Part shown: positions 1-64,000 of the stretch, in pieces
Position numbering within the stretch: position 1 is the stretch's first letter
Layout of the letters: each line of letters opens with the position of its first letter
Assembly (NCBI RefSeq): GCF_000195295.1
Contig: NC_015388.1
Coordinates: 2,542,001-2,606,000, forward strand
DNA length: 64,000 nucleotides
From: Desulfobacca acetoxidans DSM 11109
GTDB taxonomy: Bacteria > Desulfobacterota > Desulfobaccia > Desulfobaccales > Desulfobaccaceae
Direction of reading: 5' to 3'
The notes under the pieces: generated by a model
Database searches by the model: none
What the model was told of the DNA's origin: nothing
The model's input: only the letters and a program-made list of their open reading frames with translations
Program-made: the position numbers and the translations under genes

Positions 1-1
1 A

Positions 2-139
2 AAGGCCACACAGATATTGGGTGCGGCTCAAACCCTTATGAAGGCTTCCGAAGACAATCCGGAGACAACCGGTGTTGAAGAAATAGGTAATTTGGAGACC
101 GGTTCCAACGATGTGGTCCAGGATGCCGATCAGGTATGA
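2..139 (+). CDS. C-terminal end of an upstream gene, probably NusA (partial)
   Basis: The window opens inside a plus-strand reading frame that runs 45 codons to a TGA at 137-139. The visible tail is acidic and low in complexity after a short helical stretch (ILGAAQTLM). NusA proteins of this lineage often end in such a variable acidic extension, and nusA usually stands just before infB, so NusA is the best guess. That is synteny only: none of the S1 or KH domains lies inside the window. A YlxR gene, common between nusA and infB, is not seen in the following 210 bases. Confidence 0.45.
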   Translation, partial: KATQILGAAQTLMKASEDNPETTGVEEIGNLETGSNDVVQDADQV

Positions 140-191
140 GACTAGGATGTTTTTACCTGGATACACAAAAGGTAACTCTTCAGTTGTTTGA

Positions 192-210
192 GGCGAATAC
201 AAGATTCGCC
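192..210. repeat. Perfect 7-bp hairpin between the upstream gene and infB
   Basis: GGCGAAT at 192-198 and ATTCGCC at 204-210 form a perfect inverted repeat around the 5-base loop ACAAG. No T-run follows, so it does not look like an intrinsic terminator. Hairpins of this type (GGCGAAT...ATTCGCC) resemble dispersed intergenic palindromes known in many bacteria. It could also attenuate or process the mRNA ahead of infB. Nothing else is evident in the 140-349 gap. Confidence 0.5.
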
Positions 211-349
211 CCTGTGGATGGGACTGTCGGTGCTGTAACGCTGGATGGTGAGCATTCCCCACCATTCCTTGATCTATTCTTTCAGATAGCTGAAGTATTA
301 CCACAAAAAAACTATTTAACTCGTTTCTGCTACAAGGATAAAAATATTT

Positions 350-3211
350 ATGGCCAAAACCAGGGTTACGCATTTAGCCAAAGAATTTAATCTGGATGTT
401 AAAGAACTTATTTTGCGCTTGCGGGAAATAAACATCGAGGTGGAGAACTATCTCAGCTCCATAGACGCTACCGATGTAGCCCGAGCCCGAGAAGTGCTCG
501 CTAAAACTGTACCTCTGGTTGAGGAGCAACGGGTAGGATCGAATGTGAAACGTCGTCGAACATTGGCCAGACCGAAACCGATGTCAGAAAAAACCTCTGT
601 TTCTGCATTTCGCGCCGGTCAAACTGTAGAGCAGGGATCTATCTTGCCGTCTGATAGTCCTGTTGCTGAAATCCAAGCACTACCGCCAGATGCCCCAGTT
701 GCCGCTGTAAAGCCTGGAAAGCCTTTGGCAGCGCCGCCGAAGCGGCGTAGAACCGTCGATAAACCGGCCAAAATCATTGCCTTGCCGGAAGCTCCAAAAA
801 AACCAGTCACGGTCGTAGAAGAGGCGCCGGCCGAGATTGCCCCTGAAATTCAAATACCGATCCAGTTAGAAATAAAGTCTGAGACCCCTGCTGCTTACCC
901 CGCTGAGCAGGTTGAGGTTCAGCCCGATGGAATGCCGCTTACCGTGGAACCTGAAGAGACGACGGTTGCTCCTGAGATTAGTGGCCGAAAATCTTCCAGA
1001 CTGGCAGAGGCCAAAACTCCGGATGCTTCTATGGCTTTGAAGCGCCAGAAAGCCAAGAAGGCCAGGAAAGATACTCCAGCACGTATCATCAGTCTACCCC
1101 CGGTGGAGGAGGCGGCTGCTCCTGTGGCAACCTCTACGCCAGCCCGCAGAACTCCCCGAGTAATTGAAATCACCAAGACCAAAGAAGAAAAACCCGTAGT
1201 GGCGGTAGCTGATAAGGAAGAAAAAAAAGGCAGGGTCAAAAAGAAACGCGGCAAAAAACCGGGGGCAGCAGAAGATGACGCTTCCAAGAAAAAAGCCTTC
1301 CGGAAAAAGGAAATCAGAGAAGGTGCCGAGCTCTACGAGGGCAAAGAGGCGGAAAGTATCGGGGGGGTTAAGAAGAAAGGGGTTAGGAAGGCTATCCGCA
1401 AGATGGCCAAGACCGAGTTGACGGTTCCTAAGGCCATAAAACGCCGGGTCAAAGTGGGGGACGCCATCACCGTAGGGGAATTGGCCAAAAAGATGGGCAT
1501 CAAGTTCAGTGAATTGGTCAAGAAGCTTATGGGACTAGGCATTATGGCCAACATTAATCAACCCTTGGATTATGATGCGGCGGTTTTGGTTGCCAGCGAA
1601 TTCGGATACGAGGTAGAACGGGCGACTCTCCTTGAAGAAGATATCCTCAATCTTCCAACCAAAGAAGAGGGTGAGCTCCTGCCCCGGCCACCCGTAGTGA
1701 CCATTATGGGCCATGTTGATCATGGCAAAACTTCGTTATTGGACGCCATCCGGCAAAGTCATCTGATTGATCGCGAGGCGGGCGGCATAACCCAGCATAT
1801 CGGCGCCTACCAGGTTTCTTTCGATCATGGGGAAGTAGTCTTTTTAGATACACCCGGCCATGAAGCCTTTACTGCCATGCGCGCCCGGGGTGCTCAGGTC
1901 ACTGACATAGTTGTCCTAGTTGTAGCTGCTGATGACGGCGTCATGCCGCAGACCCTGGAAGCCATCAATCACGCCAAGGCTGCCGGAGTGCCCTTGGTAG
2001 TGGCGGTGAATAAAATTGACAAACCGGACGCTAATCCCGATCGGGTGAAGCGGGAACTGGCCGATCGCGGGGTTGTCCCGGAAGAATGGGGCGGCGATGT
2101 GCAGTTTGCTGAGGTCTCCGCCAAAAAAATTATCGGGATCGATGACCTCTTGGAAAAAATCCTCCTGCAGGCCGAAATCCTTGAGCTTAAATCTAACTCC
2201 GACACTCTGGCCCGGGGGCGGATTATCGAGGCCAAACTTGACAAAGGAAGGGGCGCCGTGGGAACAGTCCTGGTACAAAACGGCACCCTCAAGGCTGGTG
2301 ATGTCTTTGTCTGCGGACTGGAATACGGGCGGGTACGGGCTATGTTCGATGATCGGGGGCTGCGGGTGGAACAGGCTTCTCCCTCAACACCGGTTGAAGT
2401 ACAAGGGTTCAGTGGCGTTCCTCAGGCCGGAGATGAGTTCATTGTCTTGGAAAACGAACGCGTGGCCAAACAGGTAGCCCAGATGCGGCAACTGAAACAG
2501 CGGGAAGCTGCCATGGCCAGGCTCAGCAAGGTTACCCTGGAAAAGCTGTACGAACGTTTTCAGGAGGGTATGGTCAAAGAGCTCAATCTTATTTTAAAGG
2601 CTGACGTTCAAGGTTCTATCGAAGCCCTGACGCAGGCCTTGCAAGAGCTCGGCAACAAGGAAATCAAGGTCAACATCATCCATACGGGTGCCGGAGATAT
2701 TTCCGAAACCGATATCATGTTGGCCTCGGCCTCCAACGCCATTGTCATCGGCTTTAATGTCCGGGCCAATCCCAAGGCCCAGAGCCTGGCTGAGCAGGAG
2801 CAGGTGGACGTACGTTTCTATGATGTTATCTATAATCTAGTGAACGATGTGCATTCCGCCCTTGAAGGAATGTTGGAACCGATTTTTGAAGAACGCTCCC
2901 TCGGTCGCGTTGAGGTTCGCCAGGTCTTCACGATCTCTAAATTGGGTACTATTGCTGGATCCTACGTGTTGGATGGCAAAGTGGAACGGAATTCCTTGGT
3001 GCGGGTCAAACGCAATGATGCCGTCATCTATGAAGGCAAGATTGCTTCTCTAAAACGCTTTAAGGATGATGTCAAAGAAGTTCAGGCCGGGTATGAGTGC
3101 GGCATCGGCCTGGAGAAATTTAACGAGCTTCATCCGGGCGACATTATAGAGATTTACCAGATGGAGGAAATTAAGCCCCATCTGGCGCCGATTGCCAGCA
3201 AAACCGAATAG
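350..3211 (+). CDS. infB: Translation initiation factor IF-2
   Basis: GTPase that brings fMet-tRNA to the 30S subunit and promotes 50S joining. The 953-residue protein has the small N-terminal IF-2N fold ([15 protein letters not shown]), a long Lys/Pro/Ala-rich linker (about residues 60-370) and a second IF-2N module. The G domain follows, with its P-loop GHVDHGKT near residue 453, then DTPGHEAF and NKID, and the fMet-tRNA-binding C-terminal domains. Length is typical of the long IF-2 forms of deltaproteobacteria. The ATG follows a weak AAGGAT about 10 bases upstream. It is the first gene of a run with ylxP, rbfA, truB, rpsO and pnp. The linker is basic and repetitive but has no frame break. 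Confidence 0.97.
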
Positions 3212-3226
3212 CCCCCTTCCCCGCCT

Positions 3227-3514
3227 ATGATCGTTGCGATGGCTTGCATAACCCTGCATCTGCCTGAAAACCGTTCGCTCAAAGGCAAACGCAGTGTATT
3301 GAAGAGTCTGATCGAAAAGATCAGGCATCGATACAACGCCGCCATTGCCGAAGTTGACGATCACGATCTGTGGCAGCAGGCAAAATTAGGCCTAGCACTG
3401 GTGAGCAACGACTCTCAATTATTAGATGCTATGATCACAAAAATTATTCGCTATATCGAAGATCAGCATGTGGCGCAGGTGGTCGACTCCCAAGTGGAAC
3501 TCTGGCATTGGTAG
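3227..3514 (+). CDS. ylxP: YlxP/DUF503 family protein
   Basis: A 95-residue protein with the DUF503 hallmarks: an opening beta strand (MIVAMACITLHLPENRSLKGKR), the conserved SLKGKRSVLKSLIEKIR helix, an EVDDHDLWQQAKLGLALVSND core and a final beta strand. The family almost always lies between infB and rbfA in bacteria, as here, with 15 bases after infB. Its role is linked to ribosome or 30S maturation by position, but no precise biochemical function is established. The next ORF can be read from inside its end, but the preferred rbfA start lies 40 bases beyond the stop. Confidence 0.9.
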   Translation: MIVAMACITLHLPENRSLKGKRSVLKSLIEKIRHRYNAAIAEVDDHDLWQQAKLGLALVSNDSQLLDAMITKIIRYIEDQHVAQVVDSQVELWHW

Positions 3515-3554
3515 CTATGCAGTTTCCAACGTCCCAGCAATGGAAGATATTCTG

Positions 3555-3938
3555 ATGCTTACAGATTATAAGAGGCGCGATCGAATCGGAGAATTGCTGC
3601 GGGAAAAGATTGCCCTTATTTTACTGCGCAAGAGCCGCGATCCTCGGTTGCAGCAGATCACTATTACCAGCGTCGCGATTAGCGATGATCTGCGGCGCGC
3701 CAAGGTTTACTATCTAACCCGCGGGCAGGAGGCGGAAGTCCCCGCCAATCAGAAGGCATTGCAAAAGGCCTCGGGTTTCATTAAGCAGGAGTTGGCGCAG
3801 GAACATATCCTGCGAGTGATGCCGGAATTGATTTTTCAGCTTGACGACTCCTGGCGCCGCGGCGAGCGGGTGGATTCTCTCCTGCGGCGACTTGGCCAAG
3901 AGTCCACTCCCCCCGATGATTCCCAGGGATCGTCATGA
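3555..3938 (+). CDS. rbfA: Ribosome-binding factor A
   Basis: RbfA assists late 16S rRNA 5'-end maturation of the 30S subunit. The protein opens with the typical RRDRIGELLREKIALILL helix, continues with SRDPRLQQITITSVAISDDLRRAKVYY and ends with the KH-like IKQELAQEHILRVMPELIFQLDDSWRRGERVDSLL. The frame is open further upstream to 3468, but the ATG at 3555 is preferred because GGAAG lies 8 bases before it and it places the family N-terminus correctly. The ATG at 3540 is the alternative. Its TGA overlaps the truB ATG (ATGA), which suggests translational coupling. Confidence 0.93.
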   Translation: MLTDYKRRDRIGELLREKIALILLRKSRDPRLQQITITSVAISDDLRRAKVYYLTRGQEAEVPANQKALQKASGFIKQELAQEHILRVMPELIFQLDDSWRRGERVDSLLRRLGQESTPPDDSQGSS

Positions 3939-4849
3939 ACCCAAAGCCCCAGGGAATTATTGTTATCGACAAACCGGCCGGACCTTCCTCTTTTGGAGTA
4001 GTAAAGGCCGTCCGACGACTCTTGAAAGTAAAGAAGATCGGTCACTTGGGAACCCTGGATCCCTTTGCCGTCGGAGTGCTGCCTCTTTGTCTGAATGAAG
4101 CCACCAAGCTTGTTCCCTTCTTGATCGATGCTCCCAAGACCTATAGGGCCACCATCGTCCTGGGAACTGAAACCAATACCCAGGATAGTACCGGTGAAGT
4201 AATAGCGCACTGCCCGCAACTACCTGCTCCGGAAGAAGTTTATCGAGTCGCCGCGACGTTCATCGGAGAGCAATGGCAGACTCCGCCGTTGTTCTCGGCA
4301 CTTCACTACCAGGGGCAGCGCCTCTACCAATTGGCCCGACAGGGAACCCTTATTGATATTCCGGCAAGGCGGATTAGTATTCTAGACCTGTCGGTAGAAT
4401 CAGTGAATCTTCCGGAACTTATCATGACGGTAACGTGTTCCAAGGGCACCTATATCCGCACCCTGGCGGCTGATATCGGTTCCCGTCTGGGCTGTGGTGC
4501 TCACCTCAAAGCCCTGCAACGTCAGCGGGTTGGTCCTTTTACTCTCGACCAGGCCATATGTCTTTCCAGCAACCCGGACGAAGCAGATGTGCCTGGGCTC
4601 CTCGACCATCTTATTCCTCTTGTCGATTGTCTGCCACACCTGCCAACACTAGAGGTAGATTCCGGGATGACTGCCAAGCTGCGGCAGGGACAATCCATGC
4701 TGCTGGATGGGAAACTGATGGAGATGACCTGGGCCCGACCGGAAGAGCGATTAAAAGTTGTCTGTGAGCGCAGCCTCATAGCCGTTGCCGAGGTCAGAGA
4801 TAGTGTTTCAGCAAGAAAAGTGCAACCTGTGCGAGTATTTAATCCCTGA
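3935..4849 (+). CDS. truB: tRNA pseudouridine-55 synthase
   Basis: Converts U55 of the tRNA T-loop to pseudouridine. The 304-residue protein carries the N-terminal GIIVIDKPAGPSSF motif, the catalytic motif GHLGTLDPFAVGVLPLC, whose Asp is the nucleophile, the RIGALHY-equivalent FSALHYQGQRLYQLAR, and the SKGTYIRTLAADIG motif. The C-terminal region holds a PUA-like extension. It overlaps rbfA by four bases and precedes the rpsO leader. All expected active-site residues are present. Confidence 0.97.
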   Translation: MNPKPQGIIVIDKPAGPSSFGVVKAVRRLLKVKKIGHLGTLDPFAVGVLPLCLNEATKLVPFLIDAPKTYRATIVLGTETNTQDSTGEVIAHCPQLPAPEEVYRVAATFIGEQWQTPPLFSALHYQGQRLYQLARQGTLIDIPARRISILDLSVESVNLPELIMTVTCSKGTYIRTLAADIGSRLGCGAHLKALQRQRVGPFTLDQAICLSSNPDEADVPGLLDHLIPLVDCLPHLPTLEVDSGMTAKLRQGQSMLLDGKLMEMTWARPEERLKVVCERSLIAVAEVRDSVSARKVQPVRVFNP

Positions 4850-4868
4850 TAGAAGGGCATCTCATCCG

Positions 4869-4886
4869 GTCCAGGCGATGCTGGAC
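4869..4886 (+). promoter_or_regulatory. Hairpin in the rpsO leader, candidate S15 autoregulatory element
   Basis: GTCCAG (4869-4874) and CTGGAC (4881-4886) form a perfect 6-bp stem with loop GCGATG, 45 bases before the rpsO GTG. No T-run follows, so a terminator is unlikely. In several bacteria S15 represses its own mRNA through leader structures, and this is the only clear structure between truB and rpsO. Assigning it to S15 is inference from position. Confidence 0.35.
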
Positions 4887-4930
4887 GATGTTCCATTTAT
4901 ATATGAATAATATTTCTGAGGAGGTAGAAC

Positions 4931-5200
4931 GTGGCATTAAACGTTGAACAGAAGAGTAATATCATCAATCGGTTCCGACTGCATGAAGCAGATACCGGAT
5001 CACCGGAGGTGCAGGTAGCTATCCTGAGCGAACGCATCAGTTATCTGACCGATCATTTTAAAACTCACGCCAAGGATCACCATTCCCGGCGCGGTTTAAT
5101 CAAGCTGGTGGGTCAACGGCGGCGTCTGCTCAATTATCTAAAAAAGAAGGATATTGAACGTTATCGCAGTCTTATCGATCAGTTAGGCCTGCGGAAATAA
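4931..5200 (+). CDS. rpsO: 30S ribosomal protein S15
   Basis: Primary 16S rRNA-binding protein of the 30S platform, also contacting the 50S subunit in bridge B4. It has 89 residues, the normal length, with [19 protein letters not shown], the H..DHHSRRGL signature and the C-terminal [12 protein letters not shown]. The start is GTG at 4931, preceded by an excellent GAGGAGGT Shine-Dalgarno 6 bases upstream. The last base of its TAA is the first base of the pnp ATG (TAATG). Confidence 0.98.
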
Positions 5201-7335
5201 TGGCCCAGCAAACGGAGGCGTTTACAAAGATTATGGCAAAAACCTTTGAAGTAGAGGTTGGAGGAAGAATTCTGGCCTTTGAAATTGACAAAATGGCGGC
5301 TCAGGCCAGCGGCGCGGTATTTGCCCGTTACGGCGACACCGGGGTACTGGTAACTGCGGTCGCGTCAGATCGCCTCCGCGAAGGCATCGACTTTCTGCCC
5401 CTCACGGTGGATTATTTGGAAATGTCTTATGCAGCCGGCCGGATACCTGGGGGTTTCTTCCGTCGGGAGATTGGCCGTCCGAGTGAAAAGGAGACCCTGA
5501 CCTCACGGCTGATTGATCGTCCCATCCGCCCTCTGTTCCCCAAAGGCTTCTTTCACGAATTACAGATTATTGCGACGGTGCTCTCCGTCGATATGGAAAA
5601 CGATCCGGACATTATCGCCTTAAACGGTGCCTCTGCGGCCCTGGCAATTTCGGATATCCCCTTTCAGGGTCCGATTGCCGCAGTCCGGATGGGCAAAGTT
5701 GGCGGCGAACTGATGGTCAACCCGACTATTTCACAACTTAAAGAAAGCACCCTCAATCTTATCGTCGCCGGCTCCAATGACGCCCTGGTGATGGTAGAGG
5801 GTGGGGCTGAACTGGCCTCAGAAGAAGAGATCCTGGAGGCCCTGTTCACCGCGCACGCCGAGATGCAGCCGATCCTGAGATTGCAAGAGCAGATGCGGGT
5901 CGAAGCGGGCAAAACCAAAAGACCTGTTTCAGAGATAATCATCGATGAGACCCTGAAAACCAGGGTGGAGGAACTGAGTCGGGCGTTAATCCTCCAAGCT
6001 ATAGCCCAAGCAGAAAAAAAGGTCCGCCACCAGGCGATGGAGGATGGTCTGCAGACAGTCCTCACAACTCTGGAGTCTGAATACGAAGGACGTGAAAAAG
6101 AAATTACCGGATTTTATCATGACTTAGAAAAGACCCTGGTACGGGACCTAGTGCTTAATCAAAAACGGCGGATCGACGGCCGCAGCTATACCGACATTCG
6201 ACCCATCTCCTGTGAAGTAGGGCTCCTCAGCCGGACGCACGGTTCAGCGTTGTTTTCCCGGGGCGAAACCCAGGCCCTGGCTGTCGCCACCTTGGGAACC
6301 GTCTCTGATGAACAGCGTATTGAGACGCTTACCGGAGACACCTTCAAGGCTTTTATGCTGCATTATAATTTCCCTCCTTACAGCGTCGGCGAAACCCGGA
6401 TGCTGCGGGGACCAAGCCGCCGCGAAATCGGTCATGGAGCCCTGGCAGAGCGGGCCCTCAGTCGGGTTCTGCCCCAACCCGAGGAATTTCCTTATACTAT
6501 TCGCGTTGTTTCCGAAATCCTTTCCTCAAATGGTTCTTCCTCCATGGCCACTGTCTGCGGTGGCTCCTTGGCCATGATGGACGCCGGCATTCCCATTAAA
6601 GCTCCGGTGGCCGGGGTGGCCATGGGACTCATTAAAGAGGAGAATAATATCGCCATCCTGTCTGACATCTTAGGCGACGAAGATCATTTAGGGGATATGG
6701 ATTTTAAAGTAGCGGGCACGGCTGCGGGTATCACCGCCCTTCAGATGGACATCAAGATCGGCGGTATCAATCGGGAGATCATGAGCCAGGCGCTGCACCA
6801 GGCACGGGAAGCCAGGCTGCACATCCTGAGTCGAATGAATGAGGCCATCGACCAGCCACGGACTCAACTCAAAGAGAACGCTCCTAAAATCGTCGTGATG
6901 ACCATTAATCCCGATAAGATTCGGGAGGTAATCGGACCCGGCGGCAAAACGGTGAAAAACATCGTGGCTGTTACGGGCGCCAAAATTGACATCGAAGATG
7001 ATGGCCGGATTCATATCGCCTCGCCGGACGCCCTGGCTGCCAACCAGGCCATTCGAATGATCCAGGAACTCACCCAAGAACCGGAAATTGGACAGTTATA
7101 CCGCGGAAAGGTTAAGAAGATTGTCGATTTCGGTGCCTTCGTAGAGATCCTGCCCGGCACCGACGGTCTGGTCCACATCTCGGAATTGGATAAACAGCGG
7201 GTCAAAAAGGTAACCGACATCCTCAAAGAAGGCGACGAAGTCCTGGTAAAAGTGTTAGATGTCGATCGACAGGGAAAAATCCGCCTGTCACGTAAAGCGG
7301 CGTTGGATCTCGATCAGGATTCGGTAAATCCTTAA
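5200..7335 (+). CDS. pnp: Polyribonucleotide nucleotidyltransferase (PNPase)
   Basis: 3'-5' phosphorolytic exoribonuclease of RNA turnover. Two RNase PH-like domains ([21 protein letters not shown]; then [20 protein letters not shown] and [10 protein letters not shown]) are joined by an all-alpha region and followed by a KH domain ([12 protein letters not shown]) and an S1 domain ([20 protein letters not shown]). At 711 residues the length is standard. ATG 5200 overlaps the rpsO stop and would be coupled. ATG 5233 ([11 protein letters not shown]) matches the usual family N-terminus better but has its GGAGG 14 bases away, so the start is uncertain. Confidence 0.97.
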
Positions 7336-7351
7336 AAGGCGCTCCCACGAA

Positions 7352-8596
7352 ATGTATCAGAAAACCGTACTGCCCCATGGCGTCCGGGTGGTAACCGAGG
7401 CGCTTCCCCATTTTCATTCGGTTTCATTGGGAATCTGGCTTAACACCGGCTCTCGGGATGAGACCGCCGGAGAAAATGGCATGGCCCACTTCCTGGAACA
7501 TATGGCCTTCAAAGGAACAGGGCGCCGCTCGGCCAGCGAGCTGGCCTGTCAAATCGACCAGTTGGGGGGAACTGCCAATGCCTTTACCACCCAGGAAAAT
7601 ACCTGTTTTCACGGCAAGGTGTTGGCTGCTGAGCTTCCCCGACTCTTCGATCTGTTGAGCGATATCCTGCTCAACCCGGTGTATGATACTGCCGAATTAG
7701 AGAAGGAACGCCAGGTAATTCTCCAGGAAATCGATGAACTCGAAGATACTCCGGATGAATATGTCCATGTTCTCTTTAACCGGCATTTTTATGGTGACTC
7801 CGCCTTCGGTCGACCGATCATGGGCAGTGCTGATACCGTATGTAATTTTACCCGCCTGCTGCTTTTGGACTACCGCCAGTCCCATTACCACCCCCAAGAT
7901 ATAGTAATCGCTGCGGCTGGCCGCTTAGAGCATGAGGCCCTGGTAAATCTAGCCGCCGCCGCTTTTGGGGATTTCCACAATTGCCGCTGCTCCCGTCCAC
8001 GACAGAAGGTCGCCACCTATCCTGGGGCTCACAATTTCCTAAAGGATCTGGAACAGGTACATCTGGTCGCCGGCGGCAAGGCACCTGCCGCCGGAGAGGA
8101 CAGCCGGTATATGGCAATTCTGTTGAACCTGATCCTGGGCGGCAATATGAGTTCACGCCTTTTTCAAGAAATACGGGAGAGGCAGGGATTGTGCTACTCC
8201 ATTTATTCCTTCTTACACTGCTTCAGTGATGCTGGCCTATTAGCCATTAGCGCTTCCGTTAGTCCGGAAAATTTTGAGCAACTGCTAGACACCATTCGAC
8301 GTGAAATCGAGGCCCTGAAAACCACCGGAGTCTCCCCCCAGGAATTGCAGGCGGCGGTCGATTATTCCCGCGCCTCATTGTATCTGAGTGCCGAAGACAG
8401 CGACAATCGGATGATGCGGTTGGCCAGGAACGAACTTAGCTTCGGCCATTACCTCTCCTATGAGGAAATAATCGATCATCTGGCCAGTGTCACTCCCCAC
8501 CAGGTTATCGAAAAAGCTCAGGATTGGCTGGATCTGGGTAGCTGGCAAATCGTCTGCCTGGGGCCGCTCAAGGCATCTACTATTTCTATTGGCTGA
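7352..8596 (+). CDS. M16 family zinc metalloprotease
   Basis: Pitrilysin/processing-peptidase-type protease of 414 residues. The inverted zinc motif HFLEH lies at residues 46-50 (MAHFLEHMAFKGT), followed by the distal Glu region (ELEKERQVILQEIDELED). The C-terminal half has the family LILGGNMSSRLFQEIRE and GLCYSIYS segments. Members lie directly after pnp in many bacteria, as here with 16 bases between. The substrate is unknown. No signal peptide is seen, so the protein is probably cytoplasmic. AAGGCG lies a little upstream of the ATG as a modest ribosome site. Confidence 0.93.
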   Translation: MYQKTVLPHGVRVVTEALPHFHSVSLGIWLNTGSRDETAGENGMAHFLEHMAFKGTGRRSASELACQIDQLGGTANAFTTQENTCFHGKVLAAELPRLFDLLSDILLNPVYDTAELEKERQVILQEIDELEDTPDEYVHVLFNRHFYGDSAFGRPIMGSADTVCNFTRLLLLDYRQSHYHPQDIVIAAAGRLEHEALVNLAAAAFGDFHNCRCSRPRQKVATYPGAHNFLKDLEQVHLVAGGKAPAAGEDSRYMAILLNLILGGNMSSRLFQEIRERQGLCYSIYSFLHCFSDAGLLAISASVSPENFEQLLDTIRREIEALKTTGVSPQELQAAVDYSRASLYLSAEDSDNRMMRLARNELSFGHYLSYEEIIDHLASVTPHQVIEKAQDWLDLGSWQIVCLGPLKASTISIG

Positions 8597-8826
8597 ACAA
8601 CTATGGATTTATCCTGTTTTTGCCGATAGAATAATTGCATCGTAGGGGGATTGTCACTCTTGTCAAGTAGATAGTTTTTTGATACTAGTTTAACTACGAT
8701 GAATTATCTAACATTCGGCAGTTATAATTATTCCGACGCCCTGGCTCCTGCCGGTTCGTTACTGAAACCAGACCTAATGATACAGAGGGTATCCATCAAA
8801 CTGCGCCCGAACGATATGGCGGCGGG

Positions 8827-9885
8827 ATGAGAAAAGGCCTCTTGGCTGCCAGCGGTGGCGCAAACCGGAAGCTTGCTTTTGCCGATAATCAACTGGTGCA
8901 GATTCTTTTCGGCCAGCAGTGCCAACATCTGCGGATTATTGACCGTCTGTTGCATATCAAAACGAATGTCCGGGGCAATGAGGTGATCCTGGAAGGAGCC
9001 GAACCCGCAGTTGAACTGGCCGGACGGACTTTGGAGGAGCTCTATGGCTTGATTCAGGCGGGCTATCCCATTACTGGCCAGGACGTTCAATACGCTCTGA
9101 GAATCCTCAAGGAGAACCAGGAAGCCGACCTCAAAAGTATCTTTCTGGATACGGTTTATATCACCGCCCTGAAGCGTCGCATCACGCCCAAAAGCCTCAA
9201 CCAGAAGCGTTACCTTCAGGCCATTCGCACTTATGACATGGTCTTCGGCATCGGTCCGGCCGGCACAGGCAAGACATATCTTGCCATGGCGATGGCGGTG
9301 GCGGCTTTAGTTAACAACGACTGCAACCGTATTGTCTTGACCCGGCCGGCAGTAGAAGCCGGAGAGAAATTGGGCTTCTTGCCCGGCGATCTGTTTGAAA
9401 AGGTCAATCCCTATCTGCGCCCGCTCTATGATGCCCTCCACGATATGATGGATTTTGACAAAGCCTCACAGCTTATGCAGCGCGGCGTTATTGAGGTAGC
9501 CCCCTTGGCTTTTATGCGCGGCCGCACCCTGAATAATGCCTTCGTAATATTAGACGAGGCCCAGAACACTACTTCGGAGCAGATGATGATGTTCCTCACC
9601 CGGCTGGGTTTTGGCTCTCGGGCCGTGATCACCGGCGATATTACGCAGGTTGATCTGCCTGCCGGAGCCAGCTCGGGCCTGAAAGAGGCTATAACGATAC
9701 TTCAAAATATCGATGGCATTGATTTTGTGTATTTTAATAAGAATGACGTGGTGCGCCATCCCCTGGTGCAGGATATCATATTAGCCTACGAAAACTTTCA
9801 ATCCCAGAAACACCGACCTGTTGCTCGAGAAACTGCCGCCTTGCGGTACGACGACGTTCATGATCGAAAAGAAAAACAACCATAA
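8827..9885 (+). CDS. phoH: PhoH-like ATPase
   Basis: PhoH/YbeZ-type P-loop ATPase linked to RNA metabolism. It has an N-terminal KH-like region (about residues 15-75), Walker A GPAGTGKT at 143-150, the RPAVEAGEKLGFLPGD motif, Walker B FVILDEAQN and sensor motif VITGDITQVDLP. At 352 residues it has family length. It heads the phoH-pgpH-ybeY-pdxJ cluster; PhoH and YbeY are functional partners in other bacteria. Its last 26 bases overlap the preferred pgpH start. The 230-base gap ahead of it, after the M16 protease, holds no clear gene or terminator. Confidence 0.94.
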   Translation: MRKGLLAASGGANRKLAFADNQLVQILFGQQCQHLRIIDRLLHIKTNVRGNEVILEGAEPAVELAGRTLEELYGLIQAGYPITGQDVQYALRILKENQEADLKSIFLDTVYITALKRRITPKSLNQKRYLQAIRTYDMVFGIGPAGTGKTYLAMAMAVAALVNNDCNRIVLTRPAVEAGEKLGFLPGDLFEKVNPYLRPLYDALHDMMDFDKASQLMQRGVIEVAPLAFMRGRTLNNAFVILDEAQNTTSEQMMMFLTRLGFGSRAVITGDITQVDLPAGASSGLKEAITILQNIDGIDFVYFNKNDVVRHPLVQDIILAYENFQSQKHRPVARETAALRYDDVHDRKEKQP

Positions 9886-12325
9886 AGTCAGAAGATTTTT
9901 GGAATTGAACCAGATTCAGCGGCTCTGGCGACAACTCCCCGCAGGGAAACGCGCCGCAGCCGGAGCGGCTGGACAGGGAAAATGGTTTAGGATCTTTTTG
10001 TTGGTTGTATTCAGCCTGCTTGCAGCCATTATCGTCTATCCCCGCTCTCAGGTATCCTATCCTGATTATCGGGTGAATGACATTGCCCAAGCCAACATCA
10101 AAGCAACCGCGGATTTTTTGGTCGAAGATCAAGAATCAACCGCCAAACGGCAGCAAGAATGCATAACTGAAAGTCCTTTGGTATACGATCTGGACGAGCG
10201 GGTCGGAGCGGAGATCAATGCCCGGTTGCATGACGCCTTCGAATTTATGCGGCAGGCCAGACAGGAAGCATTACAAGAAGCGACAAGCCATCGGGGCGAA
10301 CCCGGCGCTGCTATAACCTCGCCTCCCTTCTCGCAGGTATACAAGATAATACTTGATAAAAAACCGGAATTCGAGCGGCGCCTGGGTGTTGTCCTGCCTA
10401 ACAATATCTTCTACCTGTTGGCGCGCGATAATTTCTCCGTACAGTGGGAGGATATTATCAGTCAACAGGTAAATTTTGTCGTCTCCCAGGGTGTTTTCAG
10501 TGAGCAGTCCTCGGGGTTGCAGAACCAACGCCGGCACATTATTATCCGTCACCTGCCCTCCTGGAATGAGAAAGTCGAAAACAATCCCGAGCGTTTCTTA
10601 CCAGTTGAGGAAGCGAGAAAAAAGGTCGGACTCTATTGTCGGGAGACCGTTACCCTGCCGACGGGATCGCGCTATGCGGTTTGCGAGGTCGCCCAATCCC
10701 TGGTCGTTCCCAACCTGGCTTTAAACCGGGCTGAAACCGAGCGCCGTAAACTTAAACGTCTGCAGGAACTGCGTCCGGTCTACTTTCAGATAAAACAGGG
10801 CGAGATGCTGGTGCGCGAAGGTGAGAAAATAACCCCCACCCACCTAATTAAGCTTCAGACAATGAAGAAAGAAACCCCTCAGGGATGGTGGCTCTGGAAG
10901 TTTTTAGGCTCTTTCTTCATCATTGTCCTGCTCTTTGGCGCCTGTTATCAGTTAAGCCGTCTCTTTGCCAAAAAATCGTCTCACAATAACACTGAGCTGA
11001 CCTTTCTGGCCTTAATTCTTCTGAGCGTAACCCTGTTGAATTTGGGTCTGACAATCTTTGGCGATGCCCTAACCCGCCTTAGCCCCCTTATCTCCAAAAA
11101 TTTCATCTTTTATCTACCGGTGGCATTGGCTCCGATCCTGGCGAATATCTTTATCGGCTTAGAAGTCGCAGTCATGATCTCTTTTCTGGCCTCCATACTC
11201 ACCGCCATGTTGCTGGAAAACCCTTTTTTATTTTTTGTCTATTTTTCAGTAAGTAACCTGGTGGGTGTTTGGGGGACCCGTTATTGCCGCAACCGCTGGG
11301 TCCTCATCCGTACGGGCCTTAGTGTGGCGGTGGTTAATTTTGCCATGGTCCTCGCCATAAAACTCTTAGACTTGCCGCTGGATCTGGAAGACGTTTTTTT
11401 CGGCGGCGTCTTTGCCCTAGGCGGTGGCATCCAGGTAGGTATCCTGGCGTCCGGACTGGCGCCAATTTTGGAGATGTTATTTGATCTGACTTCGGATATC
11501 AAACTGCTGGAGTTGTTAAATTTGGAGCGCCCGATGTTGCGGCAGTTGATGTTGGCAGCCCCTGGAACCTATCATCACTCCATCATCGTGGGGAACATGG
11601 TGGAGGCGGCGGCGGAAAAAATCGGCGCCAACCCTCTGCTGGCCAAGGCCGCAGCCTATTACCATGACATCGGCAAGATCAAAAAGCCCACCTACTTTGT
11701 GGAGAATCAGCTAGGCGGCGAAAATAAACATGAAAAACTGGCCCCTTCCATGAGCAGTCTGATTCTGCAGGCCCACGTCAAAGACGGGATGGAGCTTGCC
11801 CGACAGGACAGGGTCGGCCAGAAGATTATTGATATCATCCAGCAACACCACGGCACCAGTTTCATGGCCTATTTTTTCAATAAGGCCAAACAGCAGGCGG
11901 CTAACCCGCAGCAGGTAAATATTGAAGACTACCGCTATCCCGGACCCCGACCGCAGACCAAAGAGGCCGGATTAGTCTTGCTGGCGGATCAGGTGGAGGC
12001 CGCCTCCAAGACCCTTCTGGATCCGACCCCGGCCAGAATTCAGGGATTAGTACAAAAGATCATCAACAATATCTTTGCCGACGGACAGTTGGATGAATGC
12101 GAACTTACTCTCAAAGACTTGCATGAAATCGCCAAAAGTTTCATAAAAATCCTCAGCGGCATCTTCCACCACCGAGTAGATTACCCCCAGGCAGCCGATA
12201 AAGGCGGCGAAAAAAAGAAAAGTAGTGACGATCTGGATAAACAACCGGCAGAGAAAGATTCCCTTAAACCCCACAAAGATCAGGAAAAGGGTCGAGAAGA
12301 TCTTAAGCGCCTTGGATTGTCCTAA
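9860..12325 (+). CDS. pgpH: 7TM-HD cyclic-dinucleotide phosphodiesterase, PgpH/YqfF family
   Basis: Membrane HD-domain phosphodiesterase. Characterised PgpH members hydrolyse c-di-AMP to pApA. An N-terminal membrane anchor (WFRIFLLVVFSLLAAIIVYP) is followed by a large extracytoplasmic 7TMR-HDED region, seven hydrophobic helices (about 10.9-11.45 kb) and the cytosolic HD domain. Key residues are TYHHS, YYHDIGK near residue 600 and QHHGT. The C-terminus is a charged Lys-rich tail. ATG 9860 (MIEKKNNHK) is chosen over the in-frame 9821 start because it gives the usual short N-terminus. The gene overlaps phoH by 26 bases and ybeY by 101. Confidence 0.93.
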   Translation: MIEKKNNHKVRRFLELNQIQRLWRQLPAGKRAAAGAAGQGKWFRIFLLVVFSLLAAIIVYPRSQVSYPDYRVNDIAQANIKATADFLVEDQESTAKRQQECITESPLVYDLDERVGAEINARLHDAFEFMRQARQEALQEATSHRGEPGAAITSPPFSQVYKIILDKKPEFERRLGVVLPNNIFYLLARDNFSVQWEDIISQQVNFVVSQGVFSEQSSGLQNQRRHIIIRHLPSWNEKVENNPERFLPVEEARKKVGLYCRETVTLPTGSRYAVCEVAQSLVVPNLALNRAETERRKLKRLQELRPVYFQIKQGEMLVREGEKITPTHLIKLQTMKKETPQGWWLWKFLGSFFIIVLLFGACYQLSRLFAKKSSHNNTELTFLALILLSVTLLNLGLTIFGDALTRLSPLISKNFIFYLPVALAPILANIFIGLEVAVMISFLASILTAMLLENPFLFFVYFSVSNLVGVWGTRYCRNRWVLIRTGLSVAVVNFAMVLAIKLLDLPLDLEDVFFGGVFALGGGIQVGILASGLAPILEMLFDLTSDIKLLELLNLERPMLRQLMLAAPGTYHHSIIVGNMVEAAAEKIGANPLLAKAAAYYHDIGKIKKPTYFVENQLGGENKHEKLAPSMSSLILQAHVKDGMELARQDRVGQKIIDIIQQHHGTSFMAYFFNKAKQQAANPQQVNIEDYRYPGPRPQTKEAGLVLLADQVEAASKTLLDPTPARIQGLVQKIINNIFADGQLDECELTLKDLHEIAKSFIKILSGIFHHRVDYPQAADKGGEKKKSSDDLDKQPAEKDSLKPHKDQEKGREDLKRLGLS

Positions 12326-12698
12326 GGCCGAATTGAGCCTCACCTTCGTGAATGACCCGGCTATGGCTCGTCTCAATCGGACCATCATGCAACGGCGAGG
12401 CACCACCAATGTCATCGCCCTGCCCCAGCAGGGAGGTCCTTTCCCTGAGGTCCAACCCCAGATTCTGGGCGATGTCATTATTTCGCTTGAGACGACCCAG
12501 CGCCAGGCCTGGCAGCAAGGTTGGGAGTTCGCCGAACTCTTTGATCTTTACCTCATTCATGGCATTCTCCATCTTTTGGGGTACGATCATGAAACCAGCG
12601 AAGCCGCAGCCCAGTGCATGGCCGTCAAAACCAAAGAACTTTTTTTGCGGTTGTATCCGGAATTGAAGGAGGTTATTGCGTGGCCAGATTGGAAGTAA
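12225..12698 (+). CDS. ybeY: Endoribonuclease YbeY (16S rRNA maturation factor)
   Basis: Zinc-dependent RNase for 16S rRNA 3'-end maturation and ribosome quality control. The metal motif [11 protein letters not shown] spans residues 112-122 and holds all three His ligands. The N-terminus ([11 protein letters not shown]) matches family beginnings, which supports the GTG start at 12225 although it lies 101 bases inside the end of pgpH. Length is 157 residues, as expected. It overlaps pdxJ by 19 bases. Such deep overlap suggests tight translational coupling with pgpH. Confidence 0.95.
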
Positions 12699-13396
12699 AT
12701 GTAGATCATATCGCAACTTTGCGGCAGGCACGGCTGATTGATGAACCCGATCCGGTAACCGCGGCGGCGCTAGCGGAATTGGCCGGCGCCGACGGTATTA
12801 TTGTGCACCTGCGCGAGGATCGGCGACATATCCAGGACCGGGATGTCAGAATTCTGCGACAGACGGTTAAGACCCGTCTCAATCTGGAAATGGCGGCTAC
12901 CGCCGAAATAATCGGTATTGCCAAAGAAATCAGACCCGATGTCGCAACCCTGGTCCCGGAAAAACGTGAGGAATTGACCACCGAAGGCGGATTGGACGTT
13001 GCCGGCTATCAGGATCATATCCATCAGGCCGTCCAACAATTGCAGCAGGCGGGTATTCGGGTCAGCCTTTTCGTTGACCCGCAGCCGGAGCAGCTCAAGG
13101 CCGCATCGGTGGTAGGCGCTAACTACGTGGAACTGCATACCGGCACCTATGCCGAGGCTCGTTCAGAAGATGAAGCAGACCGGTTATTCGAAGAATTACT
13201 GGCTGCCGCAGCCCATGCCCGGCAATTGGGGCTGGCGGTAAAAGCCGGGCATGGCCTTAATTACCGCAATATTAAACGCTTCCGGGGCCGCAAAGAGTTT
13301 GACGAGTATAGCATCGGCCACAGCATCATCTCCCGAGCAGTACTGGTCGGCCTCGAGAGGGCGGTCAGGGAAATGATAGCCTTGATTAAATCATGA
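12680..13396 (+). CDS. pdxJ: Pyridoxine 5'-phosphate synthase
   Basis: Condenses 3-amino-2-oxopropyl phosphate with 1-deoxy-D-xylulose 5-phosphate, the last step of DXP-dependent vitamin B6 synthesis. Conserved PdxJ segments are [71 protein letters not shown] and AGHGLNYRN. The start is GTG 12680, within the end of ybeY, with GGAGGT about 8 bases upstream. The frame is open to 12614, but that start would add an uncharacteristic leader. The product has 238 residues. Confidence 0.96.
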
Positions 13397-13486
13397 AAGA
13401 GCTTGCGAGGAAAAGCGAAGCATAGTTTACCTTGGGACAAAAATTGTAAAGTGGGCACCGCCCGCCATTACTTCAGGAGGTCAACA

Positions 13487-13930
13487 ATGAAAAAAACTCT
13501 TTTGGTATCGGCTGCGTTACTACTGGCATCGTTAGTTTTCACCGGCTGCGACAAGAAAGAAGAACCCCCTAAACCCAAAGAAGGAATCTCCAAAGATCAA
13601 ATACAAGAGCAGGCCGGGAAACTCCTTGATATGACCAAAGATTTCCTTGAGGAGCAGAAAGCCAAATATTTTAATGACCTGCAGTCAAAAATGCAGGATT
13701 TCAATCAGAAGCTGGACGAACTTCAGGCCCGTGCCGAAAAGGCGACCCCGGAGATGAAGTCCAAACTCCAGAACTTGGTCCAACAATTACAGCAGAAACA
13801 AGAAGTAGCCAAGAAGCAATTGGAGGAGTCCAAGGGAGCGGTTGGCCAGACCTGGGATGACATGAAGTCCAAACTGGATAACACCCTCAAACAGATGGAC
13901 CAGGATCTAGAAAAAGGCAAGGATATTTAG
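13487..13930 (+). CDS. Small coiled-coil lipoprotein
   Basis: A 147-residue protein with a lipoprotein signal (MKKTLLVSAALLLASLVFTGC, lipidation Cys 21), then a charged linker (DKKEEPPKPKEG) and a long Gln/Lys/Glu-rich amphipathic helix that is likely a coiled coil. No catalytic motif is seen. An ideal AGGAGG lies 7 bases before ATG 13487; the frame is open to 13403 without a signal peptide, so the short form is right. The gap before it holds a GCTT...AAGC imperfect hairpin (about 13404-13424). It is probably an envelope structural or stress protein. Confidence 0.85.
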   Translation: MKKTLLVSAALLLASLVFTGCDKKEEPPKPKEGISKDQIQEQAGKLLDMTKDFLEEQKAKYFNDLQSKMQDFNQKLDELQARAEKATPEMKSKLQNLVQQLQQKQEVAKKQLEESKGAVGQTWDDMKSKLDNTLKQMDQDLEKGKDI

Positions 13931-14012
13931 GGATTATCTTCCCAAGGGCTATACACCCAAAGGTTTCCGGATTCTACCAGGAGGTTAGAGCAGCCGATTC
14001 TAATAATGAATT

Positions 14013-14744
14013 TCATTCCGGTTCATTCCCCGCCAGTTTCTCAACCTCCTGGCAGCAGAGGGGATGGCCCAGGCGGCAGCCTTCTTTAAAATCAACCAGG
14101 GCCTTGTCCGGTCGATTCATATGATGCAGATACAGATTACCGCGGAAAAAGTAGGCATGCGGCAGATCCGGGCGCAGCTTGATGGCGGTAGAAAAGTCGT
14201 TTAACGCCGTCTGATATTTGTTTTGACATAACCAGGCCATCCCACGATGATTAAAGGCCCAGGGGTCATTGGGAAGCAATTTGACCGCCCGGTTGAGATC
14301 ACGCATGGCCGCTCCGATCTTACCCTCATTGGCCAGATTAGCCCCGCGTTCCTTCAGGGCCTCGCCATTCTGCGGGTCAGCCCTCAAAACCTGGCTGAAA
14401 ACCTCGATAGCCTCCTTCCGGCGAGATAGTTCACCCAACAATCCGCCTTTCAGGAGGAGGAGACTGATTTCGTTCGGACGCTGTTTCAAGCCCTGATTTA
14501 CTTCGGTTAGAGCCTCTTCCGGATACCCTAAACGTGCCAAGGCCTGGACCCGATAGCGCCGGGCCTCCACCGAGTCAGGTTGATTTTGGAGGTATTTCCC
14601 CAACAGCTCTATTACTTCCCCATATCTTTGGGCTTTGAAGGCCTCCTTTCCCTGATCCAAAAGACTCTGCCCGGCAAGGCCAGGACAGGAAAACCCCGCC
14701 ACTAGGATGACCACTCCAATCCAAGCTCCGCTTGATCTTCTCAT
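14013..14744 (-). CDS. Exported TPR-repeat protein
   Basis: A 243-residue protein with an N-terminal signal peptide (WIGVVILVAGFSCPGLAG) and five to six tetratricopeptide repeats (for example EALKERGANLANEGK and PWAFNHRGMAWLCQNKYQTAL), ending in a Cys-rich segment (CRLGHPLCCQEVEKL). TPR arrays mediate protein contacts, and the partner is unknown. A GAGGGGG ribosome site precedes the ATG. It converges with the upstream lipoprotein gene and lies downstream of htpX on the same strand, with a terminator between them. Confidence 0.85.
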   Translation of the reverse strand: MRRSSGAWIGVVILVAGFSCPGLAGQSLLDQGKEAFKAQRYGEVIELLGKYLQNQPDSVEARRYRVQALARLGYPEEALTEVNQGLKQRPNEISLLLLKGGLLGELSRRKEAIEVFSQVLRADPQNGEALKERGANLANEGKIGAAMRDLNRAVKLLPNDPWAFNHRGMAWLCQNKYQTALNDFSTAIKLRPDLPHAYFFRGNLYLHHMNRPDKALVDFKEGCRLGHPLCCQEVEKLAGNEPE

Positions 14745-14848
14745 AAACCAATCCCCCTCAATAAAAAGCTCCAGTCATAGTCTCTTTATATCTCAACCTT
14801 AGAACCTGCTTTCCCCCTTCATCCCTCTTCCCTCCACCGTTTTCCCTC

Positions 14849-14884
14849 TAAAAAAAATGGGCCACCGGTCTACCAGATGGCCCG
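14849..14884 (-). terminator. Intrinsic terminator of htpX
   Basis: On the minus strand a GC-rich hairpin with arms GGGCCA (14883-14878) and TGGCCC (14864-14859) is followed at once by a run of eight T (plus-strand A at 14850-14857). It lies about 30 bases after the htpX stop and so separates htpX from the TPR gene. Confidence 0.85.
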
Positions 14885-14914
14885 CGGGGATTGTAGTAAA
14901 ACCTCCCCTGAAAG

Positions 14915-15763
14915 TTAACTGGCGCGCATTGCTCTAAGTCGGGCGATCCGCTCTTCAATAGGGGGATGGGTGCTAAACAGACTCATTAAACCGCCGCCTG
15001 CAAAAGGACTGACAATAAACATGTTTTCGGTTGCGGGATTAGCCTGCATCGGAATCCGCTCATTGCCATAAGCCAGTTTTTCGAGAGCGCGGGCCAGAGA
15101 CTCGGGGTTGTGGCAGAGCCGGGCCCCGGTTTCATCGGCAATATACTCCCGGGAGCGGGAGATGGCCATCTGGATGAGCATAGCTGCGATGGGCGCCAAA
15201 ATGGTAAACAGCAAGGTGGTAAAGATATTGCTTCCACCCTCCTCATCCTGGCTGCTGCCGCCGAAGATCGCCGAGAAACGGGCCATATCGGCCAGCACCA
15301 TGATGGCTCCGCCCAACGTCGCGGCGATGGATTGGATCAGGATATCCCGATTGCGAACATGCCCCATTTCATGAGCCAACACCCCCTTCAATTCCGTCGG
15401 CGTCAACAGACGCAGGATGCCCTGAGTAACGGCCACTGCGGCATGTTCAGGGTTGCGGCCGGTAGCAAAGGCGTTGGGAGTCTCCTCAGGAATAATGTAC
15501 AGCCGTGGCATGGGCACCTCAGCCTGCCTGGCTAGATCAGCCACCATAGCGAAGAGGTCCGGGGCCTCCTGTTGCGTGACCTCCTGGGCGTTATACATTT
15601 TTAGAACAATCCGGTCAGAGAACCAGTAGCTGAAGAAGTTCATGGCCGCAGCCAGGATCAGGGCGATCTGCATGCCGCGGGTCCCGCCCAGAACCTTGCC
15701 GAAAAATATGATCAAAGCGGTAAGCGCCCCTAAAAGCAGGACGGTTTTTATCTGATTGGTCAT
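14915..15763 (-). CDS. htpX: Membrane zinc metalloprotease HtpX
   Basis: Inner-membrane M48 protease that degrades damaged membrane proteins, often stress induced. Two N-terminal hydrophobic segments ([16 protein letters not shown] and [18 protein letters not shown]) precede the active site HEMGH at residues 131-135 ([12 protein letters not shown]). Two more hydrophobic stretches follow, with the distal Glu in [13 protein letters not shown]. At 282 residues the length is normal. AGGAGG lies 7 bases before the ATG. It is a single-gene unit with its own promoter and terminator. Confidence 0.96.
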
Positions 15764-15816
15764 CGGTTTGCCTCCTGGGAAATTATATCTCTACCTTGGC
15801 AGATTATTATCACTGT

Positions 15817-15833
15817 GATTATTTCCAATAATC
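15817..15833. promoter_or_regulatory. Operator-like palindrome at the htpX transcription start
   Basis: GATTATT and AATAATC form a perfect 7-bp inverted repeat with a 3-base centre. It lies immediately downstream of the predicted minus-strand -10 box, where +1 should fall. A neighbouring shorter palindrome, ATCAC-T-GTGAT, lies at about 15809-15819. Both are well placed for a repressor. No regulator gene adjoins, so the binding protein is unknown. Confidence 0.5.
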
Positions 15834-15862
15834 ATAATAATATGCTCCCAAAGTCTTGTCAA
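15834..15862 (-). promoter_or_regulatory. Sigma-70-type promoter for htpX
   Basis: Reading the minus strand, TTGACA (15862-15857) is separated by exactly 17 bases from TATTAT (15839-15834). That is a perfect -35 and a 5/6 -10. The htpX ATG is about 70 bases further on. This is one of the best promoter matches in the window. Confidence 0.75.
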
Positions 15863-16069
15863 TAGGAAGAGAATCGGGGCGATCGGATTCAAAAAACGCC
15901 ATAACAGTAGGCGTATTTACCATCTTAGAATCAGCAATTCACCCGAACTTCATAAACCAATCAAAATGTGATAATATGAGAACAAAATGCTGCAAGAAGA
16001 ATCTCAGGGCCGTTACATGCCGATGCTTATTTTTCACGGCAATTTTGAGGGTTAAGGTGAGGTAGACTT
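15863..16069. other. Divergent intergenic region before the 16070 gene
   Basis: Together with the htpX promoter this forms a 306-base gap between divergent genes. It is AT-rich. A TGTGATAATAT stretch near 15967-15977 could be an extended -10 element for the downstream plus-strand operon, but no good -35 accompanies it. A 69-codon frame at 15856-16065 has no family features or ribosome site, so I do not call it. Confidence 0.4.
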
Positions 16070-16555
16070 ATGAATCCTAAATTCGCCGCTTCTGGTACTG
16101 CAAAGTGGCAATGTCGACTACTGCCCATTATGGTGGGTTTGCTGGCAGGATTATTGTGCTACCCCACCCCGGCGCTGGCCTTCATGCCCCACTGGGATCC
16201 TGAGGAGGCGTTTTTTGTCCGGCAATTCGCCTATCTCTTTTGGGCCTTGGCCATGCTGTTTTTCATTTTTGAGCTGCGGCAGCAAAAACTGCAGCAGTAC
16301 CGGAGCTTCCGGCTGTTGGCCCGGTCTGGCGGATTTTTCGTTGCGTGGAATATCGTCTGTTTTATCGGGCAGTTTATCAGATTGATCCTGGCCCCCAATG
16401 ACCGCGCCGAACCGGCAGCCGCCTTCGTTCAAGGACTGGCTTATTGGCTGTATGTGATAACCAAACTGGATAACCTACTGCTGGCACCAGCCTTTATCTT
16501 TTTATATCTGGGTATCAGGGCATTTGGTCGAGAGGGGACGGTGAGACCCCAATGA
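16070..16555 (+). CDS. Integral membrane protein of unknown function
   Basis: A 161-residue protein not recognised as a known family. A signal-like hydrophobic segment (LLPIMVGLLAGLLCYPTPALA) is followed by a short polar HWDPEEAFF region and three more hydrophobic helices (FAYLFWALAMLFFIFEL, GGFFVAWNIVCFIGQFIRL, LLLAPAFIFLYLGI). A TGAGGT ribosome site precedes the ATG. The gene overlaps the histidine kinase by ATGA, so the two are almost certainly co-translated, and this protein may be a membrane sensor partner of the kinase. Confidence 0.75.
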   Translation: MNPKFAASGTAKWQCRLLPIMVGLLAGLLCYPTPALAFMPHWDPEEAFFVRQFAYLFWALAMLFFIFELRQQKLQQYRSFRLLARSGGFFVAWNIVCFIGQFIRLILAPNDRAEPAAAFVQGLAYWLYVITKLDNLLLAPAFIFLYLGIRAFGREGTVRPQ

Positions 16556-17640
16556 ATGTCATGCCCCTGTTCATCGCCATAGACGATATCGCCGGTTCGG
16601 TTCTGATCGTCATCGTCAGTTTGGCAGCTTTTATCCGCTGTCGCCGCCTGGTAATCCGGGAGGCCGAAAACGCCTTATGGCTGTTCCTCTATTGGCTCAC
16701 CCTGGCTCTGTTTGTCTTTAGTCTTTCTCGAGCCTTGGGACACATAGCTGGCCACCTCCTGATGTATGCCGACCTGGACTTTTTATGGAGACAGATGCGT
16801 CCTTTCAGCGGCGGCCTCAACGCCATTATTTCGATCATTGTCGCTTCCATTACTCTATTTTTTCATAATATTCAAAAGCTTTATCGGCGCATGGAGGCCG
16901 ATCACTACCATATTGAGGCTACCAGCCAGGAAATTATGGCGCTCAACCGCGAGATGGAGGCCCTGGTGATGGAACGCACCATGAGTGAGATGGCCCTGGG
17001 AATTGCCGACGGCATCCGCAACCCGCTGCAGGTCATCGGGGGATTCAGCAACCGCCTGCTTCGGAAGACGGCCCCGGAAGATCCGGCCCGAGACTGGGCT
17101 CTAGCCATCTCGGAGGCGGCCAAACGTTTAGAAGAGATGGTAGTGCGATTCGAAAGTCTGGCGCAGAATAAAAAATCCTTCTTCTCTCAGGATGATCTGA
17201 ACAAAATCGTGCGGGATATCGTGGAGATGCTGCGGGGAGAATTCGAACGCAAACACGTTCACCTGATTACCGGCTATCACTCCTATCCGGTTTATTGCCA
17301 GTTAAATCGGCATCTCCTCAAGGTGGCCATTGCCCACCTGATCCGCAATGCCTTGGAAGCCACCGGCCCCCAGGGAGAAATCCACGTTACTACCACTTGT
17401 GATAAAAACTATGCCACCCTGGTGATCCAAGACAGCGGCAAAGGCATGCCTCCTGAGGTAGTCAGCAAGGTTTTTGAACCGTATTTTACTACTAAAGTCG
17501 GCGGCACCGGCCTGGGAATGGTCTTTGCCCGCCAGATCGTGGACGAGCATCGGGGGATTATTAATCTGGAAAGCCAGGAAGGCAAAGGAACTACGGTGAC
17601 TATCAATCTGCCGGTGCGGTTCGGTGAACCGATAATCTAA
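16552..17640 (+). CDS. Membrane sensor histidine kinase with altered H-box
   Basis: A 362-residue kinase-like protein with an N-terminal membrane sensor of about three helices (residues 10-105), a short coiled coil, a HisKA-like dimerisation region and a complete HATPase_c domain. The ATPase domain shows N box HLIRNALEA, G1 DSGKGMPPE, F box FEPYFTTK, G2 GGTGLGM and the final GKGTTVTINLPV. The H-box normally reads AHEIRNPL but here is ADGIRNPL: Asp 153 (codon GAC 17008-17010) replaces the phosphorylated His. ATP binding looks intact, so it may be a pseudokinase or use another residue. No response regulator adjoins. Confidence 0.85.
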   Translation: MNVMPLFIAIDDIAGSVLIVIVSLAAFIRCRRLVIREAENALWLFLYWLTLALFVFSLSRALGHIAGHLLMYADLDFLWRQMRPFSGGLNAIISIIVASITLFFHNIQKLYRRMEADHYHIEATSQEIMALNREMEALVMERTMSEMALGIADGIRNPLQVIGGFSNRLLRKTAPEDPARDWALAISEAAKRLEEMVVRFESLAQNKKSFFSQDDLNKIVRDIVEMLRGEFERKHVHLITGYHSYPVYCQLNRHLLKVAIAHLIRNALEATGPQGEIHVTTTCDKNYATLVIQDSGKGMPPEVVSKVFEPYFTTKVGGTGLGMVFARQIVDEHRGIINLESQEGKGTTVTINLPVRFGEPII

Positions 17641-18003
17641 CCCCTTGACCAACAGGCAGAATGCGCTCCACTTCGCCGCCCCGCAATTCCAGCTTTTGAC
17701 TCTTTTCTGACAGTAAGATTCAAGGTAACCTTAGCGCATCTAGAACACGCCGGTCTGGCCAAGGAATTTCTGGACCGGAAAGAACAACGGCGCTTGCAGG
17801 TCAAGGTGGTTTTTCAGGAGACTTTTCCAGCTTTGGCGCCAGACTTTATCTGTCTATCAGAACAGGCAAATGCTCTTAACGCCTCCTATCATCCGAATAA
17901 TATCCTGGATCTGCACTCAATTTTTGTGCCGGACACTAATGATATAATTTTACATTTTAAGGCAAAACCAAAAAAGAGCAAATGTTTTTGTGGGAATGTG
18001 TGA
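17641..18003 (+). other. Open frame continuing in phase after the kinase stop, possible gene or remnant
   Basis: After the kinase TAA (17638-17640) the same frame stays open for 120 codons to TGA 18001-18003. It includes protein-like segments (FKVTLAHLEHAGLAKEFLD and QVKVVFQETFPALAPDF). No ATG occurs; TTG 17794 is the only usual start and would give 69 residues. No ribosome site is convincing and no family is recognised. It may be the eroded end of a once longer gene, a small gene with a rare start, or chance. The remaining 18004-18099 holds nothing I can identify. Confidence 0.3.
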
Positions 18004-18099
18004 CACTATTATTAAGGTTATGTAATTCAAATGAGTTATGAGCCTACTTTCAAAGACAATATTTTTATCACAATCCAAAAGTTAAGTATTAAACTGGAA

Positions 18100-18864
18100 T
18101 CAAAACCGCTGCGTTCTCGCCTCAAGTTCGAGCCTCAACTGATCTTCCTCCCAGGTAGTCAAGTCTCCTGGCATCAGGGTGATGTTCAGCTCCTCCCGCA
18201 GTCCCTGCTGCAAAGCGGTCTTGAGCGAGCTGATAGACACCGGTCTCTCTAAAATTTCGCTCAGGCAGGTCGTGTTTGGCGGGAAGGGCTGATTTAAGTC
18301 TGGCAGGGTCTGAAACCGCTGCCAGTTCGCCGCGGGCGGGTCAACCATGATGCTGCCGTGCTGCAGAAATGTTCCATTCCGCCAGACCTGGGCCCCGCCG
18401 GCAAACTTTTTCCCTTGAAAAGACAGATCGCCGTCCGAAATCCAGGCAAAACAGTGAAATTCCTTCCTGCTGTTGCGGCTGGGGGTCCCCGTTGAGACGG
18501 TTATGCCCAATCGCGCCAGACCGGCCTGCAGTCCCCGGCAGAGCCGCCGGTACACCGCCCGCACCGAAGGGGGAAATCCCTCTCTTTGTCCGGCCACCAC
18601 ACTATAAGTAAGATCGCCGCCGTGCAGCACTGCCCGCCCGCCGCTGGGTCGGCGGACGAAAGCCCAACCCAAGGCCTCCAACCGTTCCTTTGTTAGGTCT
18701 GGGGGAAGTTTCTGGCCGGCCCCGACCGAAAGAGTCGGTTGGACCCATTGGTAGAACCGGATGGTAGGGGGGCCGCCGTTTTCGGCATGGGAGCGCCATA
18801 ACGCGCAGTCCACTGCCATATTCCAAGCGGGAGGACAGGGACCGTGGTCAAGGAGGCGAAACAT
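18100..18864 (-). CDS. Lipoate/octanoate transferase family protein, LipM-like
   Basis: A 254-residue member of the biotin/lipoate protein ligase fold. Conserved blocks are NMAVD, the lipoyl-binding motif RRPSGGRAVLHGGDLTYS, KKFAGGAQ with its Lys, and FLQHGSIM. HCFAW places a Cys at residue 138, where LipM octanoyltransferases keep their catalytic Cys. LipM (octanoyl-ACP:protein transfer) is therefore favoured over ATP-dependent LplA. It stands where pheT normally follows pheS, separated from pheS by 47 bases that contain a REP-like palindrome. It is probably the last gene of the thrS operon transcript. Confidence 0.82.
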   Translation of the reverse strand: MFRLLDHGPCPPAWNMAVDCALWRSHAENGGPPTIRFYQWVQPTLSVGAGQKLPPDLTKERLEALGWAFVRRPSGGRAVLHGGDLTYSVVAGQREGFPPSVRAVYRRLCRGLQAGLARLGITVSTGTPSRNSRKEFHCFAWISDGDLSFQGKKFAGGAQVWRNGTFLQHGSIMVDPPAANWQRFQTLPDLNQPFPPNTTCLSEILERPVSISSLKTALQQGLREELNITLMPGDLTTWEEDQLRLELEARTQRF

Positions 18865-18878
18865 AAGCAGTCGGGAAT

Positions 18879-18902
18879 GGCGGGCGCGGCACGCCCTATT
18901 TT
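18879..18902. repeat. REP-like GC-rich palindrome, copy A
   Basis: A palindromic element GGCGGGCGCGGC followed by ACGCCCTAT lies between pheS and the LipM-like gene. Its first 21 bases differ at one position from the reverse complement of copy D (40890-40910). Looser relatives occur at 35900-35927 and 40836-40857. The element is intergenic in every case, as for REP sequences. Confidence 0.6.
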
Positions 18903-18911
18903 GTAATATAT

Positions 18912-19928
18912 TTAAAATTGCTTAAGAAACCGCAGGTCGTTGTCGAAGAAGAGGCGGAGGTCGTCAATGCCAAATTTGAGCATGGCGATGCGTTCAATGC
19001 CCATACCGAAGGCAAAACCGACGTACACCTCCGGGTCATAATTGACAAAGCGAAAGACTTCCGGGTCCACCATGCCGGCGCCCAGAATCTCCAGCCAACC
19101 GGTCTGCTTGCAGACCCGACAGCCGGCGCCTTGACAGATAACACACCGAATATCAACTTCGGCGCTAGGCTCGGTAAAGGGAAAGAAACTGGGACGGAAG
19201 CGCAGTCCCACTTCGGGACCGAACATTTCGTGGACAAAGGTCGTAAGCACACCTTTAAGGTCGGCAAAGGAGACGTCCGTATCTACCAGGAGCCCCTCCA
19301 CCTGGTGAAACATTGGCGTATGGGTCAGGTCGGAATCCCGCCGGAAGGTCTTGCCCGGCGCAACAATACGCACCGGCGGCTGTTGCTGTTCCATAACCCG
19401 GACCTGCATGGGAGAGGTGTGGGTGCGGAGAACAATGCTATCAGAGATATAAAAGGTGTCCTGCATATCCCGAGCCGGGTGGTCCCGGGGGATGTTGAGG
19501 GCCTCAAAGTTATAGTAATCGGTTTCGACTTCCGGCCCTTCTACCACCTGAAAGCCCATACGGGTGAAGATGTCGCAGATTTCCCGGGTAATCTGGGTGA
19601 TGGGATGCAGCCGCCCCCTGTCCAACTGCCGCCCCGGCAGGGTGAGGTCCAAACCCGCAGCCGTTTCGGCCTCCAGAGCTGCTTTTTTGAGGCAATCGTG
19701 GGCCGATGCCAGTTGCTGCTCCAGCAGTTTTTTCAGGCGGTTGGCCTCCTGCCCGAATTGCGGCCGCACTTCTACGGGAAGCCCCCCTAAAGAACGCAGG
19801 GCTTGAGTAATGATGCCTTTGCGGCCCAGATATTTTACCCTGATCTGATCAAGAGCTGGCGCCGAGCCCGCCGCATTAATTTCTGCCAGAGCCTCTGGTT
19901 CCAGTCGTTGGAGTTCCTCGAAAGTCAC
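18912..19928 (-). CDS. pheS: Phenylalanine--tRNA ligase alpha subunit
   Basis: Class II synthetase subunit that activates Phe and charges tRNA-Phe as an alpha2beta2 enzyme. It has the N-terminal coiled coil (KYLGRKGIITQALRSLG), motif 2 region (HTSPMQVRVM, PGKTFRRDSDLTHTPMFHQVEGL) and motif 3 GFAFGMGIERIAML. At 338 residues it is typical. The start is GTG 19928 with AAGGA nearby. It closes the thrS-infC-rpmI-rplT series. The beta subunit gene pheT does not follow and is absent from the window. Confidence 0.97.
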   Translation of the reverse strand: MTFEELQRLEPEALAEINAAGSAPALDQIRVKYLGRKGIITQALRSLGGLPVEVRPQFGQEANRLKKLLEQQLASAHDCLKKAALEAETAAGLDLTLPGRQLDRGRLHPITQITREICDIFTRMGFQVVEGPEVETDYYNFEALNIPRDHPARDMQDTFYISDSIVLRTHTSPMQVRVMEQQQPPVRIVAPGKTFRRDSDLTHTPMFHQVEGLLVDTDVSFADLKGVLTTFVHEMFGPEVGLRFRPSFFPFTEPSAEVDIRCVICQGAGCRVCKQTGWLEILGAGMVDPEVFRFVNYDPEVYVGFAFGMGIERIAMLKFGIDDLRLFFDNDLRFLKQF

Positions 19929-20022
19929 GCCTGGCGTTCCTTATCTGCCGAAGTCGCGCATGAGCACACGGAATCGAAAAATACCTGAAGATCTTTCCAC
20001 TTTTATGATGCAGAGGAACGTA

Positions 20023-20376
20023 TCAGGCGGCTTTTTGGGCCAGTTCAACGATGCGGGAGAAATCTTCGGGATGATACACCGCCAGATCAGCCAGGACCTT
20101 GCGATCCAGCCTGATATTGGCTTTATCCAGTTGGTGGATGAAACGGCTGTAAGAGAGTCCGAAGGGTCGGACCGCGGCGTTGAGTCGCACAATCCACAGA
20201 TTGCGAAATTCCCGCTTCCGGACCTTGCGGTCGCGATAGGCAAAACACAGGGCCCGATCCACAGCCTCGCGGGCGGACCGATAGAGGCTGCGACGGCCGC
20301 CGCGATAGCCCTTGGCGAGCTTCATTACTTTTTTATGACGGGCTCGAGCCCGCACACCTCGTTTAACTCGTGGCAT
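20023..20376 (-). CDS. rplT: 50S ribosomal protein L20
   Basis: Early-assembling 23S rRNA-binding protein, which in E. coli also represses rpmI-rplT translation. It has 117 residues with the basic N-terminal arm ([26 protein letters not shown]), [30 protein letters not shown] and the C-terminal domain ([16 protein letters not shown]). It follows rpmI by 12 bases. Nothing is unusual. Confidence 0.98.
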
Positions 20377-20388
20377 GAGTAGACCTCA

Positions 20389-20586
20389 CTAAAGATAAGG
20401 TAGTAATTTCTTCAAATTCTTCTCACTGGATTTGGCAACCATCTCCGGCGCCCGCAGATGACGTTTGCGTTTGGACGACTTTGAGGTCAGAATATGTCGC
20501 CGGAAGGCTTTGGTCTTTTTTAACCGGCCACCGCCGGTCAGCTTGAACCGCTTGGCAGCTCCGCGGTGGGTTTTTATCTTAGGCAT
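20389..20586 (-). CDS. rpmI: 50S ribosomal protein L35
   Basis: A 65-residue basic protein with the L35 signature ([24 protein letters not shown]) and the C-terminal [22 protein letters not shown]. It belongs to the infC-rpmI-rplT operon, 18 bases after infC and 12 before rplT. Length and sequence are canonical. Confidence 0.98.
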
Positions 20587-20604
20587 ACCTTCATCCTCTC
20601 ACCA

Positions 20605-21114
20605 TTATTTAGGTGCAATAATCATAGTCAGGTTGCGTCCCTCGATCTTGGGAGGCTGTTCCACCGTCCCGATATCCTCCAATTCGGTGGCAACACGGTT
20701 TAATAAATCAATACCGATCTGGGGATGAGCGATTTCACGTCCGCGAAAGATCAAGGAGATTTTGGTCTTGTCCTTCTGGGCCAGGAACCGGCGGATATTT
20801 TTGATTTTAAAAGCAACATCGTGCTCTTCAATCTTCGGCCTGAATTTAACTTCCTTGACCTGGATAATAGTCTGTTTCTTACGTGCCTCCTGGACCTTTT
20901 TACTCTGCAAATACTTGAACTTGCCGTAATCCATGATGCGGCAGACCGGCGGATTGGCCTGGGGAGCCACCTCGACGAGATCAAGGGCGGCTTCTGCGGC
21001 GCGAGCCAGGGCTTCGGTCAGGGGCATGATTCCAACCTGTTCGCCTTCGGGACCAATAAGGCGAACCTCTGTGGCCCGGATCATCCGGTTGATATTCACT
21101 TTTGGTTTCTGGAT
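20605..21114 (-). CDS. infC: Translation initiation factor IF-3, with probable AUC start
   Basis: IF-3 prevents premature subunit joining and proofreads start-codon selection. The N domain (EVRLIGPEGEQVGIMPLTEALARA, DLVEVAPQANPPVCRIMDYGKFKY) and C domain (KEVKFRPKIEEHDVAFKI, HPQIGIDLL) are complete. The first conventional start, GTG at 21099, has no ribosome site. ATC at 21114-21112, in frame, lies 7 bases after GGGAGG and gives QKPKVNINRMIRA, the usual IF-3 beginning. IF-3 genes are known for rare AUU-type starts used in autoregulation, so AUC is the preferred start here. Confidence 0.95.
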   Translation of the reverse strand: MQKPKVNINRMIRATEVRLIGPEGEQVGIMPLTEALARAAEAALDLVEVAPQANPPVCRIMDYGKFKYLQSKKVQEARKKQTIIQVKEVKFRPKIEEHDVAFKIKNIRRFLAQKDKTKISLIFRGREIAHPQIGIDLLNRVATELEDIGTVEQPPKIEGRNLTMIIAPK

Positions 21115-21138
21115 AGTTTGTCCTCCCAGCGTAGGTGT

Positions 21139-23061
21139 TTAGGTTTTGCCGAGCCGCGGCGGTTGCCCTTCGGTTTTCAAAAGCCTCACGAACTCTTCCC
21201 AGGGTGTGTCTTTGATCTCGGTACCGTCTAATCGCCGCACTGAGAGAGTCTGAGCGGCTACTTCCCGATCACCGATAATAATCATATAGGGGATTTTCTG
21301 CAACTGTGCCTCTCGAATTTTCAGCCCCAATTTTTCATTGCGCAGGTCGGTTTCTACCCGCAACTCTTCGGCCTGCAGGCGCCGGGCAACGTCCAGCGCA
21401 AAGGGATGAGCCCGATCGGTCACCGGCAGAATGATGGCCTGGACCGGCGCCAGCCAGACTGGGAAAGCACCGGCATAATGTTCGATCAGCACACCCAGAA
21501 AGCGCTCCAAAGAACCTAAAATTACCCGGTGCAGCATTACCGGCCTATGCGGGTTGCCATCCGGACCTATGTAGGTCAGATCAAAACGCTCCGGCAGGGT
21601 AAAATCACATTGAACAGTAGCACACTGCCAGCGCCGGTTAATGGCGTCCTTGAGCTTGATATCGATCTTGGGACCATAAAAGGCGCCTTCCCCCTCGCAG
21701 GTAGCAAAGGGAAGGTTACGGGTTTGCAGAGCATTGATCAGGGCGGAGGTGGCCCGCTCCCAATCCTCATCAGACCCGATGGATTTTTCCGGGCGGGTGG
21801 AAAGTTCCACCTCATACTCAAAGCCGAATACGGCCATAACTTCAGCCACAAAGTCGATCACCCCGGCGATTTCAGTCTCTACCTGATCCGGACGGCAAAG
21901 GATGTGGGCATCGTCCTGCGTGAACTGCCGGACCCGAGTCAGACCATGCAAAACCCCGGAGCGCTCGTGACGGTGCACAGTCCCCAACTCAAACAGCCGC
22001 AACGGCAACTCCCGATAGCTGCGGATGCTGGACTTGTAAATCAGCATATGAGCAAGGCAGTTCATAGGCTTAATGCCGTAGTCAATGCCCTCGATCTCGG
22101 TAAAATACATGTTTTCCCGATAATTTTCAAAATGCCCGGATCGTTTCCAGAGATCGAGTTTTAGCAATGTCGGGCCCATGACTATCTGATAGCCCCGGCG
22201 CAAATGCTCTCGCCGTTCAAAATCCTCCAACACCAGGCGTAAACGGGCGCCTTTAGGATGATAGATAACGAGTCCCGGCCCAGCCTCCTCCTCGATGGAG
22301 AACAGACCCAATTCTCTCCCCAAACGGCGGTGGTCCCGACGTTTGGCCTCTTCCAGAAAATGGAGGTGCTGGTCCAGTTCGGCTCCGGTGGCAAAGGCGG
22401 CTCCGTAAATGCGTTGCAGCATGGGATTGCGTTCATCTCCCCGCCAGTACGCTCCGGCGACGCTGGTGAGCTTAAAAGCGCTTAAATACCCCGAGGATGG
22501 GATGTGCGGTCCGCGGCAGAGATCTACAAAACCGCCCTGTTGATACAGGCTGACCTGCTGGTCCTTGAGATCCTGCAACAGCTCTACTTTATAGGTTTCG
22601 CCCTGGGCCTGAAAATAATCTAGCGCCTCCTGCCAGGAGACCTCGCGGCGGATAAAAGGCAGATCTTGCTCGACCAGATTCCACATCCGGGCCTCTATGC
22701 GGCCAAGGTCTTCCGTAGTAAAAGGTCGGGGCGGATCAAAATCGTAATAGAAACCGTTTTCAATAGCCGGACCGATAGTAATTTTTACCCCTGGAAAGAG
22801 GGAACGCACCGCTTCCGCCATGATGTGGGCGGCGCTGTGGCGCAGAATCTGAAGCCCCTCGGGATCGTCTTTGGCCACCGGCACCACGGTGCTGTCGATC
22901 TGGAGCAGGGAGTTTAAATCTACCAGTTCCCCATTGACCCGCGCCGCCACCACATTGTGATCTCTAGCCACCCCCAAAAGTTGAAGGGCCTTGCCGACGC
23001 TCAGGCCGGCCTCTACCTGATGGCTGTCGCCGTCTAAAAGCTGCACCCGGATAACTGACAT
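21139..23061 (-). CDS. thrS: Threonine--tRNA ligase
   Basis: Class II synthetase of 640 residues with a TGS domain, an editing domain ([11 protein letters not shown]), a catalytic core with zinc ligands (MNCLAHM Cys, plus two His) and motif 2 ([14 protein letters not shown]-like [12 protein letters not shown]). The C-terminal anticodon-binding domain ([16 protein letters not shown]) follows. It is the first gene of the thrS-infC-rpmI-rplT-pheS operon; infC begins 24 bases after its stop, in the same frame. Catalytic and editing motifs are intact. Confidence 0.98.
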
Positions 23062-23387
23062 GTCACCTTCATAAAAAAAGCACCTTTCGTAACCGACCGC
23101 ATTACGCCAGATGCACTCGATTGCCTTAAAATGTCTGGTATTGCCGCTGGTTCTGGTTCATCTGGATTTATAAGACATCGGAAAACAGTTCGCCCCTCTG
23201 GCCACACGATATTCAAATGTCGCATAACTCCCTCAGACTGTCAAGATTTTTATGTTTTGCGCCAGAGAGTTTCCATGGTCATAATTACGATTGCCTTTTT
23301 CAGTTCGGCTAGGTATGCTAAGCAGAGATAAGTTTCCAATTATAGTGGGGTTTCGCATATCTTCGTTATTAAAAAGACTAAATACAG
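23062..23387. other. Divergent gap between thrS and the TrmO-like gene
   Basis: This is 326 bases with no supported gene. A perfect -35 TTGACA on the minus strand (23244-23239) could serve thrS and leave a leader of about 150 bases, but no good -10 box lies 16-18 bases downstream. I see no T-box, tRNA or terminator-like hairpin. Short frames here lack ribosome sites and family features. Confidence 0.4.
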
Positions 23388-23834
23388 GTGGCAAAACGAA
23401 TGGCTAGGAATGGAAATTATCTCTTGCAGCCCATCGGCTGGGTGCGTCGGGAGAATAACCAGGTGTCGATTGAGGTGGAAGAGCGGTATATGCCGGGTCT
23501 ATTAGGGCTGGAGCAGCATTCCCACCTTTGGATCATTTACTACTTTCATGAGAACGAAACTTCGCCGGACCGGGGACTCCTGCAGATACACCCGCGCCGC
23601 AATCCGGCCAATCCTTTAACCGGTGTTTTTGCCTCCCGTTCGTCGGTGCGCCCCAATCTTCTCGCTTTATCTGTGGCTCGACTGCTGCAGGTAGACGGCC
23701 GACACCTCATCCTGGAGAAGTTGGATGCCCGTGATGGCGCCCCTGTACTGGATATTAAGCCTTATATGCCGGTCAGCGACCTAATTCCCGATGCTACTAA
23801 TCCAACCTGGCTCCCGCGACTCCGGAAAGAATAA
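23388..23834 (+). CDS. TrmO/TsaA-like tRNA methyltransferase family protein
   Basis: A 148-residue protein of the UPF0066 (TsaA, TrmO) beta-barrel family. TrmO N6-methylates the t6A37 base of some tRNAs using SAM. Family segments are PIGWVRR, EVEERYMPGLLGLEQHSHLWIIYYFHE, the RRNPANPLTGVFASRSSVRPNLLAL SAM motif and ILEKLDARDGAPVLDIKPYMP. The start is GTG 23388 or ATG 23400. It is shorter than two-domain TrmO, as many bacterial versions are, and could act on another substrate. Confidence 0.85.
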   Translation: MAKRMARNGNYLLQPIGWVRRENNQVSIEVEERYMPGLLGLEQHSHLWIIYYFHENETSPDRGLLQIHPRRNPANPLTGVFASRSSVRPNLLALSVARLLQVDGRHLILEKLDARDGAPVLDIKPYMPVSDLIPDATNPTWLPRLRKE

Positions 23835-23882
23835 CCCGCTGCGCTCCAATAAATCATCACTGATGGTAGAAAGTTGGACGCC

Positions 23883-24764
23883 TTAGAAGGTCTTGCCGCA
23901 AACCGGGCAGGTTGGGGTCACCTTGAGTTTCTCCGTTTCGCATCGGCAGAGGTTACCATCGAAGCCAAACAACTGGCCCAAAAAAGCTGGCTCTAGACCT
24001 CCAAGGAGGCGCATTGTCTCCAGGGCTATCAGACTGCCTGCCAAAGTGCTCATCGGGCCTAGAGAAGCCTCGTTGTCTCTGACCCGATCATGTAATCCGG
24101 TGCATTCCAAACAGAGCCCTTTGCCTGGTTGAAGGGTGATAATATTGCACCGCATATTTTGAATCCAACCAACTATAAGAGGGAGCCGCCGCCGGCTGGC
24201 GGCGCGATTAAGAGCCAAAGACGTCGGCTTATCACGCAAGTCCGCCAGGATCAGGTCTGTTCCCTCGATAAGTCTCAGGGCATTGTGATCACTGATTTTC
24301 CTTTCAAAAGCCTCTACCTCTATGAAAGGATTAGTCTCGCGCAGACGCTGCTGGGCCACTGCCACTCTGAACTTGTTCAGATCTTTCTCCCGATAAAGCA
24401 TCTGATTGCACAAGTCCGTAAGCAAGACACGGCGACAATCCACCACCTTTAGGCGTCCGACGCCAGCTGCGGCCAGATTGAGGGCGGCGGTAATCATCGG
24501 ACCACTGGCGCTAGCTATGAACACCCTGGAGTTCTTAAATTTTTGTTGGGCTGTCAACCCCCATTCCGGCAGGTTCATTTGCCTTTCATAGCGTGTCAGT
24601 TCCGCCGGACTCAGAGCGCTAAACAAGGACAGGGGCAGTTCTTTCATCAATTCCAACAAAACGCCTCCATGATTAAGGATATCCCGTATATTAATTTCCT
24701 GTATCCATATCGGTTTTTGGAGACTAGAGCTTGAAGGATTTTTTCTGTTGTCGCGATTGATCAT
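23883..24764 (-). CDS. ThiF/MoeB-family E1-like protein with degraded nucleotide site
   Basis: A 293-residue relative of the enzymes that adenylate ubiquitin-like sulfur carriers (MoaD, ThiS). It keeps the LSPAELTRYERQMNLPEWG start, the hydrophobic AALNLAAAGVGRLKVVD strand and two zinc-type Cys pairs (CLEC near 218-222, CPVC near 287-290). The ATP-loop GxGGLG is replaced by SASGPM (residues 85-90), and the SNLNRQ motif reads TDLCNQ, losing its Arg. It may bind but not adenylate a partner. An internal ATG at 24647 gives the normal family N-terminus. No MoaD or ThiS gene is near. Confidence 0.8.
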   Translation of the reverse strand: MINRDNRKNPSSSSLQKPIWIQEINIRDILNHGGVLLELMKELPLSLFSALSPAELTRYERQMNLPEWGLTAQQKFKNSRVFIASASGPMITAALNLAAAGVGRLKVVDCRRVLLTDLCNQMLYREKDLNKFRVAVAQQRLRETNPFIEVEAFERKISDHNALRLIEGTDLILADLRDKPTSLALNRAASRRRLPLIVGWIQNMRCNIITLQPGKGLCLECTGLHDRVRDNEASLGPMSTLAGSLIALETMRLLGGLEPAFLGQLFGFDGNLCRCETEKLKVTPTCPVCGKTF

Positions 24765-25034
24765 TAATAATAAAAAGATAATGCGAATATGGCCAAAAAA
24801 TGCCTGGTTGTGGGTTTATTCTGAAGCTATCATGCGGGTTGCAAGCCTATTGCCGATCAATGTCTTACGGGCAAGTTTCCCTCTTTTGATTTTTAAACTC
24901 AAAAAGATTCACCTCTCAAAATTTGCATGATTGATTTTTCTATTGATTCTGTGCTATCGTACTAGCTGTCACCGCCTTGATGGCAGTATGACCTCATATC
25001 GAAAGCCAGCAGGAGGAGAGAAAAGGAGACTGTT

Positions 25035-25802
25035 ATGCCAGAATGCCCAGGGTGCCAAACCCCTTATGAGGAAGGTCAGCATTATTGCAAACAATGTGGC
25101 AGGGATTTAAGCATCGAACCAGCCCCCACACCCCGCTGCCCCCGCTGCGGCGCTGAGGTGACGGCGGAGCAGAATTTTTGTCACGAATGCGATGCCCCTT
25201 TAAAAGAAAAGCAGATGTCACCAGCCTTCGCGATCAATAAGAATTGGTTGTTGGCAGGAGCAGCGGCGATCGGAGTAATCATCGTATTGATTGTGGTCAT
25301 ACAATTCACCCGCCAGACCTCTCCACCGCCGGATAAACTTGCCGAATCTCCGGTATCTCAGGAGGCGCCCACCCCGCCTGGCGTTAAACCCGCCCAGCCA
25401 TTGGGACCTAAGGCAACGGAACCAGGAATAGTTCCCAAAACAGATATTTCCGGTCTGCAAGCAGACTTGGAAAGGGTTTTAAACAACCTCAAAGACGCCA
25501 ATTTGAACAAAGATATCCTGCTTTACATGAGCACAATTTCCCTACTCTATCCGGAAATGGATAAAAAACGGCAGGATATCTTAAAAAATTGGGAGAAATT
25601 CGACTTCAAGAGCATGACCTACACCGTCTCCAAAATCAGAGACCTGGGCGACAATGACGCGGTAGCGGAAGTAAACTGGAGCACTTTGAGTCAGAATCGA
25701 GCCAATAAAAATCTGCAGACCGATGACTTCCGTTACCGGGTGTGGTTTGCCAAGGAATTAGGACAGTGGAAAATTAAAAAGATAGAAGAGATTGAGGATT
25801 GA
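25035..25802 (+). CDS. Double zinc-ribbon membrane protein with NTF2-like C-terminus
   Basis: A 255-residue protein. Two zinc ribbons occupy the N-terminus (Cys 4, 7, 18, 21 and Cys 35, 38, 49, 52). One transmembrane helix follows (LLAGAAAIGVIIVLIVVIQF, about residues 72-92), then a Pro-rich linker and a C-terminal alpha/beta domain (residues 130-255) that resembles NTF2-like/DUF4440-type folds. The zinc ribbons would be cytoplasmic and the C-terminal domain periplasmic. AGGAGGAGAGAAAAGGAG precedes the ATG. It is followed after 17 bases by the SH3-domain gene, probably in one operon. Function unknown. Confidence 0.75.
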   Translation: MPECPGCQTPYEEGQHYCKQCGRDLSIEPAPTPRCPRCGAEVTAEQNFCHECDAPLKEKQMSPAFAINKNWLLAGAAAIGVIIVLIVVIQFTRQTSPPPDKLAESPVSQEAPTPPGVKPAQPLGPKATEPGIVPKTDISGLQADLERVLNNLKDANLNKDILLYMSTISLLYPEMDKKRQDILKNWEKFDFKSMTYTVSKIRDLGDNDAVAEVNWSTLSQNRANKNLQTDDFRYRVWFAKELGQWKIKKIEEIED

Positions 25803-25819
25803 GCTGAAAGGAGAGAACC

Positions 25820-26446
25820 ATGGCACCATACCGGTTTTGGTCCATGCTGGCTGTTTTACTTGCCCTCGCCGCGATTAACTTCCTAGATTTGCGCCAGAGC
25901 GAGGCGGCAGGACCTTTCTATGTTATTGCCGGGGAGGCTTATCTGAGGGAATGCCCCGGACCTGATTGCAGCGTGGTTTGCCGATTATATCGCTCCGATC
26001 AGGTGGAGTATTTAGATACCAATGGTTACGGCTGGTGGAAGGTACGCGCCCTGCGGAATAACGCCGTTGGTTGGATGACCGCCGATCTGCTTTCAGCGGT
26101 AACCCCCACTCCCCCACCCTCCCCGCCACCCTATCCGGGCTATTATTATATCAACGCCTCCCGAATCAATCTGCACACCTACCCGATGTATTCTTCCGGG
26201 GTGACCGGCGTAGTCCAACTTAATGAGCGGGTTGAAAAATTGGGTGATTCGCCGCAGGGCTGGGCCAAAGTGCGAAGCCTCCGGAATGGCAGCGAAGGGT
26301 GGCTGTTAAGGGGATATCTCTCTCTAGAACCAGTTTCCTACCCGCGGCGATCATATACGACGAAAAAAAGAAGCCGACCTGCCGCACCAACCCAGAAAAA
26401 GGAAGAAGAGAGCACCCCGTCCACTGAAAAGGCCAAACCCATGTAG
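25820..26446 (+). CDS. Exported protein with two bacterial SH3 domains
   Basis: A 208-residue protein. A signal peptide (FWSMLAVLLALAAINFLDL) precedes two SH3b repeats (about residues 33-94 and 111-168). Each repeat has the Leu/Arg-x-x-Pro start and a Gly-Trp end (GWWKVRALRNNAVGWM; GWAKVRSLRNGSEGWL), joined by a Pro-rich hinge. The C-terminus is a basic and Ser/Thr-rich tail. Such domains bind peptidoglycan or other envelope ligands. GAAAGGAGAG precedes the ATG. Confidence 0.85.
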   Translation: MAPYRFWSMLAVLLALAAINFLDLRQSEAAGPFYVIAGEAYLRECPGPDCSVVCRLYRSDQVEYLDTNGYGWWKVRALRNNAVGWMTADLLSAVTPTPPPSPPPYPGYYYINASRINLHTYPMYSSGVTGVVQLNERVEKLGDSPQGWAKVRSLRNGSEGWLLRGYLSLEPVSYPRRSYTTKKRSRPAAPTQKKEEESTPSTEKAKPM

Positions 26447-26638
26447 CATACCTTGATTACCGGTGCTCCCATTTTCCGGGAGCACCACTACCCTTGTGAG
26501 AAGGCCTCCAACCCGGACTTTCCGGCGGCGACCTTGCCAACCGCCTCAGGTTTTTCCTTTGTTTCTCAAGATATTCATGATAACATCTTATTTTTAAAAA
26601 TCCTTATTAAGATTATACTCCAAATCCGGAAGGCGGTT

Positions 26639-27286
26639 ATGGAACTTGTCCTGATTCTGCTGGGCATCTTCAGTTCGTCCTTTCTTGTGGCATTGTCAGG
26701 CGCCCTTATGCCAGGACCCTTATTGACGTATACCGTGGCGGAAGCGGCGCGGCGGGGTTTCTGGGTCGGCCCGGTAATTATCTTAGGACATGGGGTCCTG
26801 GAACTCGGACTGCTCATCCTCCTCTTGCTGGGTATCGGCGCGATTATTAATCAACCTTTGATCATGGGGGTCATCGCCCTTGCGGGAGCATGTATTCTCT
26901 TCTGGCTGGGATACGAACTCTTTACCTCGGCGCGCCACGCTCGTCTCAGCTTTGATGCCGAAGATGTCAAGACTCTCTCCCCTTTCTGGGCCGGTATCAT
27001 CATGAGCCTGTCCAACCCCTACTGGCTAATCTGGTGGGTTACTCTGGGATTGGGATATGTTCTCTTTGCGTCGCAGTACGGCCTCTGGGGCGTGGTTTTT
27101 TTCTACATCGGTCATATCCTGGCTGATTTAGGTTGGTACAGCCTGGTATCCCTGGCCGTGGCCCAGGGCAAAAAGTTCATTTCCGACCGGGTGTACCATG
27201 GTTTTATGGTAGTCTGCGCCCTCTTCCTGATGATTTTTGGCTGTTACTTCGGCTACCAGGGCGTCAAGACGCTCGTCGGAGCCTAA
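26639..27286 (+). CDS. LysE-family amino-acid exporter
   Basis: Inner-membrane LysE/RhtB-type transporter of 215 residues with six hydrophobic segments and the family motif near the first loop (SGALMPGPLLTYTVAEAARRG). It would export amino acids or related compounds; the substrate cannot be told. The start is ATG 26639, preceded by GGAAGG. The frame is open upstream to 26453, but that leader is polar and unlike the family. It stands 192 bases after the SH3 gene. Confidence 0.88.
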   Translation: MELVLILLGIFSSSFLVALSGALMPGPLLTYTVAEAARRGFWVGPVIILGHGVLELGLLILLLLGIGAIINQPLIMGVIALAGACILFWLGYELFTSARHARLSFDAEDVKTLSPFWAGIIMSLSNPYWLIWWVTLGLGYVLFASQYGLWGVVFFYIGHILADLGWYSLVSLAVAQGKKFISDRVYHGFMVVCALFLMIFGCYFGYQGVKTLVGA

Positions 27287-27442
27287 AGAAAGGCCAGCGT
27301 ACGGAAAGACAATGATCAGAGGGCAGGGGCAGTGCCAAGAAAGACAAATACAGGCATCATACCGGAAACCGGCAATCGACAAGTCCCTCTCATCGGTTGT
27401 AGGTAAATTATATTTAATATTCGTTAGTTAGGTGAAATCCAG

Positions 27443-28066
27443 ATGATCCAGAAAGTTATGAGCGTCGGCATGTTGGAATCGAATTGTTATATTTTGGGGG
27501 ATGAGCTTACCCGAGAGGCCGTAGTAATCGATCCGGGTGGAGACGGCCCCGATATTTTGGCAGTCTTGCAGCAAGAGAACCTCAAACTCAAGATAATCAT
27601 CAACACCCATGGCCACTTCGACCATGTCGGCGCCAACCAGGAACTTAAGGAGGCTACGGGAGCACCCATTGCCATCCATACGGCCGACGCCGACATGCTG
27701 AATCAACCCTCTGCCGAAGCCTTATTTTTTACCGGGGGACGGTTACGGCCCTCTCAGGCCGATATATTATTGAAAGAAGATGACATCCTCGAATTTGGGG
27801 AGTATCAGCTAAAGGTCCTCCACACCCCGGGACACACCGTGGGTGGAATCTGCCTGGTCCTGCAGAACGAACCCATAGTCTACGTAGGCGACACCCTGTT
27901 CGCCGGCTCCATCGGTCGGACCGATTTCCCGGGCGGTTCCTACAATGATCTGATCGCCTCGGTGCGAACCAAGATTTTCCCTTTGGGAGATCATTATCTG
28001 GTTATGCCAGGTCATGGGCCGGCCACCACGGTAGGCCAGGAACGGCAATATAATCCTTTCTTTTAA
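27443..28066 (+). CDS. Metallo-beta-lactamase-fold hydrolase, glyoxalase II-like
   Basis: A 207-residue MBL-fold protein. The dinuclear metal motif THGHFDH lies at residues 55-61, followed by HTPGHT, YVGDTLFAGSIGRTDFPGG and the final PGHGP. These are the elements of glyoxalase II/YcbL-type thioester hydrolases. There is no fused rhodanese. It probably hydrolyses S-acyl glutathione-like or other thioesters in the cytoplasm; the substrate is not known. It stands alone, 156 bases after the exporter. Confidence 0.9.
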   Translation: MIQKVMSVGMLESNCYILGDELTREAVVIDPGGDGPDILAVLQQENLKLKIIINTHGHFDHVGANQELKEATGAPIAIHTADADMLNQPSAEALFFTGGRLRPSQADILLKEDDILEFGEYQLKVLHTPGHTVGGICLVLQNEPIVYVGDTLFAGSIGRTDFPGGSYNDLIASVRTKIFPLGDHYLVMPGHGPATTVGQERQYNPFF

Positions 28067-28191
28067 AAGATCAACACCTTTTAAACCTCTGGCTATCTCT
28101 CGGAAACGAATCCATTTGGGGCCAAAGGAGCTTTAAATTGGAAAGAGGGAAACAAAACTTGCGGATCCAAGTATATTCCTGCTAATATGCT

Positions 28192-29403
28192 ATGTTAGCC
28201 ATCTTGCAAGCTAAAAAGATTATTTTGGGCGTCACCGGCGGCATTGCCGCTTATAAGGCGGTAGAATTGCTCCGCCGGCTGATCAAAGCCGAAGCTCGGG
28301 TACAGGTGGTGATGACCAGGAGCGCCCAGGAATTTGTCGCGCCGCTCACGTTCCAGGCTCTATCCGGGGTTCCGGTGCGCACGGCGCTCTTCGGCGTAGA
28401 TGCCGCCCCCTTGGAGCATATCTCCCTGGGCCAGGATGTCGACGCCCTGGTAATTGCACCTGCTACCGCTAACATTATCGGCAAAATAGCCGCTGGCTTA
28501 GGCGATGATCTTCTTACTACCGTGGTTCTGGCAGCTACCCGACCTATCCTGGTCTGCCCCGCCATGAACGTCAAGATGTACGAAAACCCTGTGGTGCAGG
28601 AAAACCTGGAACGCCTCAGGCTGCGGGGGTTTCACCTGATGCCGCCTGATTCGGGAGAAATGGCCTGCGGCGCTTATGGGTCTGGCCGGTTGCCGGAGCC
28701 TGCCGACATCGTCGAGGCACTGGCAACGCTGTTGACCCCCAAAGACCTACAGGGACGCCGCATCCTCGTGAGCGCCGGCCCCACCCATGAAGACCTGGAT
28801 CCGGTGCGCTTTTTAACCAACCGCTCGACCGGTAAGATGGGCTATGCCCTGGCACAGATGGCCAGACGGCGCGGTGCTGATGTCTGTCTGGTCAGCGGCC
28901 CTTCTTCCCTGGCGGCGCCCCTGGGAGTGGAACGCCTCATGGTGAGATCGGCGCTGGAGATGCAGCAGGTGTTGTTGGAACGATTCCCGGAAACCGATGC
29001 CTTGTTGATGGCCGCAGCAGTGAGCGATTATCGGCCGGCCAGTTTTGCCGGTCAGAAAATTAAGCGGGGCGGCGACGAAATGATCGTCCGACTTACCCAC
29101 AACCCGGATATCCTGCAAAGTTTGAGTTCCCTCAAAACCAGACAGGTGATGGTGGGGTTCGCCGCCGAGACCGAGGACATTTACACCCATGCCAGACAGA
29201 AATTGGAACGCAAACATCTAGACCTGATCGTGGCCAACGACGTCAAGGCATTGAATTCCGGTTTTGCTGTAGACACCAACCAGGTAACCATCATACACCG
29301 TTCGGGACAGGTGGAACCGTTGCCGCTGCTCAGCAAAGCCGCCGCCGCCGACCGGGTTTTGGATCGCCTGGTCGCTTTGCTGGACGCCCCTTTGGTAAGG
29401 TGA
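28192..29403 (+). CDS. coaBC: Bifunctional phosphopantothenoylcysteine decarboxylase/synthetase
   Basis: Catalyses two steps of CoA synthesis: CTP-dependent joining of cysteine to 4'-phosphopantothenate (CoaB) and FMN-dependent decarboxylation (CoaC). The CoaC half (residues 1-185) has GVTGGIAAYKA, LVIAPATANIIGKIA, PAMNVKMYENP and the MACGAYGSGRL active-site Cys loop. The CoaB half has ILVSAGPTHEDLDPVRFLTNRSTGKMG and the VGFAAET region. At 403 residues it is normal length. A UDG gene follows after 7 bases. Confidence 0.96.
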   Translation: MLAILQAKKIILGVTGGIAAYKAVELLRRLIKAEARVQVVMTRSAQEFVAPLTFQALSGVPVRTALFGVDAAPLEHISLGQDVDALVIAPATANIIGKIAAGLGDDLLTTVVLAATRPILVCPAMNVKMYENPVVQENLERLRLRGFHLMPPDSGEMACGAYGSGRLPEPADIVEALATLLTPKDLQGRRILVSAGPTHEDLDPVRFLTNRSTGKMGYALAQMARRRGADVCLVSGPSSLAAPLGVERLMVRSALEMQQVLLERFPETDALLMAAAVSDYRPASFAGQKIKRGGDEMIVRLTHNPDILQSLSSLKTRQVMVGFAAETEDIYTHARQKLERKHLDLIVANDVKALNSGFAVDTNQVTIIHRSGQVEPLPLLSKAAAADRVLDRLVALLDAPLVR

Positions 29404-29410
29404 TGCCCCG

Positions 29411-30166
29411 ATGTCTGCGACAGCTCAAGAGGAGTTGCACCGCCTGACCGTCACGCTCAAGGAATATGTGCGTTATCAACAGCGTCTGGGCCTGCGGTTG
29501 GTGGAGCATATCTCAAAACCCATTGTCGCAGAGCCGGTCGTAAAGTCCGAGTCGATCCCGGCTCCGGAATTAACTCTGCAACCGGCGTCGGAGGTGCCAC
29601 CGCAGGAGGTGATAACCCTGGAAGAGGTCAGGGCCGAATTGGGCGACTGTCAGCGCTGCAAGCTCTGGCGAACGCGCACGCACCTGGTCTTTGGCGCTGG
29701 CGACCCCCACGCCCGTCTGGTTTTCATCGGTGAAGCACCGGGTGAGGCTGAAGACCGGCAGGGTGAGCCTTTTGTCGGCCGGGCCGGGCAACTCCTGAAC
29801 CGGCTGTTGTCCAAACTGGAGATCAGCCGCCAGGAAGTTTATATCACCAATATTAATAAGTGCCGGCCTCCCAATAATCGAACCCCGGAGGCTGACGAAA
29901 TTGCTGCCTGTCGGCCCTTTCTATGGAAGCAGCTCCAAGCCATCAGGCCACAGGTTATCGTTACCCTGGGGGCAGTGGCTATCCATGCGCTTTTGGAGAC
30001 GAAAGCGCCTTTGAACCGACTCCGGGGACACTGGCAACAGTGGCGCGGTATTGCCGTCATGCCCACGTTTCACCCCTCCTATCTCCTTCGGGTGCCTCAG
30101 GAGAGGGTCAAAACCTGGGAGGATATGCAGCAGGTACTGGCCCTTTATAGACCTTCAAAGGATTAA
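29411..30166 (+). CDS. Uracil-DNA glycosylase, iron-sulfur family 4/5
   Basis: Removes uracil from DNA in base excision repair. The [4Fe-4S] ligands are visible: Cys 80 and 83 (CQRC), Cys 151 (NKCRPP) and Cys 167. The family-4 active-site motif [20 protein letters not shown] and the later [10 protein letters not shown] loop are intact. The first 70 residues are a poorly conserved leader. At 251 residues it is slightly long. It is probably co-transcribed with coaBC, 7 bases away. Confidence 0.93.
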
Positions 30167-30221
30167 TCGGCAGGTGTTAGGACTACCGGTCCAAATCGCT
30201 AAACTTGATTGAGTTGAGTAA

Positions 30222-31607
30222 ATGATTAGACCATCGCAGAATCCTTGCTGCCTCACTCGGCGGGCTGCCATGTATAAAGCATACCGGCGTTTCCCGGTGG
30301 TGATCGCTATGGTCGGGATCTGGTTGCTGGTCAGCGCCGGGGTTTATCCGGCAATGAGCTCTGAGCAGGCCCCCGGACAGATATATATCCTTACGGCTGC
30401 GGGATCGATTAATCCCGGTCTGGCCGACTTTATTCTGGAAGGCATCCGGAGTGCGGAGAAGGCCCAGGCCGAGGCTTTGGTGGTACAGTTAGACACTCCA
30501 GGCGGTTTGGACACTGCCATGCGTCGGATTGTCCAGGGTATCATTAACGCCAAGGTTCCTGTCGTGGTGTATGTTGCCCCCAAAGGCGCCCGAGCCGCTT
30601 CGGCTGGATTGATGATTACTCTGGCCGCTCATATCTCTGCGATGGCGCCGGGGACGAACATTGGCGCCGCCCATCCGGTGGCCATCGGCACCCAGAAACT
30701 CGACAAGGTCATGGGAGCAAAAGTGATCAATGACATGGTCGCCTATGTCCGCTCCCTGGCCGCCGACCGGGGCCGCAATGCTGATTGGGCCGAAAAAGCG
30801 GTCCGTCAGAGTGTCTCGGTTACCGCCGGTGATGCCCTAAAGTTAAAGGTTATCGACGTCCTGGCCGATGATCTTCCAGATTTACTAAAAAAGATCGACG
30901 GTCGGTCGGTGCGCCTAACCCAGGATCTTAAAACGCTGAAAACAGCCAAGGCCTCGACGGTTTTTATCACCGAAGGACTGCACCATCGCATTTTAAAGCA
31001 TCTGGCCGACCCCAACATCGCCATGATCCTGATGATGGTGGGGTTGGCCGGGCTGTATTTTGAGTTGGCCCATCCCGGAGTGATTCTGCCCGGGGTGATT
31101 GGCGGTATCTGTTTACTGCTGGCATTCTATGCCTTTCAGACTCTGCCGGTGAATTTTATCGGCATCCTTTTGATTATATTGGCCTTCATCTTTTTTCTGC
31201 TGGAAATTTATGTTACCAGTTACGGTATGCTGTCAATAGCCGGGATTATCTCCCTGGCTTTAGGCGGCATGATGTTATACCGCAGAGAGGAACTGGAAGT
31301 GGGGGTTTCACTCGGTGTACTACTCACCACCGTTGTGGCGGTGTCAGTCTTTTTCCTGGCCGTTGCCTATCTGGCAATGCGGGCCCAACTCCGCAAACCT
31401 TTGACTGGCATGGCCGGTCTGGTGGGAGAAAGGGGAGTAGCCCTGATTGATCTCAACCCTAACGGCAAGATCCTGGTACATGGAGAGTATTGGGAGGCTC
31501 GGGCCGAGGAATTTATTCCCCAGGGCGAGCCGGTGGAAGTTGTGCAGGTGGATAATCTTAATCTCTTGGTACGTCGAGTCTCACAACCCGCGAAAGGAGG
31601 AGTATAA
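30222..31607 (+). CDS. NfeD-type membrane serine protease
   Basis: Full-length NfeD (461 residues) with a signal or anchor segment ([19 protein letters not shown]), a ClpP-class protease domain (about residues 50-240), four to five transmembrane helices and a C-terminal OB-fold NfeD domain. The catalytic Ser is Ser 127 in ARAASAG. The paired Lys is near residue 167 (GAKVINDM), at the spacing seen in archaeal PH1510. That enzyme cleaves stomatin, and a stomatin-like gene follows here by TAATG overlap. ATG 30270 (MYKAYRRF) is an alternative, perhaps better, start. Confidence 0.92.
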
Positions 31608-32374
31608 TGGGGTTTTCAACTCCGATAATTCTGTTGGTACTAATTGTCTTCTTTCTATTCAGCGCCATTAAAATTCTCAACGAATATGAACGTGGCGTGA
31701 TCTTCCGGCTCGGTCGGGCCCTGCCGGCGGCCAAAGGTCCCGGCGTCATCATCCTGATTCCCATAATCGATCAACTACGGAAAGTCAATCTCCAACTGGT
31801 TACCTATGATGTTCCTACCCAGGACGTCATCACCCGAGACAACGTCAGTGTGAAGGTCAACGCCGTGGTGTATTTCCGGGTAATGGAACCGGTCAAGGCT
31901 ATCATCGAGGTCCAGGACTATTTTCAGGCCACGGCTCTTTTGGCACAGACGACCCTACGGAGCGTCTGCGGTCAATCGGAGCTGGATGAACTCCTGAGCT
32001 TTCGGGAAAAGATCAACCTGAGGCTGGCGGAAATACTGGACCAACACACCGACCCCTGGGGAATCAAGGTAACCCTGGTAGAAATCAAGGCCATAGACCT
32101 GCCTATTGAGATGCAGCGGGCCATGGCCAAACAGGCAGAGGCGGAGCGGGAACGCCGGGCCAAGGTCATTGCTGCCGAGGGCGAGTTTCAGGCTGCCACC
32201 AAGCTTTCGGAGGCAGCGCAGATCATGGCCGCTGAGCCGATTACCCTGCAGTTGCGGTATCTGCAGACTCTCCGGGAAATTGCCGCCGAAAAGAACTCCA
32301 CGACCCTCTTCCCGATCCCCATCGATCTGCTCACTCCCTTTATTAAGCTTGCGGACAGACTAAAAACTGATTAA
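31607..32374 (+). CDS. Slipin, stomatin-like SPFH membrane protein
   Basis: A 255-residue SPFH/Band 7 protein with an N-terminal membrane hairpin ([18 protein letters not shown]). The stomatin core follows ([42 protein letters not shown]), then the coiled-coil [21 protein letters not shown]. The protein oligomerises and organises membrane microdomains. Its ATG overlaps the NfeD stop. In archaea and bacteria this pair forms a protease and scaffold unit in membrane quality control. Confidence 0.95.
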
Positions 32375-32409
32375 AATACGCCATTGATAATAATATAAGG
32401 TGGATATTT

Positions 32410-32745
32410 ATGGGAAAGAAAGAGAGAAAAGAAAAGAAGGAAAAGCCCCTAGATCGCATGACAGCCAAAGAACTCCGGGAACATGCCCTGTCTCTAGGAG
32501 AAATCGTTGGTGTCCACGGCATGAATAAAGAAGAACTCATTGCCGCTATCAAAGAAATCAAAGGCATTACGGATGAGGGAAACAAAAAGGTCAAAACCGT
32601 TAATGTTCGAGAACTGAAAGAAAAAATTAATCTGCTGCGTCAGGCCAAACTGACCGCCAGCGAAGGTGGAGAAGGCCGCGCCCGGATCAATGTCTTGCGC
32701 CGAAGAATTAACCGCCTGAAAAAAAGAACTCGGAAAGCCGCTTAG
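32410..32745 (+). CDS. Small basic Rho-N/SAP-like domain protein
   Basis: A 111-residue, very Lys/Arg-rich protein. The central DRMTAKELREHALSLGEIVGVHGMNKEELIAAI resembles the helix-extended-helix of the Rho N-terminal/SAP fold, which binds nucleic acids. The second half (NVRELKEKINLLRQAK and ARINVLRRRINRLKKR) is helical and basic. It has no Rho ATPase. It is probably a nucleic-acid or ribosome-associated factor, but the function is unproven. It lies 35 bases after the slipin gene, with AAGGTGG upstream of the ATG. Confidence 0.7.
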   Translation: MGKKERKEKKEKPLDRMTAKELREHALSLGEIVGVHGMNKEELIAAIKEIKGITDEGNKKVKTVNVRELKEKINLLRQAKLTASEGGEGRARINVLRRRINRLKKRTRKAA

Positions 32746-32781
32746 TTACCTGCAACCATCTACCAAAAAGGTGCGTCCGCT

Positions 32782-34257
32782 ATGGCGATCGAAGAAAAGC
32801 AGCCCCAAGGCGGCAATGAGTCCAAAAACAGCCACGAGTCTTCCCATCCGGGACCGGCAGAATTAAAAATTTCGGCCATCGGCACCGATAAATCGTTTCC
32901 GAAGGGCAGTATTATCGTCCGACAGGGTGATAGTCCGGATAACTTTTATGTCATCCGGAAAGGGTCAGTGAAGGTCTTCCGTCTCAGCTCCGAGGGCATC
33001 CGCACCGATCTGACTACTTTGGGACCGGGGTCATATTTTGGCGAGTTGGCTATTATTACCCGCCAGCCCCGCACTGCTTTTGTCGAGGCCGAGCAAGACA
33101 CCCTGGTTACCGAGATCAGTCGGGAGGAATTCGAACAATTATTGGACGATAATCCTCCTCTGGCGAGACAGATCATCAGACAATTGACCCATTGGCTGGT
33201 GGAAGGCGACCGGCGCCTGGAAAAGCAGGTCGTACAGCAGGTGCGGCTGCGGGAAATATCCTTCTTCGATTATGTATTGATATTGGGCCTGAGCCTGATT
33301 TTTGCCCTCGGCTTCAATTTTTATAACGATAATCAGATTCCACTGATCGAGGGCTGGGGCGTGCCTGATTCAGTCACCACCATCTCCGTAAAGGATGCCC
33401 TGGAACGCTACCAGAAAAATGAACTCACTGTTATTGATGCCCGCAAAGACGGCTTTTTTCAACAGGAGCACATTAAGGAAGCAGTAAATTTCCAGGTAGT
33501 CTTTTTCGATCTGATGTTCCCCATGTACCGATTTACCTTGGAACATAAACAGGTAACCAAGGATTCACCGATCTTAATCTATGGTGGGACGTTCAGCCGC
33601 CGTTTTGATGTTGACCTGGCCCTGGCCCTTAAAAGCCGCGGATATGATAACGTCATGGTGTTGGACAATTATGGCGCCTGGCGGCATGCCTTTCCCCTCG
33701 AACATAAAGCCGTCAAGCCCCCGCCGCCCATGGATCTGGGATGGGCCGAATATCTTGAGTGGATCCCGGTTTCCATCTTTGTATTGCTGCTGCTGCCTCC
33801 GGTGCGCCGCAGCCCGTATCTCTCGGCCTTTTGCCGCCTGATTTTGGGAATCATCTTCATTCAGTTTGCTTTAAGCAAGATTATGCGGCCAGCGGTTTTT
33901 GCCTTGAACGTCGTGGATTACCAGATGATGCCCGCTTTAGGGGTGAATCTTTGGGCCCTTTTCCTCCCTTGGTGTGAACTGGTTTCCGGCCTCTTCCTCC
34001 TCCTGGGCATCCGCACCAGGGCCGCGGCCACAATTATTGGCGGTATGAATATCATGTTTATCACGGGGTTGGCTAACGCCATCATCCAGGGATTCCCCAT
34101 CAACTGCGGTTGCGTAGGTGAAACCGGTGAACCCGTTAATTGGTGGAAGGTTTTGAAGAATACCGGGATGTTGGTCATGACCATCCAGATCTTCCTCTAT
34201 GATCGCCTCTTTGTTCTGGATCGAGGCGGTTTTGTCTGGCGGGAAAGAAGAATATGA
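32782..34257 (+). CDS. Cyclic-nucleotide-binding, rhodanese-like and MauE/DoxX fusion protein
   Basis: A 491-residue membrane protein with three modules. Residues 30-150 are a CAP-type cNMP-binding domain with phosphate-binding cassette FGELAIITRQPRTAF, keeping Glu 88 and Arg 97. After a transmembrane helix (163-183), residues 200-305 form a rhodanese fold (VIDARKDGFFQQEHIKEAVNF). Its active-site loop reads ILIYGGTFSRR, so Gly 268 takes the place of the catalytic Cys. Residues 325-475 are a four-helix MauE/DoxX-like membrane domain with CGC (442-444). It overlaps the next lipoprotein gene by ATGA. It may sense a nucleotide and couple it to membrane redox or thiol chemistry. Confidence 0.85.
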   Translation: MAIEEKQPQGGNESKNSHESSHPGPAELKISAIGTDKSFPKGSIIVRQGDSPDNFYVIRKGSVKVFRLSSEGIRTDLTTLGPGSYFGELAIITRQPRTAFVEAEQDTLVTEISREEFEQLLDDNPPLARQIIRQLTHWLVEGDRRLEKQVVQQVRLREISFFDYVLILGLSLIFALGFNFYNDNQIPLIEGWGVPDSVTTISVKDALERYQKNELTVIDARKDGFFQQEHIKEAVNFQVVFFDLMFPMYRFTLEHKQVTKDSPILIYGGTFSRRFDVDLALALKSRGYDNVMVLDNYGAWRHAFPLEHKAVKPPPPMDLGWAEYLEWIPVSIFVLLLLPPVRRSPYLSAFCRLILGIIFIQFALSKIMRPAVFALNVVDYQMMPALGVNLWALFLPWCELVSGLFLLLGIRTRAAATIIGGMNIMFITGLANAIIQGFPINCGCVGETGEPVNWWKVLKNTGMLVMTIQIFLYDRLFVLDRGGFVWRERRI

Positions 34258-34631
34258 ACAGAACCCTTTTCAAACTGATGGCAGCCCTGGGATTGGTCCT
34301 AGGCCTGCTTATATTAAGCAGTTGCGGTGAATCCCGGACCCCTTTTGTGGGTTCCTATAAATCCGATGCCCCCCTCGGCGGCAAAACATATGTTGAACTC
34401 CTGCTCCGGGACAATGGCGAAGCTGATTGGACCATGGTGGAGGAGAATAAGACCTTAAAGTTCAAATGGCGGGTAGAAGACGGTCGTGTCTGGTTGTACA
34501 CCAAAGAAGGCGGTATCATAATCGCCACCCCTACGGATGGCGGCAGGCATCTCTCCGCCGACCTGAGCGGCGATTGGCATCCTGGCTGTCCGCCCGAGAA
34601 TTGCCTTACTTTTACCCGTCAGAAGAAGTAG
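34254..34631 (+). CDS. Small lipoprotein of unknown function
   Basis: A 125-residue protein with a clear lipoprotein signal (LMAALGLVLGLLILSSC, lipidation Cys 24). The mature part is a compact beta-rich domain (FVGSYKSD, TYVELLLRDNGEADW, FKWRVEDGRVWLYTKEGGI) with a paired Cys motif near the end (HPGCPPENC). The fold suggests a lipocalin-like or META-like barrel. It is translated with the fusion protein through an ATGA overlap, so the two probably work together at the envelope. Confidence 0.8.
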   Translation: MNRTLFKLMAALGLVLGLLILSSCGESRTPFVGSYKSDAPLGGKTYVELLLRDNGEADWTMVEENKTLKFKWRVEDGRVWLYTKEGGIIIATPTDGGRHLSADLSGDWHPGCPPENCLTFTRQKK

Positions 34632-34645
34632 AATAAGGTTTGCCG

Positions 34646-35851
34646 GTGAATATACGCCTTTTGAGACTGGCGCTCCTGGGTTGGTTTGCAATAGGATTGG
34701 GTTTCACGCCACAGCCCGGCTGGGGGCAGGAAAACGATCTCATTATCACTCGGTTGGGTTTGAGTCAGGTGCGTGGCACTTCTTTGTTGACCATCATGCT
34801 CAATCGTTCCGCCCAACCCAAGGTTTATCCCGTATCGGATCGCCGGTCCCCCCAGTTACTGATTGATTTTCCCCAGGCTAGAACCCTGGATCTGCCTCCA
34901 AATCAACCGGGAGATCATCATCTAGTTCAACAGGTGCGTCTGGTGGCCCTTCCAGGCGGCCAGGGGGTAAGGATCATTATGGATATCTCTCCCGGACAGC
35001 CATATGTGTATTGGCGCCTGAGTCGGGCTGGGACCAGTGGCGGCTATATGTATCTGGTCGGACTGAAACCTGATCTCCAGAGCGGCGGCTCCCCTCCTGG
35101 CCTGGCGTTAGAAAAACGCTCATATGCCGGCTCTCCGCCCCCACCCGCTGCCGATGCCTCCCGCCGGCCGGCTGCTTCAGCCCTTTCTTCTGAGAATCGG
35201 ACCTTGGCTGCTGGTGGTGCCACCTCAACGGCCACCTCAGAGTATCAGCAACCCTCATCCAATTCTATGCTTGAAATTGCTCAATTGCTGCCCCAAGCCG
35301 GGCCGGTGCTGGCTCTTTTGGAACAAAAGGGTTGGCAGGTCCAAGAAAATACTACCGCACGTGGTGGCGCCAAGGAATCCCGCAAATTTGCTCTCTCCAG
35401 TACGCAATATCCTGATCTGTCGGTGATCATTGAATATATCCCCGGGCACCCTGAAGTCTCCCCCGACATCGGTGTACTGGCTCTGTCCACTAATAATTAT
35501 ACCAGTAGTGAGGCCCAGAAATACAAGGAAATGAAACGTTGGGATATGCCCACCATCAAAAAACATTTTGAAGACATCGGTGATTATTACGACGACGGCC
35601 TCAAACCTCTGCGCCTCATCCTGCGTGAACAGACCAAAGCGACGGTACTTAGAAACTATGAATTCTATCGGCAGTATCTTCAGACGGCGGTGCCGCAGCA
35701 ATCGAATTTACCTGAAACTATCCTGAAACACACTCAGGAAAAGGTGAACAAGCGTCTGGAAGGAGTACAATACACCGAGTCGGAAAATCCTTTGGTAATC
35801 TATGACCAGGTGGATTTTTATTCCATCCGGATTTATTACGTGGGGAAATAA
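34646..35851 (+). CDS. Exported AMIN-domain-like protein
   Basis: A roughly 400-residue protein with an N-terminal signal (LALLGWFAIGLGF). An AMIN-like beta domain occupies about residues 30-140 (ITRLGLSQVRGTSLLTIMLN, SPQLLIDFPQARTLDLP, GVRIIMDISPG). AMIN domains target proteins to peptidoglycan or secretin complexes. A Pro/Ser-rich linker leads to a C-terminal domain (from about residue 210) that I do not recognise. GTG 34646 is preferred because AAGG lies 8 bases upstream; the frame is also open to TTG 34640. It lies after the lipoprotein in the same operon. Confidence 0.75.
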   Translation: MNIRLLRLALLGWFAIGLGFTPQPGWGQENDLIITRLGLSQVRGTSLLTIMLNRSAQPKVYPVSDRRSPQLLIDFPQARTLDLPPNQPGDHHLVQQVRLVALPGGQGVRIIMDISPGQPYVYWRLSRAGTSGGYMYLVGLKPDLQSGGSPPGLALEKRSYAGSPPPPAADASRRPAASALSSENRTLAAGGATSTATSEYQQPSSNSMLEIAQLLPQAGPVLALLEQKGWQVQENTTARGGAKESRKFALSSTQYPDLSVIIEYIPGHPEVSPDIGVLALSTNNYTSSEAQKYKEMKRWDMPTIKKHFEDIGDYYDDGLKPLRLILREQTKATVLRNYEFYRQYLQTAVPQQSNLPETILKHTQEKVNKRLEGVQYTESENPLVIYDQVDFYSIRIYYVGK

Positions 35852-36443
35852 CTACTTAGGCTATACCTCCTGAAAAATTTGATATCTTAGGAATTCCTGA
35901 TAGGGTCGGGTCCGTGGCCCGCCCCTGCAGGCCTTATTTTTTCACCTCCCGTCCCTTTTCTACCCATCCCTTACACCCCATGAGATTCTCCATTAATACT
36001 ATCATTGCATGTTTTTCTGTGTGAAATAAGGATTAAGGGGTCATTTATTGGACATTCGCTCTTTCCCCCTTATTTTACTATTAATTTATTCTAAAATATT
36101 TTCCTAGAGTCGGTTTTTAGACAAATACGGTTTAATTTTCTTAACTATTCAAAATCTTTTATATACTTACACAGTAAGAAAGTGAAGGTTATCCATTGTT
36201 AGCACTTGACTGATTAACAAATCCATGAATCTTCTTGAAACCGATTTTTGGCATATGACTTGCTGATTTCCACTTGAAGACTTTGCCTACCCCGCCGGCA
36301 GCGATTCCACAAACACGCCGCCGGAAAAATTCTTTTTATGAAGACCACCTGGCATCGTTGCAACCGGAAAGTCAGGTTAAAGGTTCTGAGCAGATGACAA
36401 AGGCGTGCTTTAGTCCGGTGCAGCAGCCCATAGACGCAACCCA
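35852..36443. other. 592-base intergenic region with two hairpins
   Basis: No supported gene. It contains a REP-like palindrome near its start (35900-35927) and an AT-rich centre (36040-36190). A second hairpin lies at 36295-36324 (CCGGC-A-GCG pairing with CGC-C-GCCGG, loop of 12), followed by AAAAATTCTTTTT. The second hairpin resembles an imperfect terminator or an mRNA leader element. A 76-codon minus frame at 36214-36444 has no features. No riboswitch consensus is recognised. Confidence 0.4.
35900..35927. repeat. REP-like palindrome, copy B, possibly also a terminator
   Basis: GGTCGGG and CCCGCCC pair around TCCGTGG, just after the AMIN-like gene. Read on the minus strand it matches the pattern GGCGGGCC-ACGG-ACCCG-CCCTAT shared with copies A, C and D. 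A TTATTTTTT run begins about 9 bases beyond, so it might also end the upstream transcript. Confidence 0.5.
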
Positions 36444-36866
36444 ATGATACCAGCCGGAAAACCTATCCCTATCAGCCTCTTGGTGCTCAATGAGGATATC
36501 CGCCGGCATATGCAGATTATTCTGGAGCGGAACAACTTCCAGCCGGTGATCATAGCCAATCCCAGTGAATTGCTGCTTGAATTAAAAGAGCGCCAGAATC
36601 CTATTATCTTTATCGATTGGGAGGCTGAAACCCAGTACGGGCCGTCTATCATCATGAACATCAAGGCCGCCTGTAAGGAAGGTGGGATAATCTTCCTTTA
36701 CGACAGAGAGCATCGCAATCTTATCCGAGAAGTCATGCAACTCGGGGTCTACGGCTGCATCCTAGATCCGTATAATGAATGGGAAATTCTTACCATGGTG
36801 AAACATCTTCTCACCAAAAAAACTGCCAAACCCGACCGCCGTAAGAAACCGATCACAAATCACTGA
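36444..36866 (+). CDS. Stand-alone degenerate response-regulator receiver domain
   Basis: A 140-residue protein with the alternating strand-helix pattern of a CheY-like receiver. Acidic residues Glu 17 and Asp 18 follow strand 1 (ISLLVLNED), and Asp 58 sits at the phosphorylation position (PIIFIDWE). The conserved Lys before strand 5's Pro is replaced (CILDPYN). The conserved Thr/Ser is also not clear (IIFLYD). Phosphorylation may be weak or lost. There is no output domain. No kinase adjoins, so the partner is unknown. Confidence 0.7.
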   Translation: MIPAGKPIPISLLVLNEDIRRHMQIILERNNFQPVIIANPSELLLELKERQNPIIFIDWEAETQYGPSIIMNIKAACKEGGIIFLYDREHRNLIREVMQLGVYGCILDPYNEWEILTMVKHLLTKKTAKPDRRKKPITNH

Positions 36867-36986
36867 CTTCTCACCTGAAAAGTTCAAGATTCAGAGTCGA
36901 AAAGCGGTAGACAAAGGCCTGAAGATTCTCGAGGGAAATCCGATCTATCTGTTTGAAAAGGATATGCTGCGGGAGAAAAAAACACC

Positions 36987-39149
36987 TTACCCTGCCGCCA
37001 GCCGTGCCCCCAGCCTGGAGTGCCGTTTTTTAGTCTTATCGTTATGTATTGCCATGGCCAATGCCTTCTTGGCCCCGACTATGACTACGAGCTTCTTGCC
37101 GCGTGTCACCGCCGTATAAATCAGGTTGCGCTGCAGCAGCAGATAATGCTGGGTTACCATCGGCAGCACCACCGCCGGGTATTCCGACCCTTGAGATTTG
37201 TGTACTGAAATAGCATAGGCCAGGACAATTTCGTCCAATTCACCGAAATCGTATATTACTTCACGGTTCTCAAAGATAATCGTTAATTCTTGCATCTCTT
37301 GGTCAATGCGGCTGATGCGGCCGATATCGCCATTGAAGACATCCTTGTCATAGTTATTCCTGATCTGCATCACTTTGTCATTGACTTTGAACATTCGCCC
37401 CCCACGGTCAAGTCCCGGACCGTCGGGGTTGAGTTCCCGCTGCAGAGTCTGGTTGAGCATTCCGGCCCCCACCACGCCCCGATGCATCGGCGTAAGGACC
37501 TGAATATCCTCCACCGGATCAAACCCGAAACGCTTCGGTATGCGCTCCTTGACCAATTCTAGAACGAGGTGCAGGACTTCTTGCGGTTCTTCCTGCTCCA
37601 GGAAGAAAAAATCAGCTAATTTGTCGGGCTCGGCTTTCCATTGCGGCAACTGCCCGCGGTTGATCCGGTGGGCGTTGACGATGATCAGGCTTTCCTGGGC
37701 CTGCCGAAAGATTTCGGTTAGCTCGACTAAAGGAATTGTGCCGGAAGCGATCAGGTCGCGGAAGACATTGCCCGGACCCACCGATGGCAGTTGGTTGGCG
37801 TCGCCTACCAGGATGAGGGTGGCCCCCCGAGGTGTAGCCTTCAAAAGGTGGTGCAGGAGGACAACATCGATCATGGAGGCTTCATCGATGATCAGCAGGT
37901 CGCAGGGCAAGGTCTTTCCTTCGCTAACCTGAAACCCACCCTTCTGTTGGCTATACTGCAGCAACCGATGAATGGTCTTGGCCTCCCAGCCGGTGACCTC
38001 GCTCATGCGTTTGGCGGCCCGACCGGTGGGCGCCGCCATCATGACATTCACCCCCAAGCGCTCCCAAATCTTCAAAATAGCGTTGATGATAGTGGTCTTG
38101 CCGGTACCCGGACCGCCGGTGATGAGAAGCACCTTATGACGCAAAGACATGGTAACGGCATCGGCCTGCTGGGGCGCCAGAGTGAGGCCCAGACGCTCCT
38201 GCACCCAGGCGAGGGCCTTGGCAGGCTCTATAAAAGGGAGCTGCTGCTGGGCTTGCATCAAGGCCTTAAGGCGTTTGGCGGCATTAGTCTCGGCGAGATA
38301 AAAACCGCTCAAGTAGACGGGCCGCTGGTCTTGATCCAGGGACTCCTCGACCACAACCTCCTGCCGAAACGCCAGACGGCTGAGTGCCTGGACAATCAAC
38401 TGCTCCTCGACTGCCAGAATCTCACGGGCCTTTTCCAACAGCGGTCGATAGGGAAAGAATACATGTCCTTCGTTACTCACGTTCTTTAGGGTATGGAGGA
38501 TGCCAGCCTCCAATCTGGCCGGAGTCTCTTTTTCAAAACCCAATTTCATGGCAATGCGGTCGGCGGTAAGAAAACCGATGCCGAAGATATCGGCGGCCAG
38601 TTGGTAAGGATTTTCCTGCATAACAGTGACGGCCTGGTGCCCGTACTGCTTGAAGATCTTGGCTGCATAGGCGGTGCTGATGTTGTGCGTCTGCAAGAAC
38701 AGCATCACCTCCCGGATCTGTTTCTGTTCCTCCCAGGCCCGCTGGATCATCTGGCGCCGCTTGGGACCGATGCCCTCTACTTCTGCCAACCGCTCAATCC
38801 CGGTCTCAATGATATCAAAGGTCTGGCCCCCGAATTTCTGGACGATGCGCTGCGCCATAACCGGTCCGATTCCCTTGATAAAACCGGAACTCAGATATTT
38901 TTTCATACCAGAGGCAGTAGCCGGAGTCATGGTTTCGTGCTCGGTGAATTTGAACTGTTCACCGTATTTGGGGTGGAGACTCCATTCTCCCTTTAAACGC
39001 AGCCCCTCGCCTGCTTTGGGCGCCAACAGGTGGCCGATTATGGTCACTAGATGTTTTTGACCGCGCACCTTGAGTTGAGCTACCACAAAGCCGGTGTCTT
39101 CACTAAAAAACGTGACCCGCTCAATCTGCCCCTGAAGTTCCACCAGCAT
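36987..39149 (-). CDS. recD2: RecD2-type ATP-dependent DNA helicase
   Basis: Superfamily 1B 5'-3' helicase of 720 residues. The N-terminal OB-like region and tandem helix-hairpin-helix motifs (FIKGIGPVMAQRI and VEGIGPKRRQ) are the RecD2 extension. The motor follows with Walker A GGPGTGKT at 345-352, DEASMIDV, GDANQLPSVGPG and VHKSQGSEYPAV. RecD2 acts without RecB/RecC in DNA repair and replication-fork maintenance. The gene converges with the receiver gene and precedes nothing obviously linked. Confidence 0.93.
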   Translation of the reverse strand: MLVELQGQIERVTFFSEDTGFVVAQLKVRGQKHLVTIIGHLLAPKAGEGLRLKGEWSLHPKYGEQFKFTEHETMTPATASGMKKYLSSGFIKGIGPVMAQRIVQKFGGQTFDIIETGIERLAEVEGIGPKRRQMIQRAWEEQKQIREVMLFLQTHNISTAYAAKIFKQYGHQAVTVMQENPYQLAADIFGIGFLTADRIAMKLGFEKETPARLEAGILHTLKNVSNEGHVFFPYRPLLEKAREILAVEEQLIVQALSRLAFRQEVVVEESLDQDQRPVYLSGFYLAETNAAKRLKALMQAQQQLPFIEPAKALAWVQERLGLTLAPQQADAVTMSLRHKVLLITGGPGTGKTTIINAILKIWERLGVNVMMAAPTGRAAKRMSEVTGWEAKTIHRLLQYSQQKGGFQVSEGKTLPCDLLIIDEASMIDVVLLHHLLKATPRGATLILVGDANQLPSVGPGNVFRDLIASGTIPLVELTEIFRQAQESLIIVNAHRINRGQLPQWKAEPDKLADFFFLEQEEPQEVLHLVLELVKERIPKRFGFDPVEDIQVLTPMHRGVVGAGMLNQTLQRELNPDGPGLDRGGRMFKVNDKVMQIRNNYDKDVFNGDIGRISRIDQEMQELTIIFENREVIYDFGELDEIVLAYAISVHKSQGSEYPAVVLPMVTQHYLLLQRNLIYTAVTRGKKLVVIVGAKKALAMAIHNDKTKKRHSRLGARLAAG

Positions 39150-39206
39150 CTCATAGCTCTTAAAAACAATTTCTTGTAAGCAGTCAGCCTGATTAAATTA
39201 TCCTGA

Positions 39207-40610
39207 TTAGCCCAGTCTCGCCTTAAGACGCAAAAACGGCCCACCATCCGAGACCTTGACCCATTCCTTATGTCCTTTGCCGCACATCCCCAAACCGGAG
39301 ATCTGCACCTGCGGGCCAACCATAGTAATGGATTGCAGCAGGTCAGGAACATATCCGGTGACGATGACCGGTGAGAAGACGCTGCCGGTCAACTTCCCCT
39401 CTCGAATCTCTTCGGCATACAGTCCTTCCAACTGTATGCCCCATCCTTTGGGATCTTCCATGCCATTGGAGGGATGATCCAAAAAATAGCCAAATTTGAT
39501 ATCCTGCAGCATCTCTTCGAAGTCCCGGTTTCCGGGACCGAAATAGGTATTGGTCATGCGGGCGTAAATCTTGTGGGCATAGGATTCCCGGCGACCGTTG
39601 GGAGTACGTCTCAAACCCAGGCGGAGGGCCGAATTGAGATCGGTAATAGGACACTTGAGAACGCCATTCTCAATAATCCTGGTCTCCTCTGCCAATCTGC
39701 CTTCGTGATCAAAGAAAAAGCTGGCCGCCTGTCCCGGTAACGCCGGCGAATCAGACAGGTTTACCAGAGGCGAGGCCACCTGATGACCCAGATATTCCTG
39801 ACCACGGGAGCGCCGTTCCAGGAATAAATCTGCTTCCGTACCATGGCCAAAGGCCTCGTGCGCAAAGATGCCGGCAAAATCGGGTGAAAAGATACAATCA
39901 TACATACCGGGAGACAGGCGCGGCGCCGTGAGAATCCGTCCCGCATCTCGGATCAGACGGCCCTGTTCCTCTTCCTTGATATAGGTATGTTCATACCCTC
40001 CCAGATAGCAATGCCCACCATGCAGACATGCCGTCCGATCCCCCTCCCGCAATACTACCTGGGCTACCATTTGGGTACGGGGCAGTTCTTGATAAAGGCT
40101 GCGGGTACGGTTGACAAATAATTCCCGACTCCTCGTATGGGAGTAGAAAACCGTGGCATTGACAACCCTGGCATCCCGAATCTGGAGATCATCCCTGATG
40201 GTTTTGAGAGTAGCCATTTTCCGGCGCAGAGGAATCTGTTCCGGCGGGGTCGCCATGGCCGCCGCAAAATCCTGGTTTAATGCCACGCCTGGATCGATAT
40301 CGAGACCCACGTCTACAATCCCTTCCATGAGGGCAGTCTTGACCAGCTCTTCGGCCCCGGCAGTTAACCGGTCACAGAATTCAGAGGTTCCAATGCCGTT
40401 AAGAGCATACTCCATAAAAGCGCGGCCGGTAAAAACTGTTAATACCACACCCTGTTGCCTTTCGAGGGCTTCGGCGCGAGCCTCCCGACTGTCCAGCAGA
40501 AGTCGTTCTCCTACCCTGTCCTGCACCCAGGCCGCGGCATACGGGACGGTAGCTTCCATCTGCCGTACTAAATTTTTCAAGATAAATCTGAGTTCTTTTA
40601 TTTCTGTCAT
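39207..40610 (-). CDS. tldD: TldD-family metalloprotease
   Basis: A 467-residue member of the TldD/PmbA family. The metal motif AHEAFGHGTEADLFLE (HExxxH with a distal Glu) is intact, which marks the catalytic TldD type rather than PmbA/TldE. Later motifs GVLKCPITDLNSALRLG and RMTNTYFGPGNRDFEEML fit the family. TldD usually acts with TldE on microcin-like or modified peptides; no TldE gene is present here. The frame is open to 40694, but that extension contains a TTGACA promoter-like box, so ATG 40610 (MTEIKELRF) is preferred. Confidence 0.9.
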   Translation of the reverse strand: MTEIKELRFILKNLVRQMEATVPYAAAWVQDRVGERLLLDSREARAEALERQQGVVLTVFTGRAFMEYALNGIGTSEFCDRLTAGAEELVKTALMEGIVDVGLDIDPGVALNQDFAAAMATPPEQIPLRRKMATLKTIRDDLQIRDARVVNATVFYSHTRSRELFVNRTRSLYQELPRTQMVAQVVLREGDRTACLHGGHCYLGGYEHTYIKEEEQGRLIRDAGRILTAPRLSPGMYDCIFSPDFAGIFAHEAFGHGTEADLFLERRSRGQEYLGHQVASPLVNLSDSPALPGQAASFFFDHEGRLAEETRIIENGVLKCPITDLNSALRLGLRRTPNGRRESYAHKIYARMTNTYFGPGNRDFEEMLQDIKFGYFLDHPSNGMEDPKGWGIQLEGLYAEEIREGKLTGSVFSPVIVTGYVPDLLQSITMVGPQVQISGLGMCGKGHKEWVKVSDGGPFLRLKARLG

Positions 40611-41048
40611 CTGTCCGGCTACTCCAAAAATTGCATTACAGGTATGATAACTTAGAATTGGAGTGTCAACAAAGGAAACCGAAACGTTTACCACCTGCTA
40701 AAAGTCATCATGTTCTGAGGAACACCACGAAACATGAAAACAGAACCGTAGTAGCTGCTCACAATAATGCTTTTTCTGCTCACCGCCCACTGTTTTCATA
40801 CAAATTTTTTTCTCATCGACCATGTTAAATAAAGCGGCGGCCATGGACCGCCCTATTCCCATTTTCGATATTTCATTGACAATTTACTCATAGGGCGGGC
40901 CGCGCCCGCCGTCTTTAAAAGCACTGTCTTCCTATAAATTATACGATATACTTTCTTTCTGGCCGTTGGCCGGATGCTGATACCCTGCTTCGGCTGATAT
41001 AATATTTTCTAACATATCCAAGTAATTATTTCACCAAAAGGAGAGTCT
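40611..41048. other. 438-base divergent gap with an inverted pair of REP-like elements
   Basis: The gap between tldD and the HIT gene has no supported ORF. It holds a TTGACA on the minus strand (about 40668-40663) that may be the tldD -35 element, without a good -10 box. The two REP-like arms are listed separately. AAAGGAG just ahead of 41049 is the HIT ribosome site. Confidence 0.45.
40836..40910. repeat. REP-like palindromes, copies C and D, in inverted orientation
   Basis: Copy C (40836-40857, GGCGGCCATGGACCGCCCTA) and copy D (40890-40910, TAGGGCGGGCCGCGCCCGCC) are each palindromic and also inverted copies of one another, matching at 17 of 22 positions. Between them lie about 32 AT-rich bases. 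Such a pair resembles a BIME, and transcription would give a long stem. Copy D is nearly identical to copy A at 18879. Confidence 0.65.
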
Positions 41049-41468
41049 ATGCCCCAGGACTGTATTTTCTGCCAGATTGTCGCCGGACGGGCGTATGCCG
41101 AACGTCTCTGCGAAACCGATCGAGTTATGGCCTTTTTAGACATTGCCCCGGTACATTATGGGCATGCCTTAGTGATTCCCAAGGCACACTTTGAAACATT
41201 TCTGGACCTGCCAGATGAGCTATGGCTGGAGATGGGACAGGTCAGCCGCCGCCTGGCCCTGGCTTTGCAAAAAACCTTATACGCCCGGGGATTTAATCTC
41301 GGTATGAACAATTACGAAGCCGCTGGCCAGGTAGTGTTTCACGCCCATTTGCATGTCATTCCACGGTACGTCGATGACGGGTTGCAACTCTTTCCTCAGG
41401 GTCTCTATCGAGGACAGGACATGGCCAGTGTCGCGCGGCAGTTACGACAGACCTTAGGCAACCTCTGA
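41049..41468 (+). CDS. HIT-family nucleotide hydrolase
   Basis: A 139-residue histidine-triad protein. The N-terminal zinc-type CIFCQIVAG, then VMAFLDIAPVHYGHALVIPKAH and the triad HAHLHVIPR are all present. HINT-type members hydrolyse AMP-linked substrates such as adenosine phosphoramidates. AAAGGAG lies 7 bases upstream. It converges with the class IV aminotransferase and overlaps its 3' end by 15 bases. Confidence 0.94.
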   Translation: MPQDCIFCQIVAGRAYAERLCETDRVMAFLDIAPVHYGHALVIPKAHFETFLDLPDELWLEMGQVSRRLALALQKTLYARGFNLGMNNYEAAGQVVFHAHLHVIPRYVDDGLQLFPQGLYRGQDMASVARQLRQTLGNL

Positions 41469-42287
41469 CCACAGCAGGTCGTTTAATCGCTTCGTATCAG
41501 GGGACATAGGCACGGCGCAGCCATCCAGGGATGAAACCGGCATGACTCCGATCAGCGAGTTGGCCAGCCAGACGCCCTCGGCTCTGGCCAGGCGCGCCAA
41601 GGATGCCGGACTGACCTGAAATGCAACTCCCTGTCCTCTCAAGGCCCGCTGCAGCACCGCTAAGGTCACGCTCGGTAAGGCGCTCGGAGCCAGAGGCCGG
41701 AAGAAAACGCCGTTTTCCCGCCAGAAAATTCCCGTGGCCGCCCCTTCCGAAACGGTGCCGTCCGCTTCCAGGATGAGTCCTTCCCGGGCCCCCCGGTCCA
41801 GGGCATACTGCCGAGCTGCCAGGCAGAACAGGTAGTTCAGACTCTTGCATTGCCCCAAAAAACTGCTGCGTCGTTCTGCAAAACTCACCACCGGCCAGCC
41901 CTGTCGATACTCTCCTGGTGTGGGCGGTGTATAAGGCCGAGCCGAGATAATCAACGTCGGCCGGTCGGCCCGGGGCAGACCCAATTCCGGTGCCTCTCCC
42001 CGCGTGATGATAATCTTTGCTGCAGCTATCTGGTTTTTTAGGCCATTCCGAGCCACTAGCTCTCGCAAATGCTCTCCCCAGGGAAAGTCGGGGGGTAGAG
42101 TGATTCTGAGGATGGCGGCGCCATCAGAGAGGCGTGCCAGATGCTCAGCCAACCACCACGGTCGTCCGGCCTCGGCCCTGATAGTCTCAAACAAACCATC
42201 ACCATAAAGCAAACCCCGGTCCTGGACCGAGATTTTAGCTTCAGAAAGGGGCAGGAATTGCCCGTTCAGGAAAATATCCATCTCCAA
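41454..42287 (-). CDS. Class IV PLP aminotransferase or aminodeoxychorismate lyase
   Basis: A 277-residue fold-type IV PLP enzyme. The family start (FLNGQFLPLSEAKISVQDRGLLYGDGLFETIR), the PLP Lys 148 in GQCKSLNYL and the phosphate-binding GTVSEGAATGIFW are intact. The class includes 4-amino-4-deoxychorismate lyase (PabC), branched-chain and D-amino-acid aminotransferases. The KSLNYL context and size favour PabC or a BCAT-like role, which the sequence alone does not settle. It lies 68 bases after PPi-PFK on the same strand. Confidence 0.88.
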   Translation of the reverse strand: MEMDIFLNGQFLPLSEAKISVQDRGLLYGDGLFETIRAEAGRPWWLAEHLARLSDGAAILRITLPPDFPWGEHLRELVARNGLKNQIAAAKIIITRGEAPELGLPRADRPTLIISARPYTPPTPGEYRQGWPVVSFAERRSSFLGQCKSLNYLFCLAARQYALDRGAREGLILEADGTVSEGAATGIFWRENGVFFRPLAPSALPSVTLAVLQRALRGQGVAFQVSPASLARLARAEGVWLANSLIGVMPVSSLDGCAVPMSPDTKRLNDLLWSEVA

Positions 42288-42355
42288 AAAACTCTTTCAT
42301 CTGCCCCGGATCGTGGTAGACATGCTACCTCTCGACCAGGCTCAGTTTGACATCC

Positions 42356-44074
42356 TCACAATCCTAAGGCATTCAGTTGCAGGGTAATGGGTTTGGCGTC
42401 GGCGCAAGGACCTGAAAATTGGATCGGTCCAGGAAAACGATAATGATCTTCCTGGGCCCATTTTATCCGTTCCTGGGCCAGAACTTTAAAGGCCGGGCTG
42501 TCAAGATCAACTTTCTGTTTGGCAATGACCAACTCCAGGCGACCCCGGCGCTCCTCCAAGTGCATCAGCGGGGCCAGGGGAATGCCGATAGGTCGCCACT
42601 GTTCCAGAGGCTTATGCACATCCTTAATGGCTGCCATGTAGCCGGTGCAACCGTTGGCCAGAAGGGTAAAAGCGGTAACACCCAGGTTATAGCCATAATC
42701 GCAATCGAACTTCGTGGGAAAGGTGCCGCGGCCATCGTAGCCGTAGTAGTGGTTCTGGTGTTTAAAGGTTCCCTTGTAAATACCCTTGCCCCGCTGTTTC
42801 CGGAGATAGGTGGCCACCATATCCAACAGAATCCGTTCGGTGCGGACCTGAGCATATTGGAAATTGCCATGGCTGTCACGGGGCAGAAGCAGACCGCGCT
42901 GAAGTTCGGTGGGCAGGCCTAAAAAAACCCGGCTGTCATAATCTCGCCAGATGTCGTGATTATCAATGAGCTGCACCTGATCTTCGAAGGGCAGTTTGTG
43001 GAAGGATTCTTCGCCCACGGCTTCTTTGTCGTAGCTGGCAATGATATAGCTGATCTTTATAATCAATACGTTGATCTCATGGATAAATTCTAAGATCCCC
43101 TCCGGTATCAGGATAGTGCCGTAGTTCATACCGCGGCGGGCCCGTTCCACAATGACGTCGGCGATGAGGCGAACAACGTTATGAATGGTGAGTTCTTTAT
43201 CTTCGATCTCTTCGCCGATCAGGATGACATTGGGATGGGTCTGGAGCGCTACTTCCAGGGCAATATGGCTGGCGCTGCGTCCCATAAGCCGATTAAAGTG
43301 CCAGTACTTGAGATCGGACTTGCAGTCAGAATTCAGATTTCCGACCTCGGTGGCAAAGGACATACAAGCCGAGTGGTAGCCGAACGGGACCTGGAGCAGT
43401 CCGGGAACCTGCAGGTCGCCGTCGATAGTTTTGGGGACGCCGATAACCTGAACCCCCAGATCACGCATATCTTCCGCTAAAAAAGCGGCATTGGTGTTGG
43501 AGTCGTCACCCCCCACCACAACGAGGCCATCCAGCTGTAGATCGGCGCAGGTCTGGCGGCACTTGGCCATCTTATCGGTATTGTCGATCTTATCACGGCC
43601 GGTGCCCAACATGTGAAAACCGCCGGAATTCTTGTATTCGGAGATTATCGCCGCGTCAATATCCTTATATTTTTTGGTGATAATGCCTTTGGGTCCGGCC
43701 AGAAAACCGATGATGGCATTGTCAGGATGGGCTCGCTTGGCCGCCTCAAAAACCCCGGCAATGACGTTGTGCCCGCCCGGAGCCGGACCGCCGGAAAGAA
43801 CAATGCCAATACGGCGCGACTGCTCCTGCCTGGCACCACCTGGGATGATATCCACCAGTCTGTTTTCGCTCACAAAAGGCAGCTGCTCGCGCGTGGCCTT
43901 TAAAACTTCCAAGGAAAACCCGTCCAGAGACCGTATACTCCCTGAACCTTCCCGAAACGCTGGTATCAAGGGAGGTTGGTAGACCATACGCTCCAGCCTG
44001 ACAGGACTGTCGTTGCATAATAGACTGACAATTGGATTTTGCGGATTCTGGGGAGCAATATTCTTATCGGTCAT
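42356..44074 (-). CDS. pfp: Pyrophosphate-dependent phosphofructokinase, long form
   Basis: Interconverts fructose 6-phosphate and fructose 1,6-bisphosphate using PPi. At 572 residues it is the long type found in plants, spirochaetes and anaerobes. GIVLSGGPAPGGHNV opens the core. GGDDSNTNA carries the Asp that excludes ATP (GGDGS in ATP enzymes), and PKTIDGDLQVPG carries the PPi-linked Lys. MGRSASHIALE and the C-terminal GYDGRGTFPTKFD are also present. AAGGAG precedes the ATG. Use of PPi saves ATP in energy-limited anaerobes. Confidence 0.94.
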   Translation of the reverse strand: MTDKNIAPQNPQNPIVSLLCNDSPVRLERMVYQPPLIPAFREGSGSIRSLDGFSLEVLKATREQLPFVSENRLVDIIPGGARQEQSRRIGIVLSGGPAPGGHNVIAGVFEAAKRAHPDNAIIGFLAGPKGIITKKYKDIDAAIISEYKNSGGFHMLGTGRDKIDNTDKMAKCRQTCADLQLDGLVVVGGDDSNTNAAFLAEDMRDLGVQVIGVPKTIDGDLQVPGLLQVPFGYHSACMSFATEVGNLNSDCKSDLKYWHFNRLMGRSASHIALEVALQTHPNVILIGEEIEDKELTIHNVVRLIADVIVERARRGMNYGTILIPEGILEFIHEINVLIIKISYIIASYDKEAVGEESFHKLPFEDQVQLIDNHDIWRDYDSRVFLGLPTELQRGLLLPRDSHGNFQYAQVRTERILLDMVATYLRKQRGKGIYKGTFKHQNHYYGYDGRGTFPTKFDCDYGYNLGVTAFTLLANGCTGYMAAIKDVHKPLEQWRPIGIPLAPLMHLEERRGRLELVIAKQKVDLDSPAFKVLAQERIKWAQEDHYRFPGPIQFSGPCADAKPITLQLNALGL

Positions 44075-44190
44075 AATAGGAACTCCTTGTGCTAAAAACT
44101 GGTCTAACTTGACAGTCTAGACGCCTTCAGTGACAGATTGAGGACAGATTTTCCTCAAGGTATCCCGAAAAACCTGAAAGCTCTTCGATA

Positions 44191-44745
44191 TCAATCCCAT
44201 TGTCGCATCTCAGATGCCATTATAACCACATACGGCCTGATCTTTTCAAGGTTTTTCGGCCCCACCCCTTTAACCTTGAGCAAGTCATCGACTTTTTTAA
44301 AAGAACCGTGTTCTCGGCGAAAGGTGGCGATCCGCTCGGCCAGCACCGGGCCGATGCCCGGAATAATTTCCAGATCAGCCGCAACGGCCGTATTCAGGTC
44401 AATGGCAAGTCCCAGGGTCAACAGATCATTGCCCGACATGCGCCCCGGAATAACAGTTCGGTCTGCGGATAGGATAACTTTGGAACCGTTAGGAAGTGGC
44501 TGCCGTGGGTATAGGTAATCATCCCGACCCCCAGCCGCATGCCAGACTTCCTGCCAGGTAGGCATAGTTGAAAAATTATGGACCCCAGGGCGAGGTAGAT
44601 CCCCGGCAACCTCAAGGAAATAGTTATATTGTGGTACAGCGGGGACAGAGGGAGTGCGCCAGACCAACCCCGCCTGCCAGACCCACAATCCGGCGAGGCA
44701 GAGGCCCAAGACCGCAATGATGATCTGGTGCTCTCGGGGTAGCAT
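44191..44745 (-). CDS. ComEA-like helix-hairpin-helix DNA-binding protein
   Basis: A 184-residue protein with one N-terminal membrane anchor (IIIAVLGLCLAGLWVWQA), a central beta-rich SLBB-like region (EVAGDLPRPGVHNF) and a C-terminal ComEA domain. Two HhH motifs are visible (IPGIGPVLAERIATFRREHGSF and VKGVGPKNLEKIRPY). ComEA proteins bind incoming DNA during transformation. No other competence genes are near. It stands between cimA and PPi-PFK on the same strand. Confidence 0.88.
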   Translation of the reverse strand: MLPREHQIIIAVLGLCLAGLWVWQAGLVWRTPSVPAVPQYNYFLEVAGDLPRPGVHNFSTMPTWQEVWHAAGGRDDYLYPRQPLPNGSKVILSADRTVIPGRMSGNDLLTLGLAIDLNTAVAADLEIIPGIGPVLAERIATFRREHGSFKKVDDLLKVKGVGPKNLEKIRPYVVIMASEMRQWD

Positions 44746-44824
44746 GACTATTTGAGAGAATCGCAGTTTAAACCGCTTTTACTACCGAGTGGCGGTCGGT
44801 CAACCACCCCTGTAGGCATTGTTT

Positions 44825-46489
44825 CTAAGAGGCCACCCCTAAACTGGGATGCTCATCCTTGTAGAGCTTGTAGTTGATACTGTCTACCAGGGCCAGCCAG
44901 GATGCCTCGATGATATCATGGGAAACGCCAACGCTGCCCCAACGGTCGTGGGCATCCCGCGATTCGATGAATACCCGCACCTTGGCAGCAGTGCTTCCGG
45001 TAGCACCGGGCAGGACCCGAACTTTATAATCTTCCAACCGCATCTCTACCAGTCGGGGGTAGAACCTGATAAGGGCTTTAAGCAGGGCGTTGTACAATGC
45101 ATCGACCGGACCGGTTCCCAGGGCGGCAGTATGTACCTCATTCAAACCCACACGCACCCGTAACGTCGCTTCCGGAACCGGCGCCTCAATATCCCCTACT
45201 TTTTGGTCGACGATCCGGTAACTTAACATCCGAAAATAATCTTTCCCCTTTCCCAGCGAGGCGAAGACCAGCAACTTCAGGGAACCGTCGGCCTCCTCAA
45301 ACTGGTAGCCTTGAGATTCCAATTCTTTCACCTTGCTGAGAATAGTCTGCAAGATGTCTGCTTCTTTAAGCTGATGCCGATTTTGGGTGAGTTCTCTGAT
45401 CTTTTCGGCTGCCGCCTGCACAGCGGCATCGTGATCCGCCGGTTTCAGCCCCAGGGTCTGGGCCAGGAGAAAGATATTACTCTTGCCGGACAGGTCCGAC
45501 ACCGGAAAATTGCGGAAGTTGCCCACCAGCTCGGGCCGGATATGTTCATAGGCCCTCGGATTAAGCTTGACGGCGGCGGCGTGCACGCCGCCTTTGTGGG
45601 CAAAGGCGCTGCGCCCGACATAGGGCTGATAACGGTTCGGACTAATATTGGCGATTTCGTAAACAAACCGGGACAATTCCGACATCCGCCTGAGATTGTC
45701 GTCGCTGACACAGTCCAGACCCAGTTTTAACCGGATGCCGGGGATGATGGAGCAAAGATTGGCATTGCCACAGCGTTCGCCGAAGCCGTTTACTGTCCCC
45801 TGCACCTGACTGACCCCCAATTCCACTGCGGCCAGGCTGTTGGCCACTCCCATCTCGCCGTCGTTGTGGGCATGGATGCCCAAAGGCGCCTCGGGAAACC
45901 GGGCTTGCACCGCTTTGATTATTTCCACTACCTTTGAGGTCAGGGCGCCGCCATTGGTTTCGCACAACACCAGGCAGTCGGCGCCGCCGGCCAGAGCGGC
46001 TTCCAAAGTCTTGAGGGCATACTCAGGATCAGCCTGAAACCCGTCAAAAAAATGTTCGGCATCATAAAATAGCTCCTGCACATGGGGCTTGAGATACCGC
46101 AGAGAATGGGTAATGATCTCCAGGTTACGTTCCAAGGTAGTTCGCAACACCTCTTTAACATGTAGATTCCATGACTTGCCAAAGATGGTGACTACCGGCG
46201 CCTGGCTGATGAGCAGCTCCTGAAAGACCGGATCAGACTCTGGCGGCCGGTCTTTGTGGTGCGTACTACCAAAGGCGGCGATCAGGCTGCTATCCAAATT
46301 GTAGTTGCGGATCTCGCCAAAAAAATCTCGATCCCTCGGATTGGCCCCCGGCCAGCCGCCTTCAATATAATGAATGCCTATCTGAGAAAGCTTTTCGGCA
46401 ATGCGGATTTTATCCGCCAAGGATAAGCTAAAGTATTCAGCCTGAGTGCCATCCCGCAACGTCGTGTCGTAGATTTTTACCCGCCGCAT
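44825..46489 (-). CDS. cimA: Citramalate synthase
   Basis: Condenses pyruvate with acetyl-CoA to (R)-citramalate, opening the threonine-independent isoleucine route. The HMGL-like barrel has YDTTLRDGTQAEYFSLS, the HNDGEMGVANSLAAVE metal His motif and NGFGERCGNANL. A LeuA-type allosteric domain follows (DYKVRVLPGATGSTAAKVRVFIES). The 554-residue length and TQAEYFSL place it in the CimA rather than the LeuA branch. It lies 11 bases after aspartate kinase, which links branched-chain and aspartate-family amino acids. Confidence 0.94.
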   Translation of the reverse strand: MRRVKIYDTTLRDGTQAEYFSLSLADKIRIAEKLSQIGIHYIEGGWPGANPRDRDFFGEIRNYNLDSSLIAAFGSTHHKDRPPESDPVFQELLISQAPVVTIFGKSWNLHVKEVLRTTLERNLEIITHSLRYLKPHVQELFYDAEHFFDGFQADPEYALKTLEAALAGGADCLVLCETNGGALTSKVVEIIKAVQARFPEAPLGIHAHNDGEMGVANSLAAVELGVSQVQGTVNGFGERCGNANLCSIIPGIRLKLGLDCVSDDNLRRMSELSRFVYEIANISPNRYQPYVGRSAFAHKGGVHAAAVKLNPRAYEHIRPELVGNFRNFPVSDLSGKSNIFLLAQTLGLKPADHDAAVQAAAEKIRELTQNRHQLKEADILQTILSKVKELESQGYQFEEADGSLKLLVFASLGKGKDYFRMLSYRIVDQKVGDIEAPVPEATLRVRVGLNEVHTAALGTGPVDALYNALLKALIRFYPRLVEMRLEDYKVRVLPGATGSTAAKVRVFIESRDAHDRWGSVGVSHDIIEASWLALVDSINYKLYKDEHPSLGVAS

Positions 46490-46500
46490 TTTCTTCCTCT

Positions 46501-47739
46501 CTAGGTCAATTCGCCTCGAGGGCGGGACTGTTCCAGACCAAAAGCATCATGAAGGGTTCTCACCGCCAGCTCGGTGTACTTATCCTCGATTATGCAGGAT
46601 ACTTTGATCTCCGAAGTGCTGATCATCATAATATTGATATTCTCCCGAGCCAAAGAAGAGAACATCTTGGCCGCCACCCCGGCGTTATTACGCATCCCCA
46701 CTCCGACGATAGAGACCTTGGCAATGTTTTCATCGCTGGAGATATGGCCGCCACCCAATTCATCGATGAGCGGTTGAATAATTTCCAGGGTCTTACGCAG
46801 ATCCCCTTTAGGGACAGTGAAGGTGATATCCGCCATCCCGTCGATGCTGGTGTTTTGAATAATCATATCCACGACGATATTAGACTCAGCAATCTTATTG
46901 AACAACCGGGAAGCGATACCCGGTCTATCCGGCAGGCGGGTGATGGTTACGCGGGCGTCGTTTTTGCTATACGCCACTCCCGACACCAGAATATTTTCCA
47001 TATCTTCATCCTCCGTTGTTACCAAGGTTCCCGGATGGTCAGAAAAACTCGAACGCACCGCCAATCTGACATTATAGCGTTTGGCAAAACCCACGGAGCG
47101 GATTTCCAGGACCTTGGCCCCCAGGGACGCCATTTCTAACATCTCATCATACGATATCTTGTCTAATTTACGAGCCTTGGGGCAGATCCGGGGGTCGGTG
47201 GTAAAAACCCCCTCTACATCGGTATAGATCTCACACAGGTCTGCCTTCAAGGCCGCAGCAATGGCTACCGCCGTGGTGTCAGAGCCGCCCCGGCCCAGGG
47301 TAGTGATATTGCCTACTTCATCCACTCCTTGGAATCCGGCCACCGTCACAATCCGTCCCTTTTTCAACTCCTCACGGATACGGGCCGTATCAATGCCGAT
47401 AATGCGCGCCCGTCCATAGGCCCTGTCAGTGTAGATCCGAGCCTGGTGCGAGAGCAGAGAAGTAGCAGGAATACCCTGGGATTTAAGGTATATGGAAAAG
47501 AGCGACACCGTCACCTGTTCGCCGGTGGCCATCAGCACGTCCAGTTCCCGCGGGTCGGGAAATTCGGCCAGTTCTTTGCCCAATTTAATTAAACGGTCAG
47601 TCTCGCCGGACATAGCGGAGAGCACCACCACCATTTTCTTCCCCTGGCGCCACTCCTTCACCACCCTATTGGCCACATTGGCGATACGATCCGGGCTGCC
47701 CACCGATGTCCCGCCATATTTCTGTACAATTAATGGCAT
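46501..47739 (-). CDS. lysC: Aspartate kinase
   Basis: Phosphorylates aspartate, the entry step to Lys, Thr, Met and diaminopimelate. The kinase domain has IVQKYGGTSVGSPDRI, LSAMSGETDRLI, TLGRGGSDTTAVA and YTDVEGVFTTDPR. Two ACT domains follow and probably mediate feedback inhibition. ATG 47739 is preferred, which gives the standard start and 412 residues; the frame is also open to TTG 47763 but without family sequence. It lies between a zinc-ribbon gene and cimA. Confidence 0.96.
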   Translation of the reverse strand: MPLIVQKYGGTSVGSPDRIANVANRVVKEWRQGKKMVVVLSAMSGETDRLIKLGKELAEFPDPRELDVLMATGEQVTVSLFSIYLKSQGIPATSLLSHQARIYTDRAYGRARIIGIDTARIREELKKGRIVTVAGFQGVDEVGNITTLGRGGSDTTAVAIAAALKADLCEIYTDVEGVFTTDPRICPKARKLDKISYDEMLEMASLGAKVLEIRSVGFAKRYNVRLAVRSSFSDHPGTLVTTEDEDMENILVSGVAYSKNDARVTITRLPDRPGIASRLFNKIAESNIVVDMIIQNTSIDGMADITFTVPKGDLRKTLEIIQPLIDELGGGHISSDENIAKVSIVGVGMRNNAGVAAKMFSSLARENINIMMISTSEIKVSCIIEDKYTELAVRTLHDAFGLEQSRPRGELT

Positions 47740-47782
47740 TCCTGAATAATCTCCCTTAAACAACTATATCTCATTTCAACAC

Positions 47783-47974
47783 CTACTGATTTTCTGCCGT
47801 CTCCAGGACGCCTAACTCCCGCGTCCAGGCCTTTCCGTCTGTATCAAGATACACGATCAGAAAATACTCACAAACGGGACAATCTACTTTATTGAATCCA
47901 TACCGGAGGGTAACAAAGGCCTCTTCGCCACATTGAGGACAGATAATAAATTCTTCTTTATCCTTGAAATTCAT
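47783..47974 (-). CDS. Small single zinc-ribbon protein
   Basis: A 63-residue protein with two Cys pairs (Cys 12/15 and 32/35: CPQC and CPVC) that would hold one zinc ion. The tail is acidic (LDTDGKAWTRELGVLETAENQ). There is no signal or membrane segment. It lies 43 bases upstream of aspartate kinase on the same strand and may be co-transcribed. The function is not recognised. A 190-base gap separates it from radC. Confidence 0.65.
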   Translation of the reverse strand: MNFKDKEEFIICPQCGEEAFVTLRYGFNKVDCPVCEYFLIVYLDTDGKAWTRELGVLETAENQ

Positions 47975-48165
47975 TTACTAATTGTCATTACTTAGCGGCC
48001 ACCCGCCAACCATGAAACTATTAATTATACTCGAGCGGGTACTGTAATTCCAAGAGATATTTTCCGCTCCGGTTTGTAAGATATCAGGAACTCCCATCCC
48101 GAGTAACTGAGCGCCTCGCCTTCCACCAGACCCCCCACCGATACCTGGACACTGCTTACTTCCCC

Positions 48166-48858
48166 TCAAATCAAGTGATGCTCGGCCATGCTATAATGCC
48201 CCTGTTTGCTGATGATGAGGTGGTCATGGACAGTAATGGCCAGTGGTTGCGCTGCTTGAATGATGGCCCGGGTCAGTTCCCGGTCAGCAGTGGAAGGGGT
48301 AAGTCGACCGCTCGGGTGGTTGTGCACCAGGATCAATCCTGTGGCTTTGTGTTTCAAGGCGGCCTCCAGGACCTTGCGGGGATAGACAACCGTCTGGTCT
48401 ACAGTGCCCTCCTGAATTGTTTCCTCGGCGATCACTTCATTTTGCGAATTCAGGAAAATCACCCGGAACTGCTCGTCTTTCAATCCTCCCATAGAGGTGC
48501 GACAGTAGTCTATCAGAACTGGCAGCGAAGGGATGCTCCGACGTTTAATGGCCTGCTCTTTCAGATAATATTCGGCGCAGGCCTTAACTAATCTGATCAA
48601 GGTGGCCGAATACTCTCCTAGACCTTTAACCTTCACCAACTCCTGATGGGAAGCGTCCAAGACCTCGGCGAATGAGCCGAAATGAGACAACAAGCCCTTG
48701 GCCCATTCCTTGACGTCGGCGCGAGGAATGGCGTAAGTTAACAGCAATTCCAGAAGTTCGTAATCCTGTAGGCTTTCAGCCCCCGCTTGGAGAAAGCGGG
48801 CCCGCAGACGATCTCGATGGCCGTGATAGTGGGGTGGCGTGGGCTTTCCCGACTTCAT
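48166..48858 (-). CDS. radC: RadC-family JAB/MPN metalloprotein
   Basis: A 230-residue RadC (DUF2466) protein. A helix-hairpin-helix-like N-terminus (LQDYELLELLLTYAIPRADVKEWAKGLL, VKGLGEYSATLIRLVKA) precedes the JAMM metal motif: Glu upstream, HNHPSGRLTPSTADRELT with the two His and Asp, and HDHLI. The cellular role of RadC remains unsettled despite its name. Its promoter lies right against the ATG, with no ribosome site between. Confidence 0.93.
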   Translation of the reverse strand: MKSGKPTPPHYHGHRDRLRARFLQAGAESLQDYELLELLLTYAIPRADVKEWAKGLLSHFGSFAEVLDASHQELVKVKGLGEYSATLIRLVKACAEYYLKEQAIKRRSIPSLPVLIDYCRTSMGGLKDEQFRVIFLNSQNEVIAEETIQEGTVDQTVVYPRKVLEAALKHKATGLILVHNHPSGRLTPSTADRELTRAIIQAAQPLAITVHDHLIISKQGHYSMAEHHLI

Positions 48859-48863
48859 ACAGG

Positions 48864-48893
48864 TATATAATATTTTTCTGTTATCTTTGTCAA
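48864..48893 (-). promoter_or_regulatory. radC promoter predicting a leaderless transcript
   Basis: On the minus strand TTGACA (48893-48888) is followed after 18 bases by TATATA (48869-48864), and the radC ATG begins only 5 bases later. Transcription from this promoter would start at or inside the ATG. No Shine-Dalgarno sequence lies between the -10 box and the ATG. Confidence 0.55.
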
Positions 48894-49069
48894 TCAGAGT
48901 GGCTGTATGCCTTCTGGTCTATCACCGCTGATCAGGCAACTCTCTTTTTAAACTTACCTAACATTCATTTTTATTGACAATATGAGAAAGTGTGTGTTAG
49001 TCATCACCAATATCTTGGCCAGAAAACATCCTGGTCAGTAGATTATTCGGTTAATTTCAAAGGAGCGCT

Positions 49070-50500
49070 ATGGCGAAAAAGGAGTTTCCCCAAAGGTCAC
49101 CCGGATTAGGTCTGAAGACTTTTTGGGTCTTGCTGATCATACTGTGGGCCGGCGGCGGCTTTGCCTCCCAGGAATCAGAAATCCTTTTGGCTCGGGGGAA
49201 TAAATATTATTTAGACGGTAGTTATGAGCAGGCCAAGAGTGAGTTACGCCAGGCTGCCAGTATTGAACCGGCCAATCCAGAGATCCGGATGTTATTGGGA
49301 TTGGCATATTTCGCCTCTCAAGAATATCCCCAGGCCGAAGCAGAGCTGAAAGAGGCTATCAGACTTGATCCGGAGGTCGCGCAGAGTTGGTTATATCTGG
49401 GGGCCGCCTTGTTCCATCAGGGGAAGTATTCCCAAGCCGAACGCCATCTTCAGGAGGCTCAGAGACTGGCCCCCCAAGATGGGCTGGTCCGGTATTATCT
49501 CAGTCTTACGGCCCGTCGCCAGAACCGGCCGGATGAGGCTATGATCCACTTCAATGCCGCATCTACACTGGCGCCGGAGTATCGAGGACCTTTTCGACTC
49601 TATGAACAGGATCTCACCGGTCCTGGGCGAGGTATTGCCAGAAAAACCTTCAGTCTAAGTTTTTACACCGGTATGGAGTATGACGATAACTTTAAAATCC
49701 TGCCAGATCAGGTAACCCTGCCCTACGGCGGCCCTTATCCCGGCCACAAAGGTTCCTGGCGCACCCCTATTGTCCTGGAGGCAAATTTCGCCCCACTGAG
49801 ACGGGAGAATTGGGAAGCAGGATTGAACTATTTCTTCTATAGCGGCAATAACTACACCATCGATAACTTCAATTTCCTTGATAACCGGGCTGACATTTAT
49901 CTGAAATATTCAATCGGACCATTTACCCTACAGCCCTGGTATGGCATTGATCTGGCCCACAAGGCCCTGGAGCGCTATTCCTTTTTCAATAACGCCGGCT
50001 TAAACCTCACCTGGGAGCAGAACTCTTTTATGAGTGCTGATCTGGTATACCAGTTTCAGGACCGCAGCTTCCGTTATCCCACGGCGCCAGTTTATGACCG
50101 GAGTGGTTATGTAAATCAGATCGGACTTTTCCAAACCTTCCTTTTTGGCCGGACTGCCGCCTGGAGAATCGGCGGCGTCTATGCCCGAGAATTAACCGAA
50201 GGGGTCAATTGGGATAATAAAAGTTACGGGATCATCACCGACGCGAGCCTTAATCTGCCCTATCGCTTTAATCTTTGGACTCTCTTTGAATATAGCCGGT
50301 ATAATTTCGATAACGTGGATACCTTTAGTAACGTTCGGCAGAATCAAAATTATTATCAGATAAGTCTGCAACTGCGGCGACCGCTGACTGATTACCTGGA
50401 TCTGATCGCTGGCTACACACATGTCTCCCAACAATCCAATATCCCGGATTTCGCTTACGACCGCAATATTTATCAACTGCTGGTCAACATGAGATACTAG
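49070..50500 (+). CDS. TPR protein with C-terminal outer-membrane beta-barrel
   Basis: A 476-residue exported protein. A signal peptide (FWVLLIILWAGGGFAS) precedes four to five TPR units (about residues 35-170, for example PEIRMLLGLAYFASQEYPQAE). A roughly 290-residue region rich in alternating aromatic beta strands ends in a terminal aromatic (LLVNMRY), typical of an outer-membrane barrel. It resembles TPR-plus-barrel proteins used in surface export or assembly. AAAGGAG precedes the ATG. A FecR-domain gene follows after 28 bases, so they probably form a pair. Confidence 0.8.
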   Translation: MAKKEFPQRSPGLGLKTFWVLLIILWAGGGFASQESEILLARGNKYYLDGSYEQAKSELRQAASIEPANPEIRMLLGLAYFASQEYPQAEAELKEAIRLDPEVAQSWLYLGAALFHQGKYSQAERHLQEAQRLAPQDGLVRYYLSLTARRQNRPDEAMIHFNAASTLAPEYRGPFRLYEQDLTGPGRGIARKTFSLSFYTGMEYDDNFKILPDQVTLPYGGPYPGHKGSWRTPIVLEANFAPLRRENWEAGLNYFFYSGNNYTIDNFNFLDNRADIYLKYSIGPFTLQPWYGIDLAHKALERYSFFNNAGLNLTWEQNSFMSADLVYQFQDRSFRYPTAPVYDRSGYVNQIGLFQTFLFGRTAAWRIGGVYARELTEGVNWDNKSYGIITDASLNLPYRFNLWTLFEYSRYNFDNVDTFSNVRQNQNYYQISLQLRRPLTDYLDLIAGYTHVSQQSNIPDFAYDRNIYQLLVNMRY

Positions 50501-50528
50501 CCGCAGTCGCCACTATAAGGAAAACATC

Positions 50529-51350
50529 ATGCAGTTTCAAAAGGCCAAGTCTATAAGTATTGTATCTGTAATTTTGCTGACATTGTTGGCTCTGACGGGT
50601 ACCGCCCAGGGGCGGGAGGGCCAAGCGGCAGCCGAACTCATTGCGCTTGTCGGCCAGGCTGAGGTTAAGTCTGCTACTGACGCCTTTCGACCCATCCAGG
50701 TTAAAGATCAACTTTACGAACGCGACACTATCCGCACCCTGGAACGATCCAAGGCCAAATTATGGTTTAAAGACGAAAGTGTGGTCATTTTAGGCGAGAA
50801 GACAACCTTGGAAATCAGCCGTTATCAGTATGATGAAGCCGCCCGAAAACGCCAGAGCTTGTTAAAAACCATCAGTGGCAATATCAGATTCATTGTCCAC
50901 AAATTCTTTGGCGCTACTCAACCGGATTTCAACATTGAGACCGAAATTCTAGCCCTGGCCGTCAGGGGTACCGATGGCATTCTGGAATCAGCCCAACAAG
51001 ACAAGGTCTATCTATTGGAGGCCGGCGCCCCCCTCGGCTTGCGGAATAAATCTACCGGCCAGGCCATTGACCTATCGCCCATGCACTACGCTTTAGGGGA
51101 AAAATTCAAACCTTTTCAGATCAACGTCATAACCCCGGAGATGTATCAACGCCTGATCCAGGAATATCGGCTCAGTTATGACTTCAAGCCAAAAAACCTG
51201 GTAGAGCCGCAACCTCCCCAGCAACCGGAACCCGTTGGCGAAACCGGCGAAACTCGCATCCTGCTCCCTGGGGTAACCCAGCAGCCTCTGCCGACCATAC
51301 ATCTTCCTCGCGGAGCGCAGCCCTCACCATCGTATCCGTCCGGCAAATGA
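50529..51350 (+). CDS. Exported FecR-domain protein
   Basis: A 273-residue protein with a signal peptide (IVSVILLTLLALTGTAQG) and a FecR-type beta domain (LIALVGQAEVKSA, DTIRTLERSKAKLWFKDESVVILGEKTTLEI, FNIETEILALAVRGTDG). A Pro-rich tail follows. Here there is no sigma-factor or TonB receptor gene, so it is a FecR domain in an envelope setting rather than a classic anti-sigma signal. It is paired with the TPR-barrel gene upstream. Confidence 0.85.
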   Translation: MQFQKAKSISIVSVILLTLLALTGTAQGREGQAAAELIALVGQAEVKSATDAFRPIQVKDQLYERDTIRTLERSKAKLWFKDESVVILGEKTTLEISRYQYDEAARKRQSLLKTISGNIRFIVHKFFGATQPDFNIETEILALAVRGTDGILESAQQDKVYLLEAGAPLGLRNKSTGQAIDLSPMHYALGEKFKPFQINVITPEMYQRLIQEYRLSYDFKPKNLVEPQPPQQPEPVGETGETRILLPGVTQQPLPTIHLPRGAQPSPSYPSGK

Positions 51351-51435
51351 TCCTGGTTGGAAAATTGCGTGTCTCATCAGATCCGTTCGTCTCACACGGC
51401 TACCAACCATCTCTAAAAATGAGGAGCACAGGTTA

Positions 51436-51885
51436 ATGCGAGTCCAAGAAGGCAGGCCGGGTCGACTATTTCTGTTAACCTTTCAGCATGGGGAAGACCT
51501 CATCCAGGAGATCTGCCAATTTGCCGTTCGAGAAAATATCCGGGCCGCCTGGATCCAATTTTTAGGTGCCTTGAAACAAGGGCGGCTGGTCACCGGACCG
51601 GAGAAGCCGCAACTGCCGCCAAAACCGGTATGGCGAGAGTTTTCTCAGGCCTGGGAGGTTGTTGGTATCGGCAATCTTTTCTGGGAGGATAATGCCCCCA
51701 AAGTACACGTGCATGTCGCCTTGGGTAAAGGGGATGCAACCATAATGGGTTGCCTGCGTTTAGAAAATGAAATCTATCTGGTGGCCGAGGCTCTGCTCGT
51801 AGAGTTGACCGGTCTGAACCTGTGCCGCCGCCTGGACCCGGACCTGGGGGTGTCGATGCTTAACTCTATCGATCTAAAGGCTTAG
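51436..51885 (+). CDS. PPC/DUF296-domain protein
   Basis: A 149-residue protein made of a single PPC (DUF296) domain, with the family start (GRLFLLTFQHGEDLIQEICQFAVRENI) and conserved His region (PKVHVHVALGKGD). Bacterial members form trimers and are often annotated as DNA-binding because of plant AT-hook fusions; their real ligand is uncertain. It converges with nfo, only 14 bases from its end. Confidence 0.85.
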   Translation: MRVQEGRPGRLFLLTFQHGEDLIQEICQFAVRENIRAAWIQFLGALKQGRLVTGPEKPQLPPKPVWREFSQAWEVVGIGNLFWEDNAPKVHVHVALGKGDATIMGCLRLENEIYLVAEALLVELTGLNLCRRLDPDLGVSMLNSIDLKA

Positions 51886-51899
51886 AAGCTTGCGCTATA

Positions 51900-52742
51900 T
51901 TATTCCTTGGCCAATTGGTTTAGGATTTTTTTGGCAGCCGTAAGATTGCGGCTGTCATCATCCGACTGTTTTTTGGGGGTCTCTAATATCACCCCCTCCA
52001 CGCCGGGAGGACAACTTCGCAAAAATTCCCGCAGGGCCCGCAGTCCGATGGCCCCTCTGCCTAAATGCCAATGCCGATCGCGATGGGAACCGCAAGAGAC
52101 CAGGGAGTCATTGAGATGTATAACCTTTAAGCTGGCCAGACCGCAACCGGCGGCAATCTCGTCCAAAAGCTTTTTCCTACCGGCGGCGAGCCGGAGATTA
52201 TAACCGGCGGCAAAGGCATGGGCCGTGTCCAAACACAAACCAACCGGAACCACGGCGCGAGACATAATCTGATATAATTCATTTATGCTGGCCCCCAACT
52301 CATTTTTCTGGCCAGAAGTGTTCTCTAACAATATTAATGGTGGAGGCGGTGATACCACTACAGTCTGATTCAGCCCCTGCGCTATCCGACTGAGACTGGC
52401 GTCATTACTAGCTGCATGGCCTGGATGACAGACGAGATAATCAATCTGTAAAGATTTTGCTAGAGACAGTTCTTGCCGCAGACGGTTCCAGGAGCGTTCG
52501 TAAAGCTGCCCATCAGCCGCCGCCAGATTGGGAAGGTAAGACAGGTGGACTACCACCAGTTCAATCTTTCGCTGACGGCGTCGGTCGCAAAATTCCTGAA
52601 TCTCGCTCTCTGGAATTGGGCGCCAACGCCAACCCCGAGGGTTCTGCAGAAAGATCTGCAACCCTTGGCAGTCTAAGGCCCCTGCCCGGTCTAAAGATTT
52701 GGCCAAACCGCCAGCAATGGAAAAATGCATACCGACCTTCAT
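51900..52742 (-). CDS. nfo: Endonuclease IV (AP endonuclease)
   Basis: Zinc-dependent AP endonuclease that cleaves 5' of abasic sites in base excision repair. The TIM-barrel family segments GMHFSIAGGLAKSLDRA, LQIFLQNPRGWRW, CHPGH, LLENTSGQ, GLCLDTAHAFAAGY, HLNDSLVSCGSHRDRHWHLGRGAIG and ILETPK are all present, with the metal-binding His, Glu and Asp residues. At 280 residues it has standard length. It complements the UDG in this window. Confidence 0.95.
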   Translation of the reverse strand: MKVGMHFSIAGGLAKSLDRAGALDCQGLQIFLQNPRGWRWRPIPESEIQEFCDRRRQRKIELVVVHLSYLPNLAAADGQLYERSWNRLRQELSLAKSLQIDYLVCHPGHAASNDASLSRIAQGLNQTVVVSPPPPLILLENTSGQKNELGASINELYQIMSRAVVPVGLCLDTAHAFAAGYNLRLAAGRKKLLDEIAAGCGLASLKVIHLNDSLVSCGSHRDRHWHLGRGAIGLRALREFLRSCPPGVEGVILETPKKQSDDDSRNLTAAKKILNQLAKE

Positions 52743-52815
52743 AACGGTAAACCACTAGTCATCCGAATACGCAACGTTAGTACCAAAAAGAAGCTTTGGC
52801 AATAAAAGAGTGGCC

Positions 52816-53934
52816 ATGAAAAATCCTGTCCTAACCAACGTCTCCGATTATTTTCAGCCCCGTCTGCTAATGCTGTATGTCGCCCGGGAATTCTGTCGCA
52901 ATTTCTTCCTCACTTTAGCAGCGTTTGTCGGAATCTATCTCATTATTGATTTTTTCGAGAAGATTGACCGGCTGCATCGAGCCCAACTCGGCTTCGTCGG
53001 AATCCTGGAGTATTTCGGCGCCAAACTGCCCCTGGCTACCGGCCAGGTATTGCCGGCTTCCGTACTCCTGGCCGTAATTATAACGTTCGGCATTCTCGCC
53101 CGCCACAATGAGACCACGGCTATCAAATGTGCCGGTCTTAATATTACTATCCTGCTGCGGCCGATCCTGTTGCTGGCATCGGTTTTGGTGCTCTTTCTTC
53201 TGAGTCTAAACCTTTTTCTCACCCCTTGGCTAACTCAACGGGTCAATATTATATGGGAAACCAAGGTAGATAAGAAACCGGCGAGGGAATTAATCGATTT
53301 AAAATGGCTCTGGTATAAAGGTGATCGTGCTATCTTCCATATTTCGGAGTTCCGTAAGGATACAAAATCAATGGAAAACGTCAAGATCTATGTTTTCGAC
53401 CAACAATTCCACCTCACCCAGTTTATTGCTGCCCAAAGAGCCCAGTGGACTGGACAGAATTGGCGTTTTTCGGATGGCATGATCCAAACCTTTCTTCCCC
53501 AGGGTGAGATAGTGAGCGAGGCCTTTGTTGAACGCACTATGATCCTGACCGAACGGCCCGAAGATTTTGTCAATCTTGAACGGCGGGTTACCGAACTTAA
53601 CGGCTATGATCTCTACCGCTATATCCGGCGTCTGGAACGGGATGGCTATGATTCACGACCTTATTGGGTGGAGCTGCATAGTCGTATTGCCTTTGCCTTA
53701 ACCCCCATAATCGTCACCTTGATAGGGGGCGGCCTCATTTTTTGGCGGGAGAAGGGCAATATTTCCCTGGGCATTGTCTCGGGCATCGCCTTGGTATTTA
53801 TTTACTGGCTCCTGTCCACTTTCTTCCTTTCTTTAGGTCAGGTGCGGTTTATGCCGGTACTCCTGGCAGCCTGGCTGGCAAACATCATCTTTGGCCTGGG
53901 GGGCTTCCTGGCGCTTTCCAAAGCTTCGCGCTAA
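52816..53934 (+). CDS. lptG: LPS export permease LptG (YjgP/YjgQ family)
   Basis: Inner-membrane component of the LptB2FG transporter that extracts lipopolysaccharide. It has six hydrophobic helices around a periplasmic jellyroll (DKKPARELIDLKWLWYKGDRAIFHIS, ERPEDFVNLERRVTELNGYDLYRYI). LptG is favoured over LptF because of the WYKGDR and ELNGYDLYRYI segments, though separation is not certain. ATG 52816 is used, with AAGAG upstream; GTG 52810 is possible. The usual lptF neighbour is missing, since nfo lies divergently upstream. Confidence 0.88.
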   Translation: MKNPVLTNVSDYFQPRLLMLYVAREFCRNFFLTLAAFVGIYLIIDFFEKIDRLHRAQLGFVGILEYFGAKLPLATGQVLPASVLLAVIITFGILARHNETTAIKCAGLNITILLRPILLLASVLVLFLLSLNLFLTPWLTQRVNIIWETKVDKKPARELIDLKWLWYKGDRAIFHISEFRKDTKSMENVKIYVFDQQFHLTQFIAAQRAQWTGQNWRFSDGMIQTFLPQGEIVSEAFVERTMILTERPEDFVNLERRVTELNGYDLYRYIRRLERDGYDSRPYWVELHSRIAFALTPIIVTLIGGGLIFWREKGNISLGIVSGIALVFIYWLLSTFFLSLGQVRFMPVLLAAWLANIIFGLGGFLALSKASR

Positions 53935-54346
53935 GTTGATCCCCGAAATGCTACCCCACGAATGGCTGATTACATAACTTATTATAATACCATATAAATT
54001 ATGGTTTTGAATTGTATCCCGAAGCTTTTCCACCCTTGGCCAACTTTTTAATCGAAGCGAAACCGAAACAACCATAGTTTCTTTATTACAAAAAAATCCC
54101 GCCAGATCGATGTAAAATGCAATTTTTTATTGTCAAGTTCACAATTTCTATGCTATGGATAATCAAGATTTGCACCTTTTGCTTATAATTCTGCTTCTAC
54201 ATCATTTCGTTCTACCGGCAAGAAATTTGGCGTCATCTAGAGAGGAGGGGATTGGGGCCACAATTGATCTTAAGGATGGAGGTTTGTGTAAAGCGTCGGT
54301 CAAATCTTAATTCAAAGGTATTATTCATTTATGAGGGAGATAAATT
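53935..54346. other. AT-rich intergenic region upstream of HU
   Basis: This 412-base AT-rich stretch has no supported gene. It contains a perfect TATAAT (54184-54189) without a clear -35 box, and an inverted repeat ACCATA/TATGGT (53989-54005). GAGGGAG just before the hup ATG is its ribosome site. It looks like a control region for hup, with a leader of about 150 bases if TATAAT is used. Confidence 0.45.
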
Positions 54347-54619
54347 ATGACCAAGGGAGAGTTAATTTCTCAAATAGCTGTTGCAGGACAGGTAAAAAAG
54401 GCTGATGTGGAAAGAACATTGAATGCCTTTATCAAAACAATGGTCGATATATTACAGCAGCAAGGTCGTATTTCACTGGCCGGTTTTGGCACCTTTACAG
54501 TCACTGAACGTAGAGAAAGGGAAGGTAGAAACCCTCAAACCGGTGAGCCCATCAAAATAGCGGCTACTAAAGTGGTTAAATTTAAACCTGGAAAATCTCT
54601 GAAAGACACTATTAAATAA
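54347..54619 (+). CDS. hup: HU-family nucleoid DNA-binding protein
   Basis: A 90-residue HU/IHF-type protein. Its arms carry the conserved ISLAGFGTFTVTERREREGRNPQTGEPIKI and the Pro-containing beta ribbon that inserts into DNA, ending KFKPGKSLKD. It bends and compacts DNA, probably as a homodimer. GAGGGAG precedes the ATG. It is a single-gene unit. The 257 bases after it hold no recognisable gene. Confidence 0.96.
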   Translation: MTKGELISQIAVAGQVKKADVERTLNAFIKTMVDILQQQGRISLAGFGTFTVTERREREGRNPQTGEPIKIAATKVVKFKPGKSLKDTIK

Positions 54620-54876
54620 GATAACGAGCTCCCAATAACAGATATTTTCGCATTACTGCCTTGATTTCATTACCTTGCTATCTTTCAACGTATTTCTCGG
54701 ATCGGTGCCGGATATCCAACGCCGATGATATTTGGTCATGGATTTCTTACTAGTGGCGGCAGGGGTTTTTCTGTTCACCGTAACTTTCTTGCCCTCACCA
54801 TCCAACGCCTCAAAACCGAAAGGTTGCAGGGAGGTCATAAGGCCTCCCTCATTCTTGTTGAAGGGATATATTCGCT

Positions 54877-56460
54877 ATGCCTGTCCGCCGCATATCTGGT
54901 GAGCTCTGTCTGGTTTGTGCATTGATTGCCATCCTGGCTGCCGGTTGCACCAAAGTCGGACCGGATTATCTGACGCCTCCCGTTCAGGTAACCGATAATT
55001 GGCTAGAGACCGATGGCCGAAAAATTACTCCGGTCAACGAAGAACACCGGGAATGGTGGCGCGTCTTTAACGATAAAGCACTGGATCGCCTCATTCAACA
55101 GGCCTATCAGGATAATCTGACCTTACAGCAGGCCGGCGTGCGGGTTCTTCAGGCAAAGGCTCAATTGGGGATAGCTATCGGCGAACTCTACCCCCAGACC
55201 CAGCAGGCTGTCGGCTCTCTTGAAAAAAACCGCCTGAGCGCCAAAGGTTCCACACAGGGAGCTACGGCTCTCAACTACACCACTTCTAAGTTGGGGGCAG
55301 AGGCTACCTGGGAGCTGGATTTTTGGGGCAAATTGCGTCGAACGATAGAGTCGGCCGACGCCAACCTGCAGGCGACGGTAGCAGGCTATGACAGTGTCCT
55401 GGTAAGCCTGACGGCGGAGGTGGCTAATACCTATATTGTTCTGCGAACGTTTGAAAAACGCCTGGACATTGCCCGGAATAACGTCCAGGTCCAAAATGAA
55501 AGTTTAGAGATCGCCCGGTACCGCTTCGAAGGCGGTGTCACCTCGATGCGGGACGTGGAACAGGCACTGACCGTTCTGGGCAGCACTGAGGCCACCATAC
55601 CCCGTTTGGAAGCACTTGTCCGCCAGGCCAAGAATGCCCTGAGCGTCCTCTTAGGTCGGCCGCCTATGCAGCTACCGGAGTTGCTTCCGGGATATGGAAC
55701 CGTTCCGGTGCCACCCCCCACCGTAGCAGTAGGAATACCCGCTGATCTGTTGCGCCGCCGGCCTGATCTCCGTGAAGCGGAATGGCAGGCTGCTGCTCAA
55801 TGCGCCCGCATCGGGGTTGCCAAAGCCGATCTCTTTCCCGCCTTTTATCTGCGTGGTAGTTTCGGGTTCACCGCAGCGGACGTAGGCAATATCGCCCTGG
55901 CGGATATGTTCCAATGGCGCAGCCGCGAAGGGTTTGGCGGGCCCTCATTCCGGTGGAATATTTTGAACTATGGCCGCATCACCAATCTGGTGCGGGTCCA
56001 GGACGCCCGTTTTCAGGAACTCCTGCTGGCCTATCAGAACCTGGTTTTAAAAGCCCAACAGGAGGTTGAAGACAACCTCATTGCCTTTTTGAAAACCGAA
56101 GACCAGGCAAAATTTTTAGGGGAAAGCACTGCCGCGGCGGAACGCTCCCTCAAATTGGCTATGATTCAATACCGTGAGGGCATGACCGATTTTACCACAG
56201 TGCTGACGGCTCAGCAGAATCTCTTGAGCCAACAGGATAATCTGGCCATTGCTTTGGGTGACATCGCCCGCAGTCTGGTGGGAATATATCGGGCTCTGGG
56301 CGGCGGCTGGCAGATTCGGGAAGGACAGGAACTGGTGGCGGCCGAAACCCAGGCGGCCATGGCCCGGCGGACCAATTGGGGCAGGCTTCTCAATACGGGG
56401 GGGTCCGATGCCTCAGGACCAGGCAAACCCCAAAAGCTTGTACGGCCGCCGCAATGGTAG
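54877..56460 (+). CDS. NodT/OprM-type outer-membrane efflux lipoprotein
   Basis: The outer-membrane channel of the tripartite efflux system. A lipoprotein signal (LCLVCALIAILAAGC, lipidation Cys 24) precedes the family start (TKVGPDYLTPPVQVTDNW) and two internally repeated coiled-coil TolC-like halves. YRFEGGVTSMRDVEQAL and YREGMTDFTTVLTAQQNLL mark each half. At 527 residues it is a little longer than OprM and ends in a Gly/Pro-rich tail. It is the first gene of the RND operon. Confidence 0.93.
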   Translation: MPVRRISGELCLVCALIAILAAGCTKVGPDYLTPPVQVTDNWLETDGRKITPVNEEHREWWRVFNDKALDRLIQQAYQDNLTLQQAGVRVLQAKAQLGIAIGELYPQTQQAVGSLEKNRLSAKGSTQGATALNYTTSKLGAEATWELDFWGKLRRTIESADANLQATVAGYDSVLVSLTAEVANTYIVLRTFEKRLDIARNNVQVQNESLEIARYRFEGGVTSMRDVEQALTVLGSTEATIPRLEALVRQAKNALSVLLGRPPMQLPELLPGYGTVPVPPPTVAVGIPADLLRRRPDLREAEWQAAAQCARIGVAKADLFPAFYLRGSFGFTAADVGNIALADMFQWRSREGFGGPSFRWNILNYGRITNLVRVQDARFQELLLAYQNLVLKAQQEVEDNLIAFLKTEDQAKFLGESTAAAERSLKLAMIQYREGMTDFTTVLTAQQNLLSQQDNLAIALGDIARSLVGIYRALGGGWQIREGQELVAAETQAAMARRTNWGRLLNTGGSDASGPGKPQKLVRPPQW

Positions 56461-56504
56461 AGGGATAAAGTTCACGCTTCAGGTCGGTTCACAAACAGAG
56501 GGAG

Positions 56505-57683
56505 ATGATGGCACGAATGACGGTGAGAGAACCCCGCCGCCCTATAATCTGGGTGTCGGTTCTGGCATTATTGGTATGGGCCGCAGCCTGCGGCGACCGT
56601 AACGTTTATGCTCCGCCTCCGCCTCCCAAGGTAATCGTCAGCCAGCCAATACGGCAATCGGTAACCGATTACCTCGAATTCACGGGCAATACCCAAGCCT
56701 TTAACACCGTGAAACTCCGGGCTCGAGTCGAAGGTTTCCTGGAAAAGGTGCTATTTCAGGACGGCGATCGGGTTAAAAAAGGCCAGGTCCTCTTTATCAT
56801 TCAACAGAACACCTATCAGGCCAAATTACAGCAGGCCGAAGCGGAGGTACTGGCCCAAAAAGCCCGATTAGAACATGCCCAAACCGAATTTGTCCGCTTC
56901 TCCAGTCTGCTCCGGCAAAAGGCCGCAGCGCAAACCGACGTCGACCGGTGGCGTTACGAACGGGATGCCGCCCGCGCTGCGGTACTAGCCGGTGAAGCCA
57001 ACCGGGAATTGGCCAAATTAAATCTAAGCTATACTACTGTTGTTGCTCCCTTTGATGGCCGAATTGACCGGCGCCTCAAAGATGTCGGCAATCTCGTAGG
57101 GGCCGGAGAAGAAACCGTCCTGGCCGAAATCAACCAGATCGACCCTATCTACGCCTATTACACCATCAACGAGCGAGATTTACTTCAGGTTATGGCTCAT
57201 GCCCAAGAATCACCCGAAGAAGCAGAAAAAGGAAAATGGCCGATATACATGGGACTGGCCAATCAGCCGGGATATCCCTATGAGGGATATCTGGATTTCG
57301 CCGCCATCACCGTTAATCCCAACACCGGGACTCTCCTCCTGCGGGGGGTTTTCCCGAATCCCCAGGCAATGATCCTCCCCGGCCTTTTTGCCCGCCTGCG
57401 GGCGCCGGTGCATGCTACCCAGCGATCAGCTTTATTAGTGCCCCAGGAGGCCATTGGCTTTGATCAATTAGGTCCCTATGTCCTGTTAGTCAATGATAAA
57501 AATGTGGTGGAGCGCCGTAGCGTTACCCTTGGTGCCGTCTTCGATAAGCTGCAGGTGATTCAGGAAGGCCTGAAAGGCTCTGAACAGGTCATTGTCGACG
57601 GTCTGCTTCGTGCCATCCCCGGTAGACAGGTACATCCGGAATTGGCCGCCGCAAAAGAACCCTCCAAATCCCCGCAGAAGTAG
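56505..57683 (+). CDS. RND efflux periplasmic adaptor (membrane fusion protein)
   Basis: Links the inner-membrane RND pump to the outer channel. It has an N-terminal signal with a possible lipobox (VSVLALLVWAAAC), the barrel-sandwich hybrid and alpha-helical hairpin (LRARVEGFLEKVLFQDGDRVKKGQVLF, AEAEVLAQKARLEHAQTEF) and the beta-barrel and membrane-proximal domains (PFDGRIDRRLKDVGNLV). ATGs at 56505, 56508 and 56517 are all possible; GAGGGAG ends at 56504, which favours a later one such as 56517. Between channel and pump genes it stands in a normal order. Confidence 0.95.
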   Translation: MMARMTVREPRRPIIWVSVLALLVWAAACGDRNVYAPPPPPKVIVSQPIRQSVTDYLEFTGNTQAFNTVKLRARVEGFLEKVLFQDGDRVKKGQVLFIIQQNTYQAKLQQAEAEVLAQKARLEHAQTEFVRFSSLLRQKAAAQTDVDRWRYERDAARAAVLAGEANRELAKLNLSYTTVVAPFDGRIDRRLKDVGNLVGAGEETVLAEINQIDPIYAYYTINERDLLQVMAHAQESPEEAEKGKWPIYMGLANQPGYPYEGYLDFAAITVNPNTGTLLLRGVFPNPQAMILPGLFARLRAPVHATQRSALLVPQEAIGFDQLGPYVLLVNDKNVVERRSVTLGAVFDKLQVIQEGLKGSEQVIVDGLLRAIPGRQVHPELAAAKEPSKSPQK

Positions 57684-57696
57684 AGGAGGCGGCCAG

Positions 57697-60600
57697 ATGT
57701 TGTCCAAGTTCTTCATTGAGCGGCCCATCTTAGCCAACGTCATTGCCATTATCACTATCATCCTGGGAATCGTCTGTCTCTGGCGACTGCCGGTAGCCCA
57801 ATATCCTGAGATCGTGCCCCCCGTTGTCCAGGTGAACACCAGATACCCTGGCGCCAGCGCTGAGGTTATTGCCAATACCGTCGGCATTCCCATCGAACAG
57901 GCGGTCAACGGGGTGGAAAACGCCCTCTATTACACCTCTACCAGCGGCAGCGACGGCAGCTATACCCTCAACGTGACCTTTGCCGTGGGGACCGATCTCA
58001 ACACCTCCATGTCTCTGGTGCAAAACATGGTCAACAAGGCCATGCCAGAGTTGCCGGGACCAGTGCAGTCCCAAGGATTAACGGTCAAAAAGGTCAGCAC
58101 CAATATCCTTCTGGTAGTGAGCCTGTATTCCCAAGATGAGCGATTCGATCCGGCCTACCTCTCCAATTATGGCATGATCAATCTCCAGTACCCTTTAGGC
58201 CGCCTCGATGGAGTGGGAAATGTCCAGGTCTTCGGCGCCGGACAATACAGCATGCGGGTCTGGCTGGATCCCAACAAGCTACAGACCTTTGAGCTTACCA
58301 CCCTGGATGTGGTTGATGCCATTCAACGCCAGAATATCGAGGTGGTGGCCGGACAGATGGGCGGGCCACCGGTGCCGGAATCGCAGGTATTCCAGTTTAC
58401 CGTCAATGCCCTGGGCCGCCTTACCGAGGTTTCACAGTTTGAGGATATCATCGTCAAAAGTATTCGGGGAGAAGCCCCCCAGGTCGTGCGGGTACGGGAC
58501 ATTGCCCGTGTAGAGCTCAGCCAGCAATTGTTTATCAACTTCGGAGGCTTGTCCGGCAAGAAGTCGGCCCAGATTTTGATCTATCCCCTACCGGGGGCCA
58601 ACTCCCTCGCCGTTGCCGAAGAGGTCCGCCAGGCAGTGGCCGAGATGAGCAAAAATTTCCCCGAGGGGCTGACATACGTTATAGAGCACGACACCACGAA
58701 ATTCATTCAGCAGGCAATCCACGCAGTGTACGAAACCCTGTTCGAGGCCGGCATCCTGGTGTTGGTGGTCATCATGGTGTTTCTCCAGAATTGGCGGGCA
58801 ACCCTCGTACCGGCCACCACCGTGCCGGTGACCATCATCGGCGCCTTTGCCGCCATGGCTCTGCTGGGGTTCACGGTCAATCTCATGACCCTGTTTGCCC
58901 TCATCCTGGCCATCGGCATCGTAGTCGACGATGCCATCGTCATTGTGGAAAATGCCTCCTATTATCTCGAACAGGGCTTGTCTCCTAAAGATGCTGCTAT
59001 TAAAACCATGGAGGAGATGACCGGACCGGTAATCGGCATTACCCTGGTCTTGACCTCTGTCTTTCTCCCTGCCGCCTTCCTGCCAGGCATCAATGGCCAA
59101 CTCTTCCGGCAGTTTGCCCTGGTCATTGCCTCCACCGCCGTTATCAGCGCCCTCAACGCCCTGACCCTGAAACCCGTGCAATGCGCTCAATATCTGAAAC
59201 CTCGGGGCGAAAAAAAAGTAGGCTGGTTTTATTGTCATTTCAATCAGCTCTATGCCAAGGTTGAAGCCGCCTACATGGCCATAGTCACCCGGATGGTGCA
59301 CCACCCCAAGGTCATGCTCATTATTTTTTTCAGTCTCATAACCGTTACCGGGTTTTTTTTCGTCCAACATCCGACGGGTTTCTTGCCGGATGAAGATCAG
59401 GGCTATGCCATCGTGACCGTGCGGCTGCCAGAGGGAGCGGCTCAGCCTCGGGTTGAGGCGGTTTCTCGAAAAGTAAATGCCATCCTGAAAGAAACCCCCG
59501 GCATCAGGGCTTGGGTAACCGTCGGCGGTTTATCCTTGATGGACAGCGCCAACCTCTCCAACACCTTTAGTACCTTTGCCATCTATGAGGAGTGGGACAA
59601 ACGGGGAGCCGACCTCAGTCAGGAAAAGATCATTGCCGACTTAAACCGTAGGCTCAGCAGTATTGAGGAGGCCTACGCCGTAGTGCTCACGCCGCCGCCG
59701 ATTACTGGTCTGGGCCAAGCCGGGGGTTTCCAGATGATGGTGGAGGATCGAGGCAGTCTCGGTCTGGCAGAGCTGCAGAAAGCCACGAATGAATTGATCC
59801 AGGCCGCCGGGTCCCAATCCGGACTGATGGGTCTGGCCACTACTTTCAGCGCCCGCAGCCCCCAGATTTACCTGGATATCGATAGAACCAAGGTGGAATC
59901 CATGGGAGTGCCTTTGGGTGATGTCTTTGCCACTCTGCAGGCCTACCTGGGCTCCACGTTTGTCAACCTCTTTAACAAATTCGACCAGTCCTATCAGGTA
60001 TACGTCCAAGCGGATGCTCCTTTCCGGCTGAATCCGGATGACGTGAAAAACCTCTACGTGCGCAACCAGAAAGGTGAGATGACACCACTGGGAACCATGA
60101 TGTCGGTCCATCGCCGCCTGGGCTCGGAACTGGTAACCCGCTATAACCTCTATCCGGCAGCCCAAGTCTTCGGCGCCGCCGCTCCAGGGTTCAGTTCCGG
60201 AGAGGCAATAGACCTCATGGAGCAGGTGGCCCAGAATGTACTCCCCAAAGGGATGGCCTTCGATTGGACTGCCACCGCCTTCCAGGAAAAGCTGGTGGGC
60301 AGCCAGGCTTATTTTATTTATGCCCTGTCTATTATTCTGGTGTTTCTGGTATTGTCGGCCCAATATGAGAGCTGGTTTCATCCTGCCGCGGTCATTTTAG
60401 TGGTACCCACGGCCCTGGTAGGAGTGTTGATCGGACTGAATGTGCGAGGATATGATAACGACCTCTACACCCAGGTAGGGCTGGTGCTGATGATTGCCCT
60501 CGCCAGCAAAAACGCTATTCTGGTAGTGGAATTTGCCCGGGAACTGAAGGAAAAGGGACTCTCCACCGTAGAAGCAGCCATCGAAGCCACCCGGCGCCGC

Positions 60601-60837
60601 TTGAGACCCATCATTATGACCTCTTTCGCCTTCATTTTGGGGGTGGCGCCCCTCTTATTGGCCGGAGGCGCCGGTGCGGCCAGCCAACGCGCCATCGGCA
60701 CCGTGGTCTTTGGCGGCATGATCTCCTCTACCCTGGTGGCCATTCCCTTTGTACCGGTGTTTTATGTCGTCATGGAAGGGCTGAGCGAACGGCTAAAAAG
60801 CAGGAAGCAGGAAACGGGGATAAGGAATAAAAAATAG
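57697..60837 (+). CDS. RND-family multidrug efflux pump, HAE1 type
   Basis: Proton-driven inner-membrane exporter of 1046 residues, in the AcrB/MexB class. The N-terminal helix (MLSKFFIERPILANVIAII) and PEIVPPVVQVNTRYPGASAEVI are classic. TM4 carries the proton-relay pair (GIVVDDAIVIVENASYYL), and TM10 a Lys-containing segment (GLVLMIALASKNAILVVEFAREL). Two large periplasmic loops follow AcrB spacing. ATG 57697 is chosen because GAGGAGG is just upstream and the family start fits. Substrates cannot be read from sequence. A strong terminator follows. Confidence 0.96.
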   Translation: MLSKFFIERPILANVIAIITIILGIVCLWRLPVAQYPEIVPPVVQVNTRYPGASAEVIANTVGIPIEQAVNGVENALYYTSTSGSDGSYTLNVTFAVGTDLNTSMSLVQNMVNKAMPELPGPVQSQGLTVKKVSTNILLVVSLYSQDERFDPAYLSNYGMINLQYPLGRLDGVGNVQVFGAGQYSMRVWLDPNKLQTFELTTLDVVDAIQRQNIEVVAGQMGGPPVPESQVFQFTVNALGRLTEVSQFEDIIVKSIRGEAPQVVRVRDIARVELSQQLFINFGGLSGKKSAQILIYPLPGANSLAVAEEVRQAVAEMSKNFPEGLTYVIEHDTTKFIQQAIHAVYETLFEAGILVLVVIMVFLQNWRATLVPATTVPVTIIGAFAAMALLGFTVNLMTLFALILAIGIVVDDAIVIVENASYYLEQGLSPKDAAIKTMEEMTGPVIGITLVLTSVFLPAAFLPGINGQLFRQFALVIASTAVISALNALTLKPVQCAQYLKPRGEKKVGWFYCHFNQLYAKVEAAYMAIVTRMVHHPKVMLIIFFSLITVTGFFFVQHPTGFLPDEDQGYAIVTVRLPEGAAQPRVEAVSRKVNAILKETPGIRAWVTVGGLSLMDSANLSNTFSTFAIYEEWDKRGADLSQEKIIADLNRRLSSIEEAYAVVLTPPPITGLGQAGGFQMMVEDRGSLGLAELQKATNELIQAAGSQSGLMGLATTFSARSPQIYLDIDRTKVESMGVPLGDVFATLQAYLGSTFVNLFNKFDQSYQVYVQADAPFRLNPDDVKNLYVRNQKGEMTPLGTMMSVHRRLGSELVTRYNLYPAAQVFGAAAPGFSSGEAIDLMEQVAQNVLPKGMAFDWTATAFQEKLVGSQAYFIYALSIILVFLVLSAQYESWFHPAAVILVVPTALVGVLIGLNVRGYDNDLYTQVGLVLMIALASKNAILVVEFARELKEKGLSTVEAAIEATRRRLRPIIMTSFAFILGVAPLLLAGGAGAASQRAIGTVVFGGMISSTLVAIPFVPVFYVVMEGLSERLKSRKQETGIRNKK

Positions 60838-60867
60838 AATCGGGTATAGAGAGTAAGGTTCAATCTT

Positions 60868-60900
60868 AAGGCGGGAAAGCAAGGTGCATCCCGCCTTTTG
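60868..60900 (+). terminator. Intrinsic terminator of the RND operon
   Basis: AAGGCGGGA (60868-60876) and TCCCGCCTT (60889-60897) form a perfect 9-bp stem with a 12-base loop, followed by a short T-rich tail. It lies 30 bases after the pump stop codon and isolates the downstream DAC-like gene. Confidence 0.8.
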
Positions 60901-60992
60901 ATTCTACCTGCCCATTCACTGATTTGAAATATTGGCAACTTGGCCACCATAAGTTAAAATACTTTACCATACAATATCGTACGGATGGAACA

Positions 60993-62564
60993 ATGCCCCC
61001 GGCACGTCCAAATTCGCAATCTCTTAATCTTTCCCGACTACGCCATAGTTTTTTAACGTTGGTCAATTCTCCGGAGGTCAGTCGCCTCCTTGAAGATATT
61101 ACTACCTGTTCACTCAGTCGCGAAGAAACCCGATTCAGCGGATGGCAAGAACCGCCGTCCAAAGGGGGGGTGGAGTTATTTCCTTTCCTGACAGTTCATA
61201 CCCGACGCCATCGGCTGGAACTTAGCGGCACGCTCTTTCCCAATCAGGAAGAACCGGAAACCGGCGTCCTGTATCACCTGATTAAAATACGCTTAGGGGA
61301 TGAAACCCACTACTTCAACCTGAGCACCTCCCAATCAACCTTTCTGCTATCGCCCTTCCACTGCCGTTTTATCAGTATTATTTTTGGGATAACCTGGTTC
61401 TATACCCTGGCCTTTGAAACCGCAGCAATGCAGCAGGATTTTTTTGCCTTTGCACCGTATTCTTTGGAAGAACAGGTCATTGCCCGATACCTTCAGAGCC
61501 TCGTATGGATCCCCTGCGCCACCGTGCAACTGGATACGCAAGACAACCCCTATATCGGCACCAGGTTGTACACCAGCGCCGATCTAAAACGTTGTGAGAT
61601 TCCCGGAAGCAGCAAGGAAGAGGGTATGATCCGCGGTTGGCGGTTGTTTAAGCGCCTACTGAATTTCTCTATTGAGGGCGAACCCATCTTTACCGGTTTT
61701 GCTTTCCTGCCATCGCACAAGTCCCTAATGCACCACCAGAAACGCTGGTCAGACCTGCTGCTGTATCATGAGGCCGACCAAGTTCCGCTCAATGAAGGCA
61801 TCGAAGCCATCAAGCAACTGCTGCTGAATGCGGATGGGCGCAGCACGTTTCTCTCGGTATATCAAGACCGTATTATCGGTGTGCTGCATCTGACCAAAGG
61901 AACGCAGCAGCAATTGACCACGGTCAGATCCTGGCGCGAATCTCTGCTGTTGGCCACTATCTCCAGGAGAGGCCGCTTTAATTTTTGGCTGGCCCTCAAA
62001 GGACGACAAAACGCCCGCATTCCTCTCTCCCTGTTGGAATACCGTCAGGGCCATATCCAAATCCCCTTGTTTCAGGACGTCTTCTGGCAGGAGTTGGAGC
62101 GTCAGCTGCGTCAGAGCTGTCCCGATTGCAACTATCCGGAAGTTCTGCAACAATTGAAACTGCTCATCCGCGGCATGCGCGCCAACGCCCGGGGAGGCAT
62201 CTTCCTGCTGGGCCTGAATGCAGCCCGATTGCAGGAGCCCTATATCCCCATCGAAAATGAAGTTCGACTGGCCCAGCCGACGCCCTTACAGCATCGTTGG
62301 AGCGCTATCATCCTCGGCCTGGCCAAATCCGACGGGGCCATCATATTTAACGAACGACTGGAGGTAACCCATTTTCGAGTCCGGCTCAAGGCCACCGGTC
62401 TGCAACTGCCCCCCTTGCGGGGTGATGAGTTAGGCAGCGGCACCCGCCATCAAGCCACCCGGGAATTTTCGGCCTTCTGCCCGGAAGTATTGGGTCTGTG
62501 CATCTCCATGGACGGCCCGGTTTCTCTTTACCGCATGGGCAAGTTAATCAGTCGCCTTTATTAA
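60993..62564 (+). CDS. Probable diadenylate cyclase-like protein with large N-terminal sensor region
   Basis: A 523-residue protein whose last about 140 residues look like a DisA_N (DAC) domain. ARGGIFLLG (399-407) fits the early DAC strand. LAKSDGAIIF carries the DGA motif with Asp 447, and GTRHQATREFS carries the nucleotide motif (RHR in known enzymes, RHQ at 485-487 here). The final GPVSLYRMGKLI matches the domain end. DAC enzymes make c-di-AMP from two ATP. The first 370 residues are soluble and unrecognised. ATG 60993 has GGAtGGAA upstream; TTG 60924 is less likely. It lies alone after a terminator. The RHQ change leaves activity uncertain. Confidence 0.7.
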   Translation: MPPARPNSQSLNLSRLRHSFLTLVNSPEVSRLLEDITTCSLSREETRFSGWQEPPSKGGVELFPFLTVHTRRHRLELSGTLFPNQEEPETGVLYHLIKIRLGDETHYFNLSTSQSTFLLSPFHCRFISIIFGITWFYTLAFETAAMQQDFFAFAPYSLEEQVIARYLQSLVWIPCATVQLDTQDNPYIGTRLYTSADLKRCEIPGSSKEEGMIRGWRLFKRLLNFSIEGEPIFTGFAFLPSHKSLMHHQKRWSDLLLYHEADQVPLNEGIEAIKQLLLNADGRSTFLSVYQDRIIGVLHLTKGTQQQLTTVRSWRESLLLATISRRGRFNFWLALKGRQNARIPLSLLEYRQGHIQIPLFQDVFWQELERQLRQSCPDCNYPEVLQQLKLLIRGMRANARGGIFLLGLNAARLQEPYIPIENEVRLAQPTPLQHRWSAIILGLAKSDGAIIFNERLEVTHFRVRLKATGLQLPPLRGDELGSGTRHQATREFSAFCPEVLGLCISMDGPVSLYRMGKLISRLY

Positions 62565-62927
62565 GGATGGCCAGCAGGAAGCATATGCGTAGGGCATGAA
62601 AGCAAAGCCCAACCCACCCGGAGGTTGAGATCCGGGTCCGAATAATTCAACCGAACCTGCCTTAAATGTTCCCCACACCTTTACATCTGCCCTGCGAACA
62701 CTTATTATATAAAATGATAAGGGTTGAAAATGGTTTACTATTTAGGAAACTCTGACTGCGGGGCTTTTGGGCTACGATCTTCCCGCCCGGGATAATAAAA
62801 AAGCAGTATGGCAAAATTGTAAAAGACCTTTTCCATTCTCGTAATGACCGGGAATGTTGTCAGAAGCTCTTAAAAATATGGGTGGCAGTATGCCGCCACC
62901 CGCAAGCTCTGCGTAAGGAATGCGGTA
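62565..62927. other. Structured intergenic region upstream of hsp20
   Basis: No gene is supported in these 363 bases. Hairpins occur at 62616-62637 (ACCCGGA/TCCGGGT), 62835-62858 (CATTCTCG/CGGGAATG with one G-U pair) and about 62879-62903 (GGGTGGC...GCCGCCACCC). The last sits 25 bases ahead of the hsp20 ATG, in its probable 5' leader. An AT-rich patch TTATATAAAATGATAA near 62705 could hold a promoter. No sigma-32 or CIRCE consensus is clear. Confidence 0.45.
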
Positions 62928-63377
62928 ATGTCGCCAATAAAAATTAAATTAGCTAAGGATATTGAGATGTTGGAAATAAAAATGCGGCGTCTCATGGAAA
63001 ATATGTTCGGTCCCTGGAGTGCTTCGACGCCAGCCGCGGCCCATAGTTACCATCCGGCTGCGGATATTTATGAGACCCCTGAATCTCTAGTGATCCGTAT
63101 GGAGTTAGCCGGCCTGAACAAGGCGGATATCTCCCTCACCTTGCACCGGCAGGAATTGGCGGTGTGCGGCCGGCGTCGTTTTCCGAGTTCTGAACCGGTG
63201 CAGCGATTTTATCATCTGGAGATCGAATACGGCAATTTTGAACGCCGGTTTCAGCTCCCTAAGGCGGTGGAGGAAGCTCGGGTGGAAGCTGAATACAACA
63301 ATGGTCTTTTAATCATACGGCTGCCTTGGCGTCAGGCTGGACCTTCACAACGCATTTCCGTAAAAGAAGAGGAGTAA
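62928..63377 (+). CDS. Small heat-shock protein Hsp20
   Basis: ATP-independent holdase chaperone of 149 residues. The alpha-crystallin domain shows HPAADIYETPESLVIRMELAGLNKADISLTL, the FERRFQLPKAVEEARVEAEYNNGLLIIRLP segment and a short C-terminal tail. AAGGA precedes the ATG. It lies 63 bases ahead of lon on the same strand, which suggests co-regulation of chaperone and protease under heat or folding stress. Confidence 0.95.
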   Translation: MSPIKIKLAKDIEMLEIKMRRLMENMFGPWSASTPAAAHSYHPAADIYETPESLVIRMELAGLNKADISLTLHRQELAVCGRRRFPSSEPVQRFYHLEIEYGNFERRFQLPKAVEEARVEAEYNNGLLIIRLPWRQAGPSQRISVKEEE

Positions 63378-63440
63378 TCAATCTACCCGAATATTAACCC
63401 GAGGGGTTAAAACCCTCCCTCAGTATATACGGATTTCAAA

Positions 63441-64000
63441 ATGGAAGAAAAAATTACCAATACAAAAGTGACGCCGACGGAGAGCGGCAATCCTGCAGCC
63501 GAAGCAGGCGAAGCACGTCTGCTGCCCATTATCCCGATGAGTGAACTGGTGCTGTTCCCGCGGCTGATCATCCCTCTGGCCCTGTGGGAAGAGTCGATAC
63601 AGCGATTGATCGATGATACACTGTTAAAAGATAAAATCATCGGCATTTTGACCAGCCGGCAACCGGCTACCGAAGTCTATACGACAGAAAACCTCTATCC
63701 CATCGGTACTGCGGCGGTGATCCTCAAAATGGGCAAGACTCAGGAGGGCGCGGTCCGCTTACTGATCCAAGGCCTTTACCGGTTCAAGGTGGAAGAACTC
63801 GTTGACACCGAACCGTATATCCAGGCTCGGGTAAGCCCCATTACCGAGACCTACGAAGCTGATCTGGAGATCGACGCAATGGTCTCCAGTCTCAAGGGCA
63901 TGTTTAAGAAGATGTCCGAACTGTCGCCCTACCTTCCTACCGAATTAGGGGCTATGGTTCAGGAGCTGGATGATCCCCGAGTACTGGCCGATGTCACCGG
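63441..64000 (+). CDS. lon: Lon protease, N-terminal part (cut by window end)
   Basis: Start of an ATP-dependent Lon protease; the frame is open to the window end (186 codons). The visible LON substrate-binding domain begins LLPIIPMSELVLFPRLIIPL and continues through IGTAAVILKMGKTQEGAVRLLIQGLYRF to a helical SLKGMFKKMSELSPYLP region. The ATPase and protease domains lie beyond the window. Lon N-domain length and motifs match, so the call rests on this domain. It adjoins hsp20. Confidence 0.88.
   Translation, partial: MEEKITNTKVTPTESGNPAAEAGEARLLPIIPMSELVLFPRLIIPLALWEESIQRLIDDTLLKDKIIGILTSRQPATEVYTTENLYPIGTAAVILKMGKTQEGAVRLLIQGLYRFKVEELVDTEPYIQARVSPITETYEADLEIDAMVSSLKGMFKKMSELSPYLPTELGAMVQELDDPRVLADVT

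Follow-up and report, generated by a model that had tools for sequence, protein, structure and literature searches.

To our knowledge, pseudo-histidine kinases are few and have been studied mostly through DivL. Sensors of the ZraS/AtoS type have an acceptor histidine and a cognate NtrC-type regulator, and PhyT belongs to the HWE/HisKA2 class. DivL is reported to keep the characteristic kinase motifs except for the histidine, which is replaced by Tyr550, and to act without kinase activity (PMC4211667). For CrdS, the reported half-life of phosphorylated CrdA (CrdA~P) is 53.5 min without CrdS, 0.7 min with the wild-type protein, and 2.6 min with the H371A mutant, which keeps most of the phosphatase activity; the E372G mutant is kinase-dead and phosphatase-competent, and N375 is required for the phosphatase (PMC3510030). 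As told in the same source, PleC H610A lost both activities, i.e., some HisKA phosphatases need their histidine (PMC3510030). RetS, which is unable to autophosphorylate, is described as a transmitter phosphatase (PMC5992135), and CheA3/CheA4 are reported to form a split kinase pair (PMC3591291).

The gene studied here lies in a 64-kb stretch of Desulfobacca acetoxidans DSM 11109 DNA (NC_015388.1, positions 2,542,001 to 2,606,000), the whole of which is referred to as the window. The open reading frame (ORF) at 16552-17640 (+ strand) encodes a kinase-like sensor of 362 residues, in which N-terminal helices and a coiled coil precede a HisKA (DHp) and a HATPase_c domain. The H-box context around residue 153 reads MALGIADGIRNPLQVIGG. 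The phospho-acceptor position is occupied by aspartate (Asp153, codon GAC at 17008-17010) and the +1 position, where the usual residue is acidic, by glycine (Gly154, 17011-17013), confirming the replacement of His by Asp and of the neighboring Glu by Gly proposed in a first-pass annotation of this DNA. They are followed by Asn157-Pro158 at positions +4 and +5 (17020-17025), a phosphatase signature. The ATP-binding domain, which the same annotation had considered complete, is indeed well matched by Pfam (HATPase_c, E 9e-25) and carries intact N, G1, F, and G2 motifs within residues 255-341 (17314-17574). The HisKA score is 25.6 bits compared to a Pfam cut-off of 26.9 bits (27.8 bits by six-frame search), and no PAS domain was matched by Pfam in the protein. 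In the AlphaFold2 model (mean pLDDT 81.4, pTM 0.44), helices 6-36 and 41-72 and the start of helix 76-172 look like three membrane spans upon inspection. The third of these helices continues into DHp alpha1, with the DHp helices running to residue 172 and from 178 to 205 (alpha2), and the C-terminal part has the ATP-binding fold. ZraS and other HisKA kinases were the nearest solved structures in a fold search with this model, with DivL at rank 8, and the best NCBIfam matches were of the ZraS/AtoS type, far below the curated cut-offs.

The ATGA coupling noted in the first-pass annotation between the kinase gene and an upstream membrane-protein ORF is real. This ORF (16070-16555, + strand) encodes a partner of 161 residues that has a signal-peptide-like start and membrane-like helices. 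A small membrane protein is found directly upstream of nearly every family kinase. Using a profile built from 37 of the proteins later found with it, the partner was detected at all 62 family loci searched, a count that excludes locus L050, where no partner was found. In the 57 loci with kinase coordinates, it lies on the same strand at most 434 bp upstream, and at most 75 bp upstream in 53 of them. The alignment of the 62 loci (A2) displays two histidine motifs, EGxYvHQxaH and GH. Of the 57 copies that do not belong to the window's clade, 56, 57, and 57 retain the three respective histidines; all five copies of that clade have Arg, Tyr, and Gln at these positions, which suggests that a cofactor or ligand site was lost there. 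In a structural model of the partner protein that belongs to the paralogue, two of these histidines are located early in one helix, and the third lies toward the end of the helix that follows. Together with His64 of the kinase, which is invariant in 40 of 40 rows of a kinase alignment (A1, described below), they would face the periplasmic side if the signal peptide is cleaved. It is a reasonable guess that they form a heme, metal, or quinone site that the window's branch has lost. Pfam returned hits in single members only among the 62 partners (best E 0.0018), no sequence match was found in the PDB at E 0.1, and no Foldseek match had an E value under 0.001. The best Z of 8.8 obtained in VIA-align 2 is middling for a helical bundle and does not tell a new fold from a known one.

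A search of the whole genome gave 44 HisKA matches at E values up to 1, one of which is spurious (E 0.63) and 41 of which carry the histidine, the weakest three or four of these 41 being below the Pfam cut-off. Only two matches lack it, namely, the window gene and the single paralogue from its family (at 3053930), and each has Asp. No member of the kinase family with an acceptor His was found in this genome, and a kinase split between two of its family members was accordingly rejected. As counted by eye, the +1 acid is present in 36 of the 41 other matches and a Thr or Asn at +4 in 36. Since five of these His-bearing proteins also lack the +1 acid, its loss alone is no proof of a dead kinase. 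The absence of an adjacent response regulator, also claimed in the first-pass annotation, held as well: no receiver domain was found near the kinase gene, and the only match in the 64-kb window at an E value of 0.001 or better is some 19 kb away. This weak receiver-like match (~36492-36800, + strand; E 7e-7) lies in an open frame of 150 residues in which the conserved Lys seems by eye to be absent, with Asp-Pro instead, and which is a possible pseudo-receiver.

Among the 29 genomes of the Desulfobaccales, 28 contain the kinase family at E 1e-45, with a total of 37 copies, and no member was found at this threshold in G027 (69% complete). Residue 153 is His in 23 copies and Asp in the other 14, and the +1 residue is Gly in all 37. 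The Asp copies come from 12 genomes and comprise seven copies from the window's taxonomic family (f1, one per genome in seven genomes), five in the window's own clade (G000, G002, G012, G016, and G025), and one each in G008 and G013. The window's genome and its six f1 relatives have Asp copies only; in family f2, an Asp copy is accompanied by a His copy in all five genomes that contain one. The Asp copies retain the ATP-site motifs (one of them is truncated at the end of a contig), and both aspartate codons, GAC and GAT, occur among them. Their dN/dS is 0.05 to 0.21 in seven pairs, compared to 0.07 to 0.16 in three pairs of His copies, and they are under purifying selection. Conserved loss of the acceptor in a selected protein, the hallmark of a pseudo-histidine kinase, is what we find here, and the relatives show Asp at this site as an old and selected state. 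The residue at +7 is the sole recurrent candidate for another phosphorylated histidine, the case that the first-pass annotation had named as contradicting its reading. It is His in 21 of the 23 His copies, and in the Asp copies it is Gln in the window copy, Cys in seven others (all f1), and His in the remaining six. A replacement phosphosite at +7 is thus ruled out in the window copy and also finds no His in the seven f1 copies with Cys; it is possible in the six Asp copies that have His there.

Based on neighboring proteins identified by eye, lnt-like and era-like genes both lie near six of the seven f1 copies (the seventh, in G002, has lnt only). For the 17 f2 His copies with surroundings examined, both genes were present in six, one in eight, and neither in three, and neither was seen near four examined relatives of the window's clade or near the G008 and G013 copies. 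Orthologues occupying the same locus therefore differ at residue 153, with Asp in f1 and His in f2. The comparison with orthologues suggested in the first-pass annotation, in which His would have pointed to a sequencing error or strain mutation, consequently gives a mixed answer: the nearest relatives have Asp, and the lnt-era neighborhood has Asp in the window's family and His in the sister family. A large kinase with receiver domains lies about 600 bp downstream of the Asp copies in G008 and G013 (L054 and L055, at 9.6 to 13 kb of the oriented loci). It is a candidate functional partner, with the predicted order CHASE-PAS-HisKA-HATPase-REC-REC in G008 by Pfam. The gene neighborhoods did not reveal a target regulator, since few of the relatives have a regulator or hybrid kinase gene next to them.

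To follow the direction of change, a core tree was built from the DHp and CA domains of 66 relatives, namely, the rows passing the E-value cuts, with the H-box columns removed. It needs four changes between His and Asp, three of which are forced by starred branches. A full-length tree of 48 rows was better resolved. In this tree, the f1 Asp copies branch first (95/91), followed by the G008/G013 Asp copies (100/100), and the window's Asp clade (99/93) is the sister of 22 His copies (100/100), with all forks joining these groups starred. The Asp copies of the order form a basal grade with the 22-copy His clade nested inside. The cheapest history on this tree would be a basal Asp with one return to His (two changes), compared to three separate gains of Asp (three changes). 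A topology in which the Asp rows are grouped together and separated from every His row was rejected by the AU test at p 0.028, a modest value that gives no direction. Alignment A1 comprises 40 rows, 28 of which are from the order (11 Asp and 17 His copies, with nine order copies missing) and 12 from outside relatives. Seventeen of its columns share no residue between the 11 Asp and 17 His copies, 12 of them within the first 94 residues. In 16 of these columns, more outside relatives agree with the Asp form than with the His form (narrowly at column 55, 7 to 5), which lends independent support to Asp at the base; the exception is column 153 itself, where all 12 outside relatives have His. The invariant Gly at +1 fits a path from HE through DG to HG. 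His may have been regained within the Desulfobaccales, subject to the long outgroup branches and to possible gene conversion between paralogues. Locus L050 (G020) has a His-type core with a different N-terminal sensor. Its placement within the Asp clade of the window comes from the core tree alone; it is absent from the full-length tree, where its inclusion would mean one more change. With such a core in the Asp clade under another sensor, shuffling of the core from one sensor to another is possible.

In a phylum sample of 395 genomes (best five candidates per genome), we found the same membrane kinase with His, along with a soluble relative whose N-terminus, without Pfam assignment, is followed by a DHp and an ATP domain. 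An RsbT-like N-terminus suggested by eye for the latter had no Pfam support and was rejected. At the single locus scanned with Pfam (L264, G307), the neighbors are a PAS-STAS protein, a STAS protein, and two HATPase_c_2 proteins, a set that is stressosome-like, and similar sets stand beside other soluble relatives as judged by clustering or by eye. Soluble Asp-type relatives were seen at L264, L268-L289, L187, L188, and L193. The residue is Asp in 14 of 14 loci of one locus set, in which G203 has a different N-terminal part and the G317 match ends at query residue 365. The soluble relative is present in 25 of the 46 genomes of the order around G378, always with Asp and intact ATP motifs, and three of the 25 genes contain an in-frame stop (G326, G412, and G408). 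The membrane kinase was found in 28 of the same genomes, always with His; its N-box Asn is lost in eight, and six of these eight also have the soluble Asp protein. Membrane relatives with an acceptor His and a ruined ATP domain (L296, L297, L300, L301, L303, L304, L307, and L316) may be phosphotransferases or may provide the acceptor half of a split kinase. A third class combines the same membrane module with a PAS domain and a canonical AHEINTP box (five proteins, one of them scanned with Pfam), and a receiver gene, single-domain or NtrC-type, was seen by eye in six of its ten loci (L254-L263), two being confirmed by Pfam. As this class has the same partner and membrane domain, the two-gene module represents a wider, unnamed sensor front end. 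Taking these observations together, we tentatively propose, as one possible and still rather doubtful history, that the acceptor site has two working states and is reversible. Asp and the loss of the +1 acid would have been fixed at the base of the Desulfobaccales and given a long-lived non-kinase sensor, and one branch would have regained His (as HG) with a rebuilt membrane sensor; elsewhere, Asp would have been fixed in a stressosome-linked relative that feeds its ATP domain to a His-only partner.

We propose that the window protein is a kinase-dead membrane sensor kept by selection, the output of which would be either dephosphorylation of a response regulator or state-dependent binding, a reading that we regard as evenly poised between right and wrong. 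It draws on sequence features, i.e., the missing phospho-His and +1 acid, the intact ATP motifs, the Asn at +4, the adjoining membrane-protein gene, and the long-lived Asp lineage. The protein would be unable to autophosphorylate. The partner and the N-terminal helices of the kinase would form the sensor, and nucleotide binding together with the sensor state would shift the DHp helices. The output would act on an unlinked response regulator that receives its phosphate from another kinase, either by dephosphorylating it (transmitter phosphatase) or by binding it in a state-dependent manner. Asp153 probably keeps the acceptor site acidic and unphosphorylated. As to the output, phosphatase appears likeliest, with DivL-like binding next. 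The Thr or Asn at +4 that marks HisKA transmitter phosphatases is present (Asn157), and among the 66 relatives, Asn at +4 and Pro at +5 occur in all 66, compared to His in 44 and a +1 acid in 15. The ATP motifs are ruined in five of these relatives, all of them His rows, and another His row has one motif letter changed. This separate erosion of the kinase determinants next to a constant phosphatase Asn was counted in favor of the phosphatase, and given the CrdS mutants, the window protein looks like a natural kinase-dead, phosphatase-competent equivalent. The segment of DHp alpha1 after the acceptor, the docking site for regulators, has 79% identity among Asp copies versus 54% for CA residues 211-300. 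The corresponding value for His copies is 92%, and this lower identity in the Asp copies would count against the phosphatase, although the Asp set branches deeper. A phosphatase role also leaves unexplained why 22 of the 22 non-His rows among the 66 relatives have Asp and not Ala, Asn, Gln, or Tyr.

That constancy of Asp, along with live ATP motifs in 21 of the 22 rows (the remaining row is truncated at the end of a contig), is what would be expected if the ATP domain transferred phosphate to Asp153 and made the protein an acyl-phosphate transmitter. However, the +1 acid is missing, and the reaction would need a nucleophile of different chemistry and a different geometry; we know of no precedent for a phosphorylated acceptor Asp in HisKA proteins and consider this highly improbable. 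A decaying gene, a strain mutation, or a sequencing error would be easily produced, as Asp and His codons are one base apart. This explanation was nonetheless rejected and its probability is close to nil, considering the 14 Asp copies in 12 genomes, the dN/dS well below 1, the use of both Asp codons, and the complete ORF. Of the functions offered in the first-pass annotation, a pseudokinase, phosphatase, or ATP-sensing partner is supported, and an inactivated allele is refuted by the Asp found in five of five copies of the window's own clade and 14 of 37 in the order, encoded by GAC and GAT, with dN/dS of 0.05 to 0.21.

A pseudokinase in the manner of DivL would perform no catalysis at all, its DHp/CA core binding a phosphorylated regulator or another kinase and exerting allosteric control. 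The described properties of DivL and its rank in the fold search agree with this, as does the position of the G008 and G013 Asp copies upstream of a large receiver-bearing kinase; however, a screen with two receiver queries placed a receiver-bearing neighbor within 1 kb of only these 2 of 14 Asp copies, the window protein has no PAS input, and the strict retention of the Asn at +4 and of the nucleotide motifs would be left unexplained. We judge this to be unlikely, if the most serious competitor to a sensor with phosphatase output. Alternatively, the Asp protein, unable to phosphorylate itself, could form a heterodimer in which its live ATP domain phosphorylates the histidine on the partner's DHp. 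The loss of the N-box Asn from 8 of 28 His kinases in the order around G378, next to invariably intact soluble Asp proteins, speaks for such a division of labor, as do the five f2 genomes with both forms and the CheA3/CheA4 precedent. Outside the Desulfobaccales, 377 genomes (best five and four candidates each) include 11 with both kinds, 6 and 3 with one, and 357 with neither (Fisher p 9e-15, which ignores relatedness and places four genomes that carry a more distant type, AHETRNP, in the "neither" class). Conversely, two of the eight genomes with a ruined ATP domain had no soluble Asp protein found (one is a draft of 530 contigs), one of the six that do have it is G412, where the soluble gene contains a stop, and a PhyT-like relay would account just as well for the His proteins whose ATP domain is ruined (PMC5898713). 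Because the window's genome and its six f1 relatives have Asp copies only, no His partner from the family is seen there, and we consider a split kinase quite improbable for the window protein. A trans-acting catalytic subunit is an attractive role for the soluble relative.

Compared to known systems, the DHp and CA domains of the window protein have their best NCBIfam and fold matches in HisKA sensors of the ZraS/AtoS type, but unlike these, the protein has no acceptor His, and no cognate NtrC-type regulator was found nearby. CrdS H371A and E372G and other HisKA transmitter phosphatases resemble it in that the acceptor or the +1 acid is gone and the Asn at +4 is kept. The CrdS mutants are laboratory-made, whereas the state of the window protein is natural and old. 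RetS of Pseudomonas shares with our reading the lack of autophosphorylation and the phosphatase activity, but as described, it has a degenerate ATP domain and keeps its His and receiver domains, which is the reverse of the window protein. CheA3/CheA4 and PhyT divide acceptor and catalysis between different proteins, a division also suggested by the soluble Asp and membrane His relatives; the former are of the CheA type and PhyT has an HRxxN motif, while the putative HisKA split would have arisen here through point and domain losses. DivL of Caulobacter is similar in having one conserved other residue in place of the acceptor His, retained ATP motifs, and a similar core fold. It differs in its Tyr acceptor, its PAS input, its alphaproteobacterial host, and its known partner DivK, as opposed to Asp and no PAS match in the window protein, and the window family, unlike DivL, has a membrane partner protein and alternates between His and Asp among relatives. 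Acceptor loss with a kept fold is already known from DivL (PMC4211667). Among the literature matches listed, i.e., titles and the starts of abstracts, none described Asp at a HisKA acceptor site; what appears to be new, as far as these searches reach, is that Asp is the only other residue at the site, that this state recurs in two architectures, and that a tree suggests a return to His. The natural His and Asp forms are close relatives that occur side by side in five genomes with the same kind of membrane partner. Such pairs provide a ready-made test of the individual contributions of the acceptor, the ATP domain, and the phosphatase residue, and they bear on whether a pseudokinase can return to the acceptor state and whether a HisKA kinase can be split by losses on two relatives.

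Follow-up and report, generated by a model that had tools for sequence, protein, structure and literature searches.

The 523-amino-acid protein encoded by this gene belongs to the diadenylate cyclase (DAC) superfamily: residues ∼370–523 form a DAC domain, an assignment well supported by the agreement of sequence profiles, fold and structural alignment. The explanation that we favor, held as a whole with little better than even confidence, is that of a soluble, sensor-gated and divergent member of the superfamily that makes c-di-AMP. Its gene is an intact open reading frame with an ATG start and 523 codons in the window (the whole 64,000-nucleotide stretch of DNA that was analyzed). The product has no transmembrane-like stretch, the highest 19-residue Kyte-Doolittle mean being 1.45. 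An AF2 model of moderate confidence (pLDDT 73, pTM 0.65) divides the protein into the parts listed in Table 1; residues ∼173–202 are mostly of low confidence in this model and resemble an insertion relative to DACNH.

Table 1. Features of the gene, with window coordinates unless prefixed by a genome handle, and related elements elsewhere
Feature	Position	Strand	Basis or remark
Complete gene of the 523-aa protein, with stop	60993..62564	+	ORF reading
N-terminal domain, residues ∼10–150 (helices, five strands, helix)	61020..61442	+	AF2 model
Middle module, residues ∼151–300, element order like that of Pfam DACNH	61443..61892	+	AF2 model; sequence profiles blind to it
Strand-rich layer and helix ahead of the DAC domain, residues ∼301–378	61893..62126	+	Collinear with DACND-DACNH-DAC model
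DAC (DisA_N) domain, residues ∼379–523 (profile-tested as ∼370–523)	62127..62561	+	Profiles, Foldseek, VIA-align
DGA motif, residues 447–449	62331..62339	+	Invariant, 16 aligned orthologs
G-T-R-H-Q, residues 483–487, counterpart of G-T-R-H-R	62439..62453	+	Ortholog alignment
c-di-AMP riboswitch 1 (L098)	G000:C1:1476953-1477091		Followed by kup-, trkH- and trkA-like genes (by eye)
c-di-AMP riboswitch 2 (L099)	G000:C1:1579365-1579506		Followed by short 3D-domain-like ORF (by eye)
Loci with upstream TRZ/ATZ-type deaminase	L029, L030, L031, L032, L034, L035, L037, L038		
Further loci with upstream TRZ/ATZ-type deaminase	L005, L060, L063, L068, L069, L072, L018		

The C-Terminal Region Is a DAC Domain

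The sole Pfam match of the protein is the DAC family, below the cutoff (E 0.0054; 16.8 bits versus 27). Thirteen of 16 orthologs match the same family, the best with E 4.8e-5. Residues 370–523 align with DACNV-type DACs in hhalign at a probability of 98.4 and E 1e-14 (reversed profile, 0.34), and with DACND-DACNH-DAC proteins at E 3e-8 (reversed profile, 0.19). Up to E 10, the whole protein has no match in NCBIfam or, in single-sequence and profile searches, among PDB chains. Foldseek places the model with DisA/CdaA at a probability of 1.00, and VIA-align, with the AF2 model (pLDDT 73) as query, gives Z scores of 12–16 against 40 DAC entries. The best structural match is DisA of M. tuberculosis (Z 15.9, rmsd of 2.6 across 130 residues). 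A preliminary description of this DNA had proposed a DAC-like C-terminal region with the motif order, spacing and final strand of DAC domains; these results bear out the proposal, and the motifs and final strand fit DAC domains as described. A DAC-family protein is therefore missed by the Pfam DAC cutoff, and DAC counts are too low.

A Glutamine Occupies the Third Position of the RHR Motif

None of D447, G448, A449, R485, H486 and Q487 varies among 16 aligned orthologs that share 50%–75% identity. Around the second motif, 58% of positions 478–496 are invariant, versus 25% for the DAC domain overall. The DGA motif with Asp447 lies where the preliminary description had put it; GTRHQ is also present as it stated, with residue numbers (485–489) that were two too high. 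The canonical RHR form is absent from the aligned orthologs, of which 16 of 16 carry RHQ. Ahead of RHQ, orthologs of the genus have Thr, and those of the sister family have Ile or Met. Synonymous sites are saturated within the genus, and dN/dS is therefore not usable.

Comparable departures from RHR are found in other DACs. DACNV-type DACs of the same phylum carry LGGTRHQSS (L091), LGGMRHQSA (L092) and LGTRHNAG or LGTRHNSG (L087–L089), further DACNV-type DACs of the phylum retain RHR, and DACND-type DACs have RGAR[YF]NSA, with R[YF]N in place of RHR. RHQ, RHN and R[YF]N all occur in sensor-type DACs that retain DGA. Because DACNV-type DACs carry RHQ or RHN and DACND-type DACs R[YF]N, the Gln at the third position is not exceptional, and since DACNV-type DACs also deviate at RHR, a test for RHR is one of canonical form and not of superfamily membership. 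The same comparison weakens the suggestion, made when the Gln was first noticed, that it hints at an altered substrate or inactivity. In Rv3586, replacement of RHR by AAA, all three residues together, abolishes ATP binding and activity (PMC3328451), and in DacA of S. aureus DGA contacts the ribose and the Thr before RHR contacts the phosphates (PMC6368335). In the studies consulted, no mutant altered in the third residue of RHR alone was found.

The Middle of the Protein Resembles a DACNH Module in Its Modeled Order of Elements

Residues 1–370 have no match in Pfam or NCBIfam, and none in Pfam when the search is extended over 16 orthologs. Specifically, no Pfam match to DACND, DACNH or DACNV is found in the 16 orthologs, and DACNV gives no profile signal. 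Comparison of residues 1–378 with DACND, DACNH and DACNV profiles, including predicted secondary structure and reversed controls, is not significant. A second AF2 model, that of the DACND-DACNH-DAC protein L021 (pLDDT 86.5), was used to compare the order of helices and strands. Residues 150–378 follow residues 144–318 of L021 at z 3.3, a value reached by 0 of 120 permutations; the DAC domain, as positive control, gives z 3.9, and the first domain is not distinctive (z 1.7, reached by 10 of 120 permutations). In these AF2 models, the helices and strands of residues ∼150–378 come in the order seen in the DACNH module and β layer of the DACND-DACNH-DAC protein. DACNH and DACNV are weakly related to each other (profile E 7e-4), and the models suggest that a highly diverged DACNH/DACNV-like module probably makes up the middle of the protein.

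A GAF fold was considered for the N-terminal domain and dropped. The GAF-like match of residues 13–146 has a VIA-align Z of 5.5, inside the background range of the tool, and the N-domain of L021 gives similarly weak matches to GAF and MglB (Z 6.1–6.5); no fold is therefore claimed for this domain. The ∼370 N-terminal residues had been called unrecognized at the outset, which holds in that they contain no named domain; they are less alien than that implies, however, given the modeled DACNH-like element order of residues ∼150–378.

Distribution and Comparison with Known DACs

An ortholog is carried by 24 of the 29 genomes in a survey of the order and is absent from five (three of genus g2, two of genus g9). 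Orthologs share 72%–75% identity within the genus and 50%–56% with those of the sister family, and the protein's own genome has one copy. Elsewhere in the phylum, three proteins match in the DAC part only, and Pfam reads them as DACND-DACNH-DAC. Searches of plasmids, viral contigs and a viral fold library gave no convincing match. The DAC domain itself is already known; its combination and lineage here are not recognized by Pfam. The survey “All DACs in a row” (Galperin, 2023) reportedly defines DACND, DACNH, DACNG, DACNV and DACNK. The comparison with published DAC families made here is based on Pfam.

The DACNV-type DACs (PF21751 and PF02457; L091, L092, L087–L089) likewise have a C-terminal DAC domain with DGA and a sensor at the N terminus, and share with the 523-residue protein a G-T/M-RHQ or GTRHN motif and a final ISQDG strand. 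In contrast to them, it has no DACNV domain detectable by sequence and carries ∼150 further residues as an additional domain at the N terminus; it also lacks the long insertions that several DACNV-type proteins have inside the DAC domain. DACND-DACNH-DAC proteins (PF21749, PF21750 and PF02457; L021) are of similar length, with modeled elements that are collinear from residue ∼150 to the C terminus, but they carry RGARYNSA where the present protein has SGTRHQAT, and neither DACND nor DACNH is detected in it by HMM or profile. In two of these R[YF]N-type proteins (L021 and L023), NCBIfam DS2_3 matches the DACNH-DAC part below its cutoff. DisA has an N-terminal DAC domain followed by a linker and an HhH domain. 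Although DisA provides the best structural match, the DAC domain here is C-terminal and runs to the last residue, so the layout is not that of DisA.

Gene Neighborhood and an Upstream Deaminase in the Sister Family

The gene stands by itself, with an RND efflux operon on one side and the genes for Hsp20 and Lon on the other (names assigned by eye from sequence), and Hsp20-Lon also lies downstream in one other genome of the genus (L027/L004). No glmM or YbbR gene is found beside it. The position is an orphan one, as the preliminary description had it, and the CdaA-YbbR pair is elsewhere in the genome. In the sister family, an amidohydrolase/deaminase gene in the same orientation immediately precedes the ortholog at 15 of the 17 loci with a visible flank, a count in which both exceptions come from one genus and one genome is possibly counted twice. 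The encoded amidohydrolase is nearest to the TRZ/ATZ hydrolase and 5′-deoxyadenosine/MTA/SAH deaminase models of NCBIfam, all below cutoff. Several of these loci have a YkuD gene farther upstream, and sometimes a GAF-HD gene too. Such gene order, retained within one family, is weak evidence that the deaminase and the DAC-family protein may be functionally linked. By coordinate, nearly 1.9 Mb separates the gene described here from the closest homolog of the deaminase in the same genome. Of the two copies of the ortholog in genome G195 (L035 and L036), just one has the deaminase upstream.

A Proposed Model for a Probable Sensor-Gated Cyclase

The same genome encodes a canonical CdaA with THDGA and GTRHR (G000:C1:1680782; L002:1381-2184, minus strand) between folP-like and YbbR-like genes, and it contains two riboswitches above the Rfam c-di-AMP threshold. 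It has no Pfam DACNV domain. Because a canonical CdaA and two riboswitches are present, c-di-AMP is probably made and read in this genome, with or without a contribution from the protein described here. CdaA shares the DAC fold, DGA and GTRH with that protein, which lacks the THDGA and RHR forms, membrane helices and YbbR neighbor of CdaA.

In the model that we favor, the DAC domain would bind ATP through DGA at the ribose and T-R-H at the phosphates, and two subunits would pair head to head to produce c-di-AMP. The N-terminal ∼370 residues, made up of a sensor-like domain with five strands, a module like DACNH and a layer of strands, would sense a cytosolic signal and open or block the head-to-head arrangement. 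The product may then join the pool made by CdaA and be read by the two riboswitches, the first of them lying ahead of K+ transport genes. We favor this model because of the profile and fold homology, the invariant motifs, the occurrence of RHQ, RHN and R[YF]N elsewhere, the DACNH-like element order, the presence in most genomes of the order, the riboswitches, and mutants of the DAC of DS-2: DS-2 anti-phage defense needs this DAC, and mutation of its predicted catalytic residues inactivates it (PMC13092281). Counted against the model are the sub-cutoff Pfam score, the change of the third Arg of RHR to Gln and, in the sister family, of Thr to Ile or Met, the supply of c-di-AMP already provided by CdaA, the lack of a DACNH or DACNV profile signal, and the pLDDT of 73. 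On balance, cyclase activity is probably retained. Of the initial proposal of a DAC enzyme or derived cyclase with a regulatory region, the DAC fold, the large N-terminal region and the orphan position stand, and what was read into the Gln is weakened.

The main rival is a pseudo-cyclase that binds ATP or c-di-AMP without cyclization and serves either as a regulator that responds to nucleotides or as a modulating partner of CdaA; we regard it as doubtful but serious. Such a role would fit the absence of the third Arg from every aligned ortholog and, in the sister family, of the Thr before RHQ, together with the sub-cutoff DAC score and the canonical CdaA, and conservation of the pocket is equally expected if it only binds. 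However, D, G, A, R and H are all retained across ∼50% identity, and DACNV-type relatives with RHQ or RHN retain the whole motif set. We consider it unlikely that the orthologs form a DAC lineage peculiar to this order and distinct from the published families, in which the fixed Gln of the phosphate loop and the sensor region yield either a cyclase that makes another product or a receptor dedicated to nucleotides, linked to adenosine-type deamination by a conserved gene pair in the sister family.

A shift in substrate or product, to a linear product or to a dinucleotide that is mixed or lacks adenine, with the Gln re-tuning the phosphate site, appears quite improbable. A Gln fixed across the order at a phosphate-site position could be explained in this way, as could the missing Thr of the sister family, but RHQ also occurs in DACs with other sensors, and the RHR loop contacts the phosphate and not the base, which does not make it an obvious candidate for a specificity switch. 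It is very improbable that the protein is a DAC of CBASS-linked anti-phage defense, as in DS-2: DACND-DACNH-DAC relatives do match DS2_3 below its cutoff and DS-2 does depend on a DAC, but the protein itself has no match in PADLOC or NCBIfam, DS2_3 included, no CBASS genes lie beside the gene in the window, its neighbors are efflux, Hsp20 and Lon genes, and its distribution over the order is not patchy, with none found on plasmids or viral contigs.

Most work on c-di-AMP deals with CdaA and DisA of Gram-positive bacteria. A DAC-family protein that comes second to CdaA, is soluble, bears a sensor and is retained across most of a Gram-negative order offers a tractable case of how DACs are gated. 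The fixed Gln in RHR, common to some DACNV-type proteins, makes the extent to which catalysis needs RHR directly testable.

In the sister-family genomes G218 and G261, a DACNV-type DAC with canonical RHR (L084 and L085) is encoded along with the RHQ ortholog and CdaA.
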